Made by a program: the position numbers and the translations under genes. This document shows positions 1 through 64,000 of a stretch of DNA of 64,000 nt, piece by piece (the first letter of the stretch is position 1; each line of letters starts with the position of its first letter). Source of the stretch: a virus; IMG/VR virus record IMGVR_UViG_3300030385_002649, positions 248,001 through 312,000 of that record; one strand, written 5' to 3'. The notes under the pieces are model-generated. The model was not told the DNA's origin. It did not search any database and saw only the letters and a list, made by a program, of their open reading frames with translations.

Positions 1-723
1 AATACCACCATCGGCTATGACAGGAATCTTTTTCCACCTAGCATATTGGCTAACCCTATAAATCGCAGTAGCTTGAGACCTACCACAAGCCATAACTTCC
101 TGAGTGGTGCAAATAGATCCAGGGCCCATCCCGACACGCAACATGTCAGCCCCAGCTTCACACAAAACATTAGCTTGCTGTTGAGTGACCACATTACCAG
201 CTATCACCCCGATACCACCATGTACATCCTTGATATACTTAATCATATCAACTTGATACTTAGAACAGCCCTGCGCAGAATCAATTAAAATGATGTTGAC
301 ACCCGCCTTAATCAATTCAACGACACGAAGCTTATCCTCTTCGCGAGTAGAAACAGCACAAATAGCCTTAGCTCCAATCTTACGAACTTTATGAACATCA
401 GCACACTGGTCGCTGACGCTCATCGACCCATGGATAACACCGGCAGCCCCGGCTGCAGCCATAGCAGCGGCCATTCTACCATCAGTCACCGTATCCATAG
501 GGCTAGATATAATAGGAAGGCTCATTCCTGCGATGGGTCCGCTAAGATTAACATCGTCAACAGAAAAATGAGTATAGCCAGGCAAGAAGTTAAAGTCGTC
601 AAAAGACCTGCCAACCGCCAACCTATCTCCAAAGACCTCTTCTATCCTTAACCCGTCATAATTCACCTTGTTCCAAGACGAGTCGAACGGAAAATCAGGT
701 CTCGTGCGAACTGGATTATTCAT
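1..723 (-). CDS. guaB: IMP dehydrogenase without CBS domains (3' end beyond window)
   Basis: The minus-strand frame is open from the ATG at 723 to the window edge (241 codons), so the C-terminus is missing. The predicted reaction is NAD-dependent oxidation of IMP to XMP, the first committed step to GMP. The active-site loop GPGSICTT is visible, with the catalytic cysteine at about residue 205, followed by the phosphate-binding IPVIADGGI. MSLPIISSPMDTVT matches the N-terminal barrel of the IMPDH/GMP reductase family. In bacterial IMPDH a CBS pair lies between the first barrel strands and the NAD region. Here GVIHGSMS runs straight into barrel sequence, so the CBS module is absent. The loop reads like IMPDH (SICTT) rather than GMP reductase (SVCTT), but GMP reductase cannot be fully excluded without the C-terminus. 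The start overlaps the upstream stop as ATGA. Confidence 0.85.
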   Translation of the reverse strand, partial: MNNPVRTRPDFPFDSSWNKVNYDGLRIEEVFGDRLAVGRSFDDFNFLPGYTHFSVDDVNLSGPIAGMSLPIISSPMDTVTDGRMAAAMAAAGAAGVIHGSMSVSDQCADVHKVRKIGAKAICAVSTREEDKLRVVELIKAGVNIILIDSAQGCSKYQVDMIKYIKDVHGGIGVIAGNVVTQQQANVLCEAGADMLRVGMGPGSICTTQEVMACGRSQATAIYRVSQYARWKKIPVIADGGI

Positions 724-1031
724 GTCATTTCCTTAGTCAATACTGTGACGACGTGGCCGTCCTTAATCTGAACCCTGTGAGAAATCTCTCCATCAGGACC
801 ATTAACCGGATAAGAACCAGGATTGGTCCCCATCTTACGAATAAAATCCTGAGTCTCCTCAGGAAGAATGATCTTCCTCAAAGCAGGAACGTCAATTTCA
901 GAAATCCTCTCAAGGTACCGAGCGATAGCGTGATCTGTAACAGGAATGCCACGAGTCTTACCCTCAACAGCCAAAATTTGTCTTTCTAGTTCCTTATCCT
1001 CATCGATTAGATCATTAATCCTCTTCGACAT
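720..1031 (-). CDS. Small conserved-type phage protein, unknown function
   Basis: About 103 residues from the ATG at 1031. A longer in-frame opening up to 1298 exists, but it would lie inside the end of the upstream peptidase gene and gives low-complexity basic sequence, so the short start is preferred. An AGAAGG lies just before the ATG. The N-terminal 35 residues are a charged helix, probably a coiled coil. The rest contains VTDHAIARYLERI, a pattern I recognise from small phage proteins of unknown role. The start overlaps the upstream gene by 17 bases and the end overlaps the IMPDH start, so all three genes are probably one transcript. Confidence 0.6.
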   Translation of the reverse strand: MSKRINDLIDEDKELERQILAVEGKTRGIPVTDHAIARYLERISEIDVPALRKIILPEETQDFIRKMGTNPGSYPVNGPDGEISHRVQIKDGHVVTVLTKEMT

Positions 1032-1689
1032 GGCCTTCTGCTCGGTCTTCAACGCCGTCAACTCCCTCTTTAGAATTATCCTGTTCTTTATTAGCGCTCT
1101 CGTTTTTGAGCTTTTTCTTTTTTCCTTGCTCACTTTTAGAGCCTTTCTTAAGATTAATCTTGTGAATTGTGAACGGAGCCGAAACCGTTTGGGAATAATA
1201 AGCGGCAGCTTCAAGAGCCTTCTTAACCCTACCGTAGGAATCTTTATCATCCTTAGTAGCGTGGAGAGAGCCGAGCGCAAATTCAACGCCGGACCCAATA
1301 GCGATCATTCCATCAGAGACTTCGGTCACGCTATAACTCTCATCAATTTCAAACAACCTCCCCAAAAAGCTGATTAGAAAACGGTTTTCTTGTTGCACGT
1401 CGCCTTCGGTTTTTAGGGGGCCAGCTAGGTTAAGACAGTTGCGCATTGAATTGGCGAAGTTAATGACCATGTACTCGTGAAGGTCTTTTTTGCGGAAACC
1501 TGGAGGAATCTTCAACCCATACTGGATCACCTGTCCCACCCTAAGTGAACCACAATAACCAATGGTAAATTGCCCTTTTTTAAAAACCTTGGGTTGTAAC
1601 ATTAGGTGAATTCTTTCGCCATCGTTTATGGCATGATCTCCACCGATGATAATCTCACTTTCGGTTTTGAGTCCAACTATACAGGTCAT
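1015..1689 (-). CDS. HslV/proteasome-beta-like peptidase (Ntn hydrolase)
   Basis: 224 residues. The protein starts Met-Thr-Cys, so Met removal would expose a nucleophilic Thr1. Counting from that Thr, Asp17 (IIGGD) and Lys33 (QPKVFKK) fall exactly where the HslV/20S beta catalytic residues lie. A later IGSGVEFALGSL matches the conserved GSG region, and the FTIHKI strand closes the fold. HslV normally forms a double hexamer fed by the ATPase HslU. No HslU-like gene is in this window, so the partner may be a host unfoldase or lie elsewhere. The last 45 residues are a Lys-rich then acidic tail not typical of HslV. AAGGAG precedes the start. First gene of the minus-strand group that leads to IMPDH. 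Confidence 0.75.
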   Translation of the reverse strand: MTCIVGLKTESEIIIGGDHAINDGERIHLMLQPKVFKKGQFTIGYCGSLRVGQVIQYGLKIPPGFRKKDLHEYMVINFANSMRNCLNLAGPLKTEGDVQQENRFLISFLGRLFEIDESYSVTEVSDGMIAIGSGVEFALGSLHATKDDKDSYGRVKKALEAAAYYSQTVSAPFTIHKINLKKGSKSEQGKKKKLKNESANKEQDNSKEGVDGVEDRAEGHVEED

Positions 1690-2097
1690 TGCTCCTTAAA
1701 TACGACGGTACTAATATTATCCAGTGCTACATTGGCTGTATTTAACGGTGGCTGCCCCTCTATGTTGGCAGTCCGAGGGCCCGAAAAACCCTCGGCAGAT
1801 ATTGGATCTCGACCTTTCCAGTTATAGGAAGAGCATGATAAGAGGAATCGTGAAGTTGTCTGTAACAAACTATTCAACGAGAACCCAGGACAATAAACGC
1901 CTGGACTCCCCGTTAAAACTGGACGAAGGGGCGAAGCCCCCCGTAAAAAACCCAAGTAGGAGAGAGTGCCCCCAGAGGATTTATAGGTTTTGAATCTGGC
2001 CAGACTGCTGTTTAACAGCCGCCCCATCGCGTATAGCGACCCTGGATTTATCGATCCTGCACGTAGAAGATCAAGCACAATAGCGAAAAAAGCAAAA
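1690..2097. promoter_or_regulatory. Non-coding divergent region with several hairpins
   Basis: A 408-base gap between divergent genes with no convincing reading frame. Hairpins visible on the plus strand: 1750-1756 pairs with 1767-1773 (7 pairs, one G-U); 1773-1779 CCGAGGG pairs with 1789-1795 CCCTCGG; 1928-1932 GGGGC pairs with 1936-1940 GCCCC around a GAA loop; and GCTGT/ACAGC near 2009-2021. None is followed by a T-run, so they do not look like simple terminators. The sequence TGTATTTAAC at 1737-1746 resembles a motif seen before other genes here. The region could hold promoters for both directions, or the 5' part of a large structured RNA continuing beyond 2361. Confidence 0.35.
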
Positions 2098-2361
2098 ATG
2101 TCAACTTACAACCCAAATAGAATCAACAAAATAAAAGAACGCACTAACCGCATACAAAAAGAAATCACGCAATTATTAGGCTTAAAATCAGGACGTGCCG
2201 TCATAAGGCAAATAAAACAAGCAAGAGGCATAAAAGAAGATCAAGCAACATGGTACTCAGAACAAATCAGAGTCGAATCTAGACTCGCACTGCTAAAACA
2301 GCAACTAAGCATTGTCAACGAACAACTAACAATTGAAGATTTAAGAGCTAACAACTTCTAA
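2098..2361 (+). CDS. Small coiled-coil protein, unknown function
   Basis: 87 residues if started at the ATG at 2098. A longer frame from 1990 would include hairpin sequence that reads as noise. The protein is almost all charged helix (Lys, Glu, Gln, Ile, Leu), suggesting a coiled coil. Codon choice (AAA, CAA, AGA, ATA) is A-rich and resembles the virion gene at 2861 more than the replication genes. No clear Shine-Dalgarno sequence is seen. It is isolated between two hairpin-rich non-coding stretches, so it may be a virion-associated or RNA-associated protein, but the sequence does not decide. Confidence 0.55.
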   Translation: MSTYNPNRINKIKERTNRIQKEITQLLGLKSGRAVIRQIKQARGIKEDQATWYSEQIRVESRLALLKQQLSIVNEQLTIEDLRANNF

Positions 2362-2860
2362 CGCGTGTAGAAATAAAGCAAAAAGGTGTCCCGAGAGGGA
2401 GGGGATTCCGATGGCGGTAACGTCTAGGAATCATACATGCAGGTGTATGAGCGACTATGGGCCTCTACTTGGTAGCGACCTCACAAATAGTGAGGTTCTT
2501 ATTAGTACCAGTGCGGAGATCGTAGGATATAGGAATTGTCTAAAGAAGTCAAAAACATGACGCTAGTTCGTGATAAGCCCCAAGGGGTGATGCATCCTGT
2601 CAGGGAAGTGTCTATCAACGCTACAACCAGGGTAGCTGCAGGTAGAACGCACCTGTTGTTTTTGAACGCCTATATTACTGATTTCAACCCACTAAAAACA
2701 TCATGCTGTGGTTCTTATGGACCGGTGATTTCGGTCACCACCTAAGAAATTTCAACTTCATTGTTTTTAGGGGCGCGACTGGGGCCAAACCTGTATATTG
2801 ATATTTTTAAGAATTATTATTTAACAATTAAACAGCAAACATAAGAAACAGGCAAAACTT
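2362..2860 (+). ncRNA. Candidate large structured non-coding RNA
   Basis: 499 bases without a gene, rich in stable pairings. 2404-2409/2427-2432 GATTCC/GGAATC. ATACA/TGTAT at 2433-2437/2444-2448. 2478-2484 ACCTCAC with 2490-2496 GTGAGGT, enclosed by TGGTA/TACCA (2470-2474/2506-2510). GCAGGT/ACCTGT at 2638/2651. A long nested domain: 2692-2700 CTAAAAACA with 2762-2770, inside it 2712-2717 TTCTTA with 2743-2748 TAAGAA, inside that 2724-2728 GGTGA with 2735-2739 TCACC. Nested pairings of this kind argue for a folded RNA rather than a plain leader. Large phage RNA classes such as GOLLD or ROOL are possible identities, but I cannot match a consensus by eye. It could also act as a long leader of the virion gene at 2861. 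Confidence 0.45.
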
Positions 2861-3697
2861 ATGACCGCAAATCTCGAAAACCATATCCCCATAGGAGGCA
2901 CAGGATCAACAGGGTCAACCGGCGCAACAGGACCAACCGGCGCAACAGGGTCAACCGGCGCAGGCGTAGGAACAAAACAGCTAGATTTATTGCCTAGAGG
3001 TCTAACGCATGGTTACTGGCAGCCAGGCCAAGGAACAGGTTTAACAGCGTCAACAGCTACAGTCGGAACAGGATTCAACACTCCAACCAATACGGCTACT
3101 GGATCAGGCACAATTTATTCTGAAGGCATAAACTCTTATGGGCCTCACATTGAAATCGACGCCCCAGGCGCTGGTCTCGCAGCCTGGTCACATAGTTCTG
3201 ACGCACTAGTAGACCCTTCAGCACTTCCCAGATTCATTTATAGAGCAGGAATAGAGCTTAATGCTGAAGGGATCGGAGCTGCTAACCCAGTTGGTCAGGT
3301 TTTATTTGGACTAACTTCGTCTGCTCCGACAAACGCCGTGCTCGACTTTACTACAGCCACTGAAGCGATTTGGGTTGAAGTTATTGGTGACTTCAATACT
3401 CTCTCGACTTGGTCGATTAATAGGAGGATTGGAAGCGCTACAAAAACTGCTACTGATACGGGCATAACTCCTCCGAACGGTGAGGAGCCAACATATGTCA
3501 TCTTCGAATGGGCTTCGACAACTTCTGTGACTGTAACATTATTGAACTCATCATATACTTCATTGTATACGACCACCTTTTCTGGGGCACCTGAGGTTCC
3601 TTCTCCGACTACGGCGTATTGTTTGTTTATTAGATCTGGCGACACTAAGTCGAAATATCTTTATTTCTATGGCGCAATGCTCGACTTTGATGGCTAA
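2861..3697 (+). CDS. Collagen-like virion or tail-fibre protein
   Basis: 278 residues. Residues about 12-35 are Gly-X-Thr triplets ([13 protein letters not shown]), a collagen-like trimerising stretch common in phage fibres. The rest is Gly/Ser/Thr-rich beta-type sequence with no catalytic motif, compatible with a jelly-roll or lectin-like head. It is set apart from the tail genes at 33711-53142 and reads on the plus strand after the hairpin-rich region. It may be a decoration or receptor-binding protein. The triplet stretch resembles the one in the protein at 38104-39693. Confidence 0.65.
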   Translation: MTANLENHIPIGGTGSTGSTGATGPTGATGSTGAGVGTKQLDLLPRGLTHGYWQPGQGTGLTASTATVGTGFNTPTNTATGSGTIYSEGINSYGPHIEIDAPGAGLAAWSHSSDALVDPSALPRFIYRAGIELNAEGIGAANPVGQVLFGLTSSAPTNAVLDFTTATEAIWVEVIGDFNTLSTWSINRRIGSATKTATDTGITPPNGEEPTYVIFEWASTTSVTVTLLNSSYTSLYTTTFSGAPEVPSPTTAYCLFIRSGDTKSKYLYFYGAMLDFDG

Positions 3698-3735
3698 ATC
3701 ATCAAAGATAAGCAAAGCTTTGGAAATGCGTTTAG

Positions 3736-4116
3736 GTGACCTGTAAAGTAATACTCATCGAGACGAGAAATTTAGGAGACTGGAATTTCTCTAGTCCAAA
3801 ACCTTTAGCGAACATTGGCCGAGAAACAGTTTTAGCCAGGTTGCAACGTCAAATAGGTGAAATGGGATTAGACCCAATCGTGCTTACTGACGACTACGAT
3901 ATAATGGCGGCTTCAAAGAAAGTGCATGTGGGAGACGAACTCCCCGAACACTTCGCCATATTGCCCGGGAACGTGATTCACCCGACTTACATGTCCGTTT
4001 TGAACTGCATTCACGACAAGCCAGATGATATGTCGTATAGTATTGACACAATTGATGATTATTGGGGTTTCGTGCAGGAAGCGCTGAACTCTGGTGAGCT
4101 GGATTCTACCGAATGA
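3736..4116 (+). CDS. Nucleotidyltransferase-like protein, short
   Basis: 126 residues with a GTG start. SSPKPLANIGRETVLARL followed by IVLTDDYDI resembles the substrate-binding N-terminal half of GT-A sugar-nucleotidyltransferases (PK-L-x-x-G-x-x-x-L). The canonical N-terminal glycine-rich GxGTR loop is not present: the protein has IETRNLGDWNF there. At 126 residues it is about half of a complete enzyme. It could be a degenerate or highly diverged transferase. It is followed after 31 bases by the next plus-strand gene. Confidence 0.4.
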   Translation: MTCKVILIETRNLGDWNFSSPKPLANIGRETVLARLQRQIGEMGLDPIVLTDDYDIMAASKKVHVGDELPEHFAILPGNVIHPTYMSVLNCIHDKPDDMSYSIDTIDDYWGFVQEALNSGELDSTE

Positions 4117-4147
4117 TTTTTTGGTATTTCAACATGAGAGGTTTGCA

Positions 4148-4468
4148 ATGCAAGAGCAAAAAAACACGACTATGCGAATTGGTCGTTCACACGCTAAAGT
4201 ATTATTGGACTGGTTTTCATTTCAAGAGCAATGTGATATTAGGATCGAAAGCTCCTCTATCCACATGGACGAGGTCAAGTTTTCAAACAAGCTAAGGACC
4301 ATCATCGGCAAGCTAAAAAAGCACCGTAGCGGCTCATATGTCAATATCAACTCGATTGAAGCAGGCATGGCATACGAATGGTTCGAAAAGATCCCGAACC
4401 TCCTAATAGACGGTAAAGATCAAAAAATGTATGGAATTCTACAAAACTTCTTCAAAAAGAATCTATAA
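4148..4468 (+). CDS. Hypothetical protein
   Basis: 106 residues from the ATG at 4148, which has GAGAGG six bases upstream. An upstream in-frame ATG at 4094 lies inside the previous gene and is less likely. Mixed alpha/beta sequence without a recognisable motif. It ends in the TAATG overlap with the metallophosphoesterase, so the two are probably translationally coupled. Confidence 0.6.
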   Translation: MQEQKNTTMRIGRSHAKVLLDWFSFQEQCDIRIESSSIHMDEVKFSNKLRTIIGKLKKHRSGSYVNINSIEAGMAYEWFEKIPNLLIDGKDQKMYGILQNFFKKNL

Positions 4469-5136
4469 TGTTAAGAATTGTGGCGGTTAGTGACACTCAC
4501 GGTCGACATGAAGACGTTAATATCTCCCACGGCGATGTTCTAATTCACTGTGGGGATTTTTCAAATCATGGGACAGAAAAAGATTTCTTCTTATTCCTAA
4601 ATTGGCTCCAATCCCAGCCTCACGAACACAAACTCTTTACTCCGGGGAACCATGACGAATGGGTAGAACAAAATCTTTCTCTAGCTAAATCGATTGTTGA
4701 AGACACGCCGGGTGTCACAATGTTGATAAACGAAGAACACTGTATTGATGGTGTAAAATTCTTCGGATCTCCATTTGTTCCCACTTTTGGCGACTGGTCA
4801 TTCATGTTAGATAGGGATATAATCGGCAGGAAATGGGAACAAATCCCAGAAGATGTGACTGTTCTTTTCACACATGGCCCTGCTTATGGGCACGGCGACT
4901 TGGCTCCACCTTGGGGTTGTTCCTCATTGAGAGGAAAAGTGGCGGGCGATATCGACCTATTGCTTAGGATTAAAGAGGTTAAGCCGCAGCTTCACTTGTT
5001 TGGGCATATTCATGGTGGCTATGGTCGGACTAAATCTGATGCTGTTCCTGAGACGTTGTTTATCAATTGTGCTGTTTGTACTGAAAAGTACAGCCCTGAC
5101 AACACCGCTCAAGTTGTCAATATGCACAACTTATAA
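4468..5136 (+). CDS. Calcineurin-like metallophosphoesterase
   Basis: 222 residues. All family metal-binding blocks are visible in order: SDTHGR (Asp9, His11), HCGDFSNHG (Asp30), PGNHDEW (about 60-65), FTHGPAYGHGD (about 134) and LFGHIHGGYG (about 178). This arrangement resembles the MPPED1/MPPED2 group of dinuclear metal phosphoesterases. The substrate cannot be read from sequence; cyclic nucleotides or other phosphodiesters are typical of the group. A role against host nucleotide signalling is possible but is inference only. TAATG overlaps join it to both neighbours. Confidence 0.85.
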   Translation: MLRIVAVSDTHGRHEDVNISHGDVLIHCGDFSNHGTEKDFFLFLNWLQSQPHEHKLFTPGNHDEWVEQNLSLAKSIVEDTPGVTMLINEEHCIDGVKFFGSPFVPTFGDWSFMLDRDIIGRKWEQIPEDVTVLFTHGPAYGHGDLAPPWGCSSLRGKVAGDIDLLLRIKEVKPQLHLFGHIHGGYGRTKSDAVPETLFINCAVCTEKYSPDNTAQVVNMHNL

Positions 5137-5609
5137 TGGATACAATCTACCTTTTAAAAAGGTTCGATGCGGCAAGGTTTATAGGGTCTAAAATAAATGT
5201 GGAAGAACGCAACGATTGGCATCCTTATTTTAGACCATGGAGATGGGATGTTTCCGGTTATTTTACTGTGGTGAAAACCCTATTGTCACCTCAAGCGATT
5301 GTATTAGATGACTCTTCTTATCTAAAAATTTTATGTTATCCATTCTTCGCCAATAAAACAGGTCGATTCATTTCTCTTGATGAGTTTTATAGTGATGAGC
5401 CTGTGCTTTGTGTTGACTCTGAAAGGGCTGATGGCGTGCCTGAGAGTTATTTGTATGACTGCTCAGATTTATACAGAATTGAATTATCTGATGGAAAACT
5501 ATGCGCAGAAAAGGTCGATCAGGGTAAATATGCTAGTCTAATTGACTGGATGACTAAGCATGTACCATGGCACGTGAATCCGGGTGTAAAACTCTCGTTG
5601 GGGCATTAA
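5136..5609 (+). CDS. Hypothetical protein
   Basis: 157 residues beginning at the overlapping ATG after the phosphoesterase. It contains many aromatic residues (HPYFRPWRWDVSGYF) and an acidic middle, with no membrane segment or known motif. Its end overlaps the next gene by 43 bases. Confidence 0.55.
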   Translation: MDTIYLLKRFDAARFIGSKINVEERNDWHPYFRPWRWDVSGYFTVVKTLLSPQAIVLDDSSYLKILCYPFFANKTGRFISLDEFYSDEPVLCVDSERADGVPESYLYDCSDLYRIELSDGKLCAEKVDQGKYASLIDWMTKHVPWHVNPGVKLSLGH

Positions 5610-5959
5610 TCTGCGAGCTGTGTGAGCACGCCACTAAAGAACTACCCCCAAGACTTGAAAAACTTTTAACTATAAGAACGGAAAACCGGGGCCAGGCCGT
5701 GTGGGGTAGGACTATATGGAATTATGCTAAAGAAGCTGCCTTTCATGATCTGTTTGTCGGTTTCGATATCGACGGTGTTAAACGCACAAAATTAGTAATA
5801 ACCATTTTGATTGGGTGCGAAGACGCTGGAGTGGTTGCGGTCAATCGAATTGGCTTTGGGACCATCTTTCAAGATGATATTATTGAGCGATTGAAGCTCG
5901 AAATTTCTAACGTTATAAGAGAAGCAGATGACTTACTTAAAGCCCAAACTTGCAGCTGA
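5567..5959 (+). CDS. Hypothetical protein
   Basis: 130 residues. The start is uncertain because the only ATG lies 43 bases inside the upstream gene with a weak ribosome site. One CxxC-like pair (CELCEHA) near the N-terminus and a helical C-terminus are visible. No family recognised. Confidence 0.5.
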   Translation: MARESGCKTLVGALICELCEHATKELPPRLEKLLTIRTENRGQAVWGRTIWNYAKEAAFHDLFVGFDIDGVKRTKLVITILIGCEDAGVVAVNRIGFGTIFQDDIIERLKLEISNVIREADDLLKAQTCS

Positions 5960-6197
5960 ACACCTACTTTCCACTTTAAAGAAAGACTTCCCAGATGGCG
6001 AAGGCGGAGTGGACGTTCGGGTGGCCGCCAAAACAATTTTCGGGATTGTGGACGATTCTCGAATTAGATCTATGCAGTCGGTAGTAGATTTCCCGACGTG
6101 CAATATACACTCTTATTTGGTGTGGGATTATGTTGGTCTCCGACTCACGTCGGTATTTGAGAAAAATGGCCGAATCAATTGTCGAAGTAGCAGTTAA
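5928..6197 (+). CDS. Hypothetical protein
   Basis: 89 residues. AGAGAAG lies just before the ATG at 5928. It overlaps the upstream gene by 32 bases and the polymerase start by 32 bases. No recognisable motif. The compact overlap suggests coupling to translation of the polymerase N-terminal gene. Confidence 0.45.
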   Translation: MTYLKPKLAAEHLLSTLKKDFPDGEGGVDVRVAAKTIFGIVDDSRIRSMQSVVDFPTCNIHSYLVWDYVGLRLTSVFEKNGRINCRSSS

Positions 6198-7695
6198 CCT
6201 TACTCAAGCCGAGCGAAAAGCCGCCGACGTTTCCTATCCAGGACCACAGGAGTTTGTGCACTTGCACAATCATACCCTGTTTAGTACACTAGACGGAATC
6301 GCAACGCCAGACGAATACTTCGGAGCGTGCGCCGAATTAGGTCACCCCGCTTTTTCTATTACCGACCACGGTAGCATGGCTGCGATTCCAGACGCCTATT
6401 GGGCCGCCAAAAAGCATAAGACCAAGTTCATTGCCGGGTGTGAGATCTACTTCAACGATTTTCACCAAGAACTTGAAGAGAAGCAAGCGAACCCAGACTG
6501 GAAGTTAGGAGCACTCAAAGCCCCTAAAGCTGCCACCTCTGTCGATTATGACATGATGGTAGGAAACGAAGAATGGGGCAAGTATAGGCGCAATCGACAT
6601 CTTACGGTTATGGCTATGAATATGGGAGGATATAGAAATCTCATCCACATGACTAGTGAAGCCTGGGAAATTGGTTTTTATTACAAACCAAGAGTCTGGT
6701 TCGACCAAATCAAGAAATATAACAAGGGCCTCATCATCTTGTCCGGATGCTTGAATGGTCCTGTTTGTCACGCTCTACGAGAAGCCGCAAAATGGGCTAA
6801 GATCTCTCGTGGCAAGCTTAAAGCTGATAAATTCGGAAGGCCAATCCACATCAACTCATACGACGCTAAAAAACGACAGCAGCATTATATGGACGAAGCT
6901 CACATGTGGGTCAAGAAATTTAGGGATCTCTTAGGAGACCGCTTCTATCTAGAATTGCAAATGCCGGGTAAGGAAATCCCGTTTGGCAAAGAAGCCTTCG
7001 CTCTGATCTGTCAAATGGCAAAGAAATATGACATCGATGCGGTCGTTGCTAACGATTGTCACTTCACTCACCGTGCTGATTTTAAAGTGCAAAAATGCAT
7101 GATGGCGGTGGGCCAGGGCGTCCAAATCGACGATCCGAACCTGTTCCACGTAGACTCCGACGAGCAATTTTTTAAGAGTAGAGCACAGTTGAGAAAAACA
7201 TTTTTCGAAGGAGGATATGACAAGTATATCACGCCCGAAGAGTTCGAACAATGCCTTCAAAACACAGTCGAGCTATCAAAGCGGTGTGAAACATTCGACC
7301 CCGACTTGAACCCGAAGCTCCCATCCATCCCAGATGCTGAACCTAAATTGAAGAAGCTAGTCATCGAGGCGTTAAAGAGCACTGGTTTGATGCATTCTGA
7401 TAAGAGATATATGGTCGATGGTAAAATGGTGACCCACAAAGAACAAGCCGCTATCGAATTGAAGCGTTATTGTGAAAAGGGCTTCGCTTCATACTTCTTG
7501 ATCATCAAGGATTTGATCGACTACTCTAAAACCAACCAATGGGACGTCGGACCTGGCCGTGGTAGCGCTGGAGGATCCTTAGTTTGTTATCTTCTTGGTA
7601 TTCATTCACTCGATCCTTTAAAGTGGGGTCTTAGTTCAGTTCGCTTTATGGGCGACAGCCGTGGTGGAGATATGCTCCGCGTATCTATGGATTAG
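6166..7695 (+). CDS. dnaE: DNA polymerase III alpha, N-terminal part (PHP domain)
   Basis: About 509 residues from the ATG at 6166. The PHP domain has VHLHNHTLFSTLDG (30-43), ITDHG (65-69), AGCEIYF and ANDCHF, matching metal-binding blocks of bacterial DnaE. GPGRGSAGGSLVCYLLG (about 462) is the start of the palm, equivalent to the GRGSAAGSLVAY of bacterial enzymes. The protein then stops shortly after SRGGDMLRVSM, before the catalytic aspartates. Those lie in the separate gene at 8559. The two products would have to associate to form a polymerase. The retained PHP metal residues make a phosphoesterase or proofreading role possible. Confidence 0.85.
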   Translation: MAESIVEVAVNLTQAERKAADVSYPGPQEFVHLHNHTLFSTLDGIATPDEYFGACAELGHPAFSITDHGSMAAIPDAYWAAKKHKTKFIAGCEIYFNDFHQELEEKQANPDWKLGALKAPKAATSVDYDMMVGNEEWGKYRRNRHLTVMAMNMGGYRNLIHMTSEAWEIGFYYKPRVWFDQIKKYNKGLIILSGCLNGPVCHALREAAKWAKISRGKLKADKFGRPIHINSYDAKKRQQHYMDEAHMWVKKFRDLLGDRFYLELQMPGKEIPFGKEAFALICQMAKKYDIDAVVANDCHFTHRADFKVQKCMMAVGQGVQIDDPNLFHVDSDEQFFKSRAQLRKTFFEGGYDKYITPEEFEQCLQNTVELSKRCETFDPDLNPKLPSIPDAEPKLKKLVIEALKSTGLMHSDKRYMVDGKMVTHKEQAAIELKRYCEKGFASYFLIIKDLIDYSKTNQWDVGPGRGSAGGSLVCYLLGIHSLDPLKWGLSSVRFMGDSRGGDMLRVSMD

Positions 7696-8154
7696 ATGAG
7701 CTATTCACGATTGTTGATAAAATTCCAAGAGGCTTTAGATTCTTACGCCTTATTGTCCCAATTTTCCGATCAGGATATGGAGAACCTTGGGTTTTCTGAT
7801 CAGATTAAGCTGGTCCTCTATAAATGGCCTGATATCGCTTCTTCTGCCCTCAACCTTATAATGCGCATGGAAGGGGAAGCGCATGAAGACGTTGTTTCCA
7901 ACGCTTGGCTTAGGTTGGAAAGGGATTTAGACGATACTATAGTACAGCCGGTCGCGGCGTTCTATGAGGGTTTAGCGGAAAAAACAAAACAAAGCATGGG
8001 AGGAGTTCCCATCAATGCAGTGATAAAACCGGAGGTTATACTTTCTTTAGATGCTATTAGCGCTAAGAAAGTTTATGTTGAATGTATTAACCATTTATTT
8101 GATGTTTTAGAAGCGGTAACTAAAACCAAATACCCAAGGATACAAACATCATGA
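7696..8154 (+). CDS. Hypothetical protein between the two polymerase genes
   Basis: 152 residues. The ATG directly follows the TAG of the polymerase N-terminal gene (TAGATG). The sequence is mostly helical and acidic (for example QFSDQDMENLGFSDQ) and contains no endonuclease or intein motif. It overlaps the next gene by four bases. It belongs to the 863-base segment that separates the two polymerase parts. Confidence 0.6.
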   Translation: MSYSRLLIKFQEALDSYALLSQFSDQDMENLGFSDQIKLVLYKWPDIASSALNLIMRMEGEAHEDVVSNAWLRLERDLDDTIVQPVAAFYEGLAEKTKQSMGGVPINAVIKPEVILSLDAISAKKVYVECINHLFDVLEAVTKTKYPRIQTS

Positions 8155-8546
8155 TCGAAATCGTTATAAATGGATACGGTAAAGTTTCCAAAAAAGCCAA
8201 TTTTGGTGTTTTGTTGAAGGATGATAGGGGCCAAACCCACCAAAGGATCGTCCCTTTGGAAGTGAAATCATCCTATGCGGCTGAGCTTCTAGGTATTAAG
8301 TATGGCTTGTTGACACTTCATGGCCGTGACTATGATATTCTTGTTAAGACCTCTTCCCCACACGTTTCTAAGTCGTTGACTAAGAAGGATGGGGAGTGGC
8401 CTAAGAGCAGGTCTAAGAGCATGGAGTTGTTGGACGAGATTAGAACTCTCGCTGAAGAGTTTGGAACTTTTGAGTGCGTTTTTGATAAGAGTAGTCCAGA
8501 GATGGATTACGTTAAAGAACTCGCTAGGAAACCAATTCGTTCTTAG
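8151..8546 (+). CDS. RNase H-like protein, possibly catalytically degenerate
   Basis: 131 residues. Order of features resembles the RNase HI fold: a first strand VINGYGKVSKKANFGVL, a helix SSYAAELLGIKYGLLTL carrying the family Glu, then a strand DYDILVKTSSP where the family usually has T-D-S. The second catalytic Asp thus appears replaced by Ser, and the first strand shows no clear Asp, so activity is doubtful. It is the last gene before the polymerase C-terminal half and may help processing of primers or simply bind nucleic acid. Confidence 0.45.
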   Translation: MIEIVINGYGKVSKKANFGVLLKDDRGQTHQRIVPLEVKSSYAAELLGIKYGLLTLHGRDYDILVKTSSPHVSKSLTKKDGEWPKSRSKSMELLDEIRTLAEEFGTFECVFDKSSPEMDYVKELARKPIRS

Positions 8547-8558
8547 TATCTGAACCGT

Positions 8559-11500
8559 ATGGTTCATGTTAAAGATTGGGGCACGCTTAAGAAGCTGACC
8601 GCTAAATTGCTAGCGGTCAAGAAGCTGCGCGAGCCCTATATAAGCAAATTGAAGTTCGAGCTTAAAGAGATCGACAAGCAGGGCGCGAACCGCTACTGGC
8701 TAGATCTATTTAATAGCCGAGAAAAATTCAATCACAACAAAAACGGTCTAGTCTTGCCGTACATCTTGGGCTTAACGAAGATTGATCCAATCGACAGGGG
8801 TATTCCACACAAGGTCGAATACCATCCTGACTTCCCTGATATTGATATCGACTTCTTACCAGAAGCTAGAGAGCACGTCAAGAAGTATGCTAAAAAACAA
8901 TATGGCGACGATTTCGTTTGTACTGTTGGCATGTGGATTAGGTATAAGACCAAGTTGGCGCTCCAAGACGCCGCTACCGCGCTTGGCGTCAACCGTGGAG
9001 AAGTCATTGCGGTTTGTAAGCACCTTCCTGAAGAATTTGACACAATGCCTTTCGATCAAGCTTATGAAGAATTCGAGAATTTCAAGATCTTCGCTGATGA
9101 AAACCCAGAGCTTGTAAGACTAGCTTATGGCATGACTGGAAAGATTAAAGCTCAGAGTAAGCACGCTGGCGGATTGATCATTTCTAGCGTCCCGATTAGA
9201 GATCACGTCCCTCTGACTTATTCTGGCAAGAAAGGTGATAAACAGTGGACCTCCGAGTGGACTGAAGGCATGGCCGACTCTCAGTTGTCGAAGTTCGGTC
9301 TTGTAAAGTTCGACATTCTCGGGCTCATTAATATCGCTTATATTTGGAACTGCAAGAAGTTGGTCGCTAAAAACCACGGAGTGAAAATCGACTTCGAGGA
9401 TATCGATCCCGAAGATGACAGGGCGGGCTGGGCAGAATACGCTGATGGCCGAGTAGAAAAAATCCTGCTCAACGATCCTGATACGCTAGAGGCCGCTGAC
9501 AACCTAAAATTAGCTTCTATCTTCCAGTTCGACACTGATTTCCAACAGAGTGTTGTAGAAAAAGGTGGCGTCAGATCTTTCATGGACTTGGTAATCTATA
9601 CTAGTCTTGGTAGACCTGGTCCGCTTCCTATGATTGATGTCTATATTGGAAACCGAGACGACCAATTAGAAGGGTGGAACGACGTTTTACATCCTATCAT
9701 GAAGGATATCCTAAAAGAAACTAAGGGCGTACTAACATTCCAAGAACAGCTTCTTAGAACGTGGACCGAACTCTGTGGCTTCACAATGCCTGAAGCTGAG
9801 TCTGCGCAGAAGGCAGTTAAAAAGAAGAGGATCGAAATCCTGGATAAGATTGGTCCTAAGGTTATCGAGGGTGCAGCTGGGCTGATCGGCCAGGATGAGG
9901 CTGAAGCTCTCTGGGATAAGATGGTCAGCTTTGGTCGTTACTGCTTCAACAAATGTCTTGCTTCTGACACCATAATTATAGACCCGCTTACCAATGAGTC
10001 TATGACGATTGAAGAATTATATCAATCTAAAAAATCGTTTAATTTGTTATCGTATGATGGTAATAAACCTTTCATAGATGAAGTGGTTGATGTTTATTAT
10101 AATGGAAAACAAGAAGTTTTCGAAATAGAATTTAGCCATGGCATTAAACAAACGGTGACCATTGGTCATAAATTTATGAATGAATTTGGAGAGATGGAAG
10201 AAGTTTCTTCATTATTAGAGTCTGGTCATGCTATCAAATATATAAGAGATGGAGTGATTAATGTACAAGAAAGTAAACGATCAAATAGAACTGAAAATTG
10301 TCGAGCTTTATCAAAACAGGTTGACTTACAATCAAATTTTGAAAGAGATAGAAATAAAATTGAGCCATGGGACGATAACTCGAGTGATAAAAAAACACGG
10401 CGTGAAGAGGAAATTCTTAACCAAAGCATGCAACACAGTGGATCACCATTATTTCGAGAATATAAATTCTTCGGAGAAAGCCTATTGGTTGGGCATGTTG
10501 ATAGCAGATGGTTATATTCACGAGGCAAGAGGATATGTGAGCTTGCAACTTCATCACAAAGACCAAAGCTTAGTAAAGAAATTTGGAGAAGATTTGAAGT
10601 CGCCAAGAAAAATATTGACTTGTCGAAAAGGAGATTTTACACAAATGCGGAGTACGGTAAGCAGCAAGAAGATGATTGCGGATTTGAAACGTCTTGGTGT
10701 CATACAAGGGAAGTCTACCAAGGAAACTATTCCGGACGTTCCATTCATGTCACACCTATTAAGGGGGTTGATGGATGGGGACGGATGTATTGTGGTCAAT
10801 TCGAAAGGGTACCCAATGATAAGACTTGGGTCGAGTTTTGCTTGTTTAGAGAAAGTGAGAACCATTTTAGTTTCCGAATGTGGGGTGAGGGCTTCAAAGA
10901 TTACGGAATATCAAAACAATTTTTGTGCTATTTGCTGGACTGGTTTGTCTCAGACCCAGGCGATACTGAAGTTTTTGTATCAAGATGCCACAAGATTTCT
11001 GCTAAGGAAAAAGCAAATGGCCGATGCAATATTGTCAGCATTAGAAATCTCGGAGTTAAAAAGACTTATTCCCCAGAGATGACGTCCGATCATCATAATT
11101 ATCTTACAAAACCGCAGAATGGAGAAGTGGTTCATGCTAATAGCCACGCAGTCGCGTATATCATGGTCGCTTATAGGTGTTTGTGGTTGAAGACTTATTA
11201 TCCTGCTGAATGGTGGGCTTCAGTCTTGAGCCATTGCCCTGCCCACAAGTTCGTACGTTATATGGGCGCTGCAAGAACTGACAAAATCGCCTTTGGCACG
11301 CTAGACGTGGACAACCTGACCAAAGACTTCACAGTCCAAAAAGGGAGCATTATTCCTGGTCTATCGTCTATCAAAGGAATCGGAGACGAAACCGCCCAAA
11401 ACTTGGAGGACGAAAGTGCTAAAGGTACGTTCGAGGGGATTGAAGAGTTCATCGAACGGTGTGGCAAGAGTAAGGCTAACCTAGAGAGGCTGGTCAAGCT

Positions 11501-12344
11501 AGGCGCTTTCGACAACATCAACCCTAATAGGAAAGCTCTCTGGATGTGGTACCTATACAAATACGCCACTGGGAAAGAAATCACCGAGCTTAGAAGACAG
11601 ATTGATTATTGCTATACTTGGTCGCCCCTCGCCGTTCAAGAAGAACGGGATAGACAGAAGATTGAGTATAAGAGACAATATCAAAACAGAAAAATTCCTA
11701 AGCGAATCACAACTTGGATTCCGGCTGCCCCTTCTGTTACGCCGCGCGTGTTCAATCCTGATGTGGAGCTTACGAAAGAAGATATTCGGCTTGGCAAAAA
11801 GTTTAAGCTTGATTATGAACAAGTTGTCGCGTTGTTCCCAACGGATTTTAAGTTGGCAGAGCGGCTGGAAGCCGAGCACGATTACTTGGGCTTTTATTGG
11901 AGTTCTCCACTCGACATGTTTCAACACTCTGACAACACTACTATTGAATTCGCAAAGACTTGCGGACTTATTGAATGTGTTATCGAGGAGAAATTTGTTA
12001 GGCAGGGAACAAACGGAGAATATTGCATTCTAAACGTGAACGATGGTCAAGCGACTGCTCGTGTTAACGTTTGGGGCAATGAGGTGCACCTTAACGATCC
12101 TGAAGTTCTTCAGCCTGGAACAGGTGTCCAAATGGAGGTCATTTGGAAGGATCAATATAGGAGCTTTAGTTTGAAGGCACGGTCGATCATTATACCGTTG
12201 CCCTTCAAAGAAGAGGACGAAGACGACACATACTTTAAAGAGTTGTCTAAGGCCACCACTTCAGGTTCTGATGAACTTGACGAATTAAAAGAAATGTTGG
12301 AGAATATCGATGATCTTGAAAGAGATTTCAATGAAGCAGAGTGA
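8559..12344 (+). CDS. dnaE: DNA polymerase III alpha, catalytic part, with intein
   Basis: 1261-residue precursor. Catalytic Asp94 and Asp96 lie in FPDIDIDF and the third, Asp252, in LVKFDILGL, as in bacterial DnaE. VLTFQEQLLRT and FGRYCFNK / SHAVAYIMVAYR are fingers blocks. After the intein follow a helix-hairpin-helix region (IPGLSSIKGIGDETAQNL) and an OB-like domain (CVIEEKFVRQGTNGEYCILN) near the C-terminus. Intein residues 466-861 interrupt the polymerase at FNK/SHA. Without the intein the mature part is about 865 residues. No strong Shine-Dalgarno is seen before the ATG at 8559. The N-terminal PHP part is the separate gene ending at 7695. Confidence 0.9.
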   Translation: MVHVKDWGTLKKLTAKLLAVKKLREPYISKLKFELKEIDKQGANRYWLDLFNSREKFNHNKNGLVLPYILGLTKIDPIDRGIPHKVEYHPDFPDIDIDFLPEAREHVKKYAKKQYGDDFVCTVGMWIRYKTKLALQDAATALGVNRGEVIAVCKHLPEEFDTMPFDQAYEEFENFKIFADENPELVRLAYGMTGKIKAQSKHAGGLIISSVPIRDHVPLTYSGKKGDKQWTSEWTEGMADSQLSKFGLVKFDILGLINIAYIWNCKKLVAKNHGVKIDFEDIDPEDDRAGWAEYADGRVEKILLNDPDTLEAADNLKLASIFQFDTDFQQSVVEKGGVRSFMDLVIYTSLGRPGPLPMIDVYIGNRDDQLEGWNDVLHPIMKDILKETKGVLTFQEQLLRTWTELCGFTMPEAESAQKAVKKKRIEILDKIGPKVIEGAAGLIGQDEAEALWDKMVSFGRYCFNKCLASDTIIIDPLTNESMTIEELYQSKKSFNLLSYDGNKPFIDEVVDVYYNGKQEVFEIEFSHGIKQTVTIGHKFMNEFGEMEEVSSLLESGHAIKYIRDGVINVQESKRSNRTENCRALSKQVDLQSNFERDRNKIEPWDDNSSDKKTRREEEILNQSMQHSGSPLFREYKFFGESLLVGHVDSRWLYSRGKRICELATSSQRPKLSKEIWRRFEVAKKNIDLSKRRFYTNAEYGKQQEDDCGFETSWCHTREVYQGNYSGRSIHVTPIKGVDGWGRMYCGQFERVPNDKTWVEFCLFRESENHFSFRMWGEGFKDYGISKQFLCYLLDWFVSDPGDTEVFVSRCHKISAKEKANGRCNIVSIRNLGVKKTYSPEMTSDHHNYLTKPQNGEVVHANSHAVAYIMVAYRCLWLKTYYPAEWWASVLSHCPAHKFVRYMGAARTDKIAFGTLDVDNLTKDFTVQKGSIIPGLSSIKGIGDETAQNLEDESAKGTFEGIEEFIERCGKSKANLERLVKLGAFDNINPNRKALWMWYLYKYATGKEITELRRQIDYCYTWSPLAVQEERDRQKIEYKRQYQNRKIPKRITTWIPAAPSVTPRVFNPDVELTKEDIRLGKKFKLDYEQVVALFPTDFKLAERLEAEHDYLGFYWSSPLDMFQHSDNTTIEFAKTCGLIECVIEEKFVRQGTNGEYCILNVNDGQATARVNVWGNEVHLNDPEVLQPGTGVQMEVIWKDQYRSFSLKARSIIIPLPFKEEDEDDTYFKELSKATTSGSDELDELKEMLENIDDLERDFNEAE
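9954..11141 (+). mobile_element. Intein in the polymerase catalytic gene, 396 codons
   Basis: The splicing element begins at Cys (CLASDTIIIDP, block A) and includes block B around KQTVTIGHKF. It ends with block F/G sequence MTSDHHNYL...GEVVHAN, followed by Ser+1 of the extein. The extein join FNK-SHAVAY restores the conserved DnaE FNKSHA sequence, which fixes both borders. The residue before the terminal Asn is Ala rather than the usual His. Splicing blocks occupy only about 100 N-terminal and 35 C-terminal codons. The central part in the polymerase frame (about residues 568-841) has no intein-like content, and the endonuclease gene lies there in another frame. Confidence 0.85.
10261..11082 (+). 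CDS. LAGLIDADG homing endonuclease nested in the intein in another frame
   Basis: 273 residues in the +1 frame relative to the polymerase/intein frame. Two LAGLIDADG helices are present: WLGMLIADGY (76-85) and RGLMDGDGC (168-176), each with its catalytic Asp. An N-terminal segment LTYNQILKEIEIK...SHGTITRVI looks like a helix-turn-helix. It has its own signals: GGAG at 10251-10254, six bases before the ATG. It ends with TGA at 11080-11082, inside codons for the C-terminal splicing block. It would cleave intein-less polymerase alleles to drive homing. It occupies the slot between blocks B and F where an in-frame endonuclease would normally sit. Confidence 0.88.
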   Translation: MYKKVNDQIELKIVELYQNRLTYNQILKEIEIKLSHGTITRVIKKHGVKRKFLTKACNTVDHHYFENINSSEKAYWLGMLIADGYIHEARGYVSLQLHHKDQSLVKKFGEDLKSPRKILTCRKGDFTQMRSTVSSKKMIADLKRLGVIQGKSTKETIPDVPFMSHLLRGLMDGDGCIVVNSKGYPMIRLGSSFACLEKVRTILVSECGVRASKITEYQNNFCAICWTGLSQTQAILKFLYQDATRFLLRKKQMADAILSALEISELKRLIPQR

Positions 12345-12864
12345 ACTTGATTCGTGGAGAATGCCTGGCATGGCTCCTATCGTCTCAATCGAAAAGCTTT
12401 CAAAAGAAGTAAAGTCGAACTATATCGTCGCCACGTCTGGCGGATATGACCCAATCCATCCGGGGCATATTAGTTGCATGCTTGAAGCTAGCAAACTAAA
12501 CAAGGTCTTGGTTGTGATTGTAAACGGTGACTGGTTCTTGAAGAATAAAAAGGGTAAAGCCTTCCAAGACTTGAAGGCCAGGTGTCAAATTGTCGCATCT
12601 ATTGCGTGTGTGGATTATGTGGTTCCATTCCCTATTGAAGGAGATAAGTCCGTCAGCCAAGCTATTGAGCAAATGCGCCCATTCATTTTCGCTAAGGGAG
12701 GGGATCGCACTGACGCTCAGAACATTGCGGAATGGGAGACCTGCGAAGCAGTTGGCACGCGGATTGTGACTGGAGTCGGCCATCCAAAGCACTGGAGCAG
12801 TTCTGATTTCCTGAAGGATTGGGGCGAATTTGTCAAAAAGGGCTTCTTAGCAGGCAACCGATAA
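12331..12864 (+). CDS. Cytidylyltransferase-like nucleotidyltransferase
   Basis: 177 residues from the ATG at 12331, whose codons overlap the polymerase stop; AAAGAGA precedes it. SGGYDPIHPGH (36-46) is the HxGH nucleotide-binding signature of the cytidylyltransferase family, and VIVNGDWFLKNKKG plus a C-terminal HWSSSDFL correspond to later blocks of the HldE/TagD-like group. The expected reaction is transfer of a nucleotidyl group to a phosphorylated small molecule. The substrate is unknown. With the glycosyltransferases at 29673-32713 and the dehydratase at 53149 it may serve sugar or polyol activation. Confidence 0.75.
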   Translation: MKQSELDSWRMPGMAPIVSIEKLSKEVKSNYIVATSGGYDPIHPGHISCMLEASKLNKVLVVIVNGDWFLKNKKGKAFQDLKARCQIVASIACVDYVVPFPIEGDKSVSQAIEQMRPFIFAKGGDRTDAQNIAEWETCEAVGTRIVTGVGHPKHWSSSDFLKDWGEFVKKGFLAGNR

Positions 12865-12868
12865 CTAT

Positions 12869-12916
12869 TGAAGTCCATAGGAGTACCTAGAATTTAGGAG
12901 GCTCCTATGGACTTCA
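12869..12916 (+). promoter_or_regulatory. Hairpin enclosing ribosome site and start codon
   Basis: A perfect 15-base inverted repeat: TGAAGTCCATAGGAG at 12869-12883 and CTCCTATGGACTTCA at 12902-12916. The 18-base loop can pair further (CCTA 12886-12889 with TAGG 12895-12898) and contains the Shine-Dalgarno AGGAGG. The start codon at 12907-12909 lies in the right arm. As RNA this would hide both ribosome site and ATG, so translation of the next gene probably needs unfolding by a protein, a ribosome or temperature. Confidence 0.65.
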
Positions 12917-13206
12917 CTGTTGTTAAAACCGCGCTTGAAACCGCTGGTTTATCTGTGTATAAAATGGACTTTCCGATCACCCTGGTCGGAGATACCGAAG
13001 AAACTACAATACCATTAGCGGCTAAATGCTTCCGCGTCAATAGTATAGAAAAAATTGTAGAATTCTTTGAGCACCATAAAGAAAATGGCATAAAAACTGT
13101 ATACCTTTATAAAGTATTGGCTCCTGATGACAACGATAAACTTTATAGAGTCAGAGCGGCCTGGCATTTGGATGCTAACGGTCCTAATGATACATATGTG
13201 CTATAA
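12907..13206 (+). CDS. Hypothetical protein under a start-codon hairpin
   Basis: 99 residues. Alternating strand and helix (MDFTVVKTALETAGLSVY; IEKIVEFFEHHKENG) without a known motif. AGGAGG ends five bases before the ATG, an excellent site that is nevertheless inside a stable hairpin. The stop overlaps the next start (TAATG). Confidence 0.6.
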   Translation: MDFTVVKTALETAGLSVYKMDFPITLVGDTEETTIPLAAKCFRVNSIEKIVEFFEHHKENGIKTVYLYKVLAPDDNDKLYRVRAAWHLDANGPNDTYVL

Positions 13207-13640
13207 TGTTGTTAGGCGACAAAAAAGGGATTATCTGCGATTTCTGCGGACTCACATATAAAGAAAAGTTTTCTTACTACCCTGTCGAAACCGTAAAGAT
13301 TAAAGTCGTCAATAGCATGACGGTTGGAAAATCTACGGCCAAATTCGACAAAGATGTATGCGACCAGTGTTACGCTGACCTTTTAGCTGAAGTCGAGAAA
13401 AACCTTGGCACTTGCAAAAGAGGTTTTATCAAGTGTGATTTGTCTAAGACACAGCGTAACGGCACATTCAACTATTATATTATGAATTTCCACAAAGTGA
13501 CTGTGGACGTAGACGCTGAGCCTACTTCGGAAGTCGAACGTCAAGTTATGGACTTGAACGTCATTGACGGTTTTGATGCGCTTGCCAAGAAAGTAGAAGT
13601 AGCTAGAGAAAAGACAAATAAGCAAGGTGGTTGGTCATGA
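13206..13640 (+). CDS. Zinc-ribbon hypothetical protein
   Basis: 144 residues. Two Cys pairs, CDFCG (11-15) and CDQC (about 53-56), with a beta-strand insert between them, form a likely treble-clef or ribbon zinc site. The C-terminal half is helical. Function unknown. Linked to both neighbours by short overlaps. Confidence 0.6.
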   Translation: MLLGDKKGIICDFCGLTYKEKFSYYPVETVKIKVVNSMTVGKSTAKFDKDVCDQCYADLLAEVEKNLGTCKRGFIKCDLSKTQRNGTFNYYIMNFHKVTVDVDAEPTSEVERQVMDLNVIDGFDALAKKVEVAREKTNKQGGWS

Positions 13641-14050
13641 GCTATGCATACGATTTACTCTACGTTACGATTGGTAACGAAGAAGTTGGAGCTAGACCTA
13701 CAGCGTGGGATGCTCAAGATGAAACCGGCCAGGGCGTAGACATCGCAGGCAAGGAAATCAACGCCATCGCTTGGATGACAACTTGTCCTGGTTGCGGCGA
13801 GATGGTCGATGTTCTCAAGCCTGGGTTGTACATTGCCACAGATGGCACCGAGTTTTGTTTTTCGTGTATTTCGTGCGGCGCTGGGAAAGAAGTTAAGAAA
13901 CTGCAGTTTTCTACTGAAGTAGAGGTAGTGAAGAAAGAAACCCCTGATGTCGCTGTTTTCATTGATCCGATTAAGGAAGGTCTGTTCGACAATGAAGTCG
14001 ATCATGACGTGCTACTTAGTCTAGACGAGGGACTAATCGAACTTTTCTAA
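13637..14050 (+). CDS. Zinc-ribbon hypothetical protein
   Basis: 137 residues from the ATG at 13637, which overlaps the upstream TGA and has AAGGTGG six bases before it. CPGCG and CFSCISCG make a four-cysteine site in the middle. The C-terminus is acidic (DNEVDHDVLLSLDEG). Its last 18 bases overlap the end of the convergent gene at 14033. Confidence 0.55.
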   Translation: MSYAYDLLYVTIGNEEVGARPTAWDAQDETGQGVDIAGKEINAIAWMTTCPGCGEMVDVLKPGLYIATDGTEFCFSCISCGAGKEVKKLQFSTEVEVVKKETPDVAVFIDPIKEGLFDNEVDHDVLLSLDEGLIELF

Positions 14051-14461
14051 ACGATAATAAGTCTTGCGCGCTTTTCTCTTCTTAGAGAAGGACCATTTGT
14101 CTGAGTTTTTTAGAGCGTTACGGAGTTGTAGAGAGAATTTGCTCAAGTTTTGAGGTGTGACGTCGATGCCAGCTATATCCATTAACTTGTTTCCTTCTAC
14201 CCAGAACTCATCGACGTCTCTTGCCTCGCTAAATGCCGTTTCTAGGTATTTCAAAGCCTTGCCGATTTTTTCGTCTCTATCAGCAGTATTCTTAGCCTTC
14301 TTGCTGCTCTTTTGTTTTTTTAATTTGGCCCTTTCAATGAATCCTTTAGTATGAACGACAATGTCAGACTTCAAAGATTCAACTTTTTTGTTGATCTCTT
14401 CCTCAATGTTGAGGTTGATGTCAATGTCAATGATTTCGACTTTTTTTCTACGACTGCGCAT
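14033..14461 (-). CDS. Basic coiled-coil hypothetical protein
   Basis: 142 residues on the minus strand between plus-strand genes. Highly charged: an N-terminal RSRRKK patch, a Lys-rich helix (RAKLKKQKSSKKAK) and a C-terminal KKRKARKTY. This suggests nucleic-acid binding. No family recognised. Convergent with the zinc-ribbon gene (18-base overlap) and divergent from the gene at 14473 with only 11 bases between starts, so the promoters must lie within neighbouring coding sequence. Confidence 0.55.
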   Translation of the reverse strand: MRSRRKKVEIIDIDINLNIEEEINKKVESLKSDIVVHTKGFIERAKLKKQKSSKKAKNTADRDEKIGKALKYLETAFSEARDVDEFWVEGNKLMDIAGIDVTPQNLSKFSLQLRNALKNSDKWSFSKKRKARKTYYRLEKFD

Positions 14462-14472
14462 AAGGCCCTCAA

Positions 14473-15366
14473 ATGATTGATTTTAGCGAAACCTGTATTC
14501 TTACTGGCTCTACTGACAATTTAAATACCAGCATGGTCATCTCTTTCGATGAAGAGGAATACAAAGTTATTGTAAGCGATGAAGCAGAAGATAACGCGAC
14601 TCCTAAAGCCATAAAGGCCGCTCTAAAAATCAAGATCGCCGAAAAACTCAAAGAAAAAGAAGCCAAGAAAGAAAAACTCAAAGAACTGTTAGAAATCGCT
14701 AAAGAACTAGGGTTCGAATTGACGCCTACAAGGCCAAGCGCTCAAAACAGCCTTATTATACCAACACAAATCCAAGAAGGCCGCCAACCCGCCGTAGCGA
14801 TGCATCCGCCGCCTGATCTTTCTAATTCTCCTATCATAGAACAAAAAGGAGCGAAATTTGTCGTACAGCGCAACAGCAGAAATAATACCAAGGGAGACGG
14901 GCTTACAGCAGAGGAAGCAGCTGCCTCCCTCGAAAATGCTAAAAGAAGAAGCGTTGGAGGGGCTGGTCGTTCAGCGGGCTCACAAGCTGGCAGACACAGC
15001 TCACACCATCTTCCCCAGGAGGTCCAAACCCGTTCAGGAGAAACGTTTCAAAGACCTGAGCAGATTACCAAGAAGAATCAGGTGGTCAAGGGCCGTTTGG
15101 GCATTCCTACTACAATCCCTAAAACTCTTATGGGAACCGATGGAACAACTGAAATCGAAATTGTAAACACTGGTGGGAATGAAGCTCTAAAAAGAAGAAT
15201 GCAAGTTCTCAATGAAGCCAGAATGCAAGCAGAAGCGCGTGGCGTTTCAGCCGGTGATCAACCAATTGATTCTCTGAACGCATGTCCAAGTTGCGACGGA
15301 GTAGGTAAAGTTAAGGGGCGCTCTTGTGTTAGATGCTCCGGAATGGGATGGATGGGATATGTCTGA
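14473..15366 (+). CDS. Protein with C-terminal DnaJ-type zinc finger
   Basis: 297 residues. N-terminal beta region, then a Lys/Glu coiled coil (about 50-80), a long low-complexity linker and a C-terminal CPSCDGVGKVKG..CVRCSGMG block. The two CxxCxGxG motifs are those of the DnaJ cysteine-rich domain. No J domain is visible, so it is not a complete DnaJ. It could be a substrate-binding adaptor or a virion maturation protein. The stop lies just after the next gene's start. Confidence 0.6.
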   Translation: MIDFSETCILTGSTDNLNTSMVISFDEEEYKVIVSDEAEDNATPKAIKAALKIKIAEKLKEKEAKKEKLKELLEIAKELGFELTPTRPSAQNSLIIPTQIQEGRQPAVAMHPPPDLSNSPIIEQKGAKFVVQRNSRNNTKGDGLTAEEAAASLENAKRRSVGGAGRSAGSQAGRHSSHHLPQEVQTRSGETFQRPEQITKKNQVVKGRLGIPTTIPKTLMGTDGTTEIEIVNTGGNEALKRRMQVLNEARMQAEARGVSAGDQPIDSLNACPSCDGVGKVKGRSCVRCSGMGWMGYV

Positions 15367-15847
15367 GTCAGACAACGAAAAGATTGATTTTAGTGGGCAC
15401 AAGATCGAAGAAGACCAGGTTTGTGTCCTCAATGTGCCAGTTGGTAAGCTGGACACTGAACAAGCGTCGAATTACCTAAAAGCCGTGGCTCATTCCTTTA
15501 AAGAGGAAACAGAGCGCGCAGGCGTGTCTAAAGTGGCGTTTTTCGTATTTCCGAAGAACAGAGACGGGACCACGACGGACCTCTCCGTATTCACGCCTAA
15601 GGATGGTGAACACTATATCATTCAAGCGCCAGTGGATGGTCTGCCAGCTAAAGAACGGGTTATGTATCTCAAGATGCTGAAAGAGCAATTGAAGGAAGAG
15701 TGGCCAAACAAGAAATGTACAATCTCTGTACTTCCAGTTGGAGCGACCGTGAAGGTGCAGGGCGGGACACCTGGTTTTCTGCGGCCACTAGATTCCGTAA
15801 ACAAGGATGCTTCTACGCGCCTTTCGTCTCCTTGGTCACCATTTTAG
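15359..15847 (+). CDS. Hypothetical protein
   Basis: 162 residues from the ATG at 15359, just downstream of a G-rich ribosome site and overlapping the upstream gene. It contains alternating strands and helices (VCVLNVPVGKLDTEQASNYLK; CTISVLPVGATVKV), without a recognisable motif. It faces the minus-strand gene ending at 15914. Confidence 0.55.
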   Translation: MSESDNEKIDFSGHKIEEDQVCVLNVPVGKLDTEQASNYLKAVAHSFKEETERAGVSKVAFFVFPKNRDGTTTDLSVFTPKDGEHYIIQAPVDGLPAKERVMYLKMLKEQLKEEWPNKKCTISVLPVGATVKVQGGTPGFLRPLDSVNKDASTRLSSPWSPF

Positions 15848-15859
15848 ACCACTGGGATA

Positions 15860-15915
15860 AGTTTCCGAAGAAATTGGCAAAATTTGATCTAAAGTTTGTT
15901 GATTTTTCGGAAACT
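15860..15915. terminator. Possible bidirectional terminator hairpin
   Basis: AGTTTCCGAA at 15860-15869 and TTCGGAAACT at 15906-15915 form a perfect 10-base inverted repeat between convergent genes. The 36-base loop includes AAATT/AATTT. A T5 run lies at 15903-15907. The right arm enters the stop codon of the minus-strand gene. The loop is longer than in a classical terminator. Confidence 0.4.
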
Positions 15916-16399
15916 AGCGATAACGCTTGCCAAAAGACCTAGGACCGCGCCTCATCGTAGGACTCACAGACTTCTGTCTGCCATGATCCTGCGCTGGACC
16001 GTTGCCTACCGAAAAGCCGTCTTTTCCACTACTACCACGACCAAGCGGGTCGTTTTGATCGACGTCAGATAACTCGGCGTCGTCCCCAACCTTCGTGTTA
16101 GAAATGCCTCTTTCATAAGGCTGGCCCATAACTTCGAAAGACTGTTGGCCAGCCTTATTTGGCTCTGGGTGAATGCCACCGCTTTGTTGTGGGCCACGGT
16201 TTTGAGTTACAGTTCCTTGAACATCATCTCTACCCATAAATTTTCTATGTCTAGGGTTAGCTGGTGGGGCTAAGCTTCCAGAGCGCTGAGGGAACTGCTT
16301 GGAGTGTTGGGCGGGGTCATAATTAAGCCCGTACTTTTTTGCTTGCTTTGGGTCTAATTTGGGCAGAAAATTAGCTTCGTGCAGAGCGTTAAGTTTCAT
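15914..16399 (-). CDS. Hypothetical Gly/Gln-rich protein
   Basis: 161 residues. Low complexity after residue 40, rich in Gly, Gln, Pro and Ser, ending in a basic SFGKRYR. No enzyme motif. The composition suggests a disordered linker or a small virion or scaffold protein. It directly follows the gene at 16400 with no gap, so both are co-transcribed. Confidence 0.5.
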   Translation of the reverse strand: MKLNALHEANFLPKLDPKQAKKYGLNYDPAQHSKQFPQRSGSLAPPANPRHRKFMGRDDVQGTVTQNRGPQQSGGIHPEPNKAGQQSFEVMGQPYERGISNTKVGDDAELSDVDQNDPLGRGSSGKDGFSVGNGPAQDHGRQKSVSPTMRRGPRSFGKRYR

Positions 16400-16927
16400 T
16401 TAGAAACCTTCTAATTTGCCTTTGTCATGCTCGTCGCCCTCTGGGTAAGAACCGCCACCAGCGAATGGTTCGGTGTACTCATCCTTGCGACTATCGGCGT
16501 TGGTTGTGACGTCAACCATATCTTCCAAGTTAGTGTTCCAACCTGAATCTTGCTCGCCGGGATCAGAAGACAACTCGTCGACTAGGCTATCAATATGGCC
16601 TAATGCAGACTCTACAGCTTTATCTGGGACTGCTCGCTGTCGTAGTTCTCTTTCGAATGACAGTTTAAATGTATCGTTGTCGATATATTTATAGTTGTGA
16701 GTTTGGAAGAATGCTGATGTCATCGCGTCTTCGTGTGTCTCACCTGCCACTTTAAGCTTGAAAGCATCGTCGATACCCTCCCACCTAAACTGAGAATTAT
16801 GAGCTGTTTCGTCACCATCATGCTTGACCATATCAAGCATGTCTGACAAAGCAGTATCCTCGGCTAACACATTAGCGCGGAGGGTGCCCTTAAAAGCTTC
16901 TAAAAGTTGTTTCTCGAGATCTCTCAT
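16400..16927 (-). CDS. Hypothetical acidic protein
   Basis: 175 residues. The N-terminus is helical (MRDLEKQLLEAFKGTL), the middle has many acidic residues and the end is disordered (GGGSYPEGDEHDKGK). No motif recognised. First gene of a two-gene minus-strand unit divergent from the RecA cluster. Confidence 0.5.
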   Translation of the reverse strand: MRDLEKQLLEAFKGTLRANVLAEDTALSDMLDMVKHDGDETAHNSQFRWEGIDDAFKLKVAGETHEDAMTSAFFQTHNYKYIDNDTFKLSFERELRQRAVPDKAVESALGHIDSLVDELSSDPGEQDSGWNTNLEDMVDVTTNADSRKDEYTEPFAGGGSYPEGDEHDKGKLEGF

Positions 16928-17010
16928 ACTGCCCCTGTACTAGGTTTCTCCGTATGTAGTTTTGAGTAACCAAAACTATCCGTGTTTTTAATTACGAATA
17001 AAGGGACTAA

Positions 17011-17298
17011 ATGTTTAATCAATTCGATGTGGTACAATTATCCACCACTAAAGGAATAAGATTCTTGTCGGGGCCTCAAGGAGGGGCTACTGATCCTCAC
17101 GGAAATTGGTCTATTATAGGATTTGTAGAACTAGATGCAATAATCGCTAAGGATACAACTATTGTTCGCGTGCCTGTAGCCGATTTAAAAAAGGTCGCCT
17201 CATACAATCTTGATAGCTTTATGTCCAAAATCCAAAACGCTGGGTATTTAAAAGACAGAAAGAATAATGATCATGGCAAAAAAGAAAGTAGCGAGTAA
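17011..17298 (+). CDS. Hypothetical protein before RecA
   Basis: 95 residues. AAAGGG precedes the ATG. A beta-rich first part (QFDVVQLSTTKGIRFLSG) may be a small SH3- or OB-like barrel, which is common in phage small proteins. Its end overlaps the recA start by 26 bases. Confidence 0.6.
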   Translation: MFNQFDVVQLSTTKGIRFLSGPQGGATDPHGNWSIIGFVELDAIIAKDTTIVRVPVADLKKVASYNLDSFMSKIQNAGYLKDRKNNDHGKKESSE

Positions 17299-18361
17299 AG
17301 ACCTAGAACTGTCAAAAGACAGAGGTGAAGCATTTATCCAGATCTTAGATATCGTAAACGGTGAATTCGGAGCAGGAACTCTCACCACAGGAAAAGACAA
17401 TCAGCGGATCGAATGTGACGTCATTCCAACTGGCGCTCTAGCAATTGACCTTGCTATTGAAGCCGGTGGAGTCCCCAGAGGAAAGATCACAGAGATTTAT
17501 GGTCCATACTCTTCTGGAAAGACTACTCTAGCGCTCTCTGTAGCCGCTCAAGCCCAAAAAGCCGGTGGAAAAGTGGCTTTCATCGATGCTGAGCACGCTC
17601 TAGATCCGAAATGGGCAGGAACGATTGGCGTCAACATGGACGACCTCGTCATTTCTCAGCCAGACTACGGCGAGCAAGCCCTCACTATTTTAGAAAAGTT
17701 GACAAGGTCTGGGGCATTCGATTTAATCATCATCGACTCCGTCCCAGCGCTCGTACCAAAGGCTGAAATCGAAGGCCAAGTCGGGGACCACCACGTCGGA
17801 GCACAAGCTAGGATGATGTCCCAAGCTTTGAGAATGCTAGTCGGCGCTGTTAGTAGAAGCAGGACTGCAATTATCTTCATTAACCAAATCCGGGAAAAGA
17901 TCGGCGTCATGTTCGGATCACCAGAGACTACACCAGGAGGCAGGGCCTTGAGGTTCTACTCAGCAGTCCGACTCGATGTGCGAAAGATTGGAGTTATTAA
18001 GGATGGGACCACACCAATCGCAAACCAATGTAAAGTTACTGTCAAGAAGAATAAGATCGGGAGACCCTTCAGGGTTGCCGAGTTTAAGATTGGTTACGAT
18101 TGCGGCGTCGATTCTTTAGCTTCTCTCGTAGATGTTGGAGTTAATTTAGGGGTCATCCGTAAGGCTGGCGGAAATCATTATTTCACTGGCGCTGGTGCGA
18201 AAGAAGAGACGAAGCTTGGATCATCAGAGGCCACAGCCCTCACTTTCCTCAACGAAAACTCTGCTATATTCGACGAAATCGAAATGACGGTTCACCAAAA
18301 AATAATGGGAACCGAAGATGCCGATACGGAAGAAGACGGTTTCGACCAAGAAGAAGATTAA
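17273..18361 (+). CDS. recA: RecA recombinase
   Basis: 362 residues from the ATG at 17273; an ATG at 17267 is also in frame. Walker A is GPYSSGKTT (77-85), with Tyr where bacterial RecA usually has Glu. DAEHALDP and the Walker B strand LIIIDSVPALVPKAEIEG follow, and then INQIREKIGVMFGSPETTPGG, the DNA-binding L2 region. A C-terminal domain and acidic tail (EDADTEEDGFDQEED) are present, so this is a bacterial-type full-length RecA. It would pair homologous DNA during recombination-dependent replication and repair. The next gene starts directly after the stop. Confidence 0.95.
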   Translation: MAKKKVASKDLELSKDRGEAFIQILDIVNGEFGAGTLTTGKDNQRIECDVIPTGALAIDLAIEAGGVPRGKITEIYGPYSSGKTTLALSVAAQAQKAGGKVAFIDAEHALDPKWAGTIGVNMDDLVISQPDYGEQALTILEKLTRSGAFDLIIIDSVPALVPKAEIEGQVGDHHVGAQARMMSQALRMLVGAVSRSRTAIIFINQIREKIGVMFGSPETTPGGRALRFYSAVRLDVRKIGVIKDGTTPIANQCKVTVKKNKIGRPFRVAEFKIGYDCGVDSLASLVDVGVNLGVIRKAGGNHYFTGAGAKEETKLGSSEATALTFLNENSAIFDEIEMTVHQKIMGTEDADTEEDGFDQEED

Positions 18362-19000
18362 ATGGGTTCAAAACCACTATTTAAACGAGGCGAAGTAACC
18401 TACCTTGCTAGCTCAACTATCATTGGTAGGCTAGATTCTTTTAAAATAAGTCACTCTAAACAGATCGGACCAGGAACTTGGGTATACCCAATTAGGATCG
18501 GCAAAAAGCCTCCTCACCGTTCTACTATAGGTGACACTTGGGATAAAAGAATTGATGAAGGCACTTTAGTCTATAACGAACCAGAACTCATCACGTTCTG
18601 CGAAGCTGTAGGCAGATGCATCAACGCTCTGAACAACCAAATAGCAAGTGTGATCGCAAAGCAGACAGCTAGTTGTTCTGGCACGGATGAACCTGTTAGA
18701 GATCCTTTTGAACCACGGTTTGAAATAGGGGAGTATATCCACATTGATGCAAGCGCAAGGATTGGATTCCTACAATGCGCTAAAGTGACCGGGGTTACCG
18801 AAATTGGTGTCCAACCAGGATCTAGGAAAGCAAGATTTGTATATTTCCTAGATATTACGAGAAACCACAGACCTCAGATCTATTATAGAGAAGATGAGTT
18901 GATCACGGAGTGTGAAGCTTGTAATAAAGTTCTGACGGCATTAGATGGGCAACTGCAAGATCTTGTTGAACAACGTGACATGAGGTGTCCTGGTATTTGA
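18362..19000 (+). CDS. Hypothetical protein with an internal duplication
   Basis: 212 residues. Two halves have the same plan: each begins (F)K/E-x-GE followed by beta strands, then a helical end (ELITFCEAVGRCINALNNQI in one, ELITECEACNKVLTALDGQL in the other) and a final Cys-containing turn (SCSG, RCPG). This is a tandem domain duplication. No function is recognised; the position between RecA and the helicase suggests a replication role. Confidence 0.6.
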   Translation: MGSKPLFKRGEVTYLASSTIIGRLDSFKISHSKQIGPGTWVYPIRIGKKPPHRSTIGDTWDKRIDEGTLVYNEPELITFCEAVGRCINALNNQIASVIAKQTASCSGTDEPVRDPFEPRFEIGEYIHIDASARIGFLQCAKVTGVTEIGVQPGSRKARFVYFLDITRNHRPQIYYREDELITECEACNKVLTALDGQLQDLVEQRDMRCPGI

Positions 19001-19005
19001 GGGAC

Positions 19006-20346
19006 ATGGTTGATGTCAAGGATATTGAAGAGGTCGGAACAGCAACGCCGTTCGGACCAGACACAGAAAAGGCAATCGTCTCTCTGTGTTTCGACGAACC
19101 GGAGTTTTTCTCTACAGTTGGAAAGCAACTAACATACAAGTATTTCCGGCTGGCAGAGACCAAATTCGTCATGGCTGTCGTTGAAAAGCTGATTGAGAAA
19201 CACGGCTTCGTACCGCCAAGACACGTCGTTCGCGATTACGCCCTAAAGCACTTCTCCACAGACGACGATTGGGAGCCCTTCCTAGAAGTGATCGATAGGG
19301 CGTCTAGCCCCAGAGAAGTCCCCTTTATCAAGGAAGAACTCACGAATTGGGCTAGAGACGCTGCTTACGGTTTGCTCTATGATGATGAGGCTATCGCGGC
19401 TTATGAGTCTAGAGATTATGAGGCACTACAAAATATCTTCGAAGAAGCACAAAGAATCTCAGACGTGTCTGCGAAAGGACTTTGGTTCTTCGATGAGATG
19501 GATCGAGTCTTCGACAAGGATATGACACCCAGCTATACCTGTGGTTTCTCTAAGATCGACCAGTCTATCGAAGGAGGAGGCCCGTCCAAGGGAGAGGTCT
19601 TCTGTTGGATGGCGGCTACCGGTGTCGGAAAGTCAATTCTGCTGCCTCACGCCGGAATCGCTAACATGAAACGAGGTTGCAAAGTCCTCCATGTTACGTT
19701 GGAACTCAGTGCTGTAAAGACTCAGCTGAGATATTCTGGTGCGATGTCTGATGTCGAGATCCATCGACGTTTTGAAGCTCCATTGAAAGAGAAAATGAAG
19801 TCTAAGGTCGAGTACTTTAGGAAGGCTTATGGAGGAGATCTAGTAATCTATGACCTCCCGCCTGACGAAACGACAGTAGACCACATTTATGCTCTGATCC
19901 ATCAGCTTAGGAAACAGAAAAACTGGAACCCAGACGTCTTAATCATTGATTATCTTGAACAACTGACTCCTCGACGCAGTGCGGATAACGAATATGCCAG
20001 ACAAAAGACCGTTACTACTGAAATTCGTGGTCTAGCTCGCCGTGAGAACGTTCTAATTTTCACTGCTACCCAAACTAATCGCCCTGACGATAACAAGGGT
20101 AAAGGTGGCGCACCTCAAGTGTCCGGAGTTAACAAGGTGGCCGAATCTTATGGAAAAATGATGCCTCTCGATTATGTTGTCAGCGCTAACCAGAGCGAAG
20201 AGGAGCGCAATAACAAAATCAAGACGATCCGGCTCTATATCGCTAAGAACCGTAACGGAGCACGAGACGTCCTCTGTACTATCAAGGTGAATTACACCAC
20301 AATGAAGATGGAACAGTTCTCAGCCAACAAGATTACCAAGAAATGA
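19006..20346 (+). CDS. dnaB: DnaB-type replicative helicase
   Basis: 446 residues from the ATG at 19006. An N-terminal helical domain (TEKAIVSLCFDEPEFFSTV) resembles the DnaB collar. The RecA-like motor has Walker A MAATGVGKS (about 203-211), an EL (LHVTLEL) motif, and Walker B DVLIIDYLEQL (about 311). FTATQTNRP is motif H3, and AKNRNGARD carries the arginine finger region. It would unwind the fork 5'-3' as a hexamer. Helicase loaders are not obvious nearby. It overlaps the next start by four bases. Confidence 0.9.
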   Translation: MVDVKDIEEVGTATPFGPDTEKAIVSLCFDEPEFFSTVGKQLTYKYFRLAETKFVMAVVEKLIEKHGFVPPRHVVRDYALKHFSTDDDWEPFLEVIDRASSPREVPFIKEELTNWARDAAYGLLYDDEAIAAYESRDYEALQNIFEEAQRISDVSAKGLWFFDEMDRVFDKDMTPSYTCGFSKIDQSIEGGGPSKGEVFCWMAATGVGKSILLPHAGIANMKRGCKVLHVTLELSAVKTQLRYSGAMSDVEIHRRFEAPLKEKMKSKVEYFRKAYGGDLVIYDLPPDETTVDHIYALIHQLRKQKNWNPDVLIIDYLEQLTPRRSADNEYARQKTVTTEIRGLARRENVLIFTATQTNRPDDNKGKGGAPQVSGVNKVAESYGKMMPLDYVVSANQSEEERNNKIKTIRLYIAKNRNGARDVLCTIKVNYTTMKMEQFSANKITKK

Positions 20347-20738
20347 ACGTTGCAAGGTTAATATTCGAGTTCTTGTCTGAAAAAGGCTACTATTGTACTC
20401 ATCATGATTATGGGGCGCTTAGTTTTGGGTATGGGAAGCATTACGACGTTGTCACTCTAAGCTCTATGGAAGATTTAACGCTTAGCTTCTCAGACAATCA
20501 GATAACAGTTAAAAAAGAAGTGTTTAGAACGTTAAAGTCTGATGATTATTTATATCGAAACCCAACTTTTAAAGCTCTTGGTGTCGTTGATATTTATAAC
20601 TCAGATTCTCTCGATCAACTTCTAAAGATCTGTGTTGAGAACTACGGCAAGCCAAAACTTCTTGATCGAGTCGCTAGGACCATCAGAGGGGTGGGTAAAT
20701 ACTACAAGAAGTTTCGGAAGTTTAGGGAAAACAAATGA
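20343..20738 (+). CDS. Hypothetical basic protein
   Basis: 131 residues in the replication operon. It ends with a strongly basic helix (KYYKKFRKFRENK). No motif recognised. Four-base overlaps with both neighbours suggest translational coupling. Confidence 0.55.
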   Translation: MNVARLIFEFLSEKGYYCTHHDYGALSFGYGKHYDVVTLSSMEDLTLSFSDNQITVKKEVFRTLKSDDYLYRNPTFKALGVVDIYNSDSLDQLLKICVENYGKPKLLDRVARTIRGVGKYYKKFRKFRENK

Positions 20739-21190
20739 AATATTATTACACTTGTGCGTCTAAAGAAAAGCGCTGTAGGATCGAAGACCTGCCCGAGGCA
20801 TTCTTCGAAGGTAAGATGAAAATCGAGTTAGCTGTGAAAGCTAGCGCTGTTGAGCGATCAGAAGACGGACGGATCGACACATTGTCACCCCTTGTTTGGA
20901 TTGTAGAACACCCAATGGCTGAACAACCAGAGCTAAAATGTTTAGTATGCGAAGGCGCAGCTCGTAAGGTGATGCAAAGAACTGGCGCTACGTATATTAG
21001 AGGGAATGGCTACCTCGATACGAAGGGCTGCAGAAGAGACATGAACTTGTACAAACTGCAAAAAGACGACCCTTACGGCCATATGAGGCAACCCGGCGAA
21101 AAGGACGACTTGGTCAACAAGATCAAGAAAGCCGGTAAGAAAAACAGCGCAAGACCTCAACACTTCTACCGAGGAATGAAGGGCAGCTAG
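20735..21190 (+). CDS. FmdB-like zinc-ribbon protein
   Basis: 151 residues. MKYYYTCASKEKR at the start, LKCLVCEGAARKV and YIRGNGYLDTKGCRRDMNLYKL resemble FmdB-type regulatory zinc ribbons that phages carry, although the first Cys pair is not a clean CxxC. The C-terminal part is basic (KKAGKKNSARP). The role is unknown; the location between helicase and polymerase suggests a replication accessory. Confidence 0.5.
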   Translation: MKYYYTCASKEKRCRIEDLPEAFFEGKMKIELAVKASAVERSEDGRIDTLSPLVWIVEHPMAEQPELKCLVCEGAARKVMQRTGATYIRGNGYLDTKGCRRDMNLYKLQKDDPYGHMRQPGEKDDLVNKIKKAGKKNSARPQHFYRGMKGS

Positions 21191-21200
21191 TCCTAAACCA

Positions 21201-22346
21201 ATGTACTTTATCCACTGTGCCTTTGATCGTAAACGAGAATTACCTCTGTATGCAGTCGTTTTCGATTCAGAAGAAAAAGACATCGACTTCTACCCGCTAT
21301 ATCTCAAAAGTGGAAAGACTAAGCTATACGAGGTCGAACAAAACTTCAAAACGATTAAGGGCATACTGTGCGATTATAAAGTAGTTGTATCGGGATTTAA
21401 AGATTACGTCAAGTGCTTCAAGTTAAATCATTTAGAAAAGCATCAAGTCTACGACGCTCCCGGTCTTCCTATTAGGGGCGTAGCAGAAGTCGTTCCAATG
21501 AAGAAACTTCTGATCGAAGGGTTGAAGAAATTCTTAGGGTGTGAAGCTCTATTATGGAACAAAGTCTTAGCTGATTCGCAGTTCGTCTATTCTCATCTAG
21601 AAACTGCAGGATATTGGCAAGATAAAGCTCGCAATCCGACTTATGAATTCGCCTATACCGGACGATCTAAGAGTATAGGGGACAACATCCAGGGTGCAAG
21701 CACTGGCGCAGAGATTTATTCTAACAACGTTAGACACGACACTTTTGTATGCTTCGACTGGATAGCTGCTGACTTGCGGGCCGCCTCTATTCTAAGCCAA
21801 GACGTGCAGTTGAAAAACTCTTTCATAGAGTCGGATCCGTACACGCATCTCCAACAACAATTAGCATCAAGCGAAATCACTCGTGAGGATTGTAAGCTAG
21901 AACTGTTTAGAAGCTTTTACTCTATCAATTATGAAAATCCCATCCTAGAGATCTATCCCGATTTCGCTAAGTGGATGAAGGAGACTAGTGATAAAATTGA
22001 GGAACAAGGTTATAGTGAATCGATCCTCAATCGCAAGTTTACAATTGAAAAAGAGAGGACTAAAAAGAGTTGTTTCAACGCTCAGGTGCAGGGTTCAGTA
22101 GCTCACGCTATGCAAAACACAATTTATAGGGTTTTTAAGGCTTATCCACAGAACCTTATGGCTGAGATTCATGATTCTCTTGTTTTGTCATGTCCTGCTA
22201 AAGCTGTTGACGAGATTATTCAGACAGTTTCTAAAATCATGCTGAAGCCTTTTGAAGGTATCTTACAAAGTAGTCCAACATTTCCTATTAAAGTCTTAAA
22301 AGGCAAAAAATGGAAGATGTGGGAAGAAGTGGCAGAATTCAGATGA
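21201..22346 (+). CDS. Minimal family A (PolA-like) DNA polymerase
   Basis: 381 residues. The C-terminal half carries PolA blocks: motif A FDWIAADLRAASILSQD, a motif B remnant around CKLELFRSFYSINY, and motif C EIHDSLVLS. The two metal-binding aspartates are kept, but the usual HDE of motif C is HDS and the motif A core differs (usual DYSQIELR). The N-terminal part is too short for a normal 3'-5' exonuclease and lacks its motifs. It could be a small gap-filling polymerase or an inactive relative. It lies between helicase and SSB genes, while the main polymerase appears to be the split DnaE. Confidence 0.7.
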   Translation: MYFIHCAFDRKRELPLYAVVFDSEEKDIDFYPLYLKSGKTKLYEVEQNFKTIKGILCDYKVVVSGFKDYVKCFKLNHLEKHQVYDAPGLPIRGVAEVVPMKKLLIEGLKKFLGCEALLWNKVLADSQFVYSHLETAGYWQDKARNPTYEFAYTGRSKSIGDNIQGASTGAEIYSNNVRHDTFVCFDWIAADLRAASILSQDVQLKNSFIESDPYTHLQQQLASSEITREDCKLELFRSFYSINYENPILEIYPDFAKWMKETSDKIEEQGYSESILNRKFTIEKERTKKSCFNAQVQGSVAHAMQNTIYRVFKAYPQNLMAEIHDSLVLSCPAKAVDEIIQTVSKIMLKPFEGILQSSPTFPIKVLKGKKWKMWEEVAEFR

Positions 22347-22831
22347 CATCTAAGAGAGAGCACTTAAACGTGATGTTTGGAGAAGAGCTTGTAGATCAGC
22401 TTTTTCGAGTCACAGTCACTCCCAAAACTGGAAAAAAGATTACGAGAGAATTCGCAGCCGATCTCCATATCGACTACGAAAACATCCAGCAAGAACTGAT
22501 TGAAGCACCGGCGATCTACGCATTCTGGTCTACAGTCCTGGCAAACCAAAGGCTCGTAGTCGACACTCTAAAGCAACAAGTTATTGCTAAGAGTGCTAAG
22601 ATCCAACAGCAAGTTATCGATGCCGCCAAAACTGGCGGCGTTAAAGTAGTGAAGTACCAGCTAGATGGCTTGGTTGAGGCTGACGATAGTGTCGTTAAGC
22701 TTCAAATGAGACTCGCGGTAGAAGAAAAAAGACTTAGCGTACTGTACGGCGTCATTAAGGGATTAGAGATCAAGTCTAACAACCTTAGGAGTCTTGCCGG
22801 GTTCGCTAAAATGGAAATGGAAAATTCATAA
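22331..22831 (+). CDS. Coiled-coil phage protein, possibly a recombination mediator
   Basis: 166 residues from the ATG at 22331; a longer start at 22310 lies deeper in the polymerase gene. After a short N-terminal region the protein is one long helical hairpin (LANQRLVVDTLKQQVIAKSAKIQQQV and LEIKSNNLRSLAGFAKM regions). Similar small helical proteins in phages are sometimes annotated as UvsY-like mediators. The link is by general pattern and by neighbourhood (RecA, SSB), not by a diagnostic motif. Confidence 0.5.
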   Translation, partial: GRIQMTSKREHLNVMFGEELVDQLFRVTVTPKTGKKITREFAADLHIDYENIQQELIEAPAIYAFWSTVLANQRLVVDTLKQQVIAKSAKIQQQVIDAAKTGGVKVVKYQLDGLVEADDSVVKLQMRLAVEEKRLSVLYGVIKGLEIKSNNLRSLAGFAKMEMENS

Positions 22832-22901
22832 CCCCCATTATTTTCAATGTATTTAACATTGGTCGATAGAGACGTTTGCAATTATCATAGGAGAAGCAAA
22901 A

Positions 22902-23921
22902 ATGACAACTGATAAACGAAAAGAAATGCTTAAAAGAGTCCGAGAAAGAATGCTCAAGAAGAAGGGCGGTCGAAGACGTGATCCCGGCGAGTGGCGCGCA
23001 CCGAACCTTCCTCCAGGCGATTCAGAACTGAAGCTGAAGACAGCAATTTTGCCACCACTTTCTAAGGGCGACGTTTGCGCTGCCGGATCCGCCGAAAACG
23101 ACATGGAAGGTTTGTTCTTCATCCGTGTTGGCGATCACTGGATCAACAAGAAGAGGTTCCCATGCCCTCGTGTTTACGATTATGAGGAATGCCCTTATTG
23201 TCAGCTAGGCTTCGACCTGATGCAAGAGACGGACGATAAAGACGCTAAGCGAGAGATTGCCAAGCAGTATCTTCCTACTACGAAGTACGCCGTAAACATC
23301 TATTTCCCGAATGTAAAATCGAACCCAGAAGACCTTAGAGGCACGACTAAATGGTACGCTGTTCCTTCTACGATCTTCGATAAGTTCGATGAATGCATCA
23401 ACAATGACGATGAAGGCGACGACCCAGACGATCCTCAATCATTCGGATTGTTCTATGACGAGAACAACGCTTACTCATTTCAAATCCACATTTGCAAGAA
23501 CGGACAGTTCAACGATTATAAGGGCAGTAAGTTCCTCGTAACGTCGCTTGGCCCAATTGCTGATTCGGAAGAGGAAATCGAGAAGATTTTGGCAGCCCGT
23601 CACGATCTTGCGACCAAGTTCCCGGAACGTACAGCTGAAAACCTAGAAGCCCTTACAACGATGGTTAAGGAAATTCTAGAAGCTGACGGAGACGACGATG
23701 GAGATGGCTTCGACGCCGACGAGCAGAAGGAGTCGACCGCAGAGGACAAGCCAAAGCCAAAGCCTAAGCCAGCCAAGGCCAAAGCAGAGGACAAGCCAAA
23801 GCCTAAGGCTGCAAAGCCAGCCAAGGCGGATAGGGCCGACGCAGAAGAGACAGTTCTTGACTTGTCAGACAGCGACGACGAAGAGCTAAACGCACTGGTA
23901 AGCGAAATCACCAACGCTTAA
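22902..23921 (+). CDS. gp32-like single-stranded DNA-binding protein
   Basis: 339 residues. A basic N-terminus (KRVRERMLKKKGGRRR) precedes an OB-like core with a predicted zinc site His79, Cys88, Cys97, Cys100 (DHW..CPRVYDYEECPYC), matching the H-C-C-C arrangement of T4 gp32. Later come a linker with repeated Lys-Pro and Ala-Lys blocks (about 288-316) and a strongly acidic end (DLSDSDDEE). The acidic tail is typical of SSBs that recruit partners. An isolated ribosome site, a 70-base leader upstream and a terminator-like hairpin downstream suggest separate strong expression. Confidence 0.85.
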   Translation: MTTDKRKEMLKRVRERMLKKKGGRRRDPGEWRAPNLPPGDSELKLKTAILPPLSKGDVCAAGSAENDMEGLFFIRVGDHWINKKRFPCPRVYDYEECPYCQLGFDLMQETDDKDAKREIAKQYLPTTKYAVNIYFPNVKSNPEDLRGTTKWYAVPSTIFDKFDECINNDDEGDDPDDPQSFGLFYDENNAYSFQIHICKNGQFNDYKGSKFLVTSLGPIADSEEEIEKILAARHDLATKFPERTAENLEALTTMVKEILEADGDDDGDGFDADEQKESTAEDKPKPKPKPAKAKAEDKPKPKAAKPAKADRADAEETVLDLSDSDDEELNALVSEITNA

Positions 23922-23930
23922 TCACGCACG

Positions 23931-23960
23931 CGAGAGCCCGGGTTTAGTCCCGGGCTCTCG
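23931..23960 (+). terminator. Strong GC-rich hairpin after SSB
   Basis: CGAGAGCCCGGG (23931-23942) pairs perfectly with CCCGGGCTCTCG (23949-23960) around the loop TTTAGT. It is followed by TTGTGTT, a weak T-tract. It probably ends or attenuates SSB transcripts; readthrough would supply the exonuclease gene starting at 23978. Confidence 0.75.
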
Positions 23961-23977
23961 TTGTGTTAGGAGGTAAA

Positions 23978-24925
23978 ATGTACGATCACATCTTAATTGA
24001 CGGTAAGAACATGCTCTACAGAGCAATCTTCGCTGGTTATTCAGATATGAAATTCAGAGATTCAAAACACCACACGATCAATATCATCTTGCATTTTCTG
24101 ACATATTATGTTGATAAATTCAAACCAAAAAGGTTTCATGTGTTCTGGGACGCTCCCAGAACTAAAACCTGGAGACGCTTGTTAGATCCAGAATATAAGA
24201 ATAACCGAAATAACGAAGAGCAGAATAAAGGGAAAGAATTAGACGTCGACGCCATGCTCGCTAACCTCACAGAAGTTTGTACAGTGTTGTTCAAGAATAT
24301 GGCGATCAGACAATACTACCGAGAGGCTATGGAGGCTGACGATCTCATCTATGCATTTTGCAAGATGAACCCAAAGGATAAAATTCTAATCGTGTCGTCT
24401 GATGGTGACTTGAAACAAATTCCTTTTCAGATGGCTAATGTTGATGTCCATCACCCGCACGTTAAAAGACAACTGTTAGAAGAAGTTCCAGAACACGATC
24501 CTGTCCTAGTTAAGTCGTTTATGGGAGATAAGTCAGACAACATCGACGGATATTTCAAAGTGGGCCCCGTTAAAGCTAAATTGTTGTCAGAAGACACGAC
24601 TGCTCGACATGAGTTCTTCCAATCTGAAAAATCAATCATCAAGGTAGACGAAGATCGCCCTGTAGTTGGAAATCAGAGATTTAAAGAAAATCTGAGGCTC
24701 ATCGATTTGTCTTTGTGTCCTCATTTGCTAGACAATATGATATACGTCTCTAGCAAACAATTTAGGCCAAACCGGTTTGATTTAAACAAGATTAGAGAAG
24801 TTATCAGCAAATATAAGCTGCGGGGTGTTAGTGCCGGGGTAACTAGGTATATAGCACCTTTCAAAAGGCTCGTAGAGGTAACCGATGGCAGTAGCGTCAC
24901 ACGTAGCAGTTCTAAAACTAGTTAA
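23978..24925 (+). CDS. 5'-3' exonuclease (FEN/Pol I N-terminal type)
   Basis: 315 residues from the ATG at 23978, with AGGAGG four bases upstream. Metal-site blocks of the family are in order: ILIDGKNMLYRA, FWDAPRTKTWR, AMEADDLIYAF, IVSSDGDLKQI and MGDKSDNIDGYFKVGP (helix-hairpin-helix region). It would remove RNA primers and flaps, complementing a PolA-like polymerase that lacks this domain. The last 40 bases overlap the next gene. Confidence 0.9.
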   Translation: MYDHILIDGKNMLYRAIFAGYSDMKFRDSKHHTINIILHFLTYYVDKFKPKRFHVFWDAPRTKTWRRLLDPEYKNNRNNEEQNKGKELDVDAMLANLTEVCTVLFKNMAIRQYYREAMEADDLIYAFCKMNPKDKILIVSSDGDLKQIPFQMANVDVHHPHVKRQLLEEVPEHDPVLVKSFMGDKSDNIDGYFKVGPVKAKLLSEDTTARHEFFQSEKSIIKVDEDRPVVGNQRFKENLRLIDLSLCPHLLDNMIYVSSKQFRPNRFDLNKIREVISKYKLRGVSAGVTRYIAPFKRLVEVTDGSSVTRSSSKTS

Positions 24926-25160
24926 CATCAATGGTATTGGTGCAGTCGTAGACAAATCAGATCCTGCAACAACATTGCAGGACATCGTAAAGGCCCCTGG
25001 CACCGAATTTAGAGTTGTTGAAAACGGCACTGGAGCCGCCGAATCGCTAAACGCTGTTGGTTTCAAAACCGTTGCGGCATACTTAGAAGCAGAAGCAAGC
25101 TCAGGATACGCCTTGGCCCATATGGACCAAACCTGGATCATTACACAGATGATTACGTAA
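24885..25160 (+). CDS. Hypothetical protein
   Basis: 91 residues. Compact alpha/beta sequence rich in Ala and Val (AVVDKSDPATTLQDIVKAPG). No motif recognised. AGAGG lies before the ATG, within the exonuclease gene. Its stop overlaps the next start (TAATG). Confidence 0.5.
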   Translation: MAVASHVAVLKLVNINGIGAVVDKSDPATTLQDIVKAPGTEFRVVENGTGAAESLNAVGFKTVAAYLEAEASSGYALAHMDQTWIITQMIT

Positions 25161-25330
25161 TGATTGAAAGAAAATGGGTTTCATACAAAGAGCCAGACAG
25201 CCTGCCGCTTCTTCCGGGCGAAATATCAATCGTAGACCCTAACACCTTTAAGATTGAACGAGTGCCCCGTGCATCTCTCGAACCAATTTACCGTGACGGC
25301 GGTAAAATTGTTGCTTATAGGAAGAAATAG
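25160..25330 (+). CDS. Small hypothetical protein, 56 residues
   Basis: Open frame of 56 codons starting at the ATG overlapping the preceding TAA. The protein begins MIERKWVSYKEPD and ends YRDGGKIVAYRKK. The composition is balanced and protein-like, with repeated Pro (LPLLPG, VPRASLEP). No family recognised. Tight coupling to the upstream gene supports it. Confidence 0.55.
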   Translation: MIERKWVSYKEPDSLPLLPGEISIVDPNTFKIERVPRASLEPIYRDGGKIVAYRKK

Positions 25331-25351
25331 ACTCTAATTGTATATAGGTTT

Positions 25352-25942
25352 ATGACCGATTTCTCAGCAATTGGACGAAGATCTAAAAGAAAAGGGAAAA
25401 CGTATGAAAGGAGGGTATCCAAATTGCTTACTGAGTATACTGAAGTTAGTTTTAGATCTACGCCTTCGAGCGGTGGGTTCAACAAATTTGGTGGAGTTGC
25501 GATCAGAGAAGAGTTATTTTGCGGCGACGTCATTTCGGATAGCAAAGATTTTAAGTTCTGCATCGAAGCTAAAAATCGTGAAGAGTTTACCTTCGAAAGC
25601 ATCCTAAAAAATCCGAACACCGCTCCCTTCACGATTTGGTGGCATCAATGTTGCGACGACGCCGAAAGAGTAAACTTACTCCCAATGTTGTTCTTTAAGC
25701 CGGATAGGCAAGCGGACTTTATCGCTGTTAGATTATCGGATTTTAAAGACGATTTGGAAAAAATTCCACATTTTAGAATAGCCGCATACGATGGTGTTCC
25801 TCTCTCTATAAAAATGAGGGACGGTAAACAGGTCACTATCCTAGATGTCGAGCTTGAAACTCCATGCATCATAAATTGGAAAGACTTTATTAAAGCTTAC
25901 CCAGCAGAGGAAATGTTCAATGGCATGTTGCGGCAAGAGTAA
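25352..25942 (+). CDS. PD-(D/E)XK nuclease, Holliday-junction-resolvase-like
   Basis: 196 residues. Start RRSKRKGKTYERRVSKLL (Arg/Lys-rich helix with the conserved Glu), STPSSGGF, GDVISDSKDFKFCIEAKN (Asp...Glu-x-Lys core) match the Hjc-like resolvase fold. The remainder is a C-terminal extension with no known motif. It would cut branched intermediates made by RecA-dependent recombination before packaging. It overlaps the next gene by 23 bases. Confidence 0.75.
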   Translation: MTDFSAIGRRSKRKGKTYERRVSKLLTEYTEVSFRSTPSSGGFNKFGGVAIREELFCGDVISDSKDFKFCIEAKNREEFTFESILKNPNTAPFTIWWHQCCDDAERVNLLPMLFFKPDRQADFIAVRLSDFKDDLEKIPHFRIAAYDGVPLSIKMRDGKQVTILDVELETPCIINWKDFIKAYPAEEMFNGMLRQE

Positions 25943-26141
25943 GAATAAAAAGCTTCAAAAACAAAGAGCGGGCTCCCAAGGAGTCAAGTGGAATGGAAAA
26001 GTCTGTCCGAAATGCGGATGGGTCATGAACAGAGTCCACAAATACGACCAAACTACCAAATCGATGACAAAACAATGGATTTGTCCAAATAAGGCCGTCT
26101 CTACAGGTAGGCCATGCAACTATAGAGAAAATGTTCTATGA
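25920..26141 (+). CDS. Small zinc-ribbon protein
   Basis: 73 residues. CPKCGWVMN and a later CPNKAVSTGRPC form a four-cysteine ribbon like those in topoisomerase or transcription zinc ribbons. A basic N-terminus (KSKNKKLQKQR) suggests nucleic-acid binding. Partner unknown. Confidence 0.6.
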   Translation: MACCGKSKNKKLQKQRAGSQGVKWNGKVCPKCGWVMNRVHKYDQTTKSMTKQWICPNKAVSTGRPCNYRENVL

Positions 26142-26509
26142 TGAGCGCAATCGGCCTTTGGATTCTAGCCATCTTATTCGTGGAAGCCGTGACGGAAATT
26201 TTGGTTGCTGGTGCTGTGTTCGACAACGTTAGAAAATTGCTTTTTGAATTTAGCGGTTTTACTGCGAAACTAATATCGTGTGGATATTGTCTATCTGTGT
26301 GGGTGGCTTTCGCAGTGTCTTGGGTGGTCCCGACTGGCATAGACAACATTGTTGGGAGTATGGTCTTGTCTACTTTCGCTCTACACAGACTTTCTAACAT
26401 TTTCCACGAGTTTGCTGTGCGATGGCTAAATAGGGTGCCATGGACCGTGCAGTTGAACCAAATTCAACATGTGATAGTGCCAGGAATGGAAGACGAAAAC
26501 GATGGATGA
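26138..26509 (+). CDS. Membrane protein, DUF1360-like
   Basis: 123 residues. Two to three hydrophobic segments: AIGLWILAILFVEAVTEILV, a segment around CGYCLSVWVAFAVSWVV, and VGSMVLSTFALHRL. The CGYCLSVWVAF block matches the Cys-x-x-Cys-Leu-x-x-Trp pattern of phage DUF1360 membrane proteins. The role is unknown; envelope modification during infection is possible. Confidence 0.65.
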   Translation: MMSAIGLWILAILFVEAVTEILVAGAVFDNVRKLLFEFSGFTAKLISCGYCLSVWVAFAVSWVVPTGIDNIVGSMVLSTFALHRLSNIFHEFAVRWLNRVPWTVQLNQIQHVIVPGMEDENDG

Positions 26510-27032
26510 ATCATACCAAAAAATGTTACATGGTCGCTTAGATGCTAGGGGCCCTGACATTGCTGCTCCAGCGCCAATTAAAGTGAACACCCTAAAGGAC
26601 TTGTATACGGTCATCAGGGATATTCAACCTGTCTCTGTCAAGGATAGCACTAAAATCGTGCACATGGAAAATATCGAAGATCCTAAAGGGAATAAGTACA
26701 AGTCCTTCCCAGTCAAGATTACTGACGATGGTCAACCCATGGCTAGGAAACTGCTCGTTGATGGATTTGAACTTTTGAAAAGACAGCAAGAGTTCAATGA
26801 CGGCGCTGGAGTTTATGAAGAGGATATTGAAGAATATGGCGGCTTCTTGCCAGCTGCGACTCCTAACGATGAGGTGGGAGCTAGTTGGGTTACTTCCTTT
26901 GTATCTAAACATCTAGACGGCAAAATCGACGGGCTATCTGTAATCTGGGAAATCCCAGAAGGAAAATTCAGATTGAATCCGTGGACTGGAGCCCTAACAA
27001 AGGTCGTGAAGGGTGCTCCCGGTACTACTTAA
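26502..27032 (+). CDS. Hypothetical protein
   Basis: 176 residues, overlapping the membrane gene by eight bases. A mixed sequence with a basic/acidic alternation and a beta-rich C-terminus (LSVIWEIPEGKFRLNPWTG). No motif recognised. Confidence 0.55.
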   Translation: MDESYQKMLHGRLDARGPDIAAPAPIKVNTLKDLYTVIRDIQPVSVKDSTKIVHMENIEDPKGNKYKSFPVKITDDGQPMARKLLVDGFELLKRQQEFNDGAGVYEEDIEEYGGFLPAATPNDEVGASWVTSFVSKHLDGKIDGLSVIWEIPEGKFRLNPWTGALTKVVKGAPGTT

Positions 27033-27192
27033 AACAGCAGTTGTTGGTCTAGCCTTAGCGTCTTTGTGGTTTTGGGTTTTCACCATCTCTTCAAAGACGT
27101 GCGACCGAAGAGTCCTTAAATTCTGGCTTAAAGTCATCGTTTTGCAAGGGTTCGTTATTGCTTACTCCCTCAACTTGCTTGGTATAATATGA
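27013..27192 (+). CDS. Small membrane protein, GTG start
   Basis: 59 codons open from GTG at 27013 to TGA at 27190-27192, overlapping genes on both sides. Translation gives a first hydrophobic segment (VVGLALASLWFWVFTI), a short charged loop (SSKTCDRRVLKFWLK) and a second hydrophobic segment (VIVLQGFVIAYSLNLLGII). Two membrane helices with a positive loop are unlikely by chance in the otherwise unexplained gap. AAAGG lies nine bases before the GTG. It could be a holin-like or other small envelope protein, but there is no proof. Confidence 0.6.
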   Translation: MLPVLLKTAVVGLALASLWFWVFTISSKTCDRRVLKFWLKVIVLQGFVIAYSLNLLGII

Positions 27193-27494
27193 ATGTAGTC
27201 TCAGATTTAGCGCATTATCGCTATTTAAACGAATGGAAACCAGAAATTGGTGATACAGTAATCTACCACGGGTGGTTGTACAGCCACTGGTATGGCATTA
27301 TCAGCGGAATCAATCCTGCCGATCACACTCTCGCCGTCATCCATAAAGGTCTTCCAGTTTTAATGTTGACATTAGATCCAGGTGAATATGAAAAAAACAC
27401 AACCATCATTCCGATCTCAGATATCAGGAAAAGTACTGGAGGAAAGTATGCCGTCCAAAGAGCAACCGGAGGAAACATCGTCTGGTTTATCTAA
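27189..27494 (+). CDS. Hypothetical protein
   Basis: 101 residues starting in the ATGA overlap with the small membrane gene. Beta-rich (GDTVIYHGWLYSHWYGIISGI), possibly a small SH3-like barrel. The last 47 bases overlap the next gene in another frame. Confidence 0.5.
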   Translation: MNVVSDLAHYRYLNEWKPEIGDTVIYHGWLYSHWYGIISGINPADHTLAVIHKGLPVLMLTLDPGEYEKNTTIIPISDIRKSTGGKYAVQRATGGNIVWFI

Positions 27495-28080
27495 GCTACC
27501 CTCCCTCATAGCCTACCCCAGAATCCCAACTCTAAAAGAAGTTGAAGAAGAGATGGCGGGACAATTTGTCTATGTCGTTAAGGGTTATGAAGAAGAAGGT
27601 CTTTGTATCCTCATAAAAAGAGACCCGCATAGCGACGAAGTTTTCCTAAAAATCGGAGACTTCGATGGTGAGCCGATTATCTTGACAGACGATAAGCACC
27701 CTTTACAAGAAACGGCTCTTCGATTTGCTGCTGAAGAATCATCAAACTTCGTCGAGATGATGAGGATGCTTGGCATCGAGCAAATGATTTTTTATATTTC
27801 TGTCACAGACGACGGGATGAAGCTGGTAGATTTAAGGGCTTCAATCGATAAATTCTATGGGCCTGGTATGATTAGGGATTTGTTCGCCAAGATTTTCCCT
27901 GTCCAAGAGGTCATCAAAACAACGAATGTGACAGTCGAGGTCCTCGAAGCCATCTATAACAATGAAGGATCTTTCCAAGGGGACATTATCCTAAAGTGCA
28001 GCAAATTTAAAACAGTAGTGAAAGGCAAGGAACTGTTGCCTCTCTACGCTAAAATAAAAAGGAAGAAAAAACGTGAGTAA
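27448..28080 (+). CDS. Hypothetical protein
   Basis: 210 residues from the ATG at 27448, chosen because GGAGGA stands five bases before it; an earlier ATG at 27382 lacks a site. Ends in a basic tail (KIKRKKKRE). The middle is acidic alpha/beta. No family recognised. Confidence 0.5.
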   Translation: MPSKEQPEETSSGLSKLPSLIAYPRIPTLKEVEEEMAGQFVYVVKGYEEEGLCILIKRDPHSDEVFLKIGDFDGEPIILTDDKHPLQETALRFAAEESSNFVEMMRMLGIEQMIFYISVTDDGMKLVDLRASIDKFYGPGMIRDLFAKIFPVQEVIKTTNVTVEVLEAIYNNEGSFQGDIILKCSKFKTVVKGKELLPLYAKIKRKKKRE

Positions 28081-28648
28081 CACGTGGACACTAGTATTGA
28101 ACAAACATTGGACCCCAATTACGGTAACATCCGTATTTCGCGCAATCACATTGATGTGCCGAGGATCCGCTGTTGCTATCGATCCAGTGTCCTACCAACA
28201 GTTCGACCTAGAATCATGGACAGACAAGTCTAACGAGAACGCGGGCGAACTCGAAAAAGACAAAATAATCAGACTGACTAACGGGATTATTGAAAAGCCA
28301 GAAATTATTATCTTGACGACTTACGGCGGAGTCCCTTATATAGAGGTTAACTTCAGCAGGAGAAACCTTTACAAGAGAGACAAATACAAATGTCAGTACT
28401 GCATGAAGTCTTTTAAAACAGATGAACTTTCTATCGACCACGTTATCCCAAGGGCTCGTAACGGCATTACTAGCTGGGAAAACTGCGTGGCTGCTTGTAA
28501 AGCTTGTAACTCCAAGAAAGCTGACCGCCCGTTGCGAGATACTAAGTTCAGATTAAGGAAGAAACCTGAAGCCCCAAGATGGAGCCCAATCGTCAGTTTT
28601 CTTCCTGTTGTTCGCCCAAATAGCTGGGCGAACTTCATCAAAACATAA
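28073..28648 (+). CDS. HNH endonuclease-type protein
   Basis: 191 residues, GTG start with AAGGAAG upstream. The C-terminal half has the complete HNH module: CQYC (107-110), SIDHVIPRARNG (120-131), WENCVAACKACN (135-146). This layout matches the 5-methylcytosine-type HNH family seen both in hosts and phages. The N-terminal half (VLNKHWTPITVTSVFRAI) is typical of a widespread HNH subfamily. It could be a repair, packaging-associated or free-standing mobile nuclease. Intact neighbours argue that it is a resident gene. Confidence 0.8.
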   Translation: MSNTWTLVLNKHWTPITVTSVFRAITLMCRGSAVAIDPVSYQQFDLESWTDKSNENAGELEKDKIIRLTNGIIEKPEIIILTTYGGVPYIEVNFSRRNLYKRDKYKCQYCMKSFKTDELSIDHVIPRARNGITSWENCVAACKACNSKKADRPLRDTKFRLRKKPEAPRWSPIVSFLPVVRPNSWANFIKT

Positions 28649-28651
28649 TAT

Positions 28652-29083
28652 ATGGGTAGACTTTCATCTGTTCAACGTAGAAACAATCAAGGTCTAATCG
28701 CAGAGGCCGGATTCGTCCCTTATATGGGTGGTACCGAATCCGGCCTTCCCCGTAAGCAGATGGTGACTCCTGAGGGTTCGCCAGCCGGACAAATCAACCA
28801 GATCGGCGAACTTGGACAGGCTGGCGAACTGGGGGAAGATCCTGGCATGCCCATTGGTGGAAACGAAGCCGAGATGGCTTTAGAAGAAATCAAAAAGATC
28901 CGCCAATGCCTTGGGACCTTAGAAGAATCGTCTGTCTCACTAGAACAAATGTTAAACGGCATGTTTAACAACGAGACAGTCAGATTGTCTAAAATTGCGT
29001 CTTACTTAACTGCTGTTGTCGAAAAACTAGAGGGAACTCTTGTCAAACACGTATCGACCGACAGCCTGAATGATCTTGGTTAG
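28652..29083 (+). CDS. Hypothetical protein
   Basis: 143 residues. A Gly-rich N-terminal half with a GELGQAGELGEDPG repeat-like stretch and a helical C-terminal half (MALEEIKKIRQCLGTLEE). Perhaps an oligomeric adaptor. No motif recognised. Its stop is followed directly by the recurrent AGTATCTAA motif. Confidence 0.45.
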   Translation: MGRLSSVQRRNNQGLIAEAGFVPYMGGTESGLPRKQMVTPEGSPAGQINQIGELGQAGELGEDPGMPIGGNEAEMALEEIKKIRQCLGTLEESSVSLEQMLNGMFNNETVRLSKIASYLTAVVEKLEGTLVKHVSTDSLNDLG

Positions 29084-29107
29084 TATCTAAACCTCTGGAG
29101 ACAGAGA

Positions 29108-29665
29108 ATGATCATTTTTATGAGCGGATTTCCGCAAGCTGGTAAGAGCAAGTTTGTTAGTATCTTGTTGGAGCAATTCGCTAGCGAGGAAGAAAAAATC
29201 GTAGATCCGATTGTTCTGAATCCTAAGGGCTTATTGCCAGATGACTTCGATGAACTGCCAGACAAGGACCAGAGGTCATGGCAGATCTCATCCTGGGAGA
29301 TCTGTCTAGAACAAGCCATGCACGAAATCGACGATAGGGAAAATTCGGAACTCATTATCTTGGATACAGCAGCCGCTCAAGCCGACATCATGCGTCCTTT
29401 CTTCACTAGAGCAAGGAAACGGGACCATCATGTTGTCTACATTTTTGTCCATTCAAACTTCGAAGAAAGGCAATCTAGGACAGACGCAGATCTGTCTAAA
29501 TTCCAAGAATACTACTCAGATTCTTTCAAGGTTACTGTTCCCCATTTGAAGAAGTTGGCAGACTATTCAATCGTTATTAGGAATCCTAACGACTCTGAGT
29601 ACATAAAACTTAAAGACTCAGCAAAAACTGTTGTTAAAGTGTTCAAGGAAAATAGCGAGAAGTGA
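29108..29665 (+). CDS. P-loop kinase-like protein
   Basis: 185 residues. Walker A GFPQAGKS is at 7-14, with a typical strand before it. LIILDTAAAQADI resembles Walker B, and RARKRDHHVVYIFV resembles the later part of AAA_33/polynucleotide-kinase-type small-molecule kinases. Substrate unknown: a nucleotide, a nucleic-acid end or a small molecule is possible. GGAGA precedes the start. It sits just before the glycosyltransferases. Confidence 0.7.
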   Translation: MIIFMSGFPQAGKSKFVSILLEQFASEEEKIVDPIVLNPKGLLPDDFDELPDKDQRSWQISSWEICLEQAMHEIDDRENSELIILDTAAAQADIMRPFFTRARKRDHHVVYIFVHSNFEERQSRTDADLSKFQEYYSDSFKVTVPHLKKLADYSIVIRNPNDSEYIKLKDSAKTVVKVFKENSEK

Positions 29666-29672
29666 ACTAAAT

Positions 29673-31649
29673 ATGGCAAGGATGCTCGAATATCTCAATT
29701 CACAAAGCCATACTATTCAGCTTTCGTCTCCGGAACGCAAAATAATCAAGGTTCCAGCTAACACTAAAATCATTTTGTCTGATTGGTACCTAAGTTATTG
29801 TCCAAAATATCTGAGGGTCGTAAGAGAAGTCAGCGGCGATCTGGCGTCCAAGATAGCCCCGAAGCCTATCGAGAGCATTCTAAAATACCGAAAACAGGAG
29901 AACAAGCCTCAGGCCCGCAAAGCCAAGCCAGCTCAAAAGAGAAAAACGGACAGACGCAAGATCCGCCAAGGTAAAGCCGGGGCAAGGCCAAAACCCGCAA
30001 ACAGTAGGCCGATAAGACCTCCGGCCAAAGGAGCGAAAGCACAAACCCCGGCGCGCATCGCCGAGGCTCGAAGCCCAACAGTCGGACGACAAATGCGTCA
30101 GAGCGGGCGCAAATTGTTCAACGAAGCCATCCAAAAGAACGGATGGACTATCTCTAACAACATTGGCGTTGGAATCTTAAGCTTCAACAGACTAAAATCG
30201 CTACAAAGACTTATCGGATCGATTAGAAAATACTCAGACTTAAGGAGATTAACCGTTTTTGTAAGCGATGAGTCAACCGACGCTTCGGTAAAAGCATGGC
30301 TAAAAAAACAAACCGACCTCGTCGTATTGACAGACCAAAGCAGATTAGGGATTGCTGGAAATAGCAATAGATTGATTAGATGTCTTAGCAGGTTCGAACA
30401 TTGCTTCTTGTTAAACGATGATGTCGAGATCGCAAGAAGCGATTGGGCTGATTTTTATATCGGGGCTTCAAAAGCTACAGGAATAAAGCACTTTTGCTTT
30501 CACCAGCCTGGAGTATATGGGGCCAAAAGAAATGGCACCATCACAAACAAGGGCGGATATAAAATCGAAACCATCAAAGAAAAACCGCACGGCGCTTTGA
30601 TGTATTATACCAATGCGGTCTTCCAAAAAGTGGGATTCTTCGACGAACGATTCGGTATGTACGGAGCAGAGCATGTCGATTGGTCAGAAAGAGTAAGCTT
30701 TTCAGGAATCCAACAGCAGGGTTATCACGATCTCCTAAATTCAGAGAATTATTTCAAGATCCACCAAGAAAAAAGCGTGGTCCCAGAAAGGGCTAGAGAA
30801 CTCCAAAAAGGCAGAACTTTATGGAAAGAAATACGTAGTCGAGAGAGGGTATATGTAAACCCAACGCACAAATCGAATATACCATCGATCACTGTAATCG
30901 TTCCATTGCGCAATATAGGAAGGCAAGCAGCTACAGAAGTGATCATAAATTCGGTTAGATCACAATTGTTTCCTAATGTCGAAATCATTTTAGTTGAGCA
31001 GGACGAAACTAGGAAATTTAATACCCAAAAAGTGATGCCAATTCAGTATATGCACGCCAAGAACAAGCATAAAGGACAGCCGTTTACTAAAGCTTTAGCA
31101 TTCAATTTGGGTGTTAGTAAAGCCAAATACAACAAAGTTGTCCTCCAAGACGCTGATATTATGTGTTCGTCCGGTTATCTTAGGAAGGTTCACACGCTGT
31201 TAGACTCTTTCGAAGGGGTACACATTGGGTCGAAAGTTTTATATCTTAGTCAGAAGTCTTCAAACGACGTTGTCAAAACTGGCATCCTAACTGACAAGAA
31301 TGATTGCGAACGTGCTGTCGGGTATTTCGAAGGTGGGTCTTTAGCTTGTACTAAGCGAGCGTATTTCAAAGTTGGTGGATTTAACGAACAGTTTGAAGGT
31401 TATGGTGTCGAAGACTGCGATTTCTTTGATCGTCTCAAGAATTTCACTAAGAAATTTAACAACGTGCGAACCGAAGATTTCGTCCATTTGTGGCATGGTC
31501 GCACTGACGGCTGGGAACGCTACCATCACAAAAACAAGAAAATAGCAGAGAAAATAAAGAAGAAAAACACTCCGACCGCATATGTTGAATCTCTCGTAGC
31601 AAGATTGAGAGTCTCTTATCCAGTCGCGGTTAAAGAACTAAGCATTTAA
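29673..31649 (+). CDS. Bifunctional glycosyltransferase with two GT2-like domains
   Basis: 658 residues from the ATG at 29673. The N-terminal about 150 residues end in a strongly basic Lys/Arg/Pro/Ala linker. A first GT-A domain begins at IGVGILSFNRLKSLQRL and has FLLNDDVEI (DxD-type). A second begins at SITVIVPLRNIGR and has VVLQDADIM, followed by GGFNEQFEGYGVEDCDF, a galactosyltransferase-like acceptor motif. Two complete GT2 cores in one protein suggest synthesis of a disaccharide or repeated transfers. The basic linker could bind DNA, so DNA glycosylation is one possibility and virion glycosylation another. Confidence 0.8.
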   Translation: MARMLEYLNSQSHTIQLSSPERKIIKVPANTKIILSDWYLSYCPKYLRVVREVSGDLASKIAPKPIESILKYRKQENKPQARKAKPAQKRKTDRRKIRQGKAGARPKPANSRPIRPPAKGAKAQTPARIAEARSPTVGRQMRQSGRKLFNEAIQKNGWTISNNIGVGILSFNRLKSLQRLIGSIRKYSDLRRLTVFVSDESTDASVKAWLKKQTDLVVLTDQSRLGIAGNSNRLIRCLSRFEHCFLLNDDVEIARSDWADFYIGASKATGIKHFCFHQPGVYGAKRNGTITNKGGYKIETIKEKPHGALMYYTNAVFQKVGFFDERFGMYGAEHVDWSERVSFSGIQQQGYHDLLNSENYFKIHQEKSVVPERARELQKGRTLWKEIRSRERVYVNPTHKSNIPSITVIVPLRNIGRQAATEVIINSVRSQLFPNVEIILVEQDETRKFNTQKVMPIQYMHAKNKHKGQPFTKALAFNLGVSKAKYNKVVLQDADIMCSSGYLRKVHTLLDSFEGVHIGSKVLYLSQKSSNDVVKTGILTDKNDCERAVGYFEGGSLACTKRAYFKVGGFNEQFEGYGVEDCDFFDRLKNFTKKFNNVRTEDFVHLWHGRTDGWERYHHKNKKIAEKIKKKNTPTAYVESLVARLRVSYPVAVKELSI

Positions 31650-31675
31650 AAACCAGTAATTAATCCAAAGGCTGG

Positions 31676-32713
31676 TTGGATGTGGCTGAAAAACTGCGGA
31701 TCTTATGTTGTAACCCCGACGGAGGGGCGTTCTTCTATATTACTAAAGGTTGGGAAAACGCTTTTAAAGCCTTGGGGCACGATTTTGTTAGGTGGAAAGG
31801 CGATTTAGCAACGCTAGAGAAATATAAGCCACATTTGTATCTTGGTTGCTCTGGCTGGAGGCAGAAATTTCCAGTCGGCAAATACGACACTAAAATTGGT
31901 ATCCATGTCAATCCGTGGGGATCAACCGTGTTGAAGCCAGAACCCAGAGAACCAGATATCAATGAGCCAGCTGAGGCTAGAAAATGGACTCTAGCACAAA
32001 AACCGGATTTCGTTTATTGCTATGGAGGCGCTCACGATATCCCGACCATGTGGAACCTTTGGCAAGAGAAAACCGGAATCCCAGTTGTTCCAATGCCAAC
32101 CGGTGGAGACGCGGTCGTTCATAAACCAGTCAACCCTGACTCGAAATACGTGTGTGATGTAGGGTTTGTTGGGGGTTATTGGCCATATAAAGCTATGAAC
32201 ATCGACAAATTTCTTACTCCCGTCATTAAGAAGTACAACTCTAGAGTGTATGGATGGGGAGGCTGGAAACATATTGGCAATAAATCTAAAGGCCCCATCG
32301 AAGACCATGAAGTCAATAAGCTCTTTTCTTCGGCCAAGATTTGTCCTGCGATATCAGAACCTCACACTATAAGGTACGGTATTGATATTCCTGAAAGGAT
32401 TTGGAAAGTTCCACTCGGCGGCGGCTTCACTATTTCGGACCCTGTAAAAAATCTTGATAAGTATATTAGCTATAACGACTTCATCACAGCAAGAAACCCG
32501 CAGGAATACGCTAACTTAATCGCACATTATCTGCCACGAGAAGAAGCTAGAAAGAAGTTAGCAAAACGGCAAAGACTTGCCGTCCTTAAAGATCATACTT
32601 ATTTTAGTAGAATTCAAGGTTTTTTAAGGCAATGTGGGTTCGATGCGGAAGCTGATGAGGCTCAGAGAATGGTTGACAAATTAGTGAAAGAAGCTGAAAA
32701 TGAAGTGGTATAG
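31676..32713 (+). CDS. Glycosyltransferase, GT-B type (CgeB-like)
   Basis: 345 residues. The likely start is TTG at 31676 (AAAGG four bases before); GTG at 31682 is an alternative. C-terminal features include FVGGYWPYK, an ISEPHTIRYGIDIPERIWKVPLGGG block and a helical end. These match the nucleotide-sugar-binding part of CgeB/GT4-like enzymes. The usual N-terminal Rossmann sequence (RILCCNPDGGAFFYITKGW) is present. It follows the bifunctional enzyme by 26 bases and may add a further sugar in the same pathway. Confidence 0.75.
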   Translation: MDVAEKLRILCCNPDGGAFFYITKGWENAFKALGHDFVRWKGDLATLEKYKPHLYLGCSGWRQKFPVGKYDTKIGIHVNPWGSTVLKPEPREPDINEPAEARKWTLAQKPDFVYCYGGAHDIPTMWNLWQEKTGIPVVPMPTGGDAVVHKPVNPDSKYVCDVGFVGGYWPYKAMNIDKFLTPVIKKYNSRVYGWGGWKHIGNKSKGPIEDHEVNKLFSSAKICPAISEPHTIRYGIDIPERIWKVPLGGGFTISDPVKNLDKYISYNDFITARNPQEYANLIAHYLPREEARKKLAKRQRLAVLKDHTYFSRIQGFLRQCGFDAEADEAQRMVDKLVKEAENEVV

Positions 32714-32954
32714 CGGGACTATAGAACATAAGGGACATGACGTTCTTATTGAGGGAACGTTCACTGATTCTGTTGTTAGAATTACAGCTAATGGTTACCA
32801 ATTATATGAGAAAGCGATAAATTTTTGGGCATACCAAGAAGTCAATGCCTCTGATATATTCGATAAGTATCAGGGAATGGTAAGAAAATGCGAGAAGAAA
32901 GTTGCTCTACTTGTAGATTCTGGAATTATAGCTTCAGAAGAACGAGACGTATAA
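32700..32954 (+). CDS. Small hypothetical protein
   Basis: 84 residues, overlapping the glycosyltransferase by 14 bases. Beta-rich start (KWYSGTIEHKGHDVLIEG), helical end. No motif recognised. Confidence 0.5.
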   Translation: MKWYSGTIEHKGHDVLIEGTFTDSVVRITANGYQLYEKAINFWAYQEVNASDIFDKYQGMVRKCEKKVALLVDSGIIASEERDV

Positions 32955-32999
32955 AAGAGTATTTAAAATATTAGTAGCTAAAGGCTAAGGATAAAATAA

Positions 33000-33710
33000 A
33001 TGACTACAGCAACTCAAACAGCACAAAATACAGAGACTCAAACTAAGAAAACGCTAATTGTACTGTCAGGTAAGACACAAAAATGGTGCCAAAGAATTGC
33101 AGGCATCGCAATGCGAAGAGCCTTTAAAGTCAAGGCTTATCAAAGCGTTCTTGACGAAATGACTAAAAAGGGTGGTCAAGACCAGTTCACTTTCTCTGTC
33201 CTTCCAAAGATTTATCATCGCAAGCGCATCAGCCACACCGACGGACAAGGAAGGATCTTCCTGCACCCCGAGTTCTTCAATGATAACGGGGGTCTCCGCA
33301 AGAAAATTGGCAAAGAATCGAGAGACGAATTGAAAGCCGCTATTTTCAAGGAAGTTGTCCAGCACCACCTCAAGAGAACTAATATTGAGTTTTTCAAGGT
33401 GATGGTACGATGCCCATGGGTTGGGAAAAGAGTGACTGGCGCGGAAGGCTCAGATCAGTCTGCTCGTTCGATCCTTGAAGGTCGCAAGCAAGATAAGAAA
33501 ACCACCAAACGCAAGATGCACGAAGTCTCAACTGGCCTAAAAGAAGAAGTTAGATTCTGGGATCTTACGGCACGCAAACACGTAACAGTTATGGCCGACA
33601 TTTTCCTTGCTGATGGTAAAATTAAGATTGCTCGCGCTGAGCGCGATGGTCGCAAACTTCGGACGATGTTGAAAGGTGCTGAGACCGTTAAAACAAAACT
33701 CAGTCTTTGA
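33000..33710 (+). CDS. Hypothetical basic protein
   Basis: 236 residues. A Thr/Gln-rich N-terminus, then KTLIVLSGKTQKWCQRIAG and a very basic body (GRKQDKKTTKRKMHE; RDGRKLRTMLKG). The charge suggests DNA or RNA binding. No family recognised. The AGTATTTAAA motif lies 33 bases before the ATG, consistent with its own promoter. Its TGA abuts the TGA of the convergent gene. Confidence 0.5.
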   Translation: MTTATQTAQNTETQTKKTLIVLSGKTQKWCQRIAGIAMRRAFKVKAYQSVLDEMTKKGGQDQFTFSVLPKIYHRKRISHTDGQGRIFLHPEFFNDNGGLRKKIGKESRDELKAAIFKEVVQHHLKRTNIEFFKVMVRCPWVGKRVTGAEGSDQSARSILEGRKQDKKTTKRKMHEVSTGLKEEVRFWDLTARKHVTVMADIFLADGKIKIARAERDGRKLRTMLKGAETVKTKLSL

Positions 33711-33739
33711 TCAGGAAGGCCAATGCCTAACGATCAAAG
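33705..33739. terminator. Hairpin spanning a convergent gene junction
   Basis: CTTTGATC at 33705-33712 and GATCAAAG at 33732-33739 form an 8-base inverted repeat with an inner GGC/GCC pair. It covers both stop codons of the convergent genes. No T-run follows in either direction, so termination efficiency is doubtful. Confidence 0.4.
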
Positions 33740-34343
33740 CGTCGAACGCTAAGTTATTGCTTGTGTCAGCGGCAGTTAGGGCTAGAGCCGTAGTGAGATC
33801 TTCACTTCCTACTGTGCGAGTAAAAATGGCCCCTTGAGTACCGCCAGCAGGGCCTAATGCTATGCTTACACCGGCCAGCTGCGAAGCGGATCCAGTTCGT
33901 ATAATTGTCCCTCTGACTATAAATTCTTGAAAACTGCTAAGAATTGTATTAGTGAATATTGTTGTCGCTCCTAAAGAAATTGTTAGTATGTCAGTGCTTC
34001 CTCCGCTAGTGTTCCGTCCCCAAACCTCAAAAGAGATATTTTCGCCGGTAGCGTTTAGGGTATTAGCGGGTAGAGTCCGAGTAGCATCGGACCCAGTGCC
34101 TGGTGATGTAGAGGTGCTTTCTGTTTCTGGAACTCCAGTAATACCCGCATGATCTAGAGACGCGTGAGCTGCGATAGTCAAATCGCCAACTCCAGTGATA
34201 CCAGTGTGATCTAGAGTCGCATGAGCTGCGATGGTCAAATCGCCAACTCCAGTAATACCAGTGTGGTCTAGAACCGCGTGAGCCGAGACCGCTGCGTCTG
34301 CTGCTTCTAACGGTGACTTTCCGTCGTCTATAAAAAGTGGCAT
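33711..34343 (-). CDS. Tail-fibre-type protein with tandem repeats
   Basis: 210 residues. The N-terminus carries two full copies and a partial third of a 19-residue unit (AHAxLDHTGITGVGDLTIA). The C-terminal two thirds are beta-rich, with DIL, ISLGATTIF and VGSEDLTTALA segments typical of phage fibre domains. Downstream of the protein at 34346 with two bases between them, in the same transcript. Confidence 0.65.
   Translation of the reverse strand: MPLFIDDGKSPLEAADAAVSAHAVLDHTGITGVGDLTIAAHATLDHTGITGVGDLTIAAHASLDHAGITGVPETESTSTSPGTGSDATRTLPANTLNATGENISFEVWGRNTSGGSTDILTISLGATTIFTNTILSSFQEFIVRGTIIRTGSASQLAGVSIALGPAGGTQGAIFTRTVGSEDLTTALALTAADTSNNLAFDALIVRHWPS
34151..34282 (-). repeat. 57-base tandem repeat inside the fibre gene
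   Basis: Two full units (34151-34207 and 34208-34264), differing at a few positions, plus a partial third unit beginning at 34265. The unit length is a multiple of three and encodes the 19-residue repeat, so copy-number change would keep the frame. Confidence 0.85.
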
Positions 34344-34345
34344 GG

Positions 34346-35947
34346 CTATTCTTTCCTAACAAATGGTGTTCCGACATAAAGTTCTTCGCCAGAATCGATG
34401 TGAGCTTCAACAACGACAAAAAATCTGCGTTCGCCAGTTGGTTGAGAGCTAAGGTTAGTATCGGTCAATGTTATGACAATCCTACTGCCGGTAGCTTCGG
34501 GCGTAAGAATGCCAGTATAGACCGGTGTTGCTCCAGAGCCTTCGGCGTAGATCTTTATAAGATATTCTGGAGTGGGCCCAGTTGGTCCGCTTCCCTTTAT
34601 AGGGATTTTGATAGACGTGATCTTGGATTGTGTGCTTCTAAGTTGACCTTGCCATTCTATGTTAGCACGCCCCGAAGCGACTGTCGAGGCGACTTTAGAC
34701 CAGGTTTCAAAATCACCGGAAAAGTCAGCGGACACCTGTTCAGCATTAACGCCAGAAACAGAAATGATTCTATAATCCCGGTTAACCAAATAACTTTCAT
34801 CAAACTCGGTAGAAACTCCAATAGCTGGAGCAATGCCGAGAGTCATGGTAATAGAAATTACTTGTAAGTCGCCGACATGCTCGCCAGTTCCCGCATCACG
34901 CCTAGCAAGTTTCAAAATAACAGAATCGCCACGAGCTAAAGCCGAACCTGATATCGACCTGATTACGACAGTTCTTCTGATAGAGGTATCGCTAGGAGGG
35001 CTTAATAGGAACGTCTGAGAACTTATCGCATCAATGGTGCCATCGACAGTATTGGCGATTTGGCCATCGGTATCCAGAAGAACACTGGCTGAAGCATCAG
35101 GCGAAGACATCGCATATGTTATTCTGAACTGAGCATCGGACGTTTCATTCCAGTGATCCGGGATTTGAAATGTCACCTTTTGTTCAGTGTCGCCTCCGCC
35201 AGTACCAAGACTAGAAGGGTAATCAACAGTTTCAAAATCTTGGATGTTACCAGCTGTTGAAGACGGCTCATCTGTGTTCAAAAAGAAATCTGATGTTATC
35301 GAGATGACACGTGTTTGGATTTGGCCTGTATAGCGATAAGAATAGGCGATTCTATGTAGGTCACCTAAGTGGTCTAGACTTGGGTTGCTGCCTGGCCTAA
35401 CTATAGTGACAACAACTGCGTCTCCAGCTGCAAAGTCTCCTTCTACTATCGAAAACAATGTTTCTCTTGTTGTAGCGGTTGAACTAGGAGGAATAATGGC
35501 TATTGGAACTCTGCCAGGAGGGTTGTCAATAACTCCTGTTACGATGTCAGCGATTGTCAAGTCAACTTCGAGCAAAACATCAGCAGCCGGATCGGCAGTA
35601 GACATTTTGTAGGTCATTAGAATTTCGATATCGCCAGAATCGTAGTCCTCTGGAACAGAAAACTCAAACCTTTCACCTCTAGCGTCTCCGGCTACGAAAT
35701 TGCCTCCAGCAAAATCAGAAACTGCAATTAGGGCTGGTTGCGCAATTACCTCTGTTCCATTTAAGAGCGGCAAAGCGATTGGGATACCTACGGAGATTGG
35801 ACCGGTGGGAGCTAACCCTCCGCCGCCTCCGGTTCCTGTGGACTCTTCGAAAGACGGTACCAGCGCTCCAGCTGTTAAAACGTAACCAGATGTTGTTCCG
35901 GTTGGCTGTGCGATCTGGTCTGGTCTTGGTCCATTACGTGCTGGCAT
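34346..35947 (-). CDS. Tail or baseplate protein with repeated beta domains
   Basis: 533 residues. A short N-terminal anchor (MPARNGPRPDQIAQPTG) is followed by two related domains: one with FEFSVPEDYDSGDIEILMTY, the other with VTFQIPDHWNETSDAQFRITY. Each ends with a similar VVVTIVRPG/VILKLARRD strand. The C-terminal 130 residues resemble those of the next upstream protein (35952-36542). It is probably an oligomeric adhesion or adaptor protein. Confidence 0.6.
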   Translation of the reverse strand: MPARNGPRPDQIAQPTGTTSGYVLTAGALVPSFEESTGTGGGGGLAPTGPISVGIPIALPLLNGTEVIAQPALIAVSDFAGGNFVAGDARGERFEFSVPEDYDSGDIEILMTYKMSTADPAADVLLEVDLTIADIVTGVIDNPPGRVPIAIIPPSSTATTRETLFSIVEGDFAAGDAVVVTIVRPGSNPSLDHLGDLHRIAYSYRYTGQIQTRVISITSDFFLNTDEPSSTAGNIQDFETVDYPSSLGTGGGDTEQKVTFQIPDHWNETSDAQFRITYAMSSPDASASVLLDTDGQIANTVDGTIDAISSQTFLLSPPSDTSIRRTVVIRSISGSALARGDSVILKLARRDAGTGEHVGDLQVISITMTLGIAPAIGVSTEFDESYLVNRDYRIISVSGVNAEQVSADFSGDFETWSKVASTVASGRANIEWQGQLRSTQSKITSIKIPIKGSGPTGPTPEYLIKIYAEGSGATPVYTGILTPEATGSRIVITLTDTNLSSQPTGERRFFVVVEAHIDSGEELYVGTPFVRKE

Positions 35948-35951
35948 ATGA

Positions 35952-36542
35952 TTACTCTTGTGTCACAAACGGTCTACTGCAGTCTAGTATTTGCCCATCG
36001 TCTAAAGAGCACTCTACGACTACATGATAACGCTTTTGGTTAATAGGTTGGGCCGTCAATGATACTTCATCAATTGAAAATTCGGTAGAAACAGAAGGAG
36101 CATCCAAAACTGCAGACTCGAAAATCGGATTAGCCGTTGTCGCCCCTTCTGCGTAAACTTTTATAACAAAAGTAGGGGGGGTTGTTGGACTCCCATTAGA
36201 GTCTCCAACAACGTTCATCCTTATTTTGAAGATTCTCTCTTGTTTGTCGCTTAGCCTTCCGCTCCAAGCAATATCAATGCTTTGGCTGTCCGAAAAAGCC
36301 TCAACTCTATCGTAAGCTTCGAAATCGCCAACTAAATCTGGGAAAACCGAGTCGCCAGAAATTTGAGCAGTTGGGTTCCCAAAAACACCAGGCCCTAATA
36401 GAACTTCAGCGCCCGGCGAGTCCCAGTCAGGCGACGCTACGTCTGGGTTGGTGCTTCCGGCTAATTGGGACGATATTGCTTGGCCTGGTCTGGTTGCAGA
36501 AGCCTGGCTAAATTGGTTTGGCTGCGGGCCGTATTTAGGCAT
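35952..36542 (-). CDS. Tail protein related to its downstream neighbour
   Basis: 196 residues from the ATG at 36542; a GTG at 36551 is also in frame. The N-terminal anchor MPKYGPQPNQFSQAS resembles MPARNGPRPDQIAQ of the neighbour, and the C-terminal domain (KIYVEGAT-like strand, YHVVVECSLDDGQIL) corresponds to its last domain. The pair probably arose by duplication. First gene of this minus-strand unit, facing the divergent nucS promoter region. Confidence 0.6.
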   Translation of the reverse strand: MPKYGPQPNQFSQASATRPGQAISSQLAGSTNPDVASPDWDSPGAEVLLGPGVFGNPTAQISGDSVFPDLVGDFEAYDRVEAFSDSQSIDIAWSGRLSDKQERIFKIRMNVVGDSNGSPTTPPTFVIKVYAEGATTANPIFESAVLDAPSVSTEFSIDEVSLTAQPINQKRYHVVVECSLDDGQILDCSRPFVTQE

Positions 36543-36551
36543 CTTCGTCAC

Positions 36552-36650
36552 TCGTTAGGTTGGTGCACAATCTTGAGATCATAGTTTATTTTTGGACTAG
36601 TTTAAACTAGATTCTGACTGAGATTGTACGTATGAACGAGAAGGTGAACC
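36552..36650. promoter_or_regulatory. Divergent intergenic region with palindromes
   Basis: A perfect 14-base palindrome CTAGTTTAAACTAG lies at 36597-36610, inside a wider inverted repeat ACAATCT (36567-36573) / AGATTGT (36621-36627). A TTGAGA (36573-36578) stands 17 bases before the palindrome start. This looks like an operator-promoter for the divergent tail gene and nucS cassette. Which box is the actual -10 is not clear. Confidence 0.4.
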
Positions 36651-37283
36651 GTGATACGAGTGGAGCAATCTTTTGTACTATATGCTAATTGCCGAGTAGA
36701 TTATAACGGAAGAGCCAAATCGTTTTTAGAAGACGGCAATTTTCTTATAATGCACAAGAGCGATGGCACGCTTCTCATCCACGGAGGAACTTTATGCACC
36801 CCCAGGAATTATCAGCCTCCCGGGGCAATCCTTAAAATTGACGGAGGCAAGTTAGTCTCTGATCGTAAGGATGAAAAAATTGTGATCACCATAAACGAAC
36901 GATTAGACTATAGAGAATTAAAAGAATGGGCCACACATAAGATCGATATTTGCAAAACGGAAGACGACCTTAGGTGTTATATCGCAGACAACGCTGCCAG
37001 TCTATTAGGCGTTACCCCAAAAGAAATCCATAAAGAGTTTAGAACTCCAGTAGGACCAGTTGATCTCTTAGTGATAGACGACCGAGATACTTATCACGTC
37101 ATAGAAGTTAAAAGAGGTAGTGCCAGTTTGCAATCCGTAAGTCAACTTACAAGATACTCAGATTATTTTATTGATGTTGAGAAAAACGTTTGCGACTATG
37201 TTGCGTCCCCTAAAATCAGCAAAAATGCTTTAAGACTTATGGGGGAACAAAATCAGGTTTGGTTGCAAGTAGACCACCAATAG
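36651..37283 (+). CDS. nucS: NucS/EndoMS-type mismatch endonuclease
   Basis: 210 residues, GTG start with GAGAAGG before it. The N-terminal domain has the DNA-binding block CRVDYNGRAKSFLEDGNFLI followed by MHKSDGTLLIHGG and RNYQPPGAIL. The C-terminal RecB-like nuclease has GPVDLL (Asp138), VIEVKRG (Glu152, Lys154) and QLTRYSDYF (Gln165). This is the complete catalytic set of NucS/EndoMS, which cuts both strands at mismatches in Actinobacteria and Archaea that lack MutS. The family's C-terminal PCNA or clamp-binding tail is not evident. It could provide phage mismatch repair or promote recombination. Confidence 0.88.
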   Translation: MIRVEQSFVLYANCRVDYNGRAKSFLEDGNFLIMHKSDGTLLIHGGTLCTPRNYQPPGAILKIDGGKLVSDRKDEKIVITINERLDYRELKEWATHKIDICKTEDDLRCYIADNAASLLGVTPKEIHKEFRTPVGPVDLLVIDDRDTYHVIEVKRGSASLQSVSQLTRYSDYFIDVEKNVCDYVASPKISKNALRLMGEQNQVWLQVDHQ

Positions 37284-37295
37284 TATCTTAAAAAG

Positions 37296-37646
37296 ATGGA
37301 CGAGCACATCAAAATATTATTGTTTAAGTATCAAAGGGAACTTGAAACCTTAAACATCGCGCCCGAACGTCAAGAAGATTACTTGGGCATGCCAGGAGCC
37401 CAAGGTTTATCTGACACCACTGATGCTATGAAACACATCGCGTGGATGATCGACGAATTGATTAAAGAAGAAGCGCGTGACTGGGATGAAAACGAAGCTG
37501 ATAGATGGTTAGGTTTCATACAAGGAATTTTGTGGTTCACTAAGATGCGTGGAATTGTAGATTTACAAGATGAAACTGCTTCCTTAAGAGAACAAATCAA
37601 AACTGATTGTCCAACATTAGAAGAAAGTGCGGAGGAGGCCACGTGA
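37296..37646 (+). CDS. Hypothetical acidic helical protein
   Basis: 116 residues, mostly helix, rich in Glu and Asp. Contains EEARDWDENEADRWLGFIQG, a pattern seen in small phage proteins of unknown function. The AGTATCTTAA motif precedes it right after the nucS stop. GTGA overlap with the next gene. Confidence 0.55.
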   Translation: MDEHIKILLFKYQRELETLNIAPERQEDYLGMPGAQGLSDTTDAMKHIAWMIDELIKEEARDWDENEADRWLGFIQGILWFTKMRGIVDLQDETASLREQIKTDCPTLEESAEEAT

Positions 37647-38107
37647 GCGACAGGAAAATGAGGAAATGCAACCAGTGCGGCGCAGCCATGGCTGTGAAAA
37701 AGGGTGGCAAGGGAAGGTTCTGGGCGTGCACGAGATATAGGGACGGCTGCGCTAACACAGCTGAGTTCCACGGGTATTCGCCAAAAGCTGGTCTAGATCT
37801 CGACATCAGATCAATCGAAAATGGTTATATCGTATTGAGCAGCTACAAATATGCCGAAGATGTTGATGATGAAGAATCAGTAGAAGTTTATTGTAAAGAC
37901 GAAGACGATTTGCGCTCAGAACTTACAAAAATGTTCGCCGAAAAAATCGACGACTTAATGAGTCGATTGTCTCTATCTGGCGATTACTTTGTAGAAGAGC
38001 CCGACGATACACCGATTAAAGTTCAAAAACAGAAAGCGTCTACTGATATTAGAGACTTGATGAAAAAAGTCAACAAAGGTCGGCGGCAAGTTAAAGACGA
38101 AGACTAG
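37643..38107 (+). CDS. Topoisomerase-type zinc-ribbon protein
   Basis: 154 residues from the GTG at 37643, with GGAGG before it. KCNQCGAAM and [17 protein letters not shown] match the C-terminal zinc-ribbon of topoisomerase I. The remainder is acidic, then basic at the end ([11 protein letters not shown]). It may be a DNA-binding accessory of NucS, given the shared cassette. The TAG stop shares CTAG with the convergent gene. Confidence 0.6.
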
Positions 38108-39693
38108 TCGATGCTTAGGTATGTCACGAAAATTGCGTCGAACTCATCAAGTTCAGGGGCCGTACCACTCGATACTAGAATTGTAATGGCTTTATCATCG
38201 GTTCCGCTTAGGACGTAATCTAGACCGGCACCTTGAGTGTGATACAACCTGTTGATATAAAGGACGACTGACGACGTGTCTGGTATAAACGAAAGGCCAT
38301 TAGCTAACGTTTGGTCGCCTCCGGTTGTGGTGATTGGAAGTTCAGTGGCGTCGAGGGGAATGATCTCCTGTCTGGGCGTCAAACCGACTGTGTTTCCGTC
38401 GATACCTGCTGGTCCAGTTCCGCCAGTAACTCCGTCGGCACCTGTAGGGCCTGTGGTCCCATCGCCGCCTGTTGGTCCAGTCGCGCCAGTCGATCCGTTT
38501 GTAGCTCCAGTTGGGCCAGTAATACCGGTTGGACCGGTGACTCCAATGGAGCCAGTAGCCCCGATAGTAGCAACAGCCTCTTCTGCATAAGCAACAACCA
38601 ATTCGTCCTCAATGAACATCGGGACGGCTGTTCCGGTCACTCTCTGCCAAATTATTTGTTGGTAAGAAGCTCCAGTTAGTTGATAATCACGGCCAGGACC
38701 TTGAACTTGAAATTGCTTATTCAACCAAAGTTTGACTGTTTCTGGATTCGCTACTGGGAAGCTTAGACCGTCCGCAAGGATAACATCGCCAGCCGACATA
38801 TCAATATCTTCGGGGATTAGCTCTTCCTGGTGAGGGATGGGCGTGGTGACGCCGCTGTCTTGGCTATAGACAGCAACTAATCTACTTTCGGTTGGGTCGA
38901 TTGGAACGGCCAGGCCAGACGTTGACAGCCATCTAATCGATTGATTGTCAGTACCGGTCAACTCATAATCTTCGTTTTGTACCAAGAAGAGTTTATTAAG
39001 GTAGAGCTTAACAGCTGCAACGTTAGCAACTGGGAATGACAATTGGTTTGTCAATATTGTATCTGGATCGCCTTCGACGATTGTTTCGACGATTGGTATA
39101 ATTTCTTGTCTAGGGAGCGCTAACACTGCACCGTCCGCCCCGGCCACCCCAGTTGGGCCCTGCAGACCACCACCTTTGGTGCCAAAATAACGATAGACAG
39201 TTAACTTCAGAGGTGTCGAAAGACCAAGATCGTCAGGCGTAAAGCTTTCGTCGAATCTTACGACCCCATTTTTATAATCGAGTTGATATCTGCCAGCGGT
39301 TTGTGGGACTGGCGTGTTGTCATTTTCAAAAAGCTGGAAAGAATATCCGGCACCGAACTGCTGTGGGCTTAACCAATCGAATACTCTAGTGTTAGGATCT
39401 GGCGTGCCTGGGACCTCATAATATGAATAGCCTTGGCCATTGGACAACGGGACTTCGTCTAGCGATACTACGTCTAATTTTTCTACAACAGCGTCTGTGC
39501 CGACTGTGTTTGCGTCAGCCGCAGCTTGAGTGGCCGCCATCGGCACAGTCTCAGCCCAGATGTCCGACGCTACGACAGTTGGGAGCCAAGGAAATGCTTC
39601 TTCGAAGTAATTTCTATCAGTATTGCTAGACAAGACACCAAGTGTCACCTTATTAGCGATGTCAAGTTGTGCTTCGTCGCTTAATTTAGCCAT
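38104..39693 (-). CDS. Tail-fibre protein with collagen stretch and three repeats
   Basis: 529 residues. Three modules of about 85 residues are visible, each starting near RQEIIP or HQEELIP and containing a [21 protein letters not shown] strand, a Y-x-L-T/S-G turn and a final V-A/T-Y-strand. A collagen-like Gly-x-Thr region ([16 protein letters not shown]) separates the second and third modules. Such fibres trimerise and bind receptors. N-terminal 100 residues are helical ([14 protein letters not shown]) and may attach to the tail. Confidence 0.7.
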
Positions 39694-39997
39694 TTAGGAC
39701 GCCCATCAGCGAGTTTTTTAACTCAGTTAGTTTACGTTTATTTAAGATATAGGACTTAGCGAAACCATCCGTTACTCTGAATGTTACAGCATATATCCCT
39801 TTAGAGCTTTCTGGCTTTTCTACTCCATAGGAAGTTCCAACCCAAAAACTATTACCTTTTTCGGCCAATACCCATGAAATATGAGTGGCAAATCCTCTAG
39901 CGTCTCCATCGTTTAAGAAATAGTGCTCTTGAATAGAGTCATCGTACGCAACTATTGCGTACGTTTCATCAGATTTTATAGCTCTTAATTTGAACAT
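39686..39997 (-). CDS. Small hypothetical protein among tail genes
   Basis: 103 residues from the ATG at 39997. An in-frame opening up to 40120 reads into the upstream gene and looks like noise. Beta-rich, with a helical end ([16 protein letters not shown]). It overlaps the start of the fibre gene at 39693. No motif recognised; possibly a fibre chaperone by position only. Confidence 0.5.
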
Positions 39998-40001
39998 ATC
40001 A

Positions 40002-42143
40002 TTACCAGTTGATTGATAAACCGGAACCGGTTCCAATAAGCTCAGCCACGGAAGAATTAGCGTACGTAATCTCGACAATAACTTGGAAATCTGAAGAAAC
40101 ATCTGTACCAATCGTTCCAAGACTGAATTCTAAAGAACCATTCAAGTCCGGACTATTTACACCAGGATTGATTCGGCACCCTTCATCATCCACGCCACCA
40201 ACGAGCGGAGCGCCAGATGGAAAAGTAGCTCCATTGAAAGAGACGGTGACATCGAGCCAAACAGTTCGACCAGGAACTTTAACGCGGATACCAACATCAG
40301 AAACAATGTTAGCGTCAGTTAGCCCAGGAAGTGTCAAAACCCCATTGCTTTGTGAAATAATGGATCTAAACACTCTTCTATAAACTCTATCTGTTCCCCC
40401 CAGGCTCGAATAGTCTGGATTAGGTTGAGGCTGAAAATTTGTTCCATTGGAGTGGTCAAAACTTGGCCATCTTAGTCTATTTTGTCCGGACGCTTCCTCA
40501 AAGTCATAGACTTGCAATTCGCCAGTTCTAGATCCGTCTAGCAACGATGTCGCTGAGTTCCACAAAAGAGGGGCGCCAGGCATGCCAGCGATTAGAACAT
40601 CGAAATTTGTCGAAGAAGGTAGTCTGTATCTCTCGTCGGTGAAATCGTCAAAGACATCGGTGCTGTTGGGGCCATCGCTCATGATCGCAAAATTCTTACT
40701 AGTTGATACCGCAGGAGTATAAGAACCATAAGGGTCGCGTGGAGTGATAATAGCTTGAGCATCATTGTCCTGCACGCCAGCAGCGGTGGTTAAACCAAAG
40801 GAAGTTACAGCCATTATTTCGCCGATATCCGGAGGAGTTGAGACTCCTCCGACCGAACCATCTGTATAAGGAATTGTCGTAGAACCAGCCCAACCAGAAG
40901 ACAACTCTAACGGAGCGTCGGACTGGTGGTAAGCATTGTCGAATCCCCGAACAAGAGTAACGTCTAGGTCGAATGTCGAGCCAGTGTCATAATAAGAGAT
41001 ACCGCTTAACTCTTTCAGAACGGGAGTATCTTCCGTAAGATCGGTTGCAGTAACTGCAGGATCTGTAGCGCCCGCAGGATCTATGTCGTAGAACCAGTTT
41101 AATGTACTTGTTGTATTGGTCCCAGACCCAGTTTCGTGACGCAGAACTGCAGAGTTGTGCCCTTGTCTTAGGTCGGCAGCTACTAGTCCGATCTGCGTCG
41201 TTCCCTGTTGGAAAGCGTCTGTCGTAATACTAGTTGGAGCTACAGTTAGAAGCGTTAGAGTGCTGCCGACACCGAATGAAACCACTCCTCCCGCTACTAC
41301 ACTGCCTGTTCCTTGTACGTTGTAAGTGCCAGGAATGTTCTGCCCAGCATCTCTACTACCTTCTAGGAAGTTAGCACCAAGATCAATGTTAGCTACGTCA
41401 ACTCCGTTTACGGCCAAAATGAGATTGCCAAGGCTGGCGAATCCAAATTGGCCGACAGCATGAGCTAAAGTCACAGCACCCGTTTGTGTTATCGAAGCGT
41501 AAGTGTCTCCAGCGCTAGTTGCCGGAGGATAATTGATATTAGATTGTGACATTTTTCCTGTCACAAGCCCAACTAGACCTGTTAACGCACCACTCAACAC
41601 AACAGGAGGAGTTCCGCCACCGATATAGGCCACACCATCTGCGACTTCCGTGACATAGTGGTCAGCACCTTGAGCTGTCTGTGTAATGAAACGGATTTCA
41701 GTGATTGGGGTCGCCGAATTTACTTCTTCGGGTGATCCGGGAAGTCCGGAAGCGATTGTCAATCCTCGATCTTCGTTTTGCCAGGTTCCGGAGGCTCCTT
41801 TATAAACAAGGGTTTGGCCGTCGGCTGGGAGGTTGATCACAACGTCTTCTAAGCCGTTCAGATCTACCGGAAGGGCTATTGTTTCCCAGCCTGGATCTGT
41901 ATAAATTAAGACGTCTCCAACAGTAGGAGAAGACGCGTCTACATCTGAGATATCGTCAAGTTCAAAATTTGTTTCGATAGTCCCAAGACGTTCAGTGATG
42001 GAACCCTCTGCAAAATCATAATTTCCAAGTGCATCAGTCACACATTCTAACTGAATTTCTTGTTTGTTATGATCGGCATTTGGGATTACTTCCCCATTAG
42101 CCCTAATGATCTTAACGTATGGATATTGATAATTAGAAGCCAT
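40002..42143 (-). CDS. Large tail-fibre-type protein
   Basis: 713 residues. The N-terminus (ELDDISDVDASSPTVGDVLIY) has the repeated pattern of phage fibre anchors. The middle is Gly/Thr/Ala-rich beta sequence. The C-terminal 150 residues (NRLRWPSFDHSNGTNF; PGRTVWLDVTVSFNG) look like a distinct globular head. No enzymatic motif is seen. It lies between the small gene at 39997 and the acidic 50-residue gene at 42164. Confidence 0.65.
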   Translation of the reverse strand: MASNYQYPYVKIIRANGEVIPNADHNKQEIQLECVTDALGNYDFAEGSITERLGTIETNFELDDISDVDASSPTVGDVLIYTDPGWETIALPVDLNGLEDVVINLPADGQTLVYKGASGTWQNEDRGLTIASGLPGSPEEVNSATPITEIRFITQTAQGADHYVTEVADGVAYIGGGTPPVVLSGALTGLVGLVTGKMSQSNINYPPATSAGDTYASITQTGAVTLAHAVGQFGFASLGNLILAVNGVDVANIDLGANFLEGSRDAGQNIPGTYNVQGTGSVVAGGVVSFGVGSTLTLLTVAPTSITTDAFQQGTTQIGLVAADLRQGHNSAVLRHETGSGTNTTSTLNWFYDIDPAGATDPAVTATDLTEDTPVLKELSGISYYDTGSTFDLDVTLVRGFDNAYHQSDAPLELSSGWAGSTTIPYTDGSVGGVSTPPDIGEIMAVTSFGLTTAAGVQDNDAQAIITPRDPYGSYTPAVSTSKNFAIMSDGPNSTDVFDDFTDERYRLPSSTNFDVLIAGMPGAPLLWNSATSLLDGSRTGELQVYDFEEASGQNRLRWPSFDHSNGTNFQPQPNPDYSSLGGTDRVYRRVFRSIISQSNGVLTLPGLTDANIVSDVGIRVKVPGRTVWLDVTVSFNGATFPSGAPLVGGVDDEGCRINPGVNSPDLNGSLEFSLGTIGTDVSSDFQVIVEITYANSSVAELIGTGSGLSINW

Positions 42144-42163
42144 ACTGTACCGCCACAGTATTT

Positions 42164-42296
42164 TTAATTTTCGTTCTCGTCAGCCTCAATTAGGTCTTCT
42201 ATGAGTTCTTCTCGGATTGACGAGTTTTCTTTAAATGCTAAAGGCACAGTATTCTGAGCTGGTTCTGCAGCGGTTTTAAAGTCACCAATACCTACT

Positions 42297-42316
<20 letters not shown>
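42164..42316 (-). CDS. Small acidic protein, 50 residues
   Basis: Frame open from ATG at 42316 (GGGAGGG site four bases before) to TAA at 42164. Begins MDPLRPEVGIGDFKTAA and ends in an acidic helix EELIEDLIEADENEN. It overlaps the end of the poly-lysine protein by 20 bases. The clear ribosome site and protein-like composition support it. Function unknown. Confidence 0.6.
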
Positions 42317-43060
<744 letters not shown>

Positions 43061-43064
<4 letters not shown>

Positions 43065-43495
43065 CCCAAAGACCTATACCTATTAGTTAGATAACCGACC
43101 ATCGCGTCGACAAGTGGAGCAACTTCATCGCTAAGGCTCAATAGATGAGCGTTCTTCTTAGAAAATCGTCTACCGTGTTGATTAGGTTCAAAAACCCAAG
43201 ATTGCGATTTGACATCTGGCCTACAGGAAAGATTGGCAGACTTATATCTAGTAGAGCACTTGCCATTAGCGAAATCGACGCCAACCTTAGGCAACCTCTT
43301 TCGAAGAGCGGCTCCTAGGGCGAAGTTATAATCTTCTAGAGCCCTATACAATTCTCCATCGAGTTGTTCGATCTTCTCTCTAGCATCTTGAATGTCGCGC
43401 TGGATGTTTAGAACTACGTCCAACTTACTTCTAACTTCTGATCCATCTGGAAGAGACTCAAGTTCTTCGTTCAATACCTTTTCAAACTTTTTCAT
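43061..43495 (-). CDS. Hypothetical protein
   Basis: 144 residues. N-terminal coiled coil (RDIQDAREKIEQLDGELYRALEDY), then a more basic region with GRRFSKKNAHLL. No family recognised. It overlaps the mobile endonuclease gene by 14 bases, which shows how closely that element was accommodated. Confidence 0.5.
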
Positions 43496-44834
43496 TACGT
43501 CCCAGGCTTTTCTTATTTTTGTGCCACTTCTTCAACGCGCAAGAATGGCATAAATATTTACCATGTTTAGCCACCGCCTTGGCGAAATTTTTAGGTTTTA
43601 AACACCTAATGTTTCCACATTGACAAACAGCATCTACAAGATCAACTTTTGCGACATCAACATTGTTTGATCTTTTAATCCAAAAAATGAATTTGTTTTT
43701 TGGAACAGTGTTAACTCGCCGAAAATTATTAAGCTTAGTATATTCCTTTTCGGTAAGTTTCATTTTTGAAGCATGATCCCACATTGTCTTTTTATGATAA
43801 ATGTTTCCTCTGTCATCTTCATAATAATACGAGGGCCTAGTAGACCCATCTTCAATCCAATTTGACGCTTTATAAACCGTACCAGTATGCCCGAAATGTG
43901 GATCTGAAAAAGAAATTAGTAGACATATGTCTGGATCTTTTTTGATGAGCTTTATAGATCTAGATAGCGAAAAGCTAATCAAATTATGTTTCTGATATCT
44001 AGGATCCACAATCAATCGCACTAATTCAAGGACTTGTTTGTTTTGCAGATTGTGCCTCTTGCACACTGTATTATAGCTAGGGTTTGCAAAAATTGTGACA
44101 CCTATCAAAATATCCTTAAGAAAAATGCCATAAGTTTTTCTTGTATTCTTTCTAAACCGTGGGAGGTAATGATATTTAGACATGAACGAAATAGCTTCAT
44201 GCTGTTCAATAGCAGTAACTCTTACGTCCGTAAAATTGAAGTCTATCAATTTTACGTCTTTTTGTGTGATGTCTTTTAAAATCTCTTTAAGCTTATTGAT
44301 GCTTAATGTGTCCCGTTCATTGATATAGACAATTTTCAAATCGGCATGTTTTTTAAGATAATCTGACTTTGCGAGATCATTTCTGATATTGTTAGGAAGA
44401 GAATGCCAATACTCCCCTTGGACTTCTAACAATATATTAAAATTTATAAGATGAAAATCGAATGAGTAAAATCCGATCTCGCATTGTTTTTGATAACTTA
44501 TGTCTAACAATTTTAAGACGTTTTCTACTGCGAGTTCTGGCTTAGTATCGCAAGTTTTCCCTGCGCATGGCGGTCTGGATCCCGCTTTTCTTTCAGCTGC
44601 CAATTTTAAAGCTTGCGCTCTCGCCTTGCTTTTATGAAGATCAGAAGAAAAATACTCGTCTCTTTTTTCTTTTGCTTCTTTAGAACGCAACCCAGTAGTC
44701 ATTTTGTTTATTGATTTGCGGTAAGACGAACTTTTAGAATCCCATGCTTTTTTCATTGCAGACGAATGCCTACACCATCTACAATTTAAATCTGATCCTT
44801 TTAGATGGCCATTAGCGCAAGTTTTGTTAGACAT
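43482..44834 (-). CDS. Vsr-like homing endonuclease fused to a Mom-like domain
   Basis: 450 residues. Order: a Cys-rich start (CANGHLKG..CRWC), basic helices with NUMOD-like spacing, a Vsr/DUF559 nuclease (TKPELAVENVLKLL, FYSFDFHLINFNILLEVQGE, YWHSL), then a Mom-type GNAT domain and a C-terminal zinc ribbon (CQCGNIRC..CHSC). The Mom-like part has YGIFLKDILIGVTIF, LVRLIVDPRY and FSDPHFGHTGTVYKASNW, close to the SYADP..GH.GYIYQATNW pattern of Mom proteins that modify adenine. Base composition is more A+T-rich than in the flanking tail genes, suggesting recent acquisition. Confidence 0.75.
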   Translation of the reverse strand: MSNKTCANGHLKGSDLNCRWCRHSSAMKKAWDSKSSSYRKSINKMTTGLRSKEAKEKRDEYFSSDLHKSKARAQALKLAAERKAGSRPPCAGKTCDTKPELAVENVLKLLDISYQKQCEIGFYSFDFHLINFNILLEVQGEYWHSLPNNIRNDLAKSDYLKKHADLKIVYINERDTLSINKLKEILKDITQKDVKLIDFNFTDVRVTAIEQHEAISFMSKYHYLPRFRKNTRKTYGIFLKDILIGVTIFANPSYNTVCKRHNLQNKQVLELVRLIVDPRYQKHNLISFSLSRSIKLIKKDPDICLLISFSDPHFGHTGTVYKASNWIEDGSTRPSYYYEDDRGNIYHKKTMWDHASKMKLTEKEYTKLNNFRRVNTVPKNKFIFWIKRSNNVDVAKVDLVDAVCQCGNIRCLKPKNFAKAVAKHGKYLCHSCALKKWHKNKKSLGRNEKV

Positions 44835-44850
44835 CAGTATTAAATACTGA

Positions 44851-47721
44851 TCACGATTCTGTCGAGTCGCTGGTTAGTTCCAACTGTCCGTGCGTGAATT
44901 CATTGAATGAAGTGAGTTGATCGCGGATTTCGACTTCTCGAATAATAGCACCAGGCCACAATCTGAAACCAACTTTTCCAACTTCTTGGAGAGCGGCGAC
45001 TGGGAAGTAAGGAGTGCTCACAACGACTGGGACTTCAAGAGAGGCGGAGGCAGAAGGATCAGGGTTCACAAGAAGACCATTCCACCATACCCACATCTGC
45101 CCGTCGCGGTACATGATTTCGAGTTCGTTCCATTTCTCCTCGTCACCATCAACTGGCGCTGGGAGTGATCCACCTTCGTAGACCTTAAAACCGCTTGGCT
45201 CTGATGGCAATTCTTCTGTTCCGAAAACTATAAACCCGTCTTGAGTAAGAACTCGGCTTGTTGAAAACTGTCCAGGGCGGAAGTCGCGGACGAAATCATC
45301 AGAAAAATCGTCTTCAACGTTCAAACGATAAGCTTCATTCATGTCGAGAACACCAGCTCTAACTTGCAGCTGGACCGACTCAGCGTCAGTGTTGTCATTG
45401 ATCGAGAACTCTAATCTTAGAGCTGTAGCGCTGCAGTCTTGTCTTAAAAGCTCGACAACTGTCGTTCTATCTGGGACTGGAGTGCCCAAAGCTTCCTCAA
45501 TTTCAGTAATGTTAACCGCATCTTCGCCAGCAAGATCTGTCGCTCCGGTTCCTTCAATGTCAGGAATGGCATCGATGTCGAATGGGAACTTATCCAAGAA
45601 TCCGACAAGCATTACGCCATCGTCGTCCGAAGCTGGGAAGGCTGTTTTAAATTGCCAACTCCATGTGGTGTTTCTCCAGATACCCGTCAGAGATCTGACA
45701 GTTCCACTAGGAGGAAGGTCATGCCAGTTCACACCCTTAACAACAATATATTCGTTGCCTTGGAAAGGACCTGTTGCGACAGTGCCTCGTCTAACAACCT
45801 TCATATAACGGTCATCATAGCTGTCGATTGGACCTCTAAGAATGACGTCGATTGGTGGGAAACGGCTGTTATCTGGTCGACCAACTAAAGCCTTAACATA
45901 GACGTTTTTGTGATCACCTCTATGCCAGAGCCACACTGGACGTTCTTGATCCGATTGAGGAGGTGTTTCTGAGACTCTTAGCCCTGGGATGTTAGGATCG
46001 ATATCTGCAACGTATTGATTGTTGATCGCTACGCCGGACGGGTCGCCCGTCGAAGAGTTCACGAAAATATCGAAAGTATCTCCAGCCTGTACGAGGCTGG
46101 CTTGGTCGTCAGGATCAAAGAGAGTGATCCGGGAGGCCGTGTTCTCTACTATAGTAAATTCAACGTTCTGCAGATTTCCAGACGTGAAAGTAACCATTCT
46201 GTCAGCTAACTCATTGGTTGCGAACTGACCCGACGCGTTAAGTGCGCCTTGGGCTATAATGACAAAATTCGGAGTTGGGTCGTCTACGACATCGTCAGGC
46301 TCTACAGAATCAACTGTGTCTTGCCTGATAACTTGGCCCTCTTCAGTAGAAGCTGTAACTTCACCGTCGTCAGACAGAAGGAATGGGTCTTCAAAAACCG
46401 TCATCCCCCATTGTGATTTTTCAAAGAGTCTAACGTCAGAGAGGTTCCTGTCGATAGAAGTGATTTCAGTAGGAGCTACACCAGGAAGTTCACCTCTGCA
46501 TTCGATCGTCTCTCCGAAACGAACGCAAGCTGATTTACTCCACAGAGTTCCTGGATTCAGCTTTGGAGGTCTGCTAAAGAATCTCTGTACGAGACGTTGA
46601 CCGTTAACCACGCCGATTTGAAATTCCCAAATTTGAACTAGCGTTCCGACTGGCAAGATGTCACAAGTGGCGTCTCGTACTAGTTCTCTAGGAGCGAACA
46701 AGTCAGTTGGAGAGTTCTCAGGGTTGTTATATTGCCAAACATTGGTGGCCGTGAAACCATCGCCCTTAGGCTGAGCGGTATTGATGGACCAAAAGCGACA
46801 GGTATATTGGTTCGTCGATAAGATCGTTGAGGAGAACCCAGTAACGACAGCCATCTGTCTAGTTAAAGTGTGTCCCTTATAAAGAATTGACCCCAAAAGG
46901 TCTGGATCGCTTTGGACATCTAGGTCGAATCTGATTTGGTTGCCGTCATCGTCGAGACCCATAAACCAGACTGATTGTGGGACGCCCGTCGATCCCGGTG
47001 TGAACGCCCAGCCTACGTTAGTTGTAGAATTGGAGTTTCTGGCCAAGATCAATTCGAACTTAGCCCTGTTTGGGTTGGGGGTGTTGAATCTTTGGAATAG
47101 AAGGGCTGGAAAATTACCCTTCATATTGAGAGTTGGGCCAGGGTTCGATGGGTTTAGGATCGTACTTTCTGGGAATTGGTAGATCTTAAGTTCGCCGTAT
47201 ACGTTTACGTCTGGCATCTTACCAGCGCAGGATGGCGGCCTAACAGCCGCTACATCCGATTCGTCTTGGATCCAGAAGATCTGAGCGCATTCTTCACACC
47301 CACAGTTTAGTGGTAATGGAGAATCTACAGTGAACCGGATTACGTTTCCGATTCTTTCTAGGCTGATGAATTCGGTTCCAGCAGCGAGCATCACGTCGCC
47401 TTGGAGCATTCCTCCATCATCTGGGAAACCTGATCCGCTGAACCCTAGAACTCCGAGGCGAGTTTGAGTGACCGCATCCAGTTTTGCCTTATCCGATGAG
47501 GACATCAACCCTGGAGTATCTGTGGTCGCGTTTGGAATCGGATCTTCAGCGATGTGCGTCTGTCCGTGGAATGACGGGATGATAATCTCCGATTCCTTGC
47601 CGTAAAGTGTACAGGTTTCTGCATCGAATTGGTAGCCTGTTGTCAGGCCATCCGGTCCGGAGATGCGCAAAAATTGCTGGTCCACTAGCTGCGGCTTGTT
47701 TGGGACTTTATATTGTACCAC
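44851..47721 (-). CDS. Large tail or baseplate protein with lectin-like end
   Basis: 956 residues. Begins with VPNKPQLVDQQFLRISG and a STPGLMSSSDKAKLD-like motif common in phage fibre anchors. It contains a four-cysteine cluster (CGCEECAQ, SCAGK) at about 140-165. The C-terminal about 200 residues (RLEFSINDNT; KWNELEIMYRDGQMWVWWNG) resemble concanavalin-like carbohydrate-binding domains. It is probably a receptor-binding or baseplate fibre. First gene of the minus-strand unit facing the adenosine deaminase operon. Confidence 0.65.
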   Translation of the reverse strand: MVQYKVPNKPQLVDQQFLRISGPDGLTTGYQFDAETCTLYGKESEIIIPSFHGQTHIAEDPIPNATTDTPGLMSSSDKAKLDAVTQTRLGVLGFSGSGFPDDGGMLQGDVMLAAGTEFISLERIGNVIRFTVDSPLPLNCGCEECAQIFWIQDESDVAAVRPPSCAGKMPDVNVYGELKIYQFPESTILNPSNPGPTLNMKGNFPALLFQRFNTPNPNRAKFELILARNSNSTTNVGWAFTPGSTGVPQSVWFMGLDDDGNQIRFDLDVQSDPDLLGSILYKGHTLTRQMAVVTGFSSTILSTNQYTCRFWSINTAQPKGDGFTATNVWQYNNPENSPTDLFAPRELVRDATCDILPVGTLVQIWEFQIGVVNGQRLVQRFFSRPPKLNPGTLWSKSACVRFGETIECRGELPGVAPTEITSIDRNLSDVRLFEKSQWGMTVFEDPFLLSDDGEVTASTEEGQVIRQDTVDSVEPDDVVDDPTPNFVIIAQGALNASGQFATNELADRMVTFTSGNLQNVEFTIVENTASRITLFDPDDQASLVQAGDTFDIFVNSSTGDPSGVAINNQYVADIDPNIPGLRVSETPPQSDQERPVWLWHRGDHKNVYVKALVGRPDNSRFPPIDVILRGPIDSYDDRYMKVVRRGTVATGPFQGNEYIVVKGVNWHDLPPSGTVRSLTGIWRNTTWSWQFKTAFPASDDDGVMLVGFLDKFPFDIDAIPDIEGTGATDLAGEDAVNITEIEEALGTPVPDRTTVVELLRQDCSATALRLEFSINDNTDAESVQLQVRAGVLDMNEAYRLNVEDDFSDDFVRDFRPGQFSTSRVLTQDGFIVFGTEELPSEPSGFKVYEGGSLPAPVDGDEEKWNELEIMYRDGQMWVWWNGLLVNPDPSASASLEVPVVVSTPYFPVAALQEVGKVGFRLWPGAIIREVEIRDQLTSFNEFTHGQLELTSDSTES

Positions 47722-47869
47722 GCCTAACTCCTAGGGTCATTATGATTCTATTTATTTTTGCGATAATCTTCGTAAAACCCACGAAATCACATGACTGATA
47801 TTTGGGCCGTTAAAAACTCATTTTCTCAAACGTCAATTTAACATTTCGTATTTTAGATCTGGAGAAGAT
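47722..47869. promoter_or_regulatory. Divergent intergenic region before adenosine deaminase
   Basis: 148 A+T-rich bases between the large tail gene (minus) and adenosine deaminase (plus). AATTTAACAT near 47836 resembles the TATTTAAC motif before the SSB gene. CTGGAGAAG just before the ATG is the ribosome site. No hairpin of note. Confidence 0.35.
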
Positions 47870-48883
47870 ATGACAAGCCTAGAACAAGAAATCAAGTTGA
47901 TCTATAAAACTGAGCTTCATCAGCACGTTGATGGGTCTATCCCGGTTCAAGTAACCTGGGACCTCATGACTAAATATGGCCTAAACCCGGTCGATACTAT
48001 TGAGGAAATGAGAACACATCTTGTAGTTCAGCCTGAAGACGAAGGCGCTGGCTTGTTGGCTTACCTCCGAAAGTTTCATTACCCTTTGTGGGTTACCCAG
48101 TTCTATGATAATCTCCAAGTAGTGGCTTACGAGATCGCTAAAGAGGCTTATCATAAAGGCGTGCGCGTCTTTGAACTTCGCTATTCTCCTACCATTCATA
48201 CGCACGCCGGGTTGACTCCGAGACAAGCTATCACCTCTATCCTTCACGGGCTAAAAGATGCCGAGGACGAATTCCCAGGTCTCGTGAGTGGGTTGGTAGT
48301 AATTGCAATGAGGCATATGGGCCCTCATATCGCCAAGATTTTAGCCAGGCAATCAATTGGAGAAGGCGAAAAGTACCACAGAGGCGCTGGAGTTGTTGGG
48401 TTCGACATCGCAGGAGCCGAAAGAGGAAATCCACCAGGCTTGTTTAGAGAAGCATACGACATCGCAAAAACTGCAGGTCTCGGATGCACAGTCCACGCAG
48501 GAGAAGAGCTTGGGCCACAAGCTACATGGGACGCTATCGATGTTTTAGGGGCGACCAGAATCGGACACGCTTGCTCAGCTGCGCTAGACGAAACACTTCT
48601 TAGAAGGATGGCGGCGGATAAAATCTGCGTCGAAGTGTGCCACACTTCGAACTACCAAACTGGCGCGGTGAAAAAAGAGGAAGCGCATCCGATTAAGAGA
48701 TTCTTAGAATTCGGCGTCCCAATTGCTATCTGTACGGACAACACTACGGTCAGTAATACCGACCAAATCAAGGAAAACCTAATCATCTGCCAGGAACTTG
48801 ACCTAACTATCGACGACCTCAAGAAAATCCATGAAGACGCCAAACAATTCAGCTTTATCGGGAGAGTCCGTGATTCTCTCTAA
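47870..48883 (+). CDS. add: Adenosine deaminase family enzyme
   Basis: 337 residues. The zinc and catalytic blocks are complete and in order: ELHQHVDGS (His17, His19), VHAGEELG (His209 and catalytic Glu), RIGHACSA (His near 234) and CTDNTTVSN (Asp near 290). The reaction expected is hydrolytic deamination of adenosine or deoxyadenosine to inosine. With the phage IMP dehydrogenase this could route purines towards guanine nucleotides. The enzyme could also lower adenosine-type signals; that is speculative. First gene of a plus-strand operon. Confidence 0.88.
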   Translation: MTSLEQEIKLIYKTELHQHVDGSIPVQVTWDLMTKYGLNPVDTIEEMRTHLVVQPEDEGAGLLAYLRKFHYPLWVTQFYDNLQVVAYEIAKEAYHKGVRVFELRYSPTIHTHAGLTPRQAITSILHGLKDAEDEFPGLVSGLVVIAMRHMGPHIAKILARQSIGEGEKYHRGAGVVGFDIAGAERGNPPGLFREAYDIAKTAGLGCTVHAGEELGPQATWDAIDVLGATRIGHACSAALDETLLRRMAADKICVEVCHTSNYQTGAVKKEEAHPIKRFLEFGVPIAICTDNTTVSNTDQIKENLIICQELDLTIDDLKKIHEDAKQFSFIGRVRDSL

Positions 48884-49052
48884 AGTAACAATGGGATACG
48901 AAGACGGCACTATCAAGGAACTGAGCGGAGAAGCGGCCCAGGAATGGTTAAAAACAATAAACAACGTTCTGATCCTCCACCAAGTTAGAGGAGGGATGCA
49001 ACTTGATATGCCAGAGTGGGTAGATGTCGTAAAACCGCAGGAAGCTGAATGA
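48870..49052 (+). CDS. Small hypothetical protein
   Basis: 60 residues from the GTG at 48870, chosen because GGGAGAG stands four bases upstream; the ATG at 48891 is an alternative. Acidic helical protein with the end PEWVDVVKPQEAE. It overlaps the adenosine deaminase gene by 14 bases. Confidence 0.45.
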   Translation: MILSKVTMGYEDGTIKELSGEAAQEWLKTINNVLILHQVRGGMQLDMPEWVDVVKPQEAE

Positions 49053-49079
49053 GCGAAGAAAAAGAAAAGGGCCCGGAAG

Positions 49080-49343
49080 TTGTGTCCTTATTTCAGAGTT
49101 GTCCATGATCGCTGTCGGGCTTTTAGCGTGTCTTCCGTGAAGCCATTGGATCCTAAAAAATTCGCAAAGTTCTCGTTTCCTCTCGTCCGTAAGCCATATA
49201 AAAAATTGATGGCGGAAGATCTCGTCGGCACTCCAGATGATCGCGCTGATTTATTCGATGGCGTTGCTAGACATTTAACCGAGGTCGTGGAGGCCCTAAA
49301 GAATTGCAAATGTCCGAAATGCGTGTCAACCGATGTTATCTAG
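49080..49343 (+). CDS. Hypothetical protein, uncertain start
   Basis: Open frame of 87 codons from a TTG at 49080; the first ATG is far inside. The C-terminal end CKCPKCVSTDV looks like half of a zinc site. An ATG with good context at 49049 opens a different frame that stops after 19 codons, so translation might begin there and shift +1 in an A-rich stretch, or start at TTG/GTG. The sequence does not settle this. Confidence 0.4.
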   Translation: MCPYFRVVHDRCRAFSVSSVKPLDPKKFAKFSFPLVRKPYKKLMAEDLVGTPDDRADLFDGVARHLTEVVEALKNCKCPKCVSTDVI

Positions 49344-49620
49344 GCTCATTATTTGTCATCTTATTGATCATGGCGGATTAATTCCTAGCAAGTTCGGATA
49401 TACCGGCGGTACTATCACCATGTCTTTAGGGCCACAGACCTATAACACGACAAAGTTTAAAGAATTCTCAATTTTTTCGTATGGCAAGGCCAGGCTTTGT
49501 ATTGACGCAAGAGACAAGCAAGTGACGCTTTTGAGATCTGGAAAAGTCATAACAACGATCAGCATTTTCAATGAAGATTCTATAGAAGAAATTGTTAAAA
49601 GATTCAAAGAGTTAATATGA
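49333..49620 (+). CDS. Hypothetical protein
   Basis: 95 residues. Beta-rich (YTGGTITMSLGPQTYNTTKF, RLCIDARDKQVTLLRSGK) with a helical end. No motif recognised. Overlaps both neighbours by a few bases. Confidence 0.5.
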   Translation: MLSRLIICHLIDHGGLIPSKFGYTGGTITMSLGPQTYNTTKFKEFSIFSYGKARLCIDARDKQVTLLRSGKVITTISIFNEDSIEEIVKRFKELI

Positions 49621-49817
49621 GTGCTAAATTCACATGCCAGTACTGTGATGCTGAAAACATTTCGACATTTCCAATTTGTAAGAAATGCAAAAAACAACAG
49701 AGAGGATTGCCGATTCGAATTCCAAAGGGGTCCACGAAAGAAGAAATAGACCTATACATGAAAGAATACATGAAATTGTCTAATAATGTATCTAAAAAAG
49801 GTCAAAATGACAAATAA
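49617..49817 (+). CDS. Small zinc-ribbon protein
   Basis: 66 residues. CQYCDAEN and CKKCKKQ make a four-cysteine ribbon at the N-terminus, followed by a Lys-rich helix. Function unknown; TAATG-type overlap with the upstream gene. Confidence 0.55.
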   Translation: MSAKFTCQYCDAENISTFPICKKCKKQQRGLPIRIPKGSTKEEIDLYMKEYMKLSNNVSKKGQNDK

Positions 49818-50259
49818 CCACTTCATAAAAGAATTCCGAAAGGCAATAATAGTGAAAACACAAGCAGATAAGGCTCTAGTCCCACAAATCGCTAAAGAAG
49901 ATGGAAGTCTTCGAATGACCGCAAGGGCGTCGAATGTCGCCACATGGTTCATTTACCACTTTCCAGAGCACGCTGGGGAACTAATCAACGTTAAGCTAAT
50001 CCGTAAAGAGATTGTAGAAAATTTGAAGACTCTGGTATTAGACCAAGCTGGCGATTTAAAAGCTCACGGACATGCTTGGGGCAAGGGAAAACAAGGTCTT
50101 GGCCTAGATAGCGAAACGGTCAGCGGCGAGCGTTATGTCGTCATGTCACTGATCAATATGACCCGGTGTTCCAGATATCTTCTAGGTAAAGGTCGTAAAG
50201 TTGGTGCGCTGACGAAGATTCAAAGCTCCGAAGTGATTGACATCATCGTTGCTGATTAA
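49807..50259 (+). CDS. Hypothetical protein
   Basis: 150 residues from the ATG at 49807, with AAAAGG before it. Mixed helices with a basic central part (AHGHAWGKGKQGLG). No family recognised. Last plus-strand gene of the deaminase operon; its TAA shares the TTAA palindrome with the convergent tail gene. Confidence 0.5.
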   Translation: MTNNHFIKEFRKAIIVKTQADKALVPQIAKEDGSLRMTARASNVATWFIYHFPEHAGELINVKLIRKEIVENLKTLVLDQAGDLKAHGHAWGKGKQGLGLDSETVSGERYVVMSLINMTRCSRYLLGKGRKVGALTKIQSSEVIDIIVAD

Positions 50260-51656
50260 CGGACGATTTTCCAAACTGGCCTAGGGCTAGTATTAATTTT
50301 CTTAAACAGCCGGTTCATCCGGCTGTTGTAGTAGAAATCGCCTCTAAACGTTCTTGGGTCAGGCTCGGTAGTTCTAAATTCAACGAACTGTGCCCCGCCT
50401 AGCTCAAGGTATTGGTGTGGCAAACCACCACCTGATGGGAAACCGTCATGGCGACTAACGATACCAGAAGGTTGGTTTGCGCCTTCTGACAACACAGTCA
50501 CATATTCGATAGATTTCTCAGCACCGTCCTCTTGATGAGTTATCTTTAGGGTGTATTCTTGCGTGGCTGTTGTAGCCAGTATCGGAACGCGAACCTGTAT
50601 CCACACTCCAATGGCATCTGACGGAGCTAGTCTAGTAACAGTCTTTGGTAGACTATCGAATTCGCCAATCGGGATGGCCGCAGGCCGAACCAACCTGTTC
50701 GCAGAAACCGTATCATCATTTAATGTTGGAGCCAATGCGAAACTTGCCACATTTTGTTGATCAACGAACTCTTCAACCGTAAAATCTGTAAGCTCGTCAC
50801 CACAATTTATAACGAAGAACTTGTCGTAGAAGACTTTCTCTTTGAACGGGTTTGGTGTAGATCTAGGTAGCAAGGCTTTCAAGCTGGTGATTTCCTGATT
50901 GCAATTTGTGACTCCCTCGGAGTCGAAGCCAGATAAATCGGGTTTCATGACGCCGATTGTTTCAGAGTCGCTGTTGATCACCACAGCGCCAATTAGAGGT
51001 GAACCGCCAATTTTTTGGATTTTGAAAATATCTGAATACAACAATAGAGTGTCGATGAGATCCATTCCTGCTAAGCGTACTGTTTCGGAGATAAGTTGTC
51101 CTTCTTTGTTTATCCCTTCTATGAAGTATGTCTGAGTTATGTCGTTATTTCCTCTGCTAGCAAATGAGAGCTTGCTCTCAGACGTGAGTCTTCTAGTGAT
51201 GACAGCCGAATTTGGGTCGATTGCCCCTCCTTGAAAATTGGAAATGTCATCATTTTGCACACTAAGAGCGTTTAATAATACAAGTCCTGTGGTAGGCGGT
51301 AGGATTGGTTCGCTAAAAGAACCGCTCAAAATGCTTAAGACGTTTCCGGCAGTCACCGGGATAGCCTTGAAGCTTTCTGACGTGTTGGTAAAACTGAAGG
51401 AATTGCTGTCCGCTAGAGTCCTAGTGAGGTTAGATTGCGCGCTGGAGTCGAGGTCGAATGCGGTTTGTAAGAGAAACGGGATCGATGTTGAAAATGTTGC
51501 ACTAGGAGAATGTTGCCTAATTCTTACTGCGAAATTGGAGTATATCGCACTTTGGGAGTACATTCTAGCGATTGATACAGCATCGCTGAAAATCCCACTA
51601 GGCGACGATTCCCTAGCGAGCATTGGCGCAGCGTTAAATATCGCACTTCCCGACAT
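50256..51656 (-). CDS. Tail or virion structural protein
   Basis: 466 residues. Ser/Ala/Phe-rich repeated segments at the N-terminus (SGIFSDAVSIARMYSQSAIYS), then beta-rich sequence. No enzymatic motif. The C-terminal RTFRGDFYYNSRMNRLFKK is a typical small closing domain of a phage tail protein. Directly downstream of the gene at 51658 in one unit. Confidence 0.55.
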   Translation of the reverse strand: MSGSAIFNAAPMLARESSPSGIFSDAVSIARMYSQSAIYSNFAVRIRQHSPSATFSTSIPFLLQTAFDLDSSAQSNLTRTLADSNSFSFTNTSESFKAIPVTAGNVLSILSGSFSEPILPPTTGLVLLNALSVQNDDISNFQGGAIDPNSAVITRRLTSESKLSFASRGNNDITQTYFIEGINKEGQLISETVRLAGMDLIDTLLLYSDIFKIQKIGGSPLIGAVVINSDSETIGVMKPDLSGFDSEGVTNCNQEITSLKALLPRSTPNPFKEKVFYDKFFVINCGDELTDFTVEEFVDQQNVASFALAPTLNDDTVSANRLVRPAAIPIGEFDSLPKTVTRLAPSDAIGVWIQVRVPILATTATQEYTLKITHQEDGAEKSIEYVTVLSEGANQPSGIVSRHDGFPSGGGLPHQYLELGGAQFVEFRTTEPDPRTFRGDFYYNSRMNRLFKKINTSPRPVWKIVR

Positions 51657-51657
51657 T

Positions 51658-53142
51658 TTACCTAATATCTAATATGATGTGGACAGCGTCTCCACTTACG
51701 ACTAGGTCAGTTTCAATATCCCAAACTAAAGTGAATAATGTTGACCCATCATCTCCAGTGACCCCAGTGATTGAATTTCCTCCGCTTATCGCACCGCCCC
51801 CAGTTTGAGACGCAATCGTCATTTGGGTGGTTGGAGTCTCTTGGTCAAGGGAATAATAACCACGGACGGTCTGCGAAGTTACTGTGCCATATATACGGTA
51901 GCTCACTTCATAACCGCCCTCCACAGCTTGCCCAAATTCTATTGCACATTGGTTGCCAGAAGCTTTGTTTATGCGAAGCCCGCCGCCAAACTTGGTTTGC
52001 GGGATAGAGTAAGCAGTAGAAGGTCCTGCAACAGGAGAAACAAGCTCTGTAGTATCGTCAACATAAGTATAAACCGAGTAACCCGTACCTGGGGCGGGCC
52101 CGATAGCAAGGAAAATATAAGCCTCTGGCGTTCCTGGTGTAGTGTCGTTGACAACTACGCAATACCATCTGTCTGAAGCGTCGTTCACTGTCGTACGCGT
52201 GCCAGGTCTATAGGCGGTTGGGATCAGAGGATCGGTGATGTTGGTTACCGTAAACGAGCTGCCACTTGGGGCTAACCGAAACGCTGATGAGCCATAATCA
52301 GTCGATACCGCTCCTAATTCGCCGATTCCGTTGACGAGTGCGATCAAGTTGTTATTGCCTGGGTCTTGGAACAAGCAAACCATCCCGTGTGCGACTTGAG
52401 TGGTGTTGTTCCAAGCCAGACCAGTAGTGATTTGTGTATTAAGGACGAACCCAGATCCTGTGAACTCGTAAAGCGCCCAATCTACGGCCCCAACAAAATC
52501 ATCGTCAGTACAGAGCATCATCAGCCGGTCGTCATGTGCTACTAAATCCATGGGACCACCGTCCGACGTGGTCGCGATGCTAGCCACGTTCAAACTGACG
52601 ATAGAAAGCGCTGTGGGGTCAACTTCAAAACAGAGGTGCCCGTTCGTCATATAACCTTGATAAAGTTTGTTGTTAAACATTACGCCTGGATTTTGGCCAA
52701 AAGATGACGCGCCAACGTTGATTTGGTCCACTGTTTCGGACCAGACGGTCCCGTCATCTGTGTAAATGATACGCGAACTACCGACAACTCGCGCTGCCAA
52801 GAACATTCGCTGTACGGTGCCAGTATTTACAACGTACAACCCGGTGATGCTATTGGCACCGGTCCCGTAGGAATGTATGATAGACCACAGCCCAGTGCCT
52901 CGATTATACTTATGAATCTCTAAACCCGTAGTTACGAGACTGACCGCCATATAAAGCTCGCCGCGATATTCGCAGACTCGGTTACAGATACCCCCCTCGG
53001 TAGTAGCGGGCGTCCCCTCATTAGCGTTATTGCCGACAGCAGCGCCAATCGCGTTGAGCGTGGTACCACCCACCAATTCGTAGACTTGTGCTTGCGCACC
53101 GGTCTTAAAAACGTCTGCAACCAATAGTTCTGGAATCGCCAT
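51658..53142 (-). CDS. Tail protein with beta-propeller-like repeats
   Basis: 494 residues. Repeated blocks of strand-turn-strand ending in aromatic-rich strands (GGICNRVCEYRGELYMAV; TGLEIHKYNRGTGLWSII; SRIIYTDDGTVWSETV; GGPMDLVAHDDRLMML) suggest a WD- or Kelch-like propeller. The C-terminal region (SITGVTGDDGSTLFTLVWDI) looks like a separate beta domain. A receptor or glycan-binding role is possible. Confidence 0.55.
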   Translation of the reverse strand: MAIPELLVADVFKTGAQAQVYELVGGTTLNAIGAAVGNNANEGTPATTEGGICNRVCEYRGELYMAVSLVTTGLEIHKYNRGTGLWSIIHSYGTGANSITGLYVVNTGTVQRMFLAARVVGSSRIIYTDDGTVWSETVDQINVGASSFGQNPGVMFNNKLYQGYMTNGHLCFEVDPTALSIVSLNVASIATTSDGGPMDLVAHDDRLMMLCTDDDFVGAVDWALYEFTGSGFVLNTQITTGLAWNNTTQVAHGMVCLFQDPGNNNLIALVNGIGELGAVSTDYGSSAFRLAPSGSSFTVTNITDPLIPTAYRPGTRTTVNDASDRWYCVVVNDTTPGTPEAYIFLAIGPAPGTGYSVYTYVDDTTELVSPVAGPSTAYSIPQTKFGGGLRINKASGNQCAIEFGQAVEGGYEVSYRIYGTVTSQTVRGYYSLDQETPTTQMTIASQTGGGAISGGNSITGVTGDDGSTLFTLVWDIETDLVVSGDAVHIILDIR

Positions 53143-53148
53143 GTGTTA

Positions 53149-54144
53149 TTAAACCTCCATCATCAACAATCTAGAAACTTGAATTTTTCTACGCCAGGCT
53201 TCTAATAAGTCGCCCATAGTTTGTTCTAAAGTATGTTTAGGTTCCCACCCAGTTGCCGCAAGGAACTTTGAAGAGTCGCCATATAGAAGAGTTACGTCAG
53301 ATGGGCGCAACCTAGCTTGGTCAACTTTCTTCTCAATGGTTCCCTCGTAAGTTGACATGCCAATAAACAAGTCTAGAAGGTCACCAATACTGATTCTCAT
53401 ACTAGAACAGATATTGTATGGCTCGCCAGGATTGCATTTCTCCATCGCGACCCAATAGGCTTCCGCCACATCTCTAGCGTCGGTATAGTCTCTGACGCTA
53501 TCTAGATTGCCATGATAGATGACGGGGTCTCTCAACCCGGCTTCAATTTCGGCGACTTGTTTACTAAAACTAGACTCTACGAAAGCATCTCCTCGTCTGG
53601 GCCCAGTATGATTGAAAGTCCTCGTGATGACGGAATGGATCCCGTAAGATTCAAAATATTGGTAAGCGAGATTTTCTTGAGCACACTTACTTACCGCATA
53701 AGGAGAAATCGGCCTTAGGTCGTTATCTTCGGTGATTGGAACTTCATGTTCCAAAACCTTTCCAAATTGTTCGCTAGAACAGGCAACTTGAACCTTAGCA
53801 TGCGGCGCAAACTCTTTTAGCGCCTCTAGAATATTGATTTGGGAAGTAACGTTGTTAGTAATCATATCAGAAGGTTGATCCCAACTTGAACGCACAAAAC
53901 TTGTAGCCGCTAGGTGAAAAACCCTGTCTGGTTTTACTTCTCTAACAACTTTGAAAACGTTGATAGCGTCTCTAAGCTCACAATCGTGCAGCTTGATCTT
54001 TTGGCTGATATGGTTGATGTTCGACAGATCCGATCTGTATCTCACCGTACCGTGAACCTCCCAATCTTGGTGGTGTTTCAATATATAATCCGCTAGATGG
54101 GATCCGGTCTGTCCTGTAATTCCTGTAATCAATACTCTCTTCAT
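53149..54144 (-). CDS. gmd: GDP-mannose 4,6-dehydratase-like SDR enzyme
   Basis: 331 residues. Rossmann GITGQTGSH (8-16), catalytic SSE (123-125, ACSSEQFGK), YAVSK (Tyr149, Lys153), and RTFNHTGPRRGDAFVESSF, the substrate-binding block typical of GMD. SVRDYTDARDVAEAYW also matches. It would convert GDP-mannose to GDP-4-keto-6-deoxymannose, with NADP bound. The partner reductase is not in the window. The glycosyltransferases at 29673-32713 are potential users of the product. Confidence 0.85.
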   Translation of the reverse strand: MKRVLITGITGQTGSHLADYILKHHQDWEVHGTVRYRSDLSNINHISQKIKLHDCELRDAINVFKVVREVKPDRVFHLAATSFVRSSWDQPSDMITNNVTSQINILEALKEFAPHAKVQVACSSEQFGKVLEHEVPITEDNDLRPISPYAVSKCAQENLAYQYFESYGIHSVITRTFNHTGPRRGDAFVESSFSKQVAEIEAGLRDPVIYHGNLDSVRDYTDARDVAEAYWVAMEKCNPGEPYNICSSMRISIGDLLDLFIGMSTYEGTIEKKVDQARLRPSDVTLLYGDSSKFLAATGWEPKHTLEQTMGDLLEAWRRKIQVSRLLMMEV

Positions 54145-54146
54145 GC

Positions 54147-54458
54147 TTATACCATTCTAGCCGCCGCTCTAAGCAACGCAAACCAATCTTGTGGCGGCCC
54201 ATCAAGTCGATCATGCGCTGGTAAGCGTACGAATAACCTATTTAATCTTCTAGCAAATCCATTAAGCGATAAACTTGTAGGATCAAGGATCTGGATGGAT
54301 CCCATGTTAGAAGAAGGAGATGTTCTGAAAAGTGTAGAACCAGGAATTAGATCAAGCACGTCTAACGGAGTTAGTTTCGTAGGAAGAAGCCTCTGGCCAT
54401 CAGGAACATTGACGAACCCATTGATGACTGACAATTCTCTTTCAATGTTGATACTCAT
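54147..54458 (-). CDS. Hypothetical protein
   Basis: 103 residues. Leu/Arg-rich end (RRLNRLFVRLPAHDRL). No motif recognised. Only two bases separate its stop and the dehydratase start, so they are co-transcribed. Confidence 0.5.
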   Translation of the reverse strand: MSINIERELSVINGFVNVPDGQRLLPTKLTPLDVLDLIPGSTLFRTSPSSNMGSIQILDPTSLSLNGFARRLNRLFVRLPAHDRLDGPPQDWFALLRAAARMV

Positions 54459-54473
54459 ATATCACCTCAGGTT

Positions 54474-55577
54474 TTATGTTTGATCCATCATGAGAAGGTA
54501 ATTATCAAGGTTAGGATTAGAGGGCAATCTACTATGAATTCTAACGATTCTCCTCGGGTTTAGTTTCTTAGCTCTTTCTAAATCGGCCTTTTTAAGATGA
54601 ATAACAATTGTTTTACCCAACAATTTATAATAATTATATAGAGGCAATGCATTATCCAGACTGATTGGATTGATCCCATTCAAAAGGATGACGTCATAAA
54701 AGGGTTTATTATTAGGAGACAGATTGGGCAAGTTGTACGATGTCAAGTAGTCCCCCAAACTGTTATAGTCGAAGTTCTTCTCAGCATAATGATACTCTCC
54801 ACGATCCACAGAAACCGCTATGGCTCTTCCTGGGTGGGGAGCTAAGTCTAATACGGACAATCCCTTTAGTGGATTCCATTGGTTGAATATTGCTCTATAA
54901 AAGTTCGGGCTTATTATCCTGTTTGTCAGACTTCTTCTCACAATTTTTTCTCTTGTTATTGGTGCTCTGCTTAGAAACATCGGAGATAAAAGTTGCCACA
55001 ATTTCTTAGGGTCGGACCAAACCGCGAGCGTTTCATCATCAGGTTCTGAAAAATTCAAGACGACTCGTCTGCCAGCTGGGTTGGGTTTAGGGTTGTAATG
55101 GAACCTGATAATGGAAGACATAAAAATCGAATAGTCTTCCATTATTATTCGTCTTAAATCTTCCCCAAGTTCTTTTGTTGGGTACTTAATTGAGTTCCAG
55201 CCAGAGTCTAACAACCTCTGGATCATTCGATGTAATGCAATTCGCTTGTCGCAGAATCCAGCTTCCTTCAACGACTTCTTAGTGATGATAAAATGGCTGT
55301 GATAGAGAAGTTCGTCTCTTCCAAACGGATCTGGTTCGAAATGATATTGTGTTTCTATTGGTTTTTTGAAAAAAGGGCCGTTTTTTGGAAGTTCTACAGA
55401 CCTCCATTTGTTGCGAGCCCTATTGTTAAGTACCCAGTGCTCAGTAACGCCGCTAGTTCTAAACGTGACATGAAGATAAGTCGTTTTTCTTTCGACTTTT
55501 GAAATGTCAGGGTGCGCTCGAAGTTTCTCTTCGAGCCTGAGGATACTAATCTTTCTGTTTATCCATCCTGGTACCAT
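54474..55577 (-). CDS. Methyltransferase-like protein
   Basis: 367 residues. The C-terminal 150 residues resemble a Rossmann methyltransferase: GLSVLDLAPHPGRAIAVSVDRG (motif I position, but the glycine-rich loop is altered), YHYAEKN, YDVILLNGINPIS and LGKTIVIHL. The N-terminal half shows no known motif. The changed cofactor loop makes activity uncertain. It overlaps the HTH protein gene by 32 bases. Confidence 0.45.
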   Translation of the reverse strand: MVPGWINRKISILRLEEKLRAHPDISKVERKTTYLHVTFRTSGVTEHWVLNNRARNKWRSVELPKNGPFFKKPIETQYHFEPDPFGRDELLYHSHFIITKKSLKEAGFCDKRIALHRMIQRLLDSGWNSIKYPTKELGEDLRRIIMEDYSIFMSSIIRFHYNPKPNPAGRRVVLNFSEPDDETLAVWSDPKKLWQLLSPMFLSRAPITREKIVRRSLTNRIISPNFYRAIFNQWNPLKGLSVLDLAPHPGRAIAVSVDRGEYHYAEKNFDYNSLGDYLTSYNLPNLSPNNKPFYDVILLNGINPISLDNALPLYNYYKLLGKTIVIHLKKADLERAKKLNPRRIVRIHSRLPSNPNLDNYLLMMDQT

Positions 55578-56244
55578 TATAAAACTTCACCGACTTTATA
55601 GTTAATGGGACTTCGCCGCTTCTATATAACTTGAAGAAACGATCCCTATTCTTGCGCTCATTTTCTTTACTGTTGAGAGATGTAGATTCATGTTTGTCTC
55701 TGATCCTCATTCTAAATTTAGACAACCAATTTAAAATAGTATAAGGAACAACACCAGCCTGTTCCGCGCATCCTTCAAGCGTCAAGCCCATCCCGCCATG
55801 TTCATCCGGTTTCTGATTCGTAGATTCACACCATTCAAGATATTCTTCTCTTGTGGAATAATGATAATAGAGCCAATCCTTAGATCTGCACGGGTCTAAA
55901 ACAAGTTTTCTAGTTTCGATGCCATGCCTTTTTAGATGATCACACACAGAAGCGAAACCGCGATAACCCATTATTTTAGCCAGAGTTCTAATCCCAATGC
56001 CTTTGTCGATATAGTGTTCTCTCAGCCAATCAGCATTATCCCATACTTCTCTTGGGACTTTGGTATATGGTTTCTTCTTCTTGATGAACGGATCGGCCTT
56101 CATGGCTATACCGCATCTCTTTTTCCAAGTTCGGATTAGCCCAGTACTAGCATTAGCAACAATAGCTAATTCTGGGGTTGTTAGGCCCCTGAACTCTTGG
56201 AAGAAGTTGGCCAATGATTTCGGGTCTTCTGGATCGACGATCAT
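55546..56244 (-). CDS. Protein with several helix-turn-helix motifs
   Basis: 232 residues. At least three HTH-like units: LTTPELAIVANASTGLIRTW, GIRTLAKIMGYRGFASVCDHL and LEGCAEQAGVVPYTILNWL. Basic linkers separate them. Tandem HTH proteins of this type occur in mobile endonucleases (NUMOD-like) and regulators, but no nuclease domain is present here. It may be a DNA-binding regulator or a degenerate homing protein. Confidence 0.6.
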   Translation of the reverse strand: MIVDPEDPKSLANFFQEFRGLTTPELAIVANASTGLIRTWKKRCGIAMKADPFIKKKKPYTKVPREVWDNADWLREHYIDKGIGIRTLAKIMGYRGFASVCDHLKRHGIETRKLVLDPCRSKDWLYYHYSTREEYLEWCESTNQKPDEHGGMGLTLEGCAEQAGVVPYTILNWLSKFRMRIRDKHESTSLNSKENERKNRDRFFKLYRSGEVPLTIKSVKFYNGTRMDKQKD

Positions 56245-56921
56245 TAGTAATATGTAGCCGGAGAATCTTCTGGAGGTAACGATTGGTCTTCTTCCTCAGG
56301 CGGATCAACCGGTGATGTCTCCGGCTGCACGGGAAGCCTCGGAGAAGTACGCGGTGTATCCTTGCGGCGCTCGGCAGCTGCGGCGATTTGCTGCTCTTCC
56401 TCCTCTTGTCCGCGCTCACGGACGGCTCTACTAATCCAATCACTTTTTTGCTCATCAGAAAAAGAAGAGAATTCCTTCCCAGTTTCTGTTTGGGCATATT
56501 CTGCAGCTTTATCCTCATCAACATCTCTAACATCAAGAGAATAAAGTTGCCCTTTAATTCGAGAACCAATGTTTTCGATTCGGTAAGTCCTATACCATTG
56601 CTTGAAAATGTCCGGCAATAAGTTCTTGCCTTTGTGATATCGCGCTTTGATGGTCTTCTCTCTCAGGATTTCTTGAAGATTTTGTTTTAAGGAAGAGATC
56701 TGTTCGGTGTCTAAATTGTTCAACTCGACAGCACACCAATATTTCCTTTTTTCTCCGCTTTTTAATGTGCGATCCCAAGTGCCGAGGTACAAAATCTTAG
56801 GATGCGTCTTGACTCTCCTCCCTTTGCGAAGTTTCTCATAGCTGATGTATTCTTTGTGTCCCCAGCGTGGCATATCGCTTTCGACCAGAATCCTATCCTG
56901 TAATAGAGTGTCCATTTTCAT
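56244..56921 (-). CDS. Hypothetical protein
   Basis: 225 residues. The middle (YWCAVELNNLDTEQISSLKQ) is alpha/beta, and the last 60 residues are disordered Glu/Pro-rich (EEEEQQIAAAAERRKD; PVDPPEEEDQSLPPEDS). No family recognised. Three bases separate it from the giant protein gene upstream. Confidence 0.5.
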   Translation of the reverse strand: MKMDTLLQDRILVESDMPRWGHKEYISYEKLRKGRRVKTHPKILYLGTWDRTLKSGEKRKYWCAVELNNLDTEQISSLKQNLQEILREKTIKARYHKGKNLLPDIFKQWYRTYRIENIGSRIKGQLYSLDVRDVDEDKAAEYAQTETGKEFSSFSDEQKSDWISRAVRERGQEEEEQQIAAAAERRKDTPRTSPRLPVQPETSPVDPPEEEDQSLPPEDSPATYY

Positions 56922-56923
56922 TG

Positions 56924-59900
56924 TTAAAAATCATCCAGGTCTATAGCGTATTCTTCGTCGTCGTAGGAGTGATCATCGTCATCCTCCTCGTCAACATCTA
57001 GATCTTCCAAATCTTCCGCGTCGGGCTCTTCCTCGTCATCTTCAAAGTCGAAATCTTCCAAATCTATAGGATCAACCTCAACTACGTCATCCCCGTCGAA
57101 CTCATCAGCTTGGCTTTTCTCGTCTTCATAATCAATAGACGGCTCGACTGTTTGTTCTCCAGTATAAGGATCTACTTCCGACGAGTCGACTTCTTCCGCG
57201 TCCAAATCATCAAAGTCATCATCCAGAGACAACTCGTCGAGAGCCTTTTTAAGATCTAAAATGTCTTCCGGATCTCTGAACGTCGTTTTTCCGATGTCAT
57301 AATTTAAAGAAGCAACTTCTCTAACCTTAGACATGTCGGCGCTAGGCTTCAAGCCAAGTTGTTTCTTGACAACAGAGTGTGGAACTACCATCATATAAAG
57401 GTCGGTGTCGATATAGCGCCTCTTAGTAAGCCATTCATCGTACTGGGCGGCGGCAACGCTATCGTCTGGAGAAAGCACAACAGAGGCGTTATTAATTGGG
57501 ATAGCTACCTTATCCTTCCAAGAAAGATCACCGATGTCGGCCTTGCCATCTTCGATATCAATGTCTCCAAGAAGGGCGAGATCGTAGTTTCTGAAATAAG
57601 TGAGCAGATCCTTCTTCACTTCTTGGATAGCGTCGATGTTTCCTCCAACTTGTCTTACAATATAACCACGCCCACTGTTGATAATCTCTTTAGCACGTTT
57701 TGTGGACATGATGATTTCATAACCGTCACGGTCCAAATGGCTCTTATCGTCGTTTATATCGCTGAAGATTTTTACTATTACCTCGTCGTCCTCATTATAT
57801 TGATCGCTAGAACGTTCAGGCTCTAATTTGTCATTCAAAACCCGGAACAGGCCAGGATAAGTCTTGATCATGTATCGAGCATCATCCAATGACATATCAA
57901 AGTACTGGACTAAGTTATCCTCGCTTGATTTCTCACCGGACAAAACCTTCACCTTGACTGGCTCTTTAACTGTGCCAGCTTTTTTTAGTTTGCTAAGATC
58001 TCCATCTAGGCTAGGGTATTCTTGGCCCATGATCGCAATGTCTGGGCTTAGTAACATAAGATCGTGGCCTAACTTGGCTCCGCTCTTCGAAATATTCTTC
58101 TTGATTTCCTGTCCCTTCAATTTTATACTGAGAGCTTGGAGCAGTTCTCCCGGAGAAATTACTTTTCCCTCTTCGAACGGGTGGGCTACTAAGTCTCCAC
58201 GGTCGACGATTCTCTGAATATTGAGAGCGATCCAAGCTTGAGAAAAGATTTGATAAGTGTTAAGGTCCTGACTTAACTTACTGTTTTTCTTGATATGTGC
58301 AATAAATTCATCATCCATGGGGGTAGCGGATTCTAGGCCCATTACGTTATTACTGTGGAACTCTTCTTCGTGTCTCTTACTATGAAGGAGAGCGATTTCT
58401 TTAAGCTCGGCAAGCTTGAATTTATATTGGCGTGTTCCTTTTTTGTCTTTTAGAAGTTCAAGGTCCTCTGAGGCTGATTTGTGATTAGCTAGGCATTTTG
58501 GACAAGATCCGGCGTTAACCATAATCTTGTAAGTCCCAGGCTGTCCGGGTTTTGGGGTAGCAATAACCTTTCCTGGAATCCTATACATGAGTTTTTCATA
58601 TTTGTCATAGCCAGCGCTAGTGATCTCATCGTACCCGGCGATATTGACCAACAATAAATCGTCGTCCGGAATGAAATAAATGTTGCCGTCATGATCAATC
58701 GGATATGGCTTTACCGGATCCCAAGGAGCAAGAGTGAGATCGAATTTATCCTTGAAATAGAAGTCCAAATCGTCATAGAGTATCTTCCCCATCTGCCCAA
58801 GATGGCCATATACTTCTGATTTGTGGAGACCGTGGAGATGCTTGCCTATCATCCCTACTGGCAATTCTTTATCGCCGTGGTAGCCTGGTCTTCTGTCAAC
58901 CTCGCTTTGTTTCGTTGGCATAAAAGGGTCGATTAAGAAATTGAGACCTTTAATCCCAGTAGGGATCTTGATTACGCTATAGATGTGTCCTGCTGAGCTT
59001 TTGTAGGTCAGGCCGGTTTCAGATGGGTCCTTGTCTAATAAGCCTCCTCTTACAGCTTGACTGACGACGTTTGTCACTTGTTTGAAGATTGCGCTGGCTG
59101 GCGGGAAAAGCGGCTTGTCTTCAGAAGACCACGGATGCTTCTCTTGATCGTCTTTGCCGAACTTTACTGGCTTCTCTAACCCTATCTTGTCGCCCCGTTC
59201 GTCGAACTCGCCTGGAATGTAATCCATAGCGGTGTCCATGTTGAGGACAGCTTCGACATAATAAACGTAAAATTTGCCAAAGTTCACTTTTCCTGGAAGC
59301 TCAAGGTCTCTGTGTTGACGGTGAGGAGGAGCACCAGTGAACACCTTTGTATAAGCGTTTCTTGGGATTTTGAAAGTAAGGTTGTCATAGACTGATTCGG
59401 CGCTCTTAGGTCCGAGGATCAGTTCTTTAATCGAATAGCCGCCGAGTGCGGTATTTGGAGTGTCGTCTAAGCCAAGTCTTTCAATGACCGCTTCAGCGAT
59501 ATCCGCCTTATATTGGTTTAGGACGATATAGACCACTTCATTATACTGGTACTGCAGCCATTCTGGGGTGCCTTCAGCGCCCTGCCCTTGCCTACCGAAG
59601 CTCATTCTATTTCGTTTAGCAGACTTTCCGACAGGTCGGTCGATAAACGGGGGACGCACTGGGTCTCCGCACACCCAACCAATTTCACCCGAGTTTACTC
59701 TGCTTCTTACGGTTTTCTTAGCTGCAAAGCCTCCTGGAGAGTTTGGATCTCCAGTTCCGCCGATTTTCTTATGGCGAGCTAAACACCAAGGGCACTCGTC
59801 GATCTCGTCTGAGTTAGGGCCATGGCGTTGCCAGACTTTTCCCTTATGAGGAGGCCAAAAGCCAGCTTCAGAGCTATATCCGGATTTCCGCCATTCGTTG

Positions 59901-60331
59901 CCTAAAATTTCGAATTCTTGCTTAGTGATGTCATCATAAATCCCGACGCCAGACGCGGTTGAGACTAGAGAATTGAGCCTAAGCTGATCTCTTAGTTCCC
60001 GCCCAGTGTCCTCTCCGCCTTCTTCTGCATTTGGGAAGATACCTGGTTTGCAGGTGATGTTGCCTTCTTCGTCTTCGATTTTTTCGCCATACATTAGACC
60101 TTCGAACGTATCGTATTGTACGGAACTTGAACTACTGATGACCCCTGCTTCGATTAGAGTTTCTTTAATAGAATCGAACTCGTTATTGGGAATAACAACT
60201 TCGCACTCAATTCTGTAGCCTTTACGACTATCTAGACCTCTAGTACCAACCACTACAGCGTAACCGTTTTTGGCGGCTACTTGTTTTGGATCATCTTCAA
60301 AAAGCAATTGACGAATCTCAGAGTCGAGCAT
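56924..60331 (-). CDS. Very large protein of unknown function, acidic tail
   Basis: 1135 residues. Two possible zinc sites: ECPWCLARHKK (about 180) with a later C, and SCPKCLANHKS (about 600) are both of CPxCLAxHK type, spaced about 420 residues apart, which suggests an internal duplication. The last 100 residues are very acidic (DLEDFDFEDDEEEPDAE). No catalytic motif recognised. Such size and an acidic tail could fit a virion-packaged or internal protein. Downstream of the even longer gene at 60344 with 12 bases between. Confidence 0.6.
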   Translation of the reverse strand: MLDSEIRQLLFEDDPKQVAAKNGYAVVVGTRGLDSRKGYRIECEVVIPNNEFDSIKETLIEAGVISSSSSVQYDTFEGLMYGEKIEDEEGNITCKPGIFPNAEEGGEDTGRELRDQLRLNSLVSTASGVGIYDDITKQEFEILGNEWRKSGYSSEAGFWPPHKGKVWQRHGPNSDEIDECPWCLARHKKIGGTGDPNSPGGFAAKKTVRSRVNSGEIGWVCGDPVRPPFIDRPVGKSAKRNRMSFGRQGQGAEGTPEWLQYQYNEVVYIVLNQYKADIAEAVIERLGLDDTPNTALGGYSIKELILGPKSAESVYDNLTFKIPRNAYTKVFTGAPPHRQHRDLELPGKVNFGKFYVYYVEAVLNMDTAMDYIPGEFDERGDKIGLEKPVKFGKDDQEKHPWSSEDKPLFPPASAIFKQVTNVVSQAVRGGLLDKDPSETGLTYKSSAGHIYSVIKIPTGIKGLNFLIDPFMPTKQSEVDRRPGYHGDKELPVGMIGKHLHGLHKSEVYGHLGQMGKILYDDLDFYFKDKFDLTLAPWDPVKPYPIDHDGNIYFIPDDDLLLVNIAGYDEITSAGYDKYEKLMYRIPGKVIATPKPGQPGTYKIMVNAGSCPKCLANHKSASEDLELLKDKKGTRQYKFKLAELKEIALLHSKRHEEEFHSNNVMGLESATPMDDEFIAHIKKNSKLSQDLNTYQIFSQAWIALNIQRIVDRGDLVAHPFEEGKVISPGELLQALSIKLKGQEIKKNISKSGAKLGHDLMLLSPDIAIMGQEYPSLDGDLSKLKKAGTVKEPVKVKVLSGEKSSEDNLVQYFDMSLDDARYMIKTYPGLFRVLNDKLEPERSSDQYNEDDEVIVKIFSDINDDKSHLDRDGYEIIMSTKRAKEIINSGRGYIVRQVGGNIDAIQEVKKDLLTYFRNYDLALLGDIDIEDGKADIGDLSWKDKVAIPINNASVVLSPDDSVAAAQYDEWLTKRRYIDTDLYMMVVPHSVVKKQLGLKPSADMSKVREVASLNYDIGKTTFRDPEDILDLKKALDELSLDDDFDDLDAEEVDSSEVDPYTGEQTVEPSIDYEDEKSQADEFDGDDVVEVDPIDLEDFDFEDDEEEPDAEDLEDLDVDEEDDDDHSYDDEEYAIDLDDF

Positions 60332-60343
60332 ACCTTATATTTA

Positions 60344-63300
60344 TCATCGGTAGAGGTATTCGTTAGTATTGTCTCCAATAATATCGATGATACGTTGTTC
60401 GGTTTGCTCCCGAGACTTGATTTCCTCCAAGAACTCAAGATATTCTTCTTTATCAGAGCGCTTTTTGGTGTCCCAAATGGTTTCCAGTTCTCCAGGATAA
60501 ACCTTGATGATTGCTTCCTTAACTAAGTTGTTTGGGTCAAGCTCAACGAGACACATTCCGTCGTCGCATTTTTCGATCATATAACCAAGCAAGCCGTTAA
60601 ACGATGCTTCCTCGTTGATGAACCCCTTGATAGCAACACGACAGAAATCGCCTTCGATACGCCTCATTGGCCTATTATAGCCATCGTTGAGCGTTTCAGG
60701 TCTCGCACCAGTCCACCGTGTTCTCCACTTTGGATCAGCCTTACGCATCGCCGCGCTAAGTTCACGGGCATCTCTGACGTCTTTTCTAGTGAGGGACGTC
60801 ATGGTCACAATGCTATAATCTTGGTCTAGCCTTCCAGTTGGGTCTTGGTCCAATTTAGACATTCTAGTTCCGTGTGCCCACATAATCAAGTTGCTGATGG
60901 ACCTCATCACCTTGGCGATTCCAATACTAAAGAAGTGTTTTCCTGTCTTAGGGTCAATCGCATCAGTCGAGATTAGAGGAGACTTGATCAGCGCCATCAA
61001 GTCCTCTGAAATGCCAGAATAAAACTGTCTAATTGGCTTAGAGAGTAATTTTTTGTACTTCGGACTAAGCGAAGTTTCGGTATTGATGTAATCGTATACT
61101 TTAGCGATTGGACCGTCGGCTTTCCAGTACTTTCTGAAGTACGGGACGATGAATTTGTGAATCAGAGCGTTCTTGATTCTGTTCTTCTCGGCAGCTGGTT
61201 TTCCAATAGATTCTTTCAAATGACGCTCTGAAAGATTATAGATTTCTTCCAAATCATCAAAGATTCCGGCTACGATACCCTCAGGTAGAGGTCTGAAGTG
61301 GAAGGCCCAGCAACGGTCACAAACAGGGTTCTGAGCGTTTACGACTCTTGGTCCGGTTTTGCTACCACCCGCCGTTTCGGCATCATTTACTAGTTGGTCA
61401 CGTTCTTCTGGGTTGACTTCCCCGCTTCGATCCATAGCAGCAATTTTGTCTCGTGCGTCGCCCTCTTGAGGCGAGACCATTTTCCAATCAGTCTTGCCCT
61501 CATCTGTAGAGATTTCTGCAACTCTTCTCGGCAGCTTAGCGTTGTTAGCTGGCAACTTGCTCTGACAATTTTGAGTCATGCCGCCAATCTTAACAGAATA
61601 CGAACACTTGAGGTTCCTCTTAGAAGAGTCGGCCGCTTTAGCTCCAGACACCACTTCAACCATACTGTTAGGGTCGATTACCCATTGGACATCTGGCCCC
61701 TTTTTGGTGTGCATGACCGTGTCGTGATAATAACCATCCCACATTTGGCGGGCCATGTATAAGGCTTTTGTAAATGGAACGTTCTTTAGGCGGTCGATAG
61801 TCCAGCCTTGTTTAGCGATCGCTCTATAAATGCGCAAGGCTTTTTTGACGGCTTTTTTCTTCTGTTCTTCGCTAGCACCGTCCTTGTTGACCGCCATGAA
61901 AGCTTTAGCTATACCCTTTAATGTGAAACCACCTTTTTCTTTTTCGTCTTGCATATAAGGCATGAGGTACTCGGCGACTCTTGCACCACCTGGGCCTTTA
62001 AGACCAATGTCGGCAGCGACTTCTTCAGGGTTTCTCTCCCAGTCGAAATCTTGGATAGCCCATGGGAATTCTTCTATAACGAGGTTCGGCCCGTCCCACT
62101 TTAGGTCTAGTAGAGCTAGCCCCATTTGGCGACGAGAAGATCCAAACACTTCTTGGAATGACTCGGAGGCAGGAGGAAGTTTAAGCTTTAATGCTTCGGC
62201 TGGCATTCGAGACTTGCTCTTGTCGTCAAGTTCTTCTTTATAAACGATCCAAGGTTGGAAATCGTTATCCCCAAAGACGCGGGAGTCAGCTGAGATATCG
62301 TTTCTTAGGCTAGTAACGATTTCCAGAGCACTGGCAATACCTTGTTTGCTGTACTCTTCTGGGTTTCCTCTGAAGTTTTTGAACGCTTTCTTTTCAACGT
62401 TAGCACCGTTGCTATCGATTGGCAAGTAATCACCATTAGCGATTTCTTCTGCTGAATAGATCTCAGCCGAGCCCTCATCAGTCTTCTTGAGAGGCAGTTT
62501 CAGGTTCTTGACTTGTAACTCTTTAGAGTTAAGACTTCGCTTCATCTGGCCTTTGGCTATGACATCAAGCAATTTTAGATGTCTAGTGGCCCTCTTGGCG
62601 TATTCTCTATAAGGCATTCCAACAACGTGACCCACTGCTGGATGGTTGTGACTGTCTAGCTTAGCTTCTTCTGAGGTTGAGTAAACACCATAGACGAGCG
62701 GTTCGTCATACTTGACTTTTTCGCCGGTTTCCTCGTCTACTTGTCCGACTGGGAAGACATCTACCAGGTCAATCTCTGGGTTAGACAACCAACCTTTTTG
62801 AGACAATTCTGATCTTGTGATTGCGTCAACAGTTGTTGTTTCGTCACCCGCAAGGATGTTAACGTTTACAAGTTCATTAGGGTTGTAACCCATAGATACT
62901 AGATAAGAATCATGATCGAAGTCCGGGCTAGCAAAGTCATAATTGTTGATATCGAATTCTTTGTCTCGCGTTTCAACTTTAGTATCTCTAGGAGATGGGC
63001 GGTTTAGAGTTCCAAACTTTTTGCTTACCATCTTCTGAGCCGTGAAAAACCTCTTTTTACCCTTCGCTGTTGTGATGGTAGCGCTTAACGTCTTGAGGTC
63101 AGCGGGGCCTCCCGTGAACTTCTTCTCAAGCGGGAGGACTACTCCGATTGGGTCGCCCTTATCGTCGAACGTCGGACGCCCATCATCTAGGACATAAACC
63201 ATAGTTGGCATTTGAGAAGCCGAAACGACGAGGTCCTTTGGATCCTCGGATTCCCTAACCTTTTTGTATTCCTCGAACGTTAATTGTTCTTTTCGAAGTT

Positions 63301-64000
63301 CAGCTGACGAAGCTCCGTCTGAACTACCTGGCAGCCCCCAGCCTTCTACTTCGTCAGTGATTACTGGCTCATAATTAGCATAACCATTATCCATCTGAGG
63401 CATGAAATAGTAGACAGTATAGAGTTGGTCGTGAGACTTGGCGACGTCATCTGATCGACCCTGAAGCTTGGCTCCTACATTTTCGTATTCGTCGTATGAT
63501 TCTGGCCAAAACTTGCTAAAAATGGCATAAAGAGGGCCGTTAACTCCGAAATTTCTATTCTGATGGTCGTTAGCTGTTCCGATCCACTTAGAAATAAGAT
63601 TATTTTCAATCGCTTTAGTAATGTTGCCGTAGACGCCTATAATTCTTTGTGAGATATCTACGAGTATTCTTTCCATGCTGTCAACCTGAGCAGAGGTCTG
63701 AGCGATTTGTTGTGGAGTAGCTAGTGGTTGCGCGCTTTGATAATCTGCGCCGCCAAGTTGACTTTCTTTCTTTTTTTGGGTAGTTCTTGCTGATACTTCC
63801 ATCTCGTTAAGATCATTGAGAAGTGACACGTACTTTTCAATTTGTTTGTCAAACTGAGGAGAATAAGGGATTCTGAAAGGCTGAGCCGGACTATAATTGA
63901 TGCTGACGCCGACGCTGCGAGAGTAATTCTCTAAGTCCTTTATCTGCTTCCATACTCCGGTTTCTTCTAGAATTTGTTTTATTTTTCTAACTTCGTCCGC
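60344..64000 (-). CDS. Very large protein of unknown function (5' end beyond window)
   Basis: The minus-strand frame stays open to the window edge. The GTG at 63829 is internal: in-frame protein-like sequence continues upstream (for example LEENTGVWK-like helix ... SVGVSINYSPAQPF). At least 1218 codons. Near the middle a CxxC site VCDRCWAFHF resembles the CPWCLAxH type of the next protein. KKALRIYRAIAKQGW and helical regions are visible. No enzyme motif recognised. It may form a partnership with the 1135-residue neighbour. Confidence 0.6.
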   Translation of the reverse strand, partial: ADEVRKIKQILEETGVWKQIKDLENYSRSVGVSINYSPAQPFRIPYSPQFDKQIEKYVSLLNDLNEMEVSARTTQKKKESQLGGADYQSAQPLATPQQIAQTSAQVDSMERILVDISQRIIGVYGNITKAIENNLISKWIGTANDHQNRNFGVNGPLYAIFSKFWPESYDEYENVGAKLQGRSDDVAKSHDQLYTVYYFMPQMDNGYANYEPVITDEVEGWGLPGSSDGASSAELRKEQLTFEEYKKVRESEDPKDLVVSASQMPTMVYVLDDGRPTFDDKGDPIGVVLPLEKKFTGGPADLKTLSATITTAKGKKRFFTAQKMVSKKFGTLNRPSPRDTKVETRDKEFDINNYDFASPDFDHDSYLVSMGYNPNELVNVNILAGDETTTVDAITRSELSQKGWLSNPEIDLVDVFPVGQVDEETGEKVKYDEPLVYGVYSTSEEAKLDSHNHPAVGHVVGMPYREYAKRATRHLKLLDVIAKGQMKRSLNSKELQVKNLKLPLKKTDEGSAEIYSAEEIANGDYLPIDSNGANVEKKAFKNFRGNPEEYSKQGIASALEIVTSLRNDISADSRVFGDNDFQPWIVYKEELDDKSKSRMPAEALKLKLPPASESFQEVFGSSRRQMGLALLDLKWDGPNLVIEEFPWAIQDFDWERNPEEVAADIGLKGPGGARVAEYLMPYMQDEKEKGGFTLKGIAKAFMAVNKDGASEEQKKKAVKKALRIYRAIAKQGWTIDRLKNVPFTKALYMARQMWDGYYHDTVMHTKKGPDVQWVIDPNSMVEVVSGAKAADSSKRNLKCSYSVKIGGMTQNCQSKLPANNAKLPRRVAEISTDEGKTDWKMVSPQEGDARDKIAAMDRSGEVNPEERDQLVNDAETAGGSKTGPRVVNAQNPVCDRCWAFHFRPLPEGIVAGIFDDLEEIYNLSERHLKESIGKPAAEKNRIKNALIHKFIVPYFRKYWKADGPIAKVYDYINTETSLSPKYKKLLSKPIRQFYSGISEDLMALIKSPLISTDAIDPKTGKHFFSIGIAKVMRSISNLIMWAHGTRMSKLDQDPTGRLDQDYSIVTMTSLTRKDVRDARELSAAMRKADPKWRTRWTGARPETLNDGYNRPMRRIEGDFCRVAIKGFINEEASFNGLLGYMIEKCDDGMCLVELDPNNLVKEAIIKVYPGELETIWDTKKRSDKEEYLEFLEEIKSREQTEQRIIDIIGDNTNEYLYR

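What the first reader, a model, noticed from the sequence alone, without database searches (positions are those of the whole stretch)
9954..11141. LAGLIDADG endonuclease gene nested out of frame inside an intein
The polymerase/intein frame stays open through the whole insert, but the residues it encodes between about 10258 and 11020 look random. The +1 frame of the same DNA encodes a clean two-motif LAGLIDADG endonuclease (273 residues) with its own GGAG and ATG. The endonuclease ends inside DNA that also encodes intein block F, so at least that part is dual coding. By a simple uniform-codon estimate, about 270 stop-free codons in the wrong frame would be rare, so the frame is probably kept open by selection to let splicing occur. 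Usual inteins carry the endonuclease in frame. Alternative: two compensating frameshifts split an ancestral in-frame endonuclease and a new start evolved.
Basis: partly seen in the sequence, partly recalled or inferred. Interest (0 to 1): 0.9.

Follow-up and report, generated by a model that had tools for sequence, protein, structure and literature searches.

The report
Endonuclease gene hidden inside an intein
A giant phage's DNA polymerase gene carries a self-splicing protein insert (intein) in which the DNA-cutting gene that should help it spread is written in a different reading frame, and a strict avoidance of stop codons shows that evolution keeps both readings of the same DNA usable.

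Summary
Confirmed and extended. In a 370.8-kb phage record, the C-terminal DnaE gene (8559-12344) carries a 396-residue intein (9954-11141). A 273-codon LAGLIDADG endonuclease gene (10261-11082) lies inside it in the +1 frame, with its own GGAG and ATG. The intein frame is open by selection: none of 83 endonuclease codons that could create an intein-frame stop follows a T, and synonymous shuffles expect 17.1±2.8 stops, never fewer than 6. A second lineage (three contigs; endonuclease 53%, N-extein 51% identical) has the same arrangement (0 stops, 11.2±2.4 expected). Ten free-standing relatives tested, and six endonuclease genes lying between split halves of an intein at this same DnaE site, show no such avoidance. 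Only the last ~23 endonuclease codons are truly dual coding; elsewhere the intein frame is merely kept readable. The nearest polymerase relatives have an empty site, so the element looks mobile. The endonuclease belongs to a free-standing/group-I-intron family, which argues against a frameshifted in-frame domain. Best reading: a free-standing endonuclease gene entered an intein out of frame, is translated by internal initiation, and the precursor still splices. Closest kinds: the ShiLan out-of-frame HNH insertion and Dassa's fractured genes. Possible prior art could not be read. Splicing and cleavage are untested.

The parts
8559..12344 (+). Gene for the C-terminal part of DnaE (PolIII alpha), 1261 aa with intein
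   Evidence: ORF; Pfam DNA_pol3_alpha and finger domains; phrog_405
9954..11141 (+). Contiguous intein, 396 aa, in frame with DnaE, inserted at FNK|SHA; Cys1, TIGH block, terminal Asn, Ser+1
   Evidence: TIGR01445; empty sites in relatives; PDB profile hits to DnaE inteins 4.7e-10; AF2 Hint fold on the flanks
9954..10256 (+). Intein N-terminal splicing part (IntN), about 100 aa
   Evidence: alignment with L103 and with split inteins L108, L113, L164, L155
10251..10254 (+). GGAG Shine-Dalgarno-like sequence, 6 nt before the endonuclease ATG; the second lineage has GGAGGAGAATATG
   Evidence: sequence
10255..10257 (+). TGA stop in the endonuclease frame just before its ATG: the endonuclease is not an in-frame extension of IntN
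10261..11082 (+). Nested LAGLIDADG homing endonuclease gene, 273 aa, +1 frame relative to the intein; Asp83 and Asp172 motifs intact
   Evidence: AF2 pLDDT 91.3, nearest fold I-AniI
10261..11007 (+). Overlap in which the intein frame is kept free of stops but its residues are otherwise unconstrained
11008..11082 (+). True dual-coding stretch: end of the endonuclease and start of the C-terminal splicing part
   Evidence: 13/23 intein-frame identities versus 5.2±1.8 expected; third-position divergence 0.21 versus about 0.6
11022..11141 (+). Intein C-terminal splicing part (IntC) with TYSPEM...HNY and terminal HAN|S

Best explanation
This is a mobile intein with two overlapping genes. The DnaE ribosome reads straight through 396 intein codons; the two ends fold into a Hint splicing domain that excises itself and joins the polymerase, while the roughly 258-residue middle is a meaningless loop at the usual endonuclease insertion point. 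On the same mRNA a second ribosome starts at the internal GGAG/ATG (10251-10263) and makes a free LAGLIDADG endonuclease from the +1 frame, which cuts intein-less dnaE alleles so that the whole element is copied in. The endonuclease gene descends from a free-standing or intron-borne family. Shown by sequence: the nesting, stop avoidance, dual coding at the 3' end, patchy distribution, second lineage. Inferred: splicing, internal initiation, cleavage of the empty dnaE site, homing.
For: Zero intein-frame stops against 17.1±2.8 (window) and 11.2±2.4 (second lineage) expected; no avoidance in 10 free-standing relatives or in the six split-intein endonuclease genes. Same layout in L022/L103-L105, with the endonuclease 53% and N-extein 51% identical. 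Splicing residues kept in both. Endonuclease catalytic Asp motifs kept, model pLDDT 91, fold like I-AniI. Intein flanks fold as Hint; middle poorly structured. In the extein tree the nearest relatives of both nested loci have empty sites. Ribosome-binding-like sequences before the ATG in both lineages.
Against: No expression, splicing or cleavage data. The residue before the terminal Asn is Ala rather than the usual His, in both lineages. Only two independent nested lineages are known here, both from metagenomic assemblies. The target site is inferred from empty alleles only.
Confidence: 0.85

Rival explanations
1. Two compensating frameshifts in an ancestral intein with an ordinary in-frame endonuclease moved the endonuclease into the +1 frame, and a new start evolved.
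For: Ordinary inteins carry the endonuclease in frame at this position; one DnaE relative (L151, another site) and the terminase intein of the same phage do so.
Against: None of the family members examined is in frame in an intein; long in-frame neighbours are helix-turn-helix-like repeats or methyltransferase-like fusions. Relatives are free-standing or in group I introns and share the N-terminal extension. Six further loci at the same dnaE site carry separate +1-frame endonuclease genes of two families.
Confidence: 0.07
2. The intein frame is open by chance or codon bias, and the intein is dead or not translated through.
For: Middle intein-frame residues carry no detectable amino-acid constraint.
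Against: 0 of 25,000 synonymous shuffles of the window gene reach fewer than 6 stops; the second lineage is also at zero; other window ORFs and the split-intein and free-standing relatives show no such bias.
Confidence: 0.02
3. The insert is an RNA intron carrying the endonuclease, not an intein.
For: Relatives of the endonuclease sit in group I introns.
Against: No Rfam match at E<=1 in 8000-13000; intein splicing blocks conserved on both sides at protein level; stop avoidance in the polymerase frame would be needless in an intron.
Confidence: 0.02
4. The endonuclease no longer homes; it is kept as a nuclease for another purpose.
For: No homing data.
Against: Both LAGLIDADG Asp positions and the predicted fold are intact; the element is patchy among close relatives.
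Confidence: 0.1

Closest known systems
[quoted passage not shown] 2025, PMC11855218)
   Same: An insertion open in the host frame with a homing-type endonuclease in another frame; patchy, apparently mobile
   Different: ShiLan has no intein or intron splicing domains, an HNH enzyme, a GTG start and no detectable ribosome-binding sequence; here there is a real intein, a LAGLIDADG enzyme, GGAG/ATG, and measured stop avoidance
Fractured genes: split inteins with an intervening endonuclease gene (Dassa et al. 2009, PMC2677866; cited in held papers, text not held; content from own knowledge)
   Same: A separate endonuclease gene between intein halves; L108, L113 and L164 at the same DnaE site have this arrangement with a phrog_559/3339-type endonuclease that hits Vsr weakly, and three Acidobacteriota loci have it with LAGLIDADG
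   Different: In the window the intein is contiguous, the frame is never closed, and IntC lies within one uninterrupted ORF
Ordinary mobile inteins with in-frame LAGLIDADG domain (e.g. the terminase intein of this phage at G000:C1:167163-168314)
   Same: Hint splicing domain, endonuclease at the usual insertion point
   Different: Endonuclease is in another frame, separately initiated, and never part of the precursor protein
phrog_4645 free-standing and group-I-intron LAGLIDADG endonucleases (e.g. in the recA intron of Staphylococcus phages)
   Same: Same protein family and domain order
   Different: Those are in introns or intergenic, with 34-54 stops in the equivalent frame in the ten tested

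Membership tests
Intein | Insertion in a conserved protein whose removal restores the host sequence | tested here: met
   FNK|SHA junction uninterrupted in most relatives
Intein | Splicing motifs: Cys1, block B TxxH, block F, terminal Asn, nucleophile +1 | tested here: met
   C, TIGH, TYSPEM...HNY, HAN|S in the window and equivalents in L103; penultimate residue is Ala
Intein | Hint fold | tested here: met
   AF2 flanks confident; Foldseek hits to RecA and DnaE inteins, E 5e-7 to 2e-5
Intein | Protein splicing activity | not testable with these tools
   needs expression
Canonical endonuclease-bearing intein | Endonuclease domain in the same reading frame | tested here: not met
   endonuclease in the +1 frame in both lineages
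LAGLIDADG homing endonuclease | Two LAGLIDADG motifs with catalytic Asp in the LAGLIDADG fold | tested here: met
   Asp83, Asp172 invariant in the family alignment; fold matches I-AniI
LAGLIDADG homing endonuclease | Site-specific cleavage and homing | not testable with these tools
   only patchy distribution shown
ShiLan-type hidden endonuclease insertion | Out-of-frame endonuclease with open host frame | tested here: met
ShiLan-type hidden endonuclease insertion | HNH enzyme and absence of splicing domains | tested here: not met
   LAGLIDADG and intein domains present
Fractured gene with split intein | Separate ORFs for the two extein-intein halves | tested here: not met
   single uninterrupted ORF 8559-12344; true for L108, L113, L164, L155, L175, L177, L256 instead

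The most novel reading that the evidence does not exclude
Out-of-frame invasion of a contiguous intein by a free-standing endonuclease gene is the intermediate by which split inteins and fractured genes arise: while one long precursor is needed, stops are purged from the intein frame (the window); once IntC gains its own start the constraint lapses and the frame closes (Acidobacteriota L175, L177, L256 and phages L108, L113, L164 at the same site), and the halves may later move apart (L155).
Probability: 0.4. Interest if true: 0.82.

Novelty: new variant of a known kind. Interest (0 to 1): 0.7.

Why it matters
How split inteins arise, and how separate endonuclease genes become joined to splicing elements, are open questions. 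Here one DnaE site shows the possible states side by side: empty, contiguous intein with a nested out-of-frame endonuclease, split intein with a separate endonuclease gene, and split halves apart. The stop-avoidance test separates the contiguous from the split state by sequence alone and could be run on any intein collection. It is also a clean example of an overlapping gene in which one frame is needed only to be readable, not to mean anything.

Tried and rejected
DNA-level relatives in the phage collection: none. Whole-protein and single-sequence scans of viral and genome collections: no relatives until alignments were used. Group I intron or other RNA at the locus: no match at E<=1. Sequence search of the endonuclease against solved structures: nothing meaningful. 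A third nested lineage: not found among roughly 100 viral and 80 genome loci of the family; L175 looked nested by stop count but is a GC-rich split intein with the number of stops expected by chance. Direct sister relation between the phage and Acidobacteriota endonucleases: not supported by the tree. Prior art: the ShiLan paper cites Gosselin et al. 2025 (bioRxiv, 'Actinobacteriophage Inteins ... Non-Canonical Architecture') and Gorbalenya 1998 ('Non-canonical inteins') beside a statement on overlapping frames; neither is held, so priority for an intein with an out-of-frame endonuclease could not be excluded. Dassa 2009 is not held either.

Full report
What is there. The window is bases 248,001-312,000 of a 370,804-bp virus record. 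The gene 8559-12344 encodes the C-terminal part of a DnaE-type DNA polymerase III alpha subunit. Between FNK and SHA it carries a 396-residue intein, 9954-11141. Inside the intein, in the +1 frame, lies an ORF of 273 codons, 10261-11082, with ATG and a GGAG 6 nt upstream; a TGA in its own frame at 10255-10257 means it cannot be an extension of the N-terminal intein part. The ORF is a two-motif LAGLIDADG endonuclease (phrog_4645 E=8e-51; Pfam LAGLIDADG_3).

Both products look real. A profile of the intein and its relatives hits solved DnaE inteins (best E=4.7e-10). AlphaFold2 gives confident ends (pLDDT about 77-92 for residues 1-90 and 85-90 for 361-380) that match RecA and DnaE inteins in the PDB, and low confidence between (below 50 for most of 98-355, with stretches of 50-65). 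The endonuclease model has pLDDT 91.3 and its nearest solved structure is I-AniI.

The open frame is selected. The intein frame gains a stop wherever an endonuclease codon ending in T precedes a codon starting AA, AG or GA. There are 83 such risk positions and none follows T, against 69 of 189 elsewhere (p=1.3e-13); other ORFs of the window show no bias. Shuffling synonymous codons within the gene gives 17.1±2.8 stops and never fewer than 6.

A second lineage. Scans of viral contigs found one other zero-stop case, L022, seen in three IMG/VR contigs that agree to one base over 11.4 kb. It has the same DnaE, the same insertion site, the endonuclease in the same +1 frame and a stronger ribosome-binding sequence (GGAGGAGAATATG). 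Endonuclease identity is 53%, intein splicing parts 54%, N-extein 51%. It too has zero stops where 11.2±2.4 are expected. Three assemblies of one sequence count as one lineage.

What the intein frame is kept for. Comparing the two lineages, intein-frame identity over endonuclease residues 20-250 is 50/228, against 52.5±5.4 expected from the two endonuclease proteins plus a no-stop rule. Over residues 250-273 it is 13/23 against 5.2±1.8 (0 of 2000 simulations), and third-position divergence falls from about 0.6 to 0.21. So the bulk of the overlap is only kept readable, while the last ~23 codons serve two proteins.

Controls at the same site. In relatives the FNK|SHA site is mostly empty. Three phage loci (L108, L113, L164) have a split intein there, with a separate endonuclease gene of another family (phrog_559/phrog_3339; weak Vsr similarity) between the halves, also +1 to IntN; L155 has the halves apart on opposite strands. 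Three Acidobacteriota genomes (L175, L177, L256) have a split intein at this site with a LAGLIDADG gene of the same broad family as the window's, again +1 to IntN. In all six split loci with an intervening gene, stops in the intein frame occur about as often as shuffles predict, as in ten free-standing relatives. Stop avoidance therefore tracks the contiguous state.

Origin and mobility. In the extein tree the four nearest relatives of the window (58-60% identity) and the nearest of L103 (67%) are empty, as expected of a mobile element. No family member examined was in frame in an intein; members are free-standing or in group I introns. An out-of-frame insertion of a free-standing gene is therefore more likely than frameshifting of an in-frame domain. 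The Acidobacteriota endonucleases are not sisters of the phage ones in the tree, so the site may have been entered more than once. Direction between contiguous and split states is not determined by these data.

Known or new. Out-of-frame hidden endonucleases were described for the ShiLan insertion, which lacks splicing domains (PMC11855218). Fractured genes with split inteins are known from Dassa et al. 2009 (not held; from own knowledge). A contiguous intein with a nested out-of-frame endonuclease, and the demonstration of stop avoidance, was not found in the searches made, but two likely papers could not be read. I rate it a new variant of a known kind.

Noticed in passing
window 6130-7695 and 8559-12344: DnaE is split into two genes (PHP domain plus start of palm; rest), with two small genes between and no intein at the break. 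The separate N-terminal gene is found in many relatives, so a two-gene DnaE appears characteristic of this phage group.
   Followed up: partly
L107, L110, L111, L117 (near DnaE-C residues 78-95): The polymerase match is interrupted by about 270-1150 bp at a second position in several relatives, suggesting another insertion or split site.
   Followed up: no
L157, near DnaE-C residue 362: DnaE is broken by about 2.8 kb at yet another position.
   Followed up: no
G000:C1 about 165700-169300 and 136900-138000: Two further intein-bearing genes in the same phage: a terminase-like gene with a short intein and one with an in-frame LAGLIDADG domain, and a UvrD-like helicase with an intein.
   Followed up: partly
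L155: Halves of a split DnaE intein at the same site lie on opposite strands about 4.3 kb apart, which would need trans-splicing.
   Followed up: partly
L161: Divergent DnaE with a split intein at the neighbouring Y|CFN site and a 362-aa ORF between the halves.
   Followed up: no
L027, L086, L133, L136: Endonucleases of this family continue in frame into a C-terminal part that resembles a DNA methyltransferase (not tested against a library).
   Followed up: no

Follow-up and report, generated by a model that had tools for sequence, protein, structure and literature searches.

The Mom protein of phage Mu is a known anti-restriction enzyme, and Hef has been known as a homing endonuclease since 2005. 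In phage U5, hef cleaves nrdB (review PMC2988022). The homing endonuclease I-Bth0305I binds DNA through multiple domains (PMC3943268), as the protein described here also appears to do. Fusions of a Mom domain with a REase-fold endonuclease have been described in jumbo phages, with several per genome and five in PA5oct (Iyer et al. 2021, PMC7824862). The existence of Mom-nuclease fusions in jumbo phages has been known since 2021. What is new here is the evidence that these fusions are mobile homing genes, their tie to Hef and the intactness of their Mom signature.

We analysed a stretch of 64,000 nucleotides (the window) that contains one such fusion gene (Table 1). The window covers positions 248001-312000 of a virus record with a total length of 370,804 bases. 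The fusion gene begins 16 bases past the stop codon of the upstream gene, and its last 14 bases are shared with the beginning of the downstream gene. Tail-fibre-like genes are found near this locus.

Table 1. Features of the fusion gene and its surroundings (positions within the window)
Feature	Position	Strand	Details
Mom-nuclease fusion gene	43482..44834	(-)	450 aa; read as a gene of the free-standing homing-endonuclease type
N-terminal Cys/His-rich motif, putative zinc finger	44772..44819	(-)	residues 6-21; Cys columns 6, 18 and 21 conserved
Vsr-like / EDxHD nuclease domain	44259..44552	(-)	residues 95-192; E100, D126, E137, H144, D153
Mom acyltransferase (GNAT) domain	43665..44237	(-)	residues 200-390; H222, Y223, R273, S287, D311, Y321
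C-terminal Zn-ribbon-like putative DNA-binding module	43509..43622	(-)	residues 405-442
Upstream flanking gene, virion-type	44851..47721	(-)	956 aa; left side of insertion site
Downstream flanking gene	43061..43495	(-)	144 aa; right side of insertion site
Near-perfect palindrome ATCAGTATT-T-AATACTGAT	44833..44851	.	between upstream stop and fusion start codon

Architecture of the fusion protein

From the N- to the C-terminus, the 450-aa protein consists of a Cys-rich end, a Vsr-like (EDxHD) nuclease, a full Mom domain and a Zn-ribbon-like stretch. PHROG describes it as a 'Mom-like DNA modification protein' (E 5e-37), and two PHROG families of ~535 residues, one of which is labelled homing endonuclease (E 5e-10), cover both its nuclease and Mom parts. 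For structural comparisons we used an AlphaFold model of the fusion (input alignment of 32 relatives, mean pLDDT 81.5), in which the N-terminus and some linkers are predicted with low quality.

Residues 204-390 match the Pfam Mom family PF25680 (E 6e-32; 111 bits against a curated cut-off of 27.1). In a PDB sequence search, residues 192-369 match Mu Mom (8bv8, E 3e-8), which is the closest solved structure for that part. The earlier note on this DNA had compared the GNAT-like part to Mom and pointed to the conserved Asp and Tyr residues of that enzyme. Consistent with this, the model aligned with 8bv8 at a Z-score of 18.5 over 173 residues, while other GNATs and acetyltransferases scored 14.6 and lower, and the Asp and Tyr are present as D311 and Y321 (D139 and Y149 of Mu Mom). 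The other signature residues, H222, Y223, R273 and S287, correspond to H48, Y49, R101 and S114 of Mu Mom, where all Mu numbers follow the annotated 232-residue protein. The signature H-Y-E-R-N-S-D-G-Y is common to the window protein and the stand-alone Moms. S287 is the counterpart of the Ser that is changed to Ala in 8bv8, which carries the PDB title 'inactive mutant S124A'.

The Pfam match of the nuclease part to Vsr is weak (residues 93-145, E 9e-4, below the cut-off). The PDB sequence search matched residues 96-186 to the homing endonuclease I-Bth0305I (3r3p, E 1e-3), and the model superimposed on 3r3p with a Z-score of 13.2 and an rmsd of 2.2 over 92 aligned residues. All the EDxHD residues are present (Table 1), the first position being E or Q across the family. 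Zinc fingers, a Vsr/DUF559 nuclease and a Mom-like GNAT domain had earlier been claimed to occur together in this one protein. The two enzymatic parts of this claim stood, while the fingers are better described as putative, being Cys-rich motifs at both ends. As judged from their residues, both enzymes of the fusion look active.

The C-terminal CxC...CxxC stretch (405-442) resembles the N-terminal module of one paralogue (37%), and it aligns with the N-terminal region 29-70 of the family profile. This resemblance of the C-terminal module to the N-terminal one of the paralogues indicates that DNA-binding modules are shuffled around a common core. An Rfam scan of the window and of the surroundings of the paralogues detected no intron, and by this test the fusion gene is not intron-encoded. 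PADLOC detected no defence system and returned only a weak 'homing endonuclease' match.

Distribution and conservation of the family

Two further fusions are encoded in the same 371-kb record, one of 484 aa at 203126-204580 (+) and the other of 555 aa at 32218-33885 (-). When viral contigs were scanned, the window protein recovered 20 loci and an alignment recovered 216; 80 of the latter were taken for analysis, and the collection amounts to 95 distinct fusions. Giant-phage records have up to eight Mom copies each, nearly all in reading frames of 440-660 residues. In-frame stops in some copies were not counted as decay, because intact ORFs often adjoin the counted stops. Among 84,980 bacterial and archaeal genomes, we found only three whole-core loci, all of them on short contigs of metagenome bins, besides nine nuclease-only relatives.

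The catalytic positions D126, E137, H144 and D153 of the nuclease and H222, Y223, R273, D311 and Y321 of the Mom domain are each 98-100% conserved in the 95 distinct fusions. Only seven proteins, some of which are fragments, deviate at any of these nine positions. The column of S287 is occupied by S in 85 and by T in 9 of 94 fusions. In a close pair of fusions, constraint was strongest on the Mom domain (dN 0.084, dS ~1.6, dN/dS ~0.05), dN being 0.16 for the nuclease and 0.22 for the DNA-binding part. The conserved active sites together with the low dN of the Mom domain therefore indicate that selection keeps this domain working, besides the nuclease.

Two proteins of 541-542 aa, L035 1501-3126 (-) and L051 424-2052 (+), have the Mom domain at the C-terminus and an N-terminal part without the common nuclease profile.

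Relation to Hef

The core profile of the fusions matched the nuclease and Mom-like parts of Hef-type proteins with 81-123 bits. Among cultured phages, the matched proteins were the 'Hef-like homing endonucleases' of RaK2, AR9, Cr30 and VAP7, the 'nuclease/acetyltransferase' of Meroveus and Hef of the T4-related phage U5 (81 bits). Alignment of the fusion core with Hef by hhalign gave a probability of 99.9% over 280 columns. These profile comparisons indicate that the fusion core is homologous to Hef over the nuclease and the GNAT/Mom-like part, and they reveal that Hef carries a Mom-like domain. A search of the available literature returned no paper that links Hef with Mom or notes this domain of Hef. 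Another protein annotated as a homing endonuclease (L177:2687-3871) was unrelated and was left out of the Hef alignment.

The signature of the Hef branch, H-[LIFM]...G, is absent from the window protein, which has H-Y...N. The tree places the stand-alone Moms in one clade and the Hef proteins in a second, to which one fusion, L159, also belongs. The third copy in the genome under study has Hef proteins as its nearest neighbours in the tree. On the sequence evidence, the window family is a sister group of Hef and not Hef proper.

Insertion sites and mobility

The earlier note had regarded the gene as a mobile nuclease and had suggested a comparison with empty sites in relatives. Such sites were found: homologues of both flanking genes are adjacent, without the fusion, in three records (L059, L060 and L061), in which the 956-aa gene is 64-66% identical. 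None of these three records, one of which is 185 kb long, has a Mom match, and the same is true of a 395-kb record with a homologue of the 956-aa gene. Scanning with the 144-aa downstream gene as the query gave no relatives, whereas the 956-aa upstream gene did find some. In another giant phage, the nearest relative of this fusion (43% over residues 6-440) is encoded immediately past the 3' end of the homologue of the 956-aa gene, and a different downstream gene follows.

Other insertion sites recur as well. Nine distinct fusions, with core identities of 18-58%, adjoin homologues of a gene whose label, head-tail adaptor, comes from a weak PHROG match (E 1e-4); they lie on its 5' or 3' side and on either strand. 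A PurZ-like gene and a 950-aa gene are further points at which fusions cluster. One of the copies in the genome under study lies at the adaptor gene; its nearest relatives are fusions from the same gene, and L068 has no insert there. Part of the sharing of neighbours among related phages can be due to common descent.

A case of allele replacement was observed between L088 and L094. The dS values of the flanking genes are 0.16-0.53 compared to 1.77 for the fusion, and identity drops at the edges of the fusion gene. The description as a mobile nuclease is thus upheld by the sequence, the structure prediction, the empty sites, the recurrent insertion sites and this one case of allele replacement.

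Some of the loci have peculiarities of their own. In L073 (331-3212), an intein-like insert interrupts the adaptor gene at residue 119 and contains an ORF on the opposite strand with HTH and TnsA-like nuclease domains. Mom-nuclease fusions are present on both sides of this split gene, making it a hot spot for mobile genes. Comparison of L070 (3053-8393) with L066 (5394-9149) showed that the adaptor gene of L070 is inverted relative to its neighbours and has the fusion on its other side, which suggests a rearrangement around the insertion. In the genome under study, at ~33.9-35.1 kb (L067 8938-10065), a PurZ-like (succino-amino-deoxyadenylate synthase) gene, with a match of E 7e-70 that is below the curated cut-off, adjoins the third fusion. 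Similar PurZ-like genes are located beside fusions in L014, L017, L018 and L036.

Other features of the window

The palindrome listed in Table 1 occurs only once within the window. At the RNA level, its sequence could fold into a hairpin of 8 bp that covers the start codon of the fusion, and translational control of the endonuclease by this hairpin is possible. Elsewhere in the window, a DNA polymerase III alpha gene (8559-12344, +) has an apparent intein; residues 466-540 correspond to the NCBIfam intein N-terminal splicing region, and the polymerase match is split around the intein. An ORF at 42297-43064 (-), in the neighbourhood of structural genes, has an unbroken, homopolymer-like run of ~12 lysines. 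A nucleotide-sugar epimerase gene (53149-54144, -; PHROG E 7e-72) is present among tail-type genes, and similar ORFs are found near the homologous site in L060-L062.

Discussion

On balance, and with modest confidence, we read this gene as a free-standing homing endonuclease gene with an adenine-acylating Mom domain that likely protects the carrier from the enzyme's own cuts. It would be an intron-less member of a large family carried by phages, with Hef as the sister group. Its modular Zn-ribbon and helical parts would recognise a long site that lies within a conserved phage gene or close to it; in this case, the site is probably located near the 3' end of the 956-aa gene. The nuclease of the EDxHD type would cut this site in co-infecting phages that do not have the gene, and repair would then copy the gene across, as the precedents of Hef and T4 suggest. 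The Mom domain most likely adds an acyl-type group to adenines in the DNA of the carrier phage, and this modification is the most likely way in which the carrier would escape cutting.

A homing endonuclease that resides beside its intact target faces the problem of self-cutting, and a built-in DNA modifier would solve this problem directly. The target would be intact in the carrier because such genes sit beside, and not inside, the target gene. The cuts made by free-standing endonucleases fall hundreds to thousands of bases away from the endonuclease gene itself (PMC2988022); therefore, the presence of the gene alone leaves the target in place, and the carrier needs some other protection. Given that the genes next to this free-standing enzyme are intact and that both its active sites are strongly constrained, self-protection through Mom is a reasonable proposal, and it is plausible that the Mom domain keeps the nuclease from cutting its own gene copy. 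However, the T4 free-standing homing endonucleases have no modification domain, so the mechanism as such does not require protection by Mom. The Hef branch homes despite its changed Mom signature; full Mom activity is thus not essential to homing. The insertion in the window lies exactly at the junction of the flanking genes and could therefore by itself destroy a target spanning this junction. We also put forward, more tentatively, that each copy may be a self-immune homing unit, in which a single recognition array directs the cutting of empty alleles as well as the acylation of adenines at the unit's own intact target. Each of the copies in a giant-phage genome, of which there are up to eight, would then have a private immunity. 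If true, such a unit would amount to a selfish restriction-modification system with homing as its means of spread.

The Mom domain could, on the other hand, be a cargo that modifies the phage genome broadly against host restriction, as in Mu, and is not tied to the cut site of the element. Its signature is identical to that of the stand-alone Moms, including the anti-restriction Mu Mom, and a selfish gene that pays its carrier would be kept under purifying selection. However, up to eight copies in one genome would be redundant for a single global modification, the related 185-kb and 395-kb records have no copy at all, and the DNA-binding parts vary between copies, which suggests separate targets. 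We regard a general anti-restriction role as unlikely on these grounds.

The published proposal is that of a restriction-modification system (Iyer et al. 2021, PMC7824862): within a single chain, Mom would mark the phage DNA and the nuclease would attack the DNA of the host or of a superinfecting phage. The presence of two enzymes of opposite effect in one chain, both conserved, agrees with this proposal, which also overlaps with homing, as a homing endonuclease works by attacking related competitors. But the many copies, the empty sites, the recurrence of sites and the allele replacement are the behaviour of a mobile homing gene, the closest matches of the nuclease are homing endonucleases, and the family hardly occurs as a defence gene in bacterial genomes; a role primarily in restriction-modification thus appears quite unlikely. 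It is very improbable that the Mom-like domain has lost its catalytic activity and persists in the homing endonuclease as a relic with no more than a DNA-binding or structural role, because the signature is intact in the window protein and in nearly all of the 95 fusions and the Mom dN/dS is only ~0.05. What speaks for such a relic comes from the Hef branch, in which two signature positions are changed and for which, to our knowledge, modification has never been reported.

If the fusion is indeed a homing endonuclease that is protected by its own Mom domain, the built-in modifier would join two classes of selfish DNA, the homing genes and the restriction-modification systems. The fusions would also make up a large family of Mom enzymes, possibly site-specific instead of broad, that could be useful for studying and writing rare adenine modifications.

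Comparison with known systems

Mu Mom has the same fold and every signature residue of the window Mom domain, but it is a stand-alone protein of 232 residues without a nuclease, whereas the Mom domain of the window protein is fused to one. I-Bth0305I (PDB 3r3p) shares the nuclease fold and the catalytic residues; in contrast to the window protein it has no described Mom domain, and it comes from a mobile intron, as its PDB name states, whereas the Rfam scan detected no intron for the window gene. The fusions of Iyer et al. 2021 have the same architecture as the window protein; the available text of that report reads them as restriction-modification enzymes and proposes neither mobility or homing nor a link to Hef (PMC7824862). 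Hef belongs to the same length class as the window family and, like the window gene, fits tightly between two conserved genes, the order in U5 being nrdA-hef-nrdB. The Hef proteins have L, I, F or M in place of the signature Y and G in place of the signature N, whereas the window family keeps H-Y-E-R-N-S-D-G-Y.
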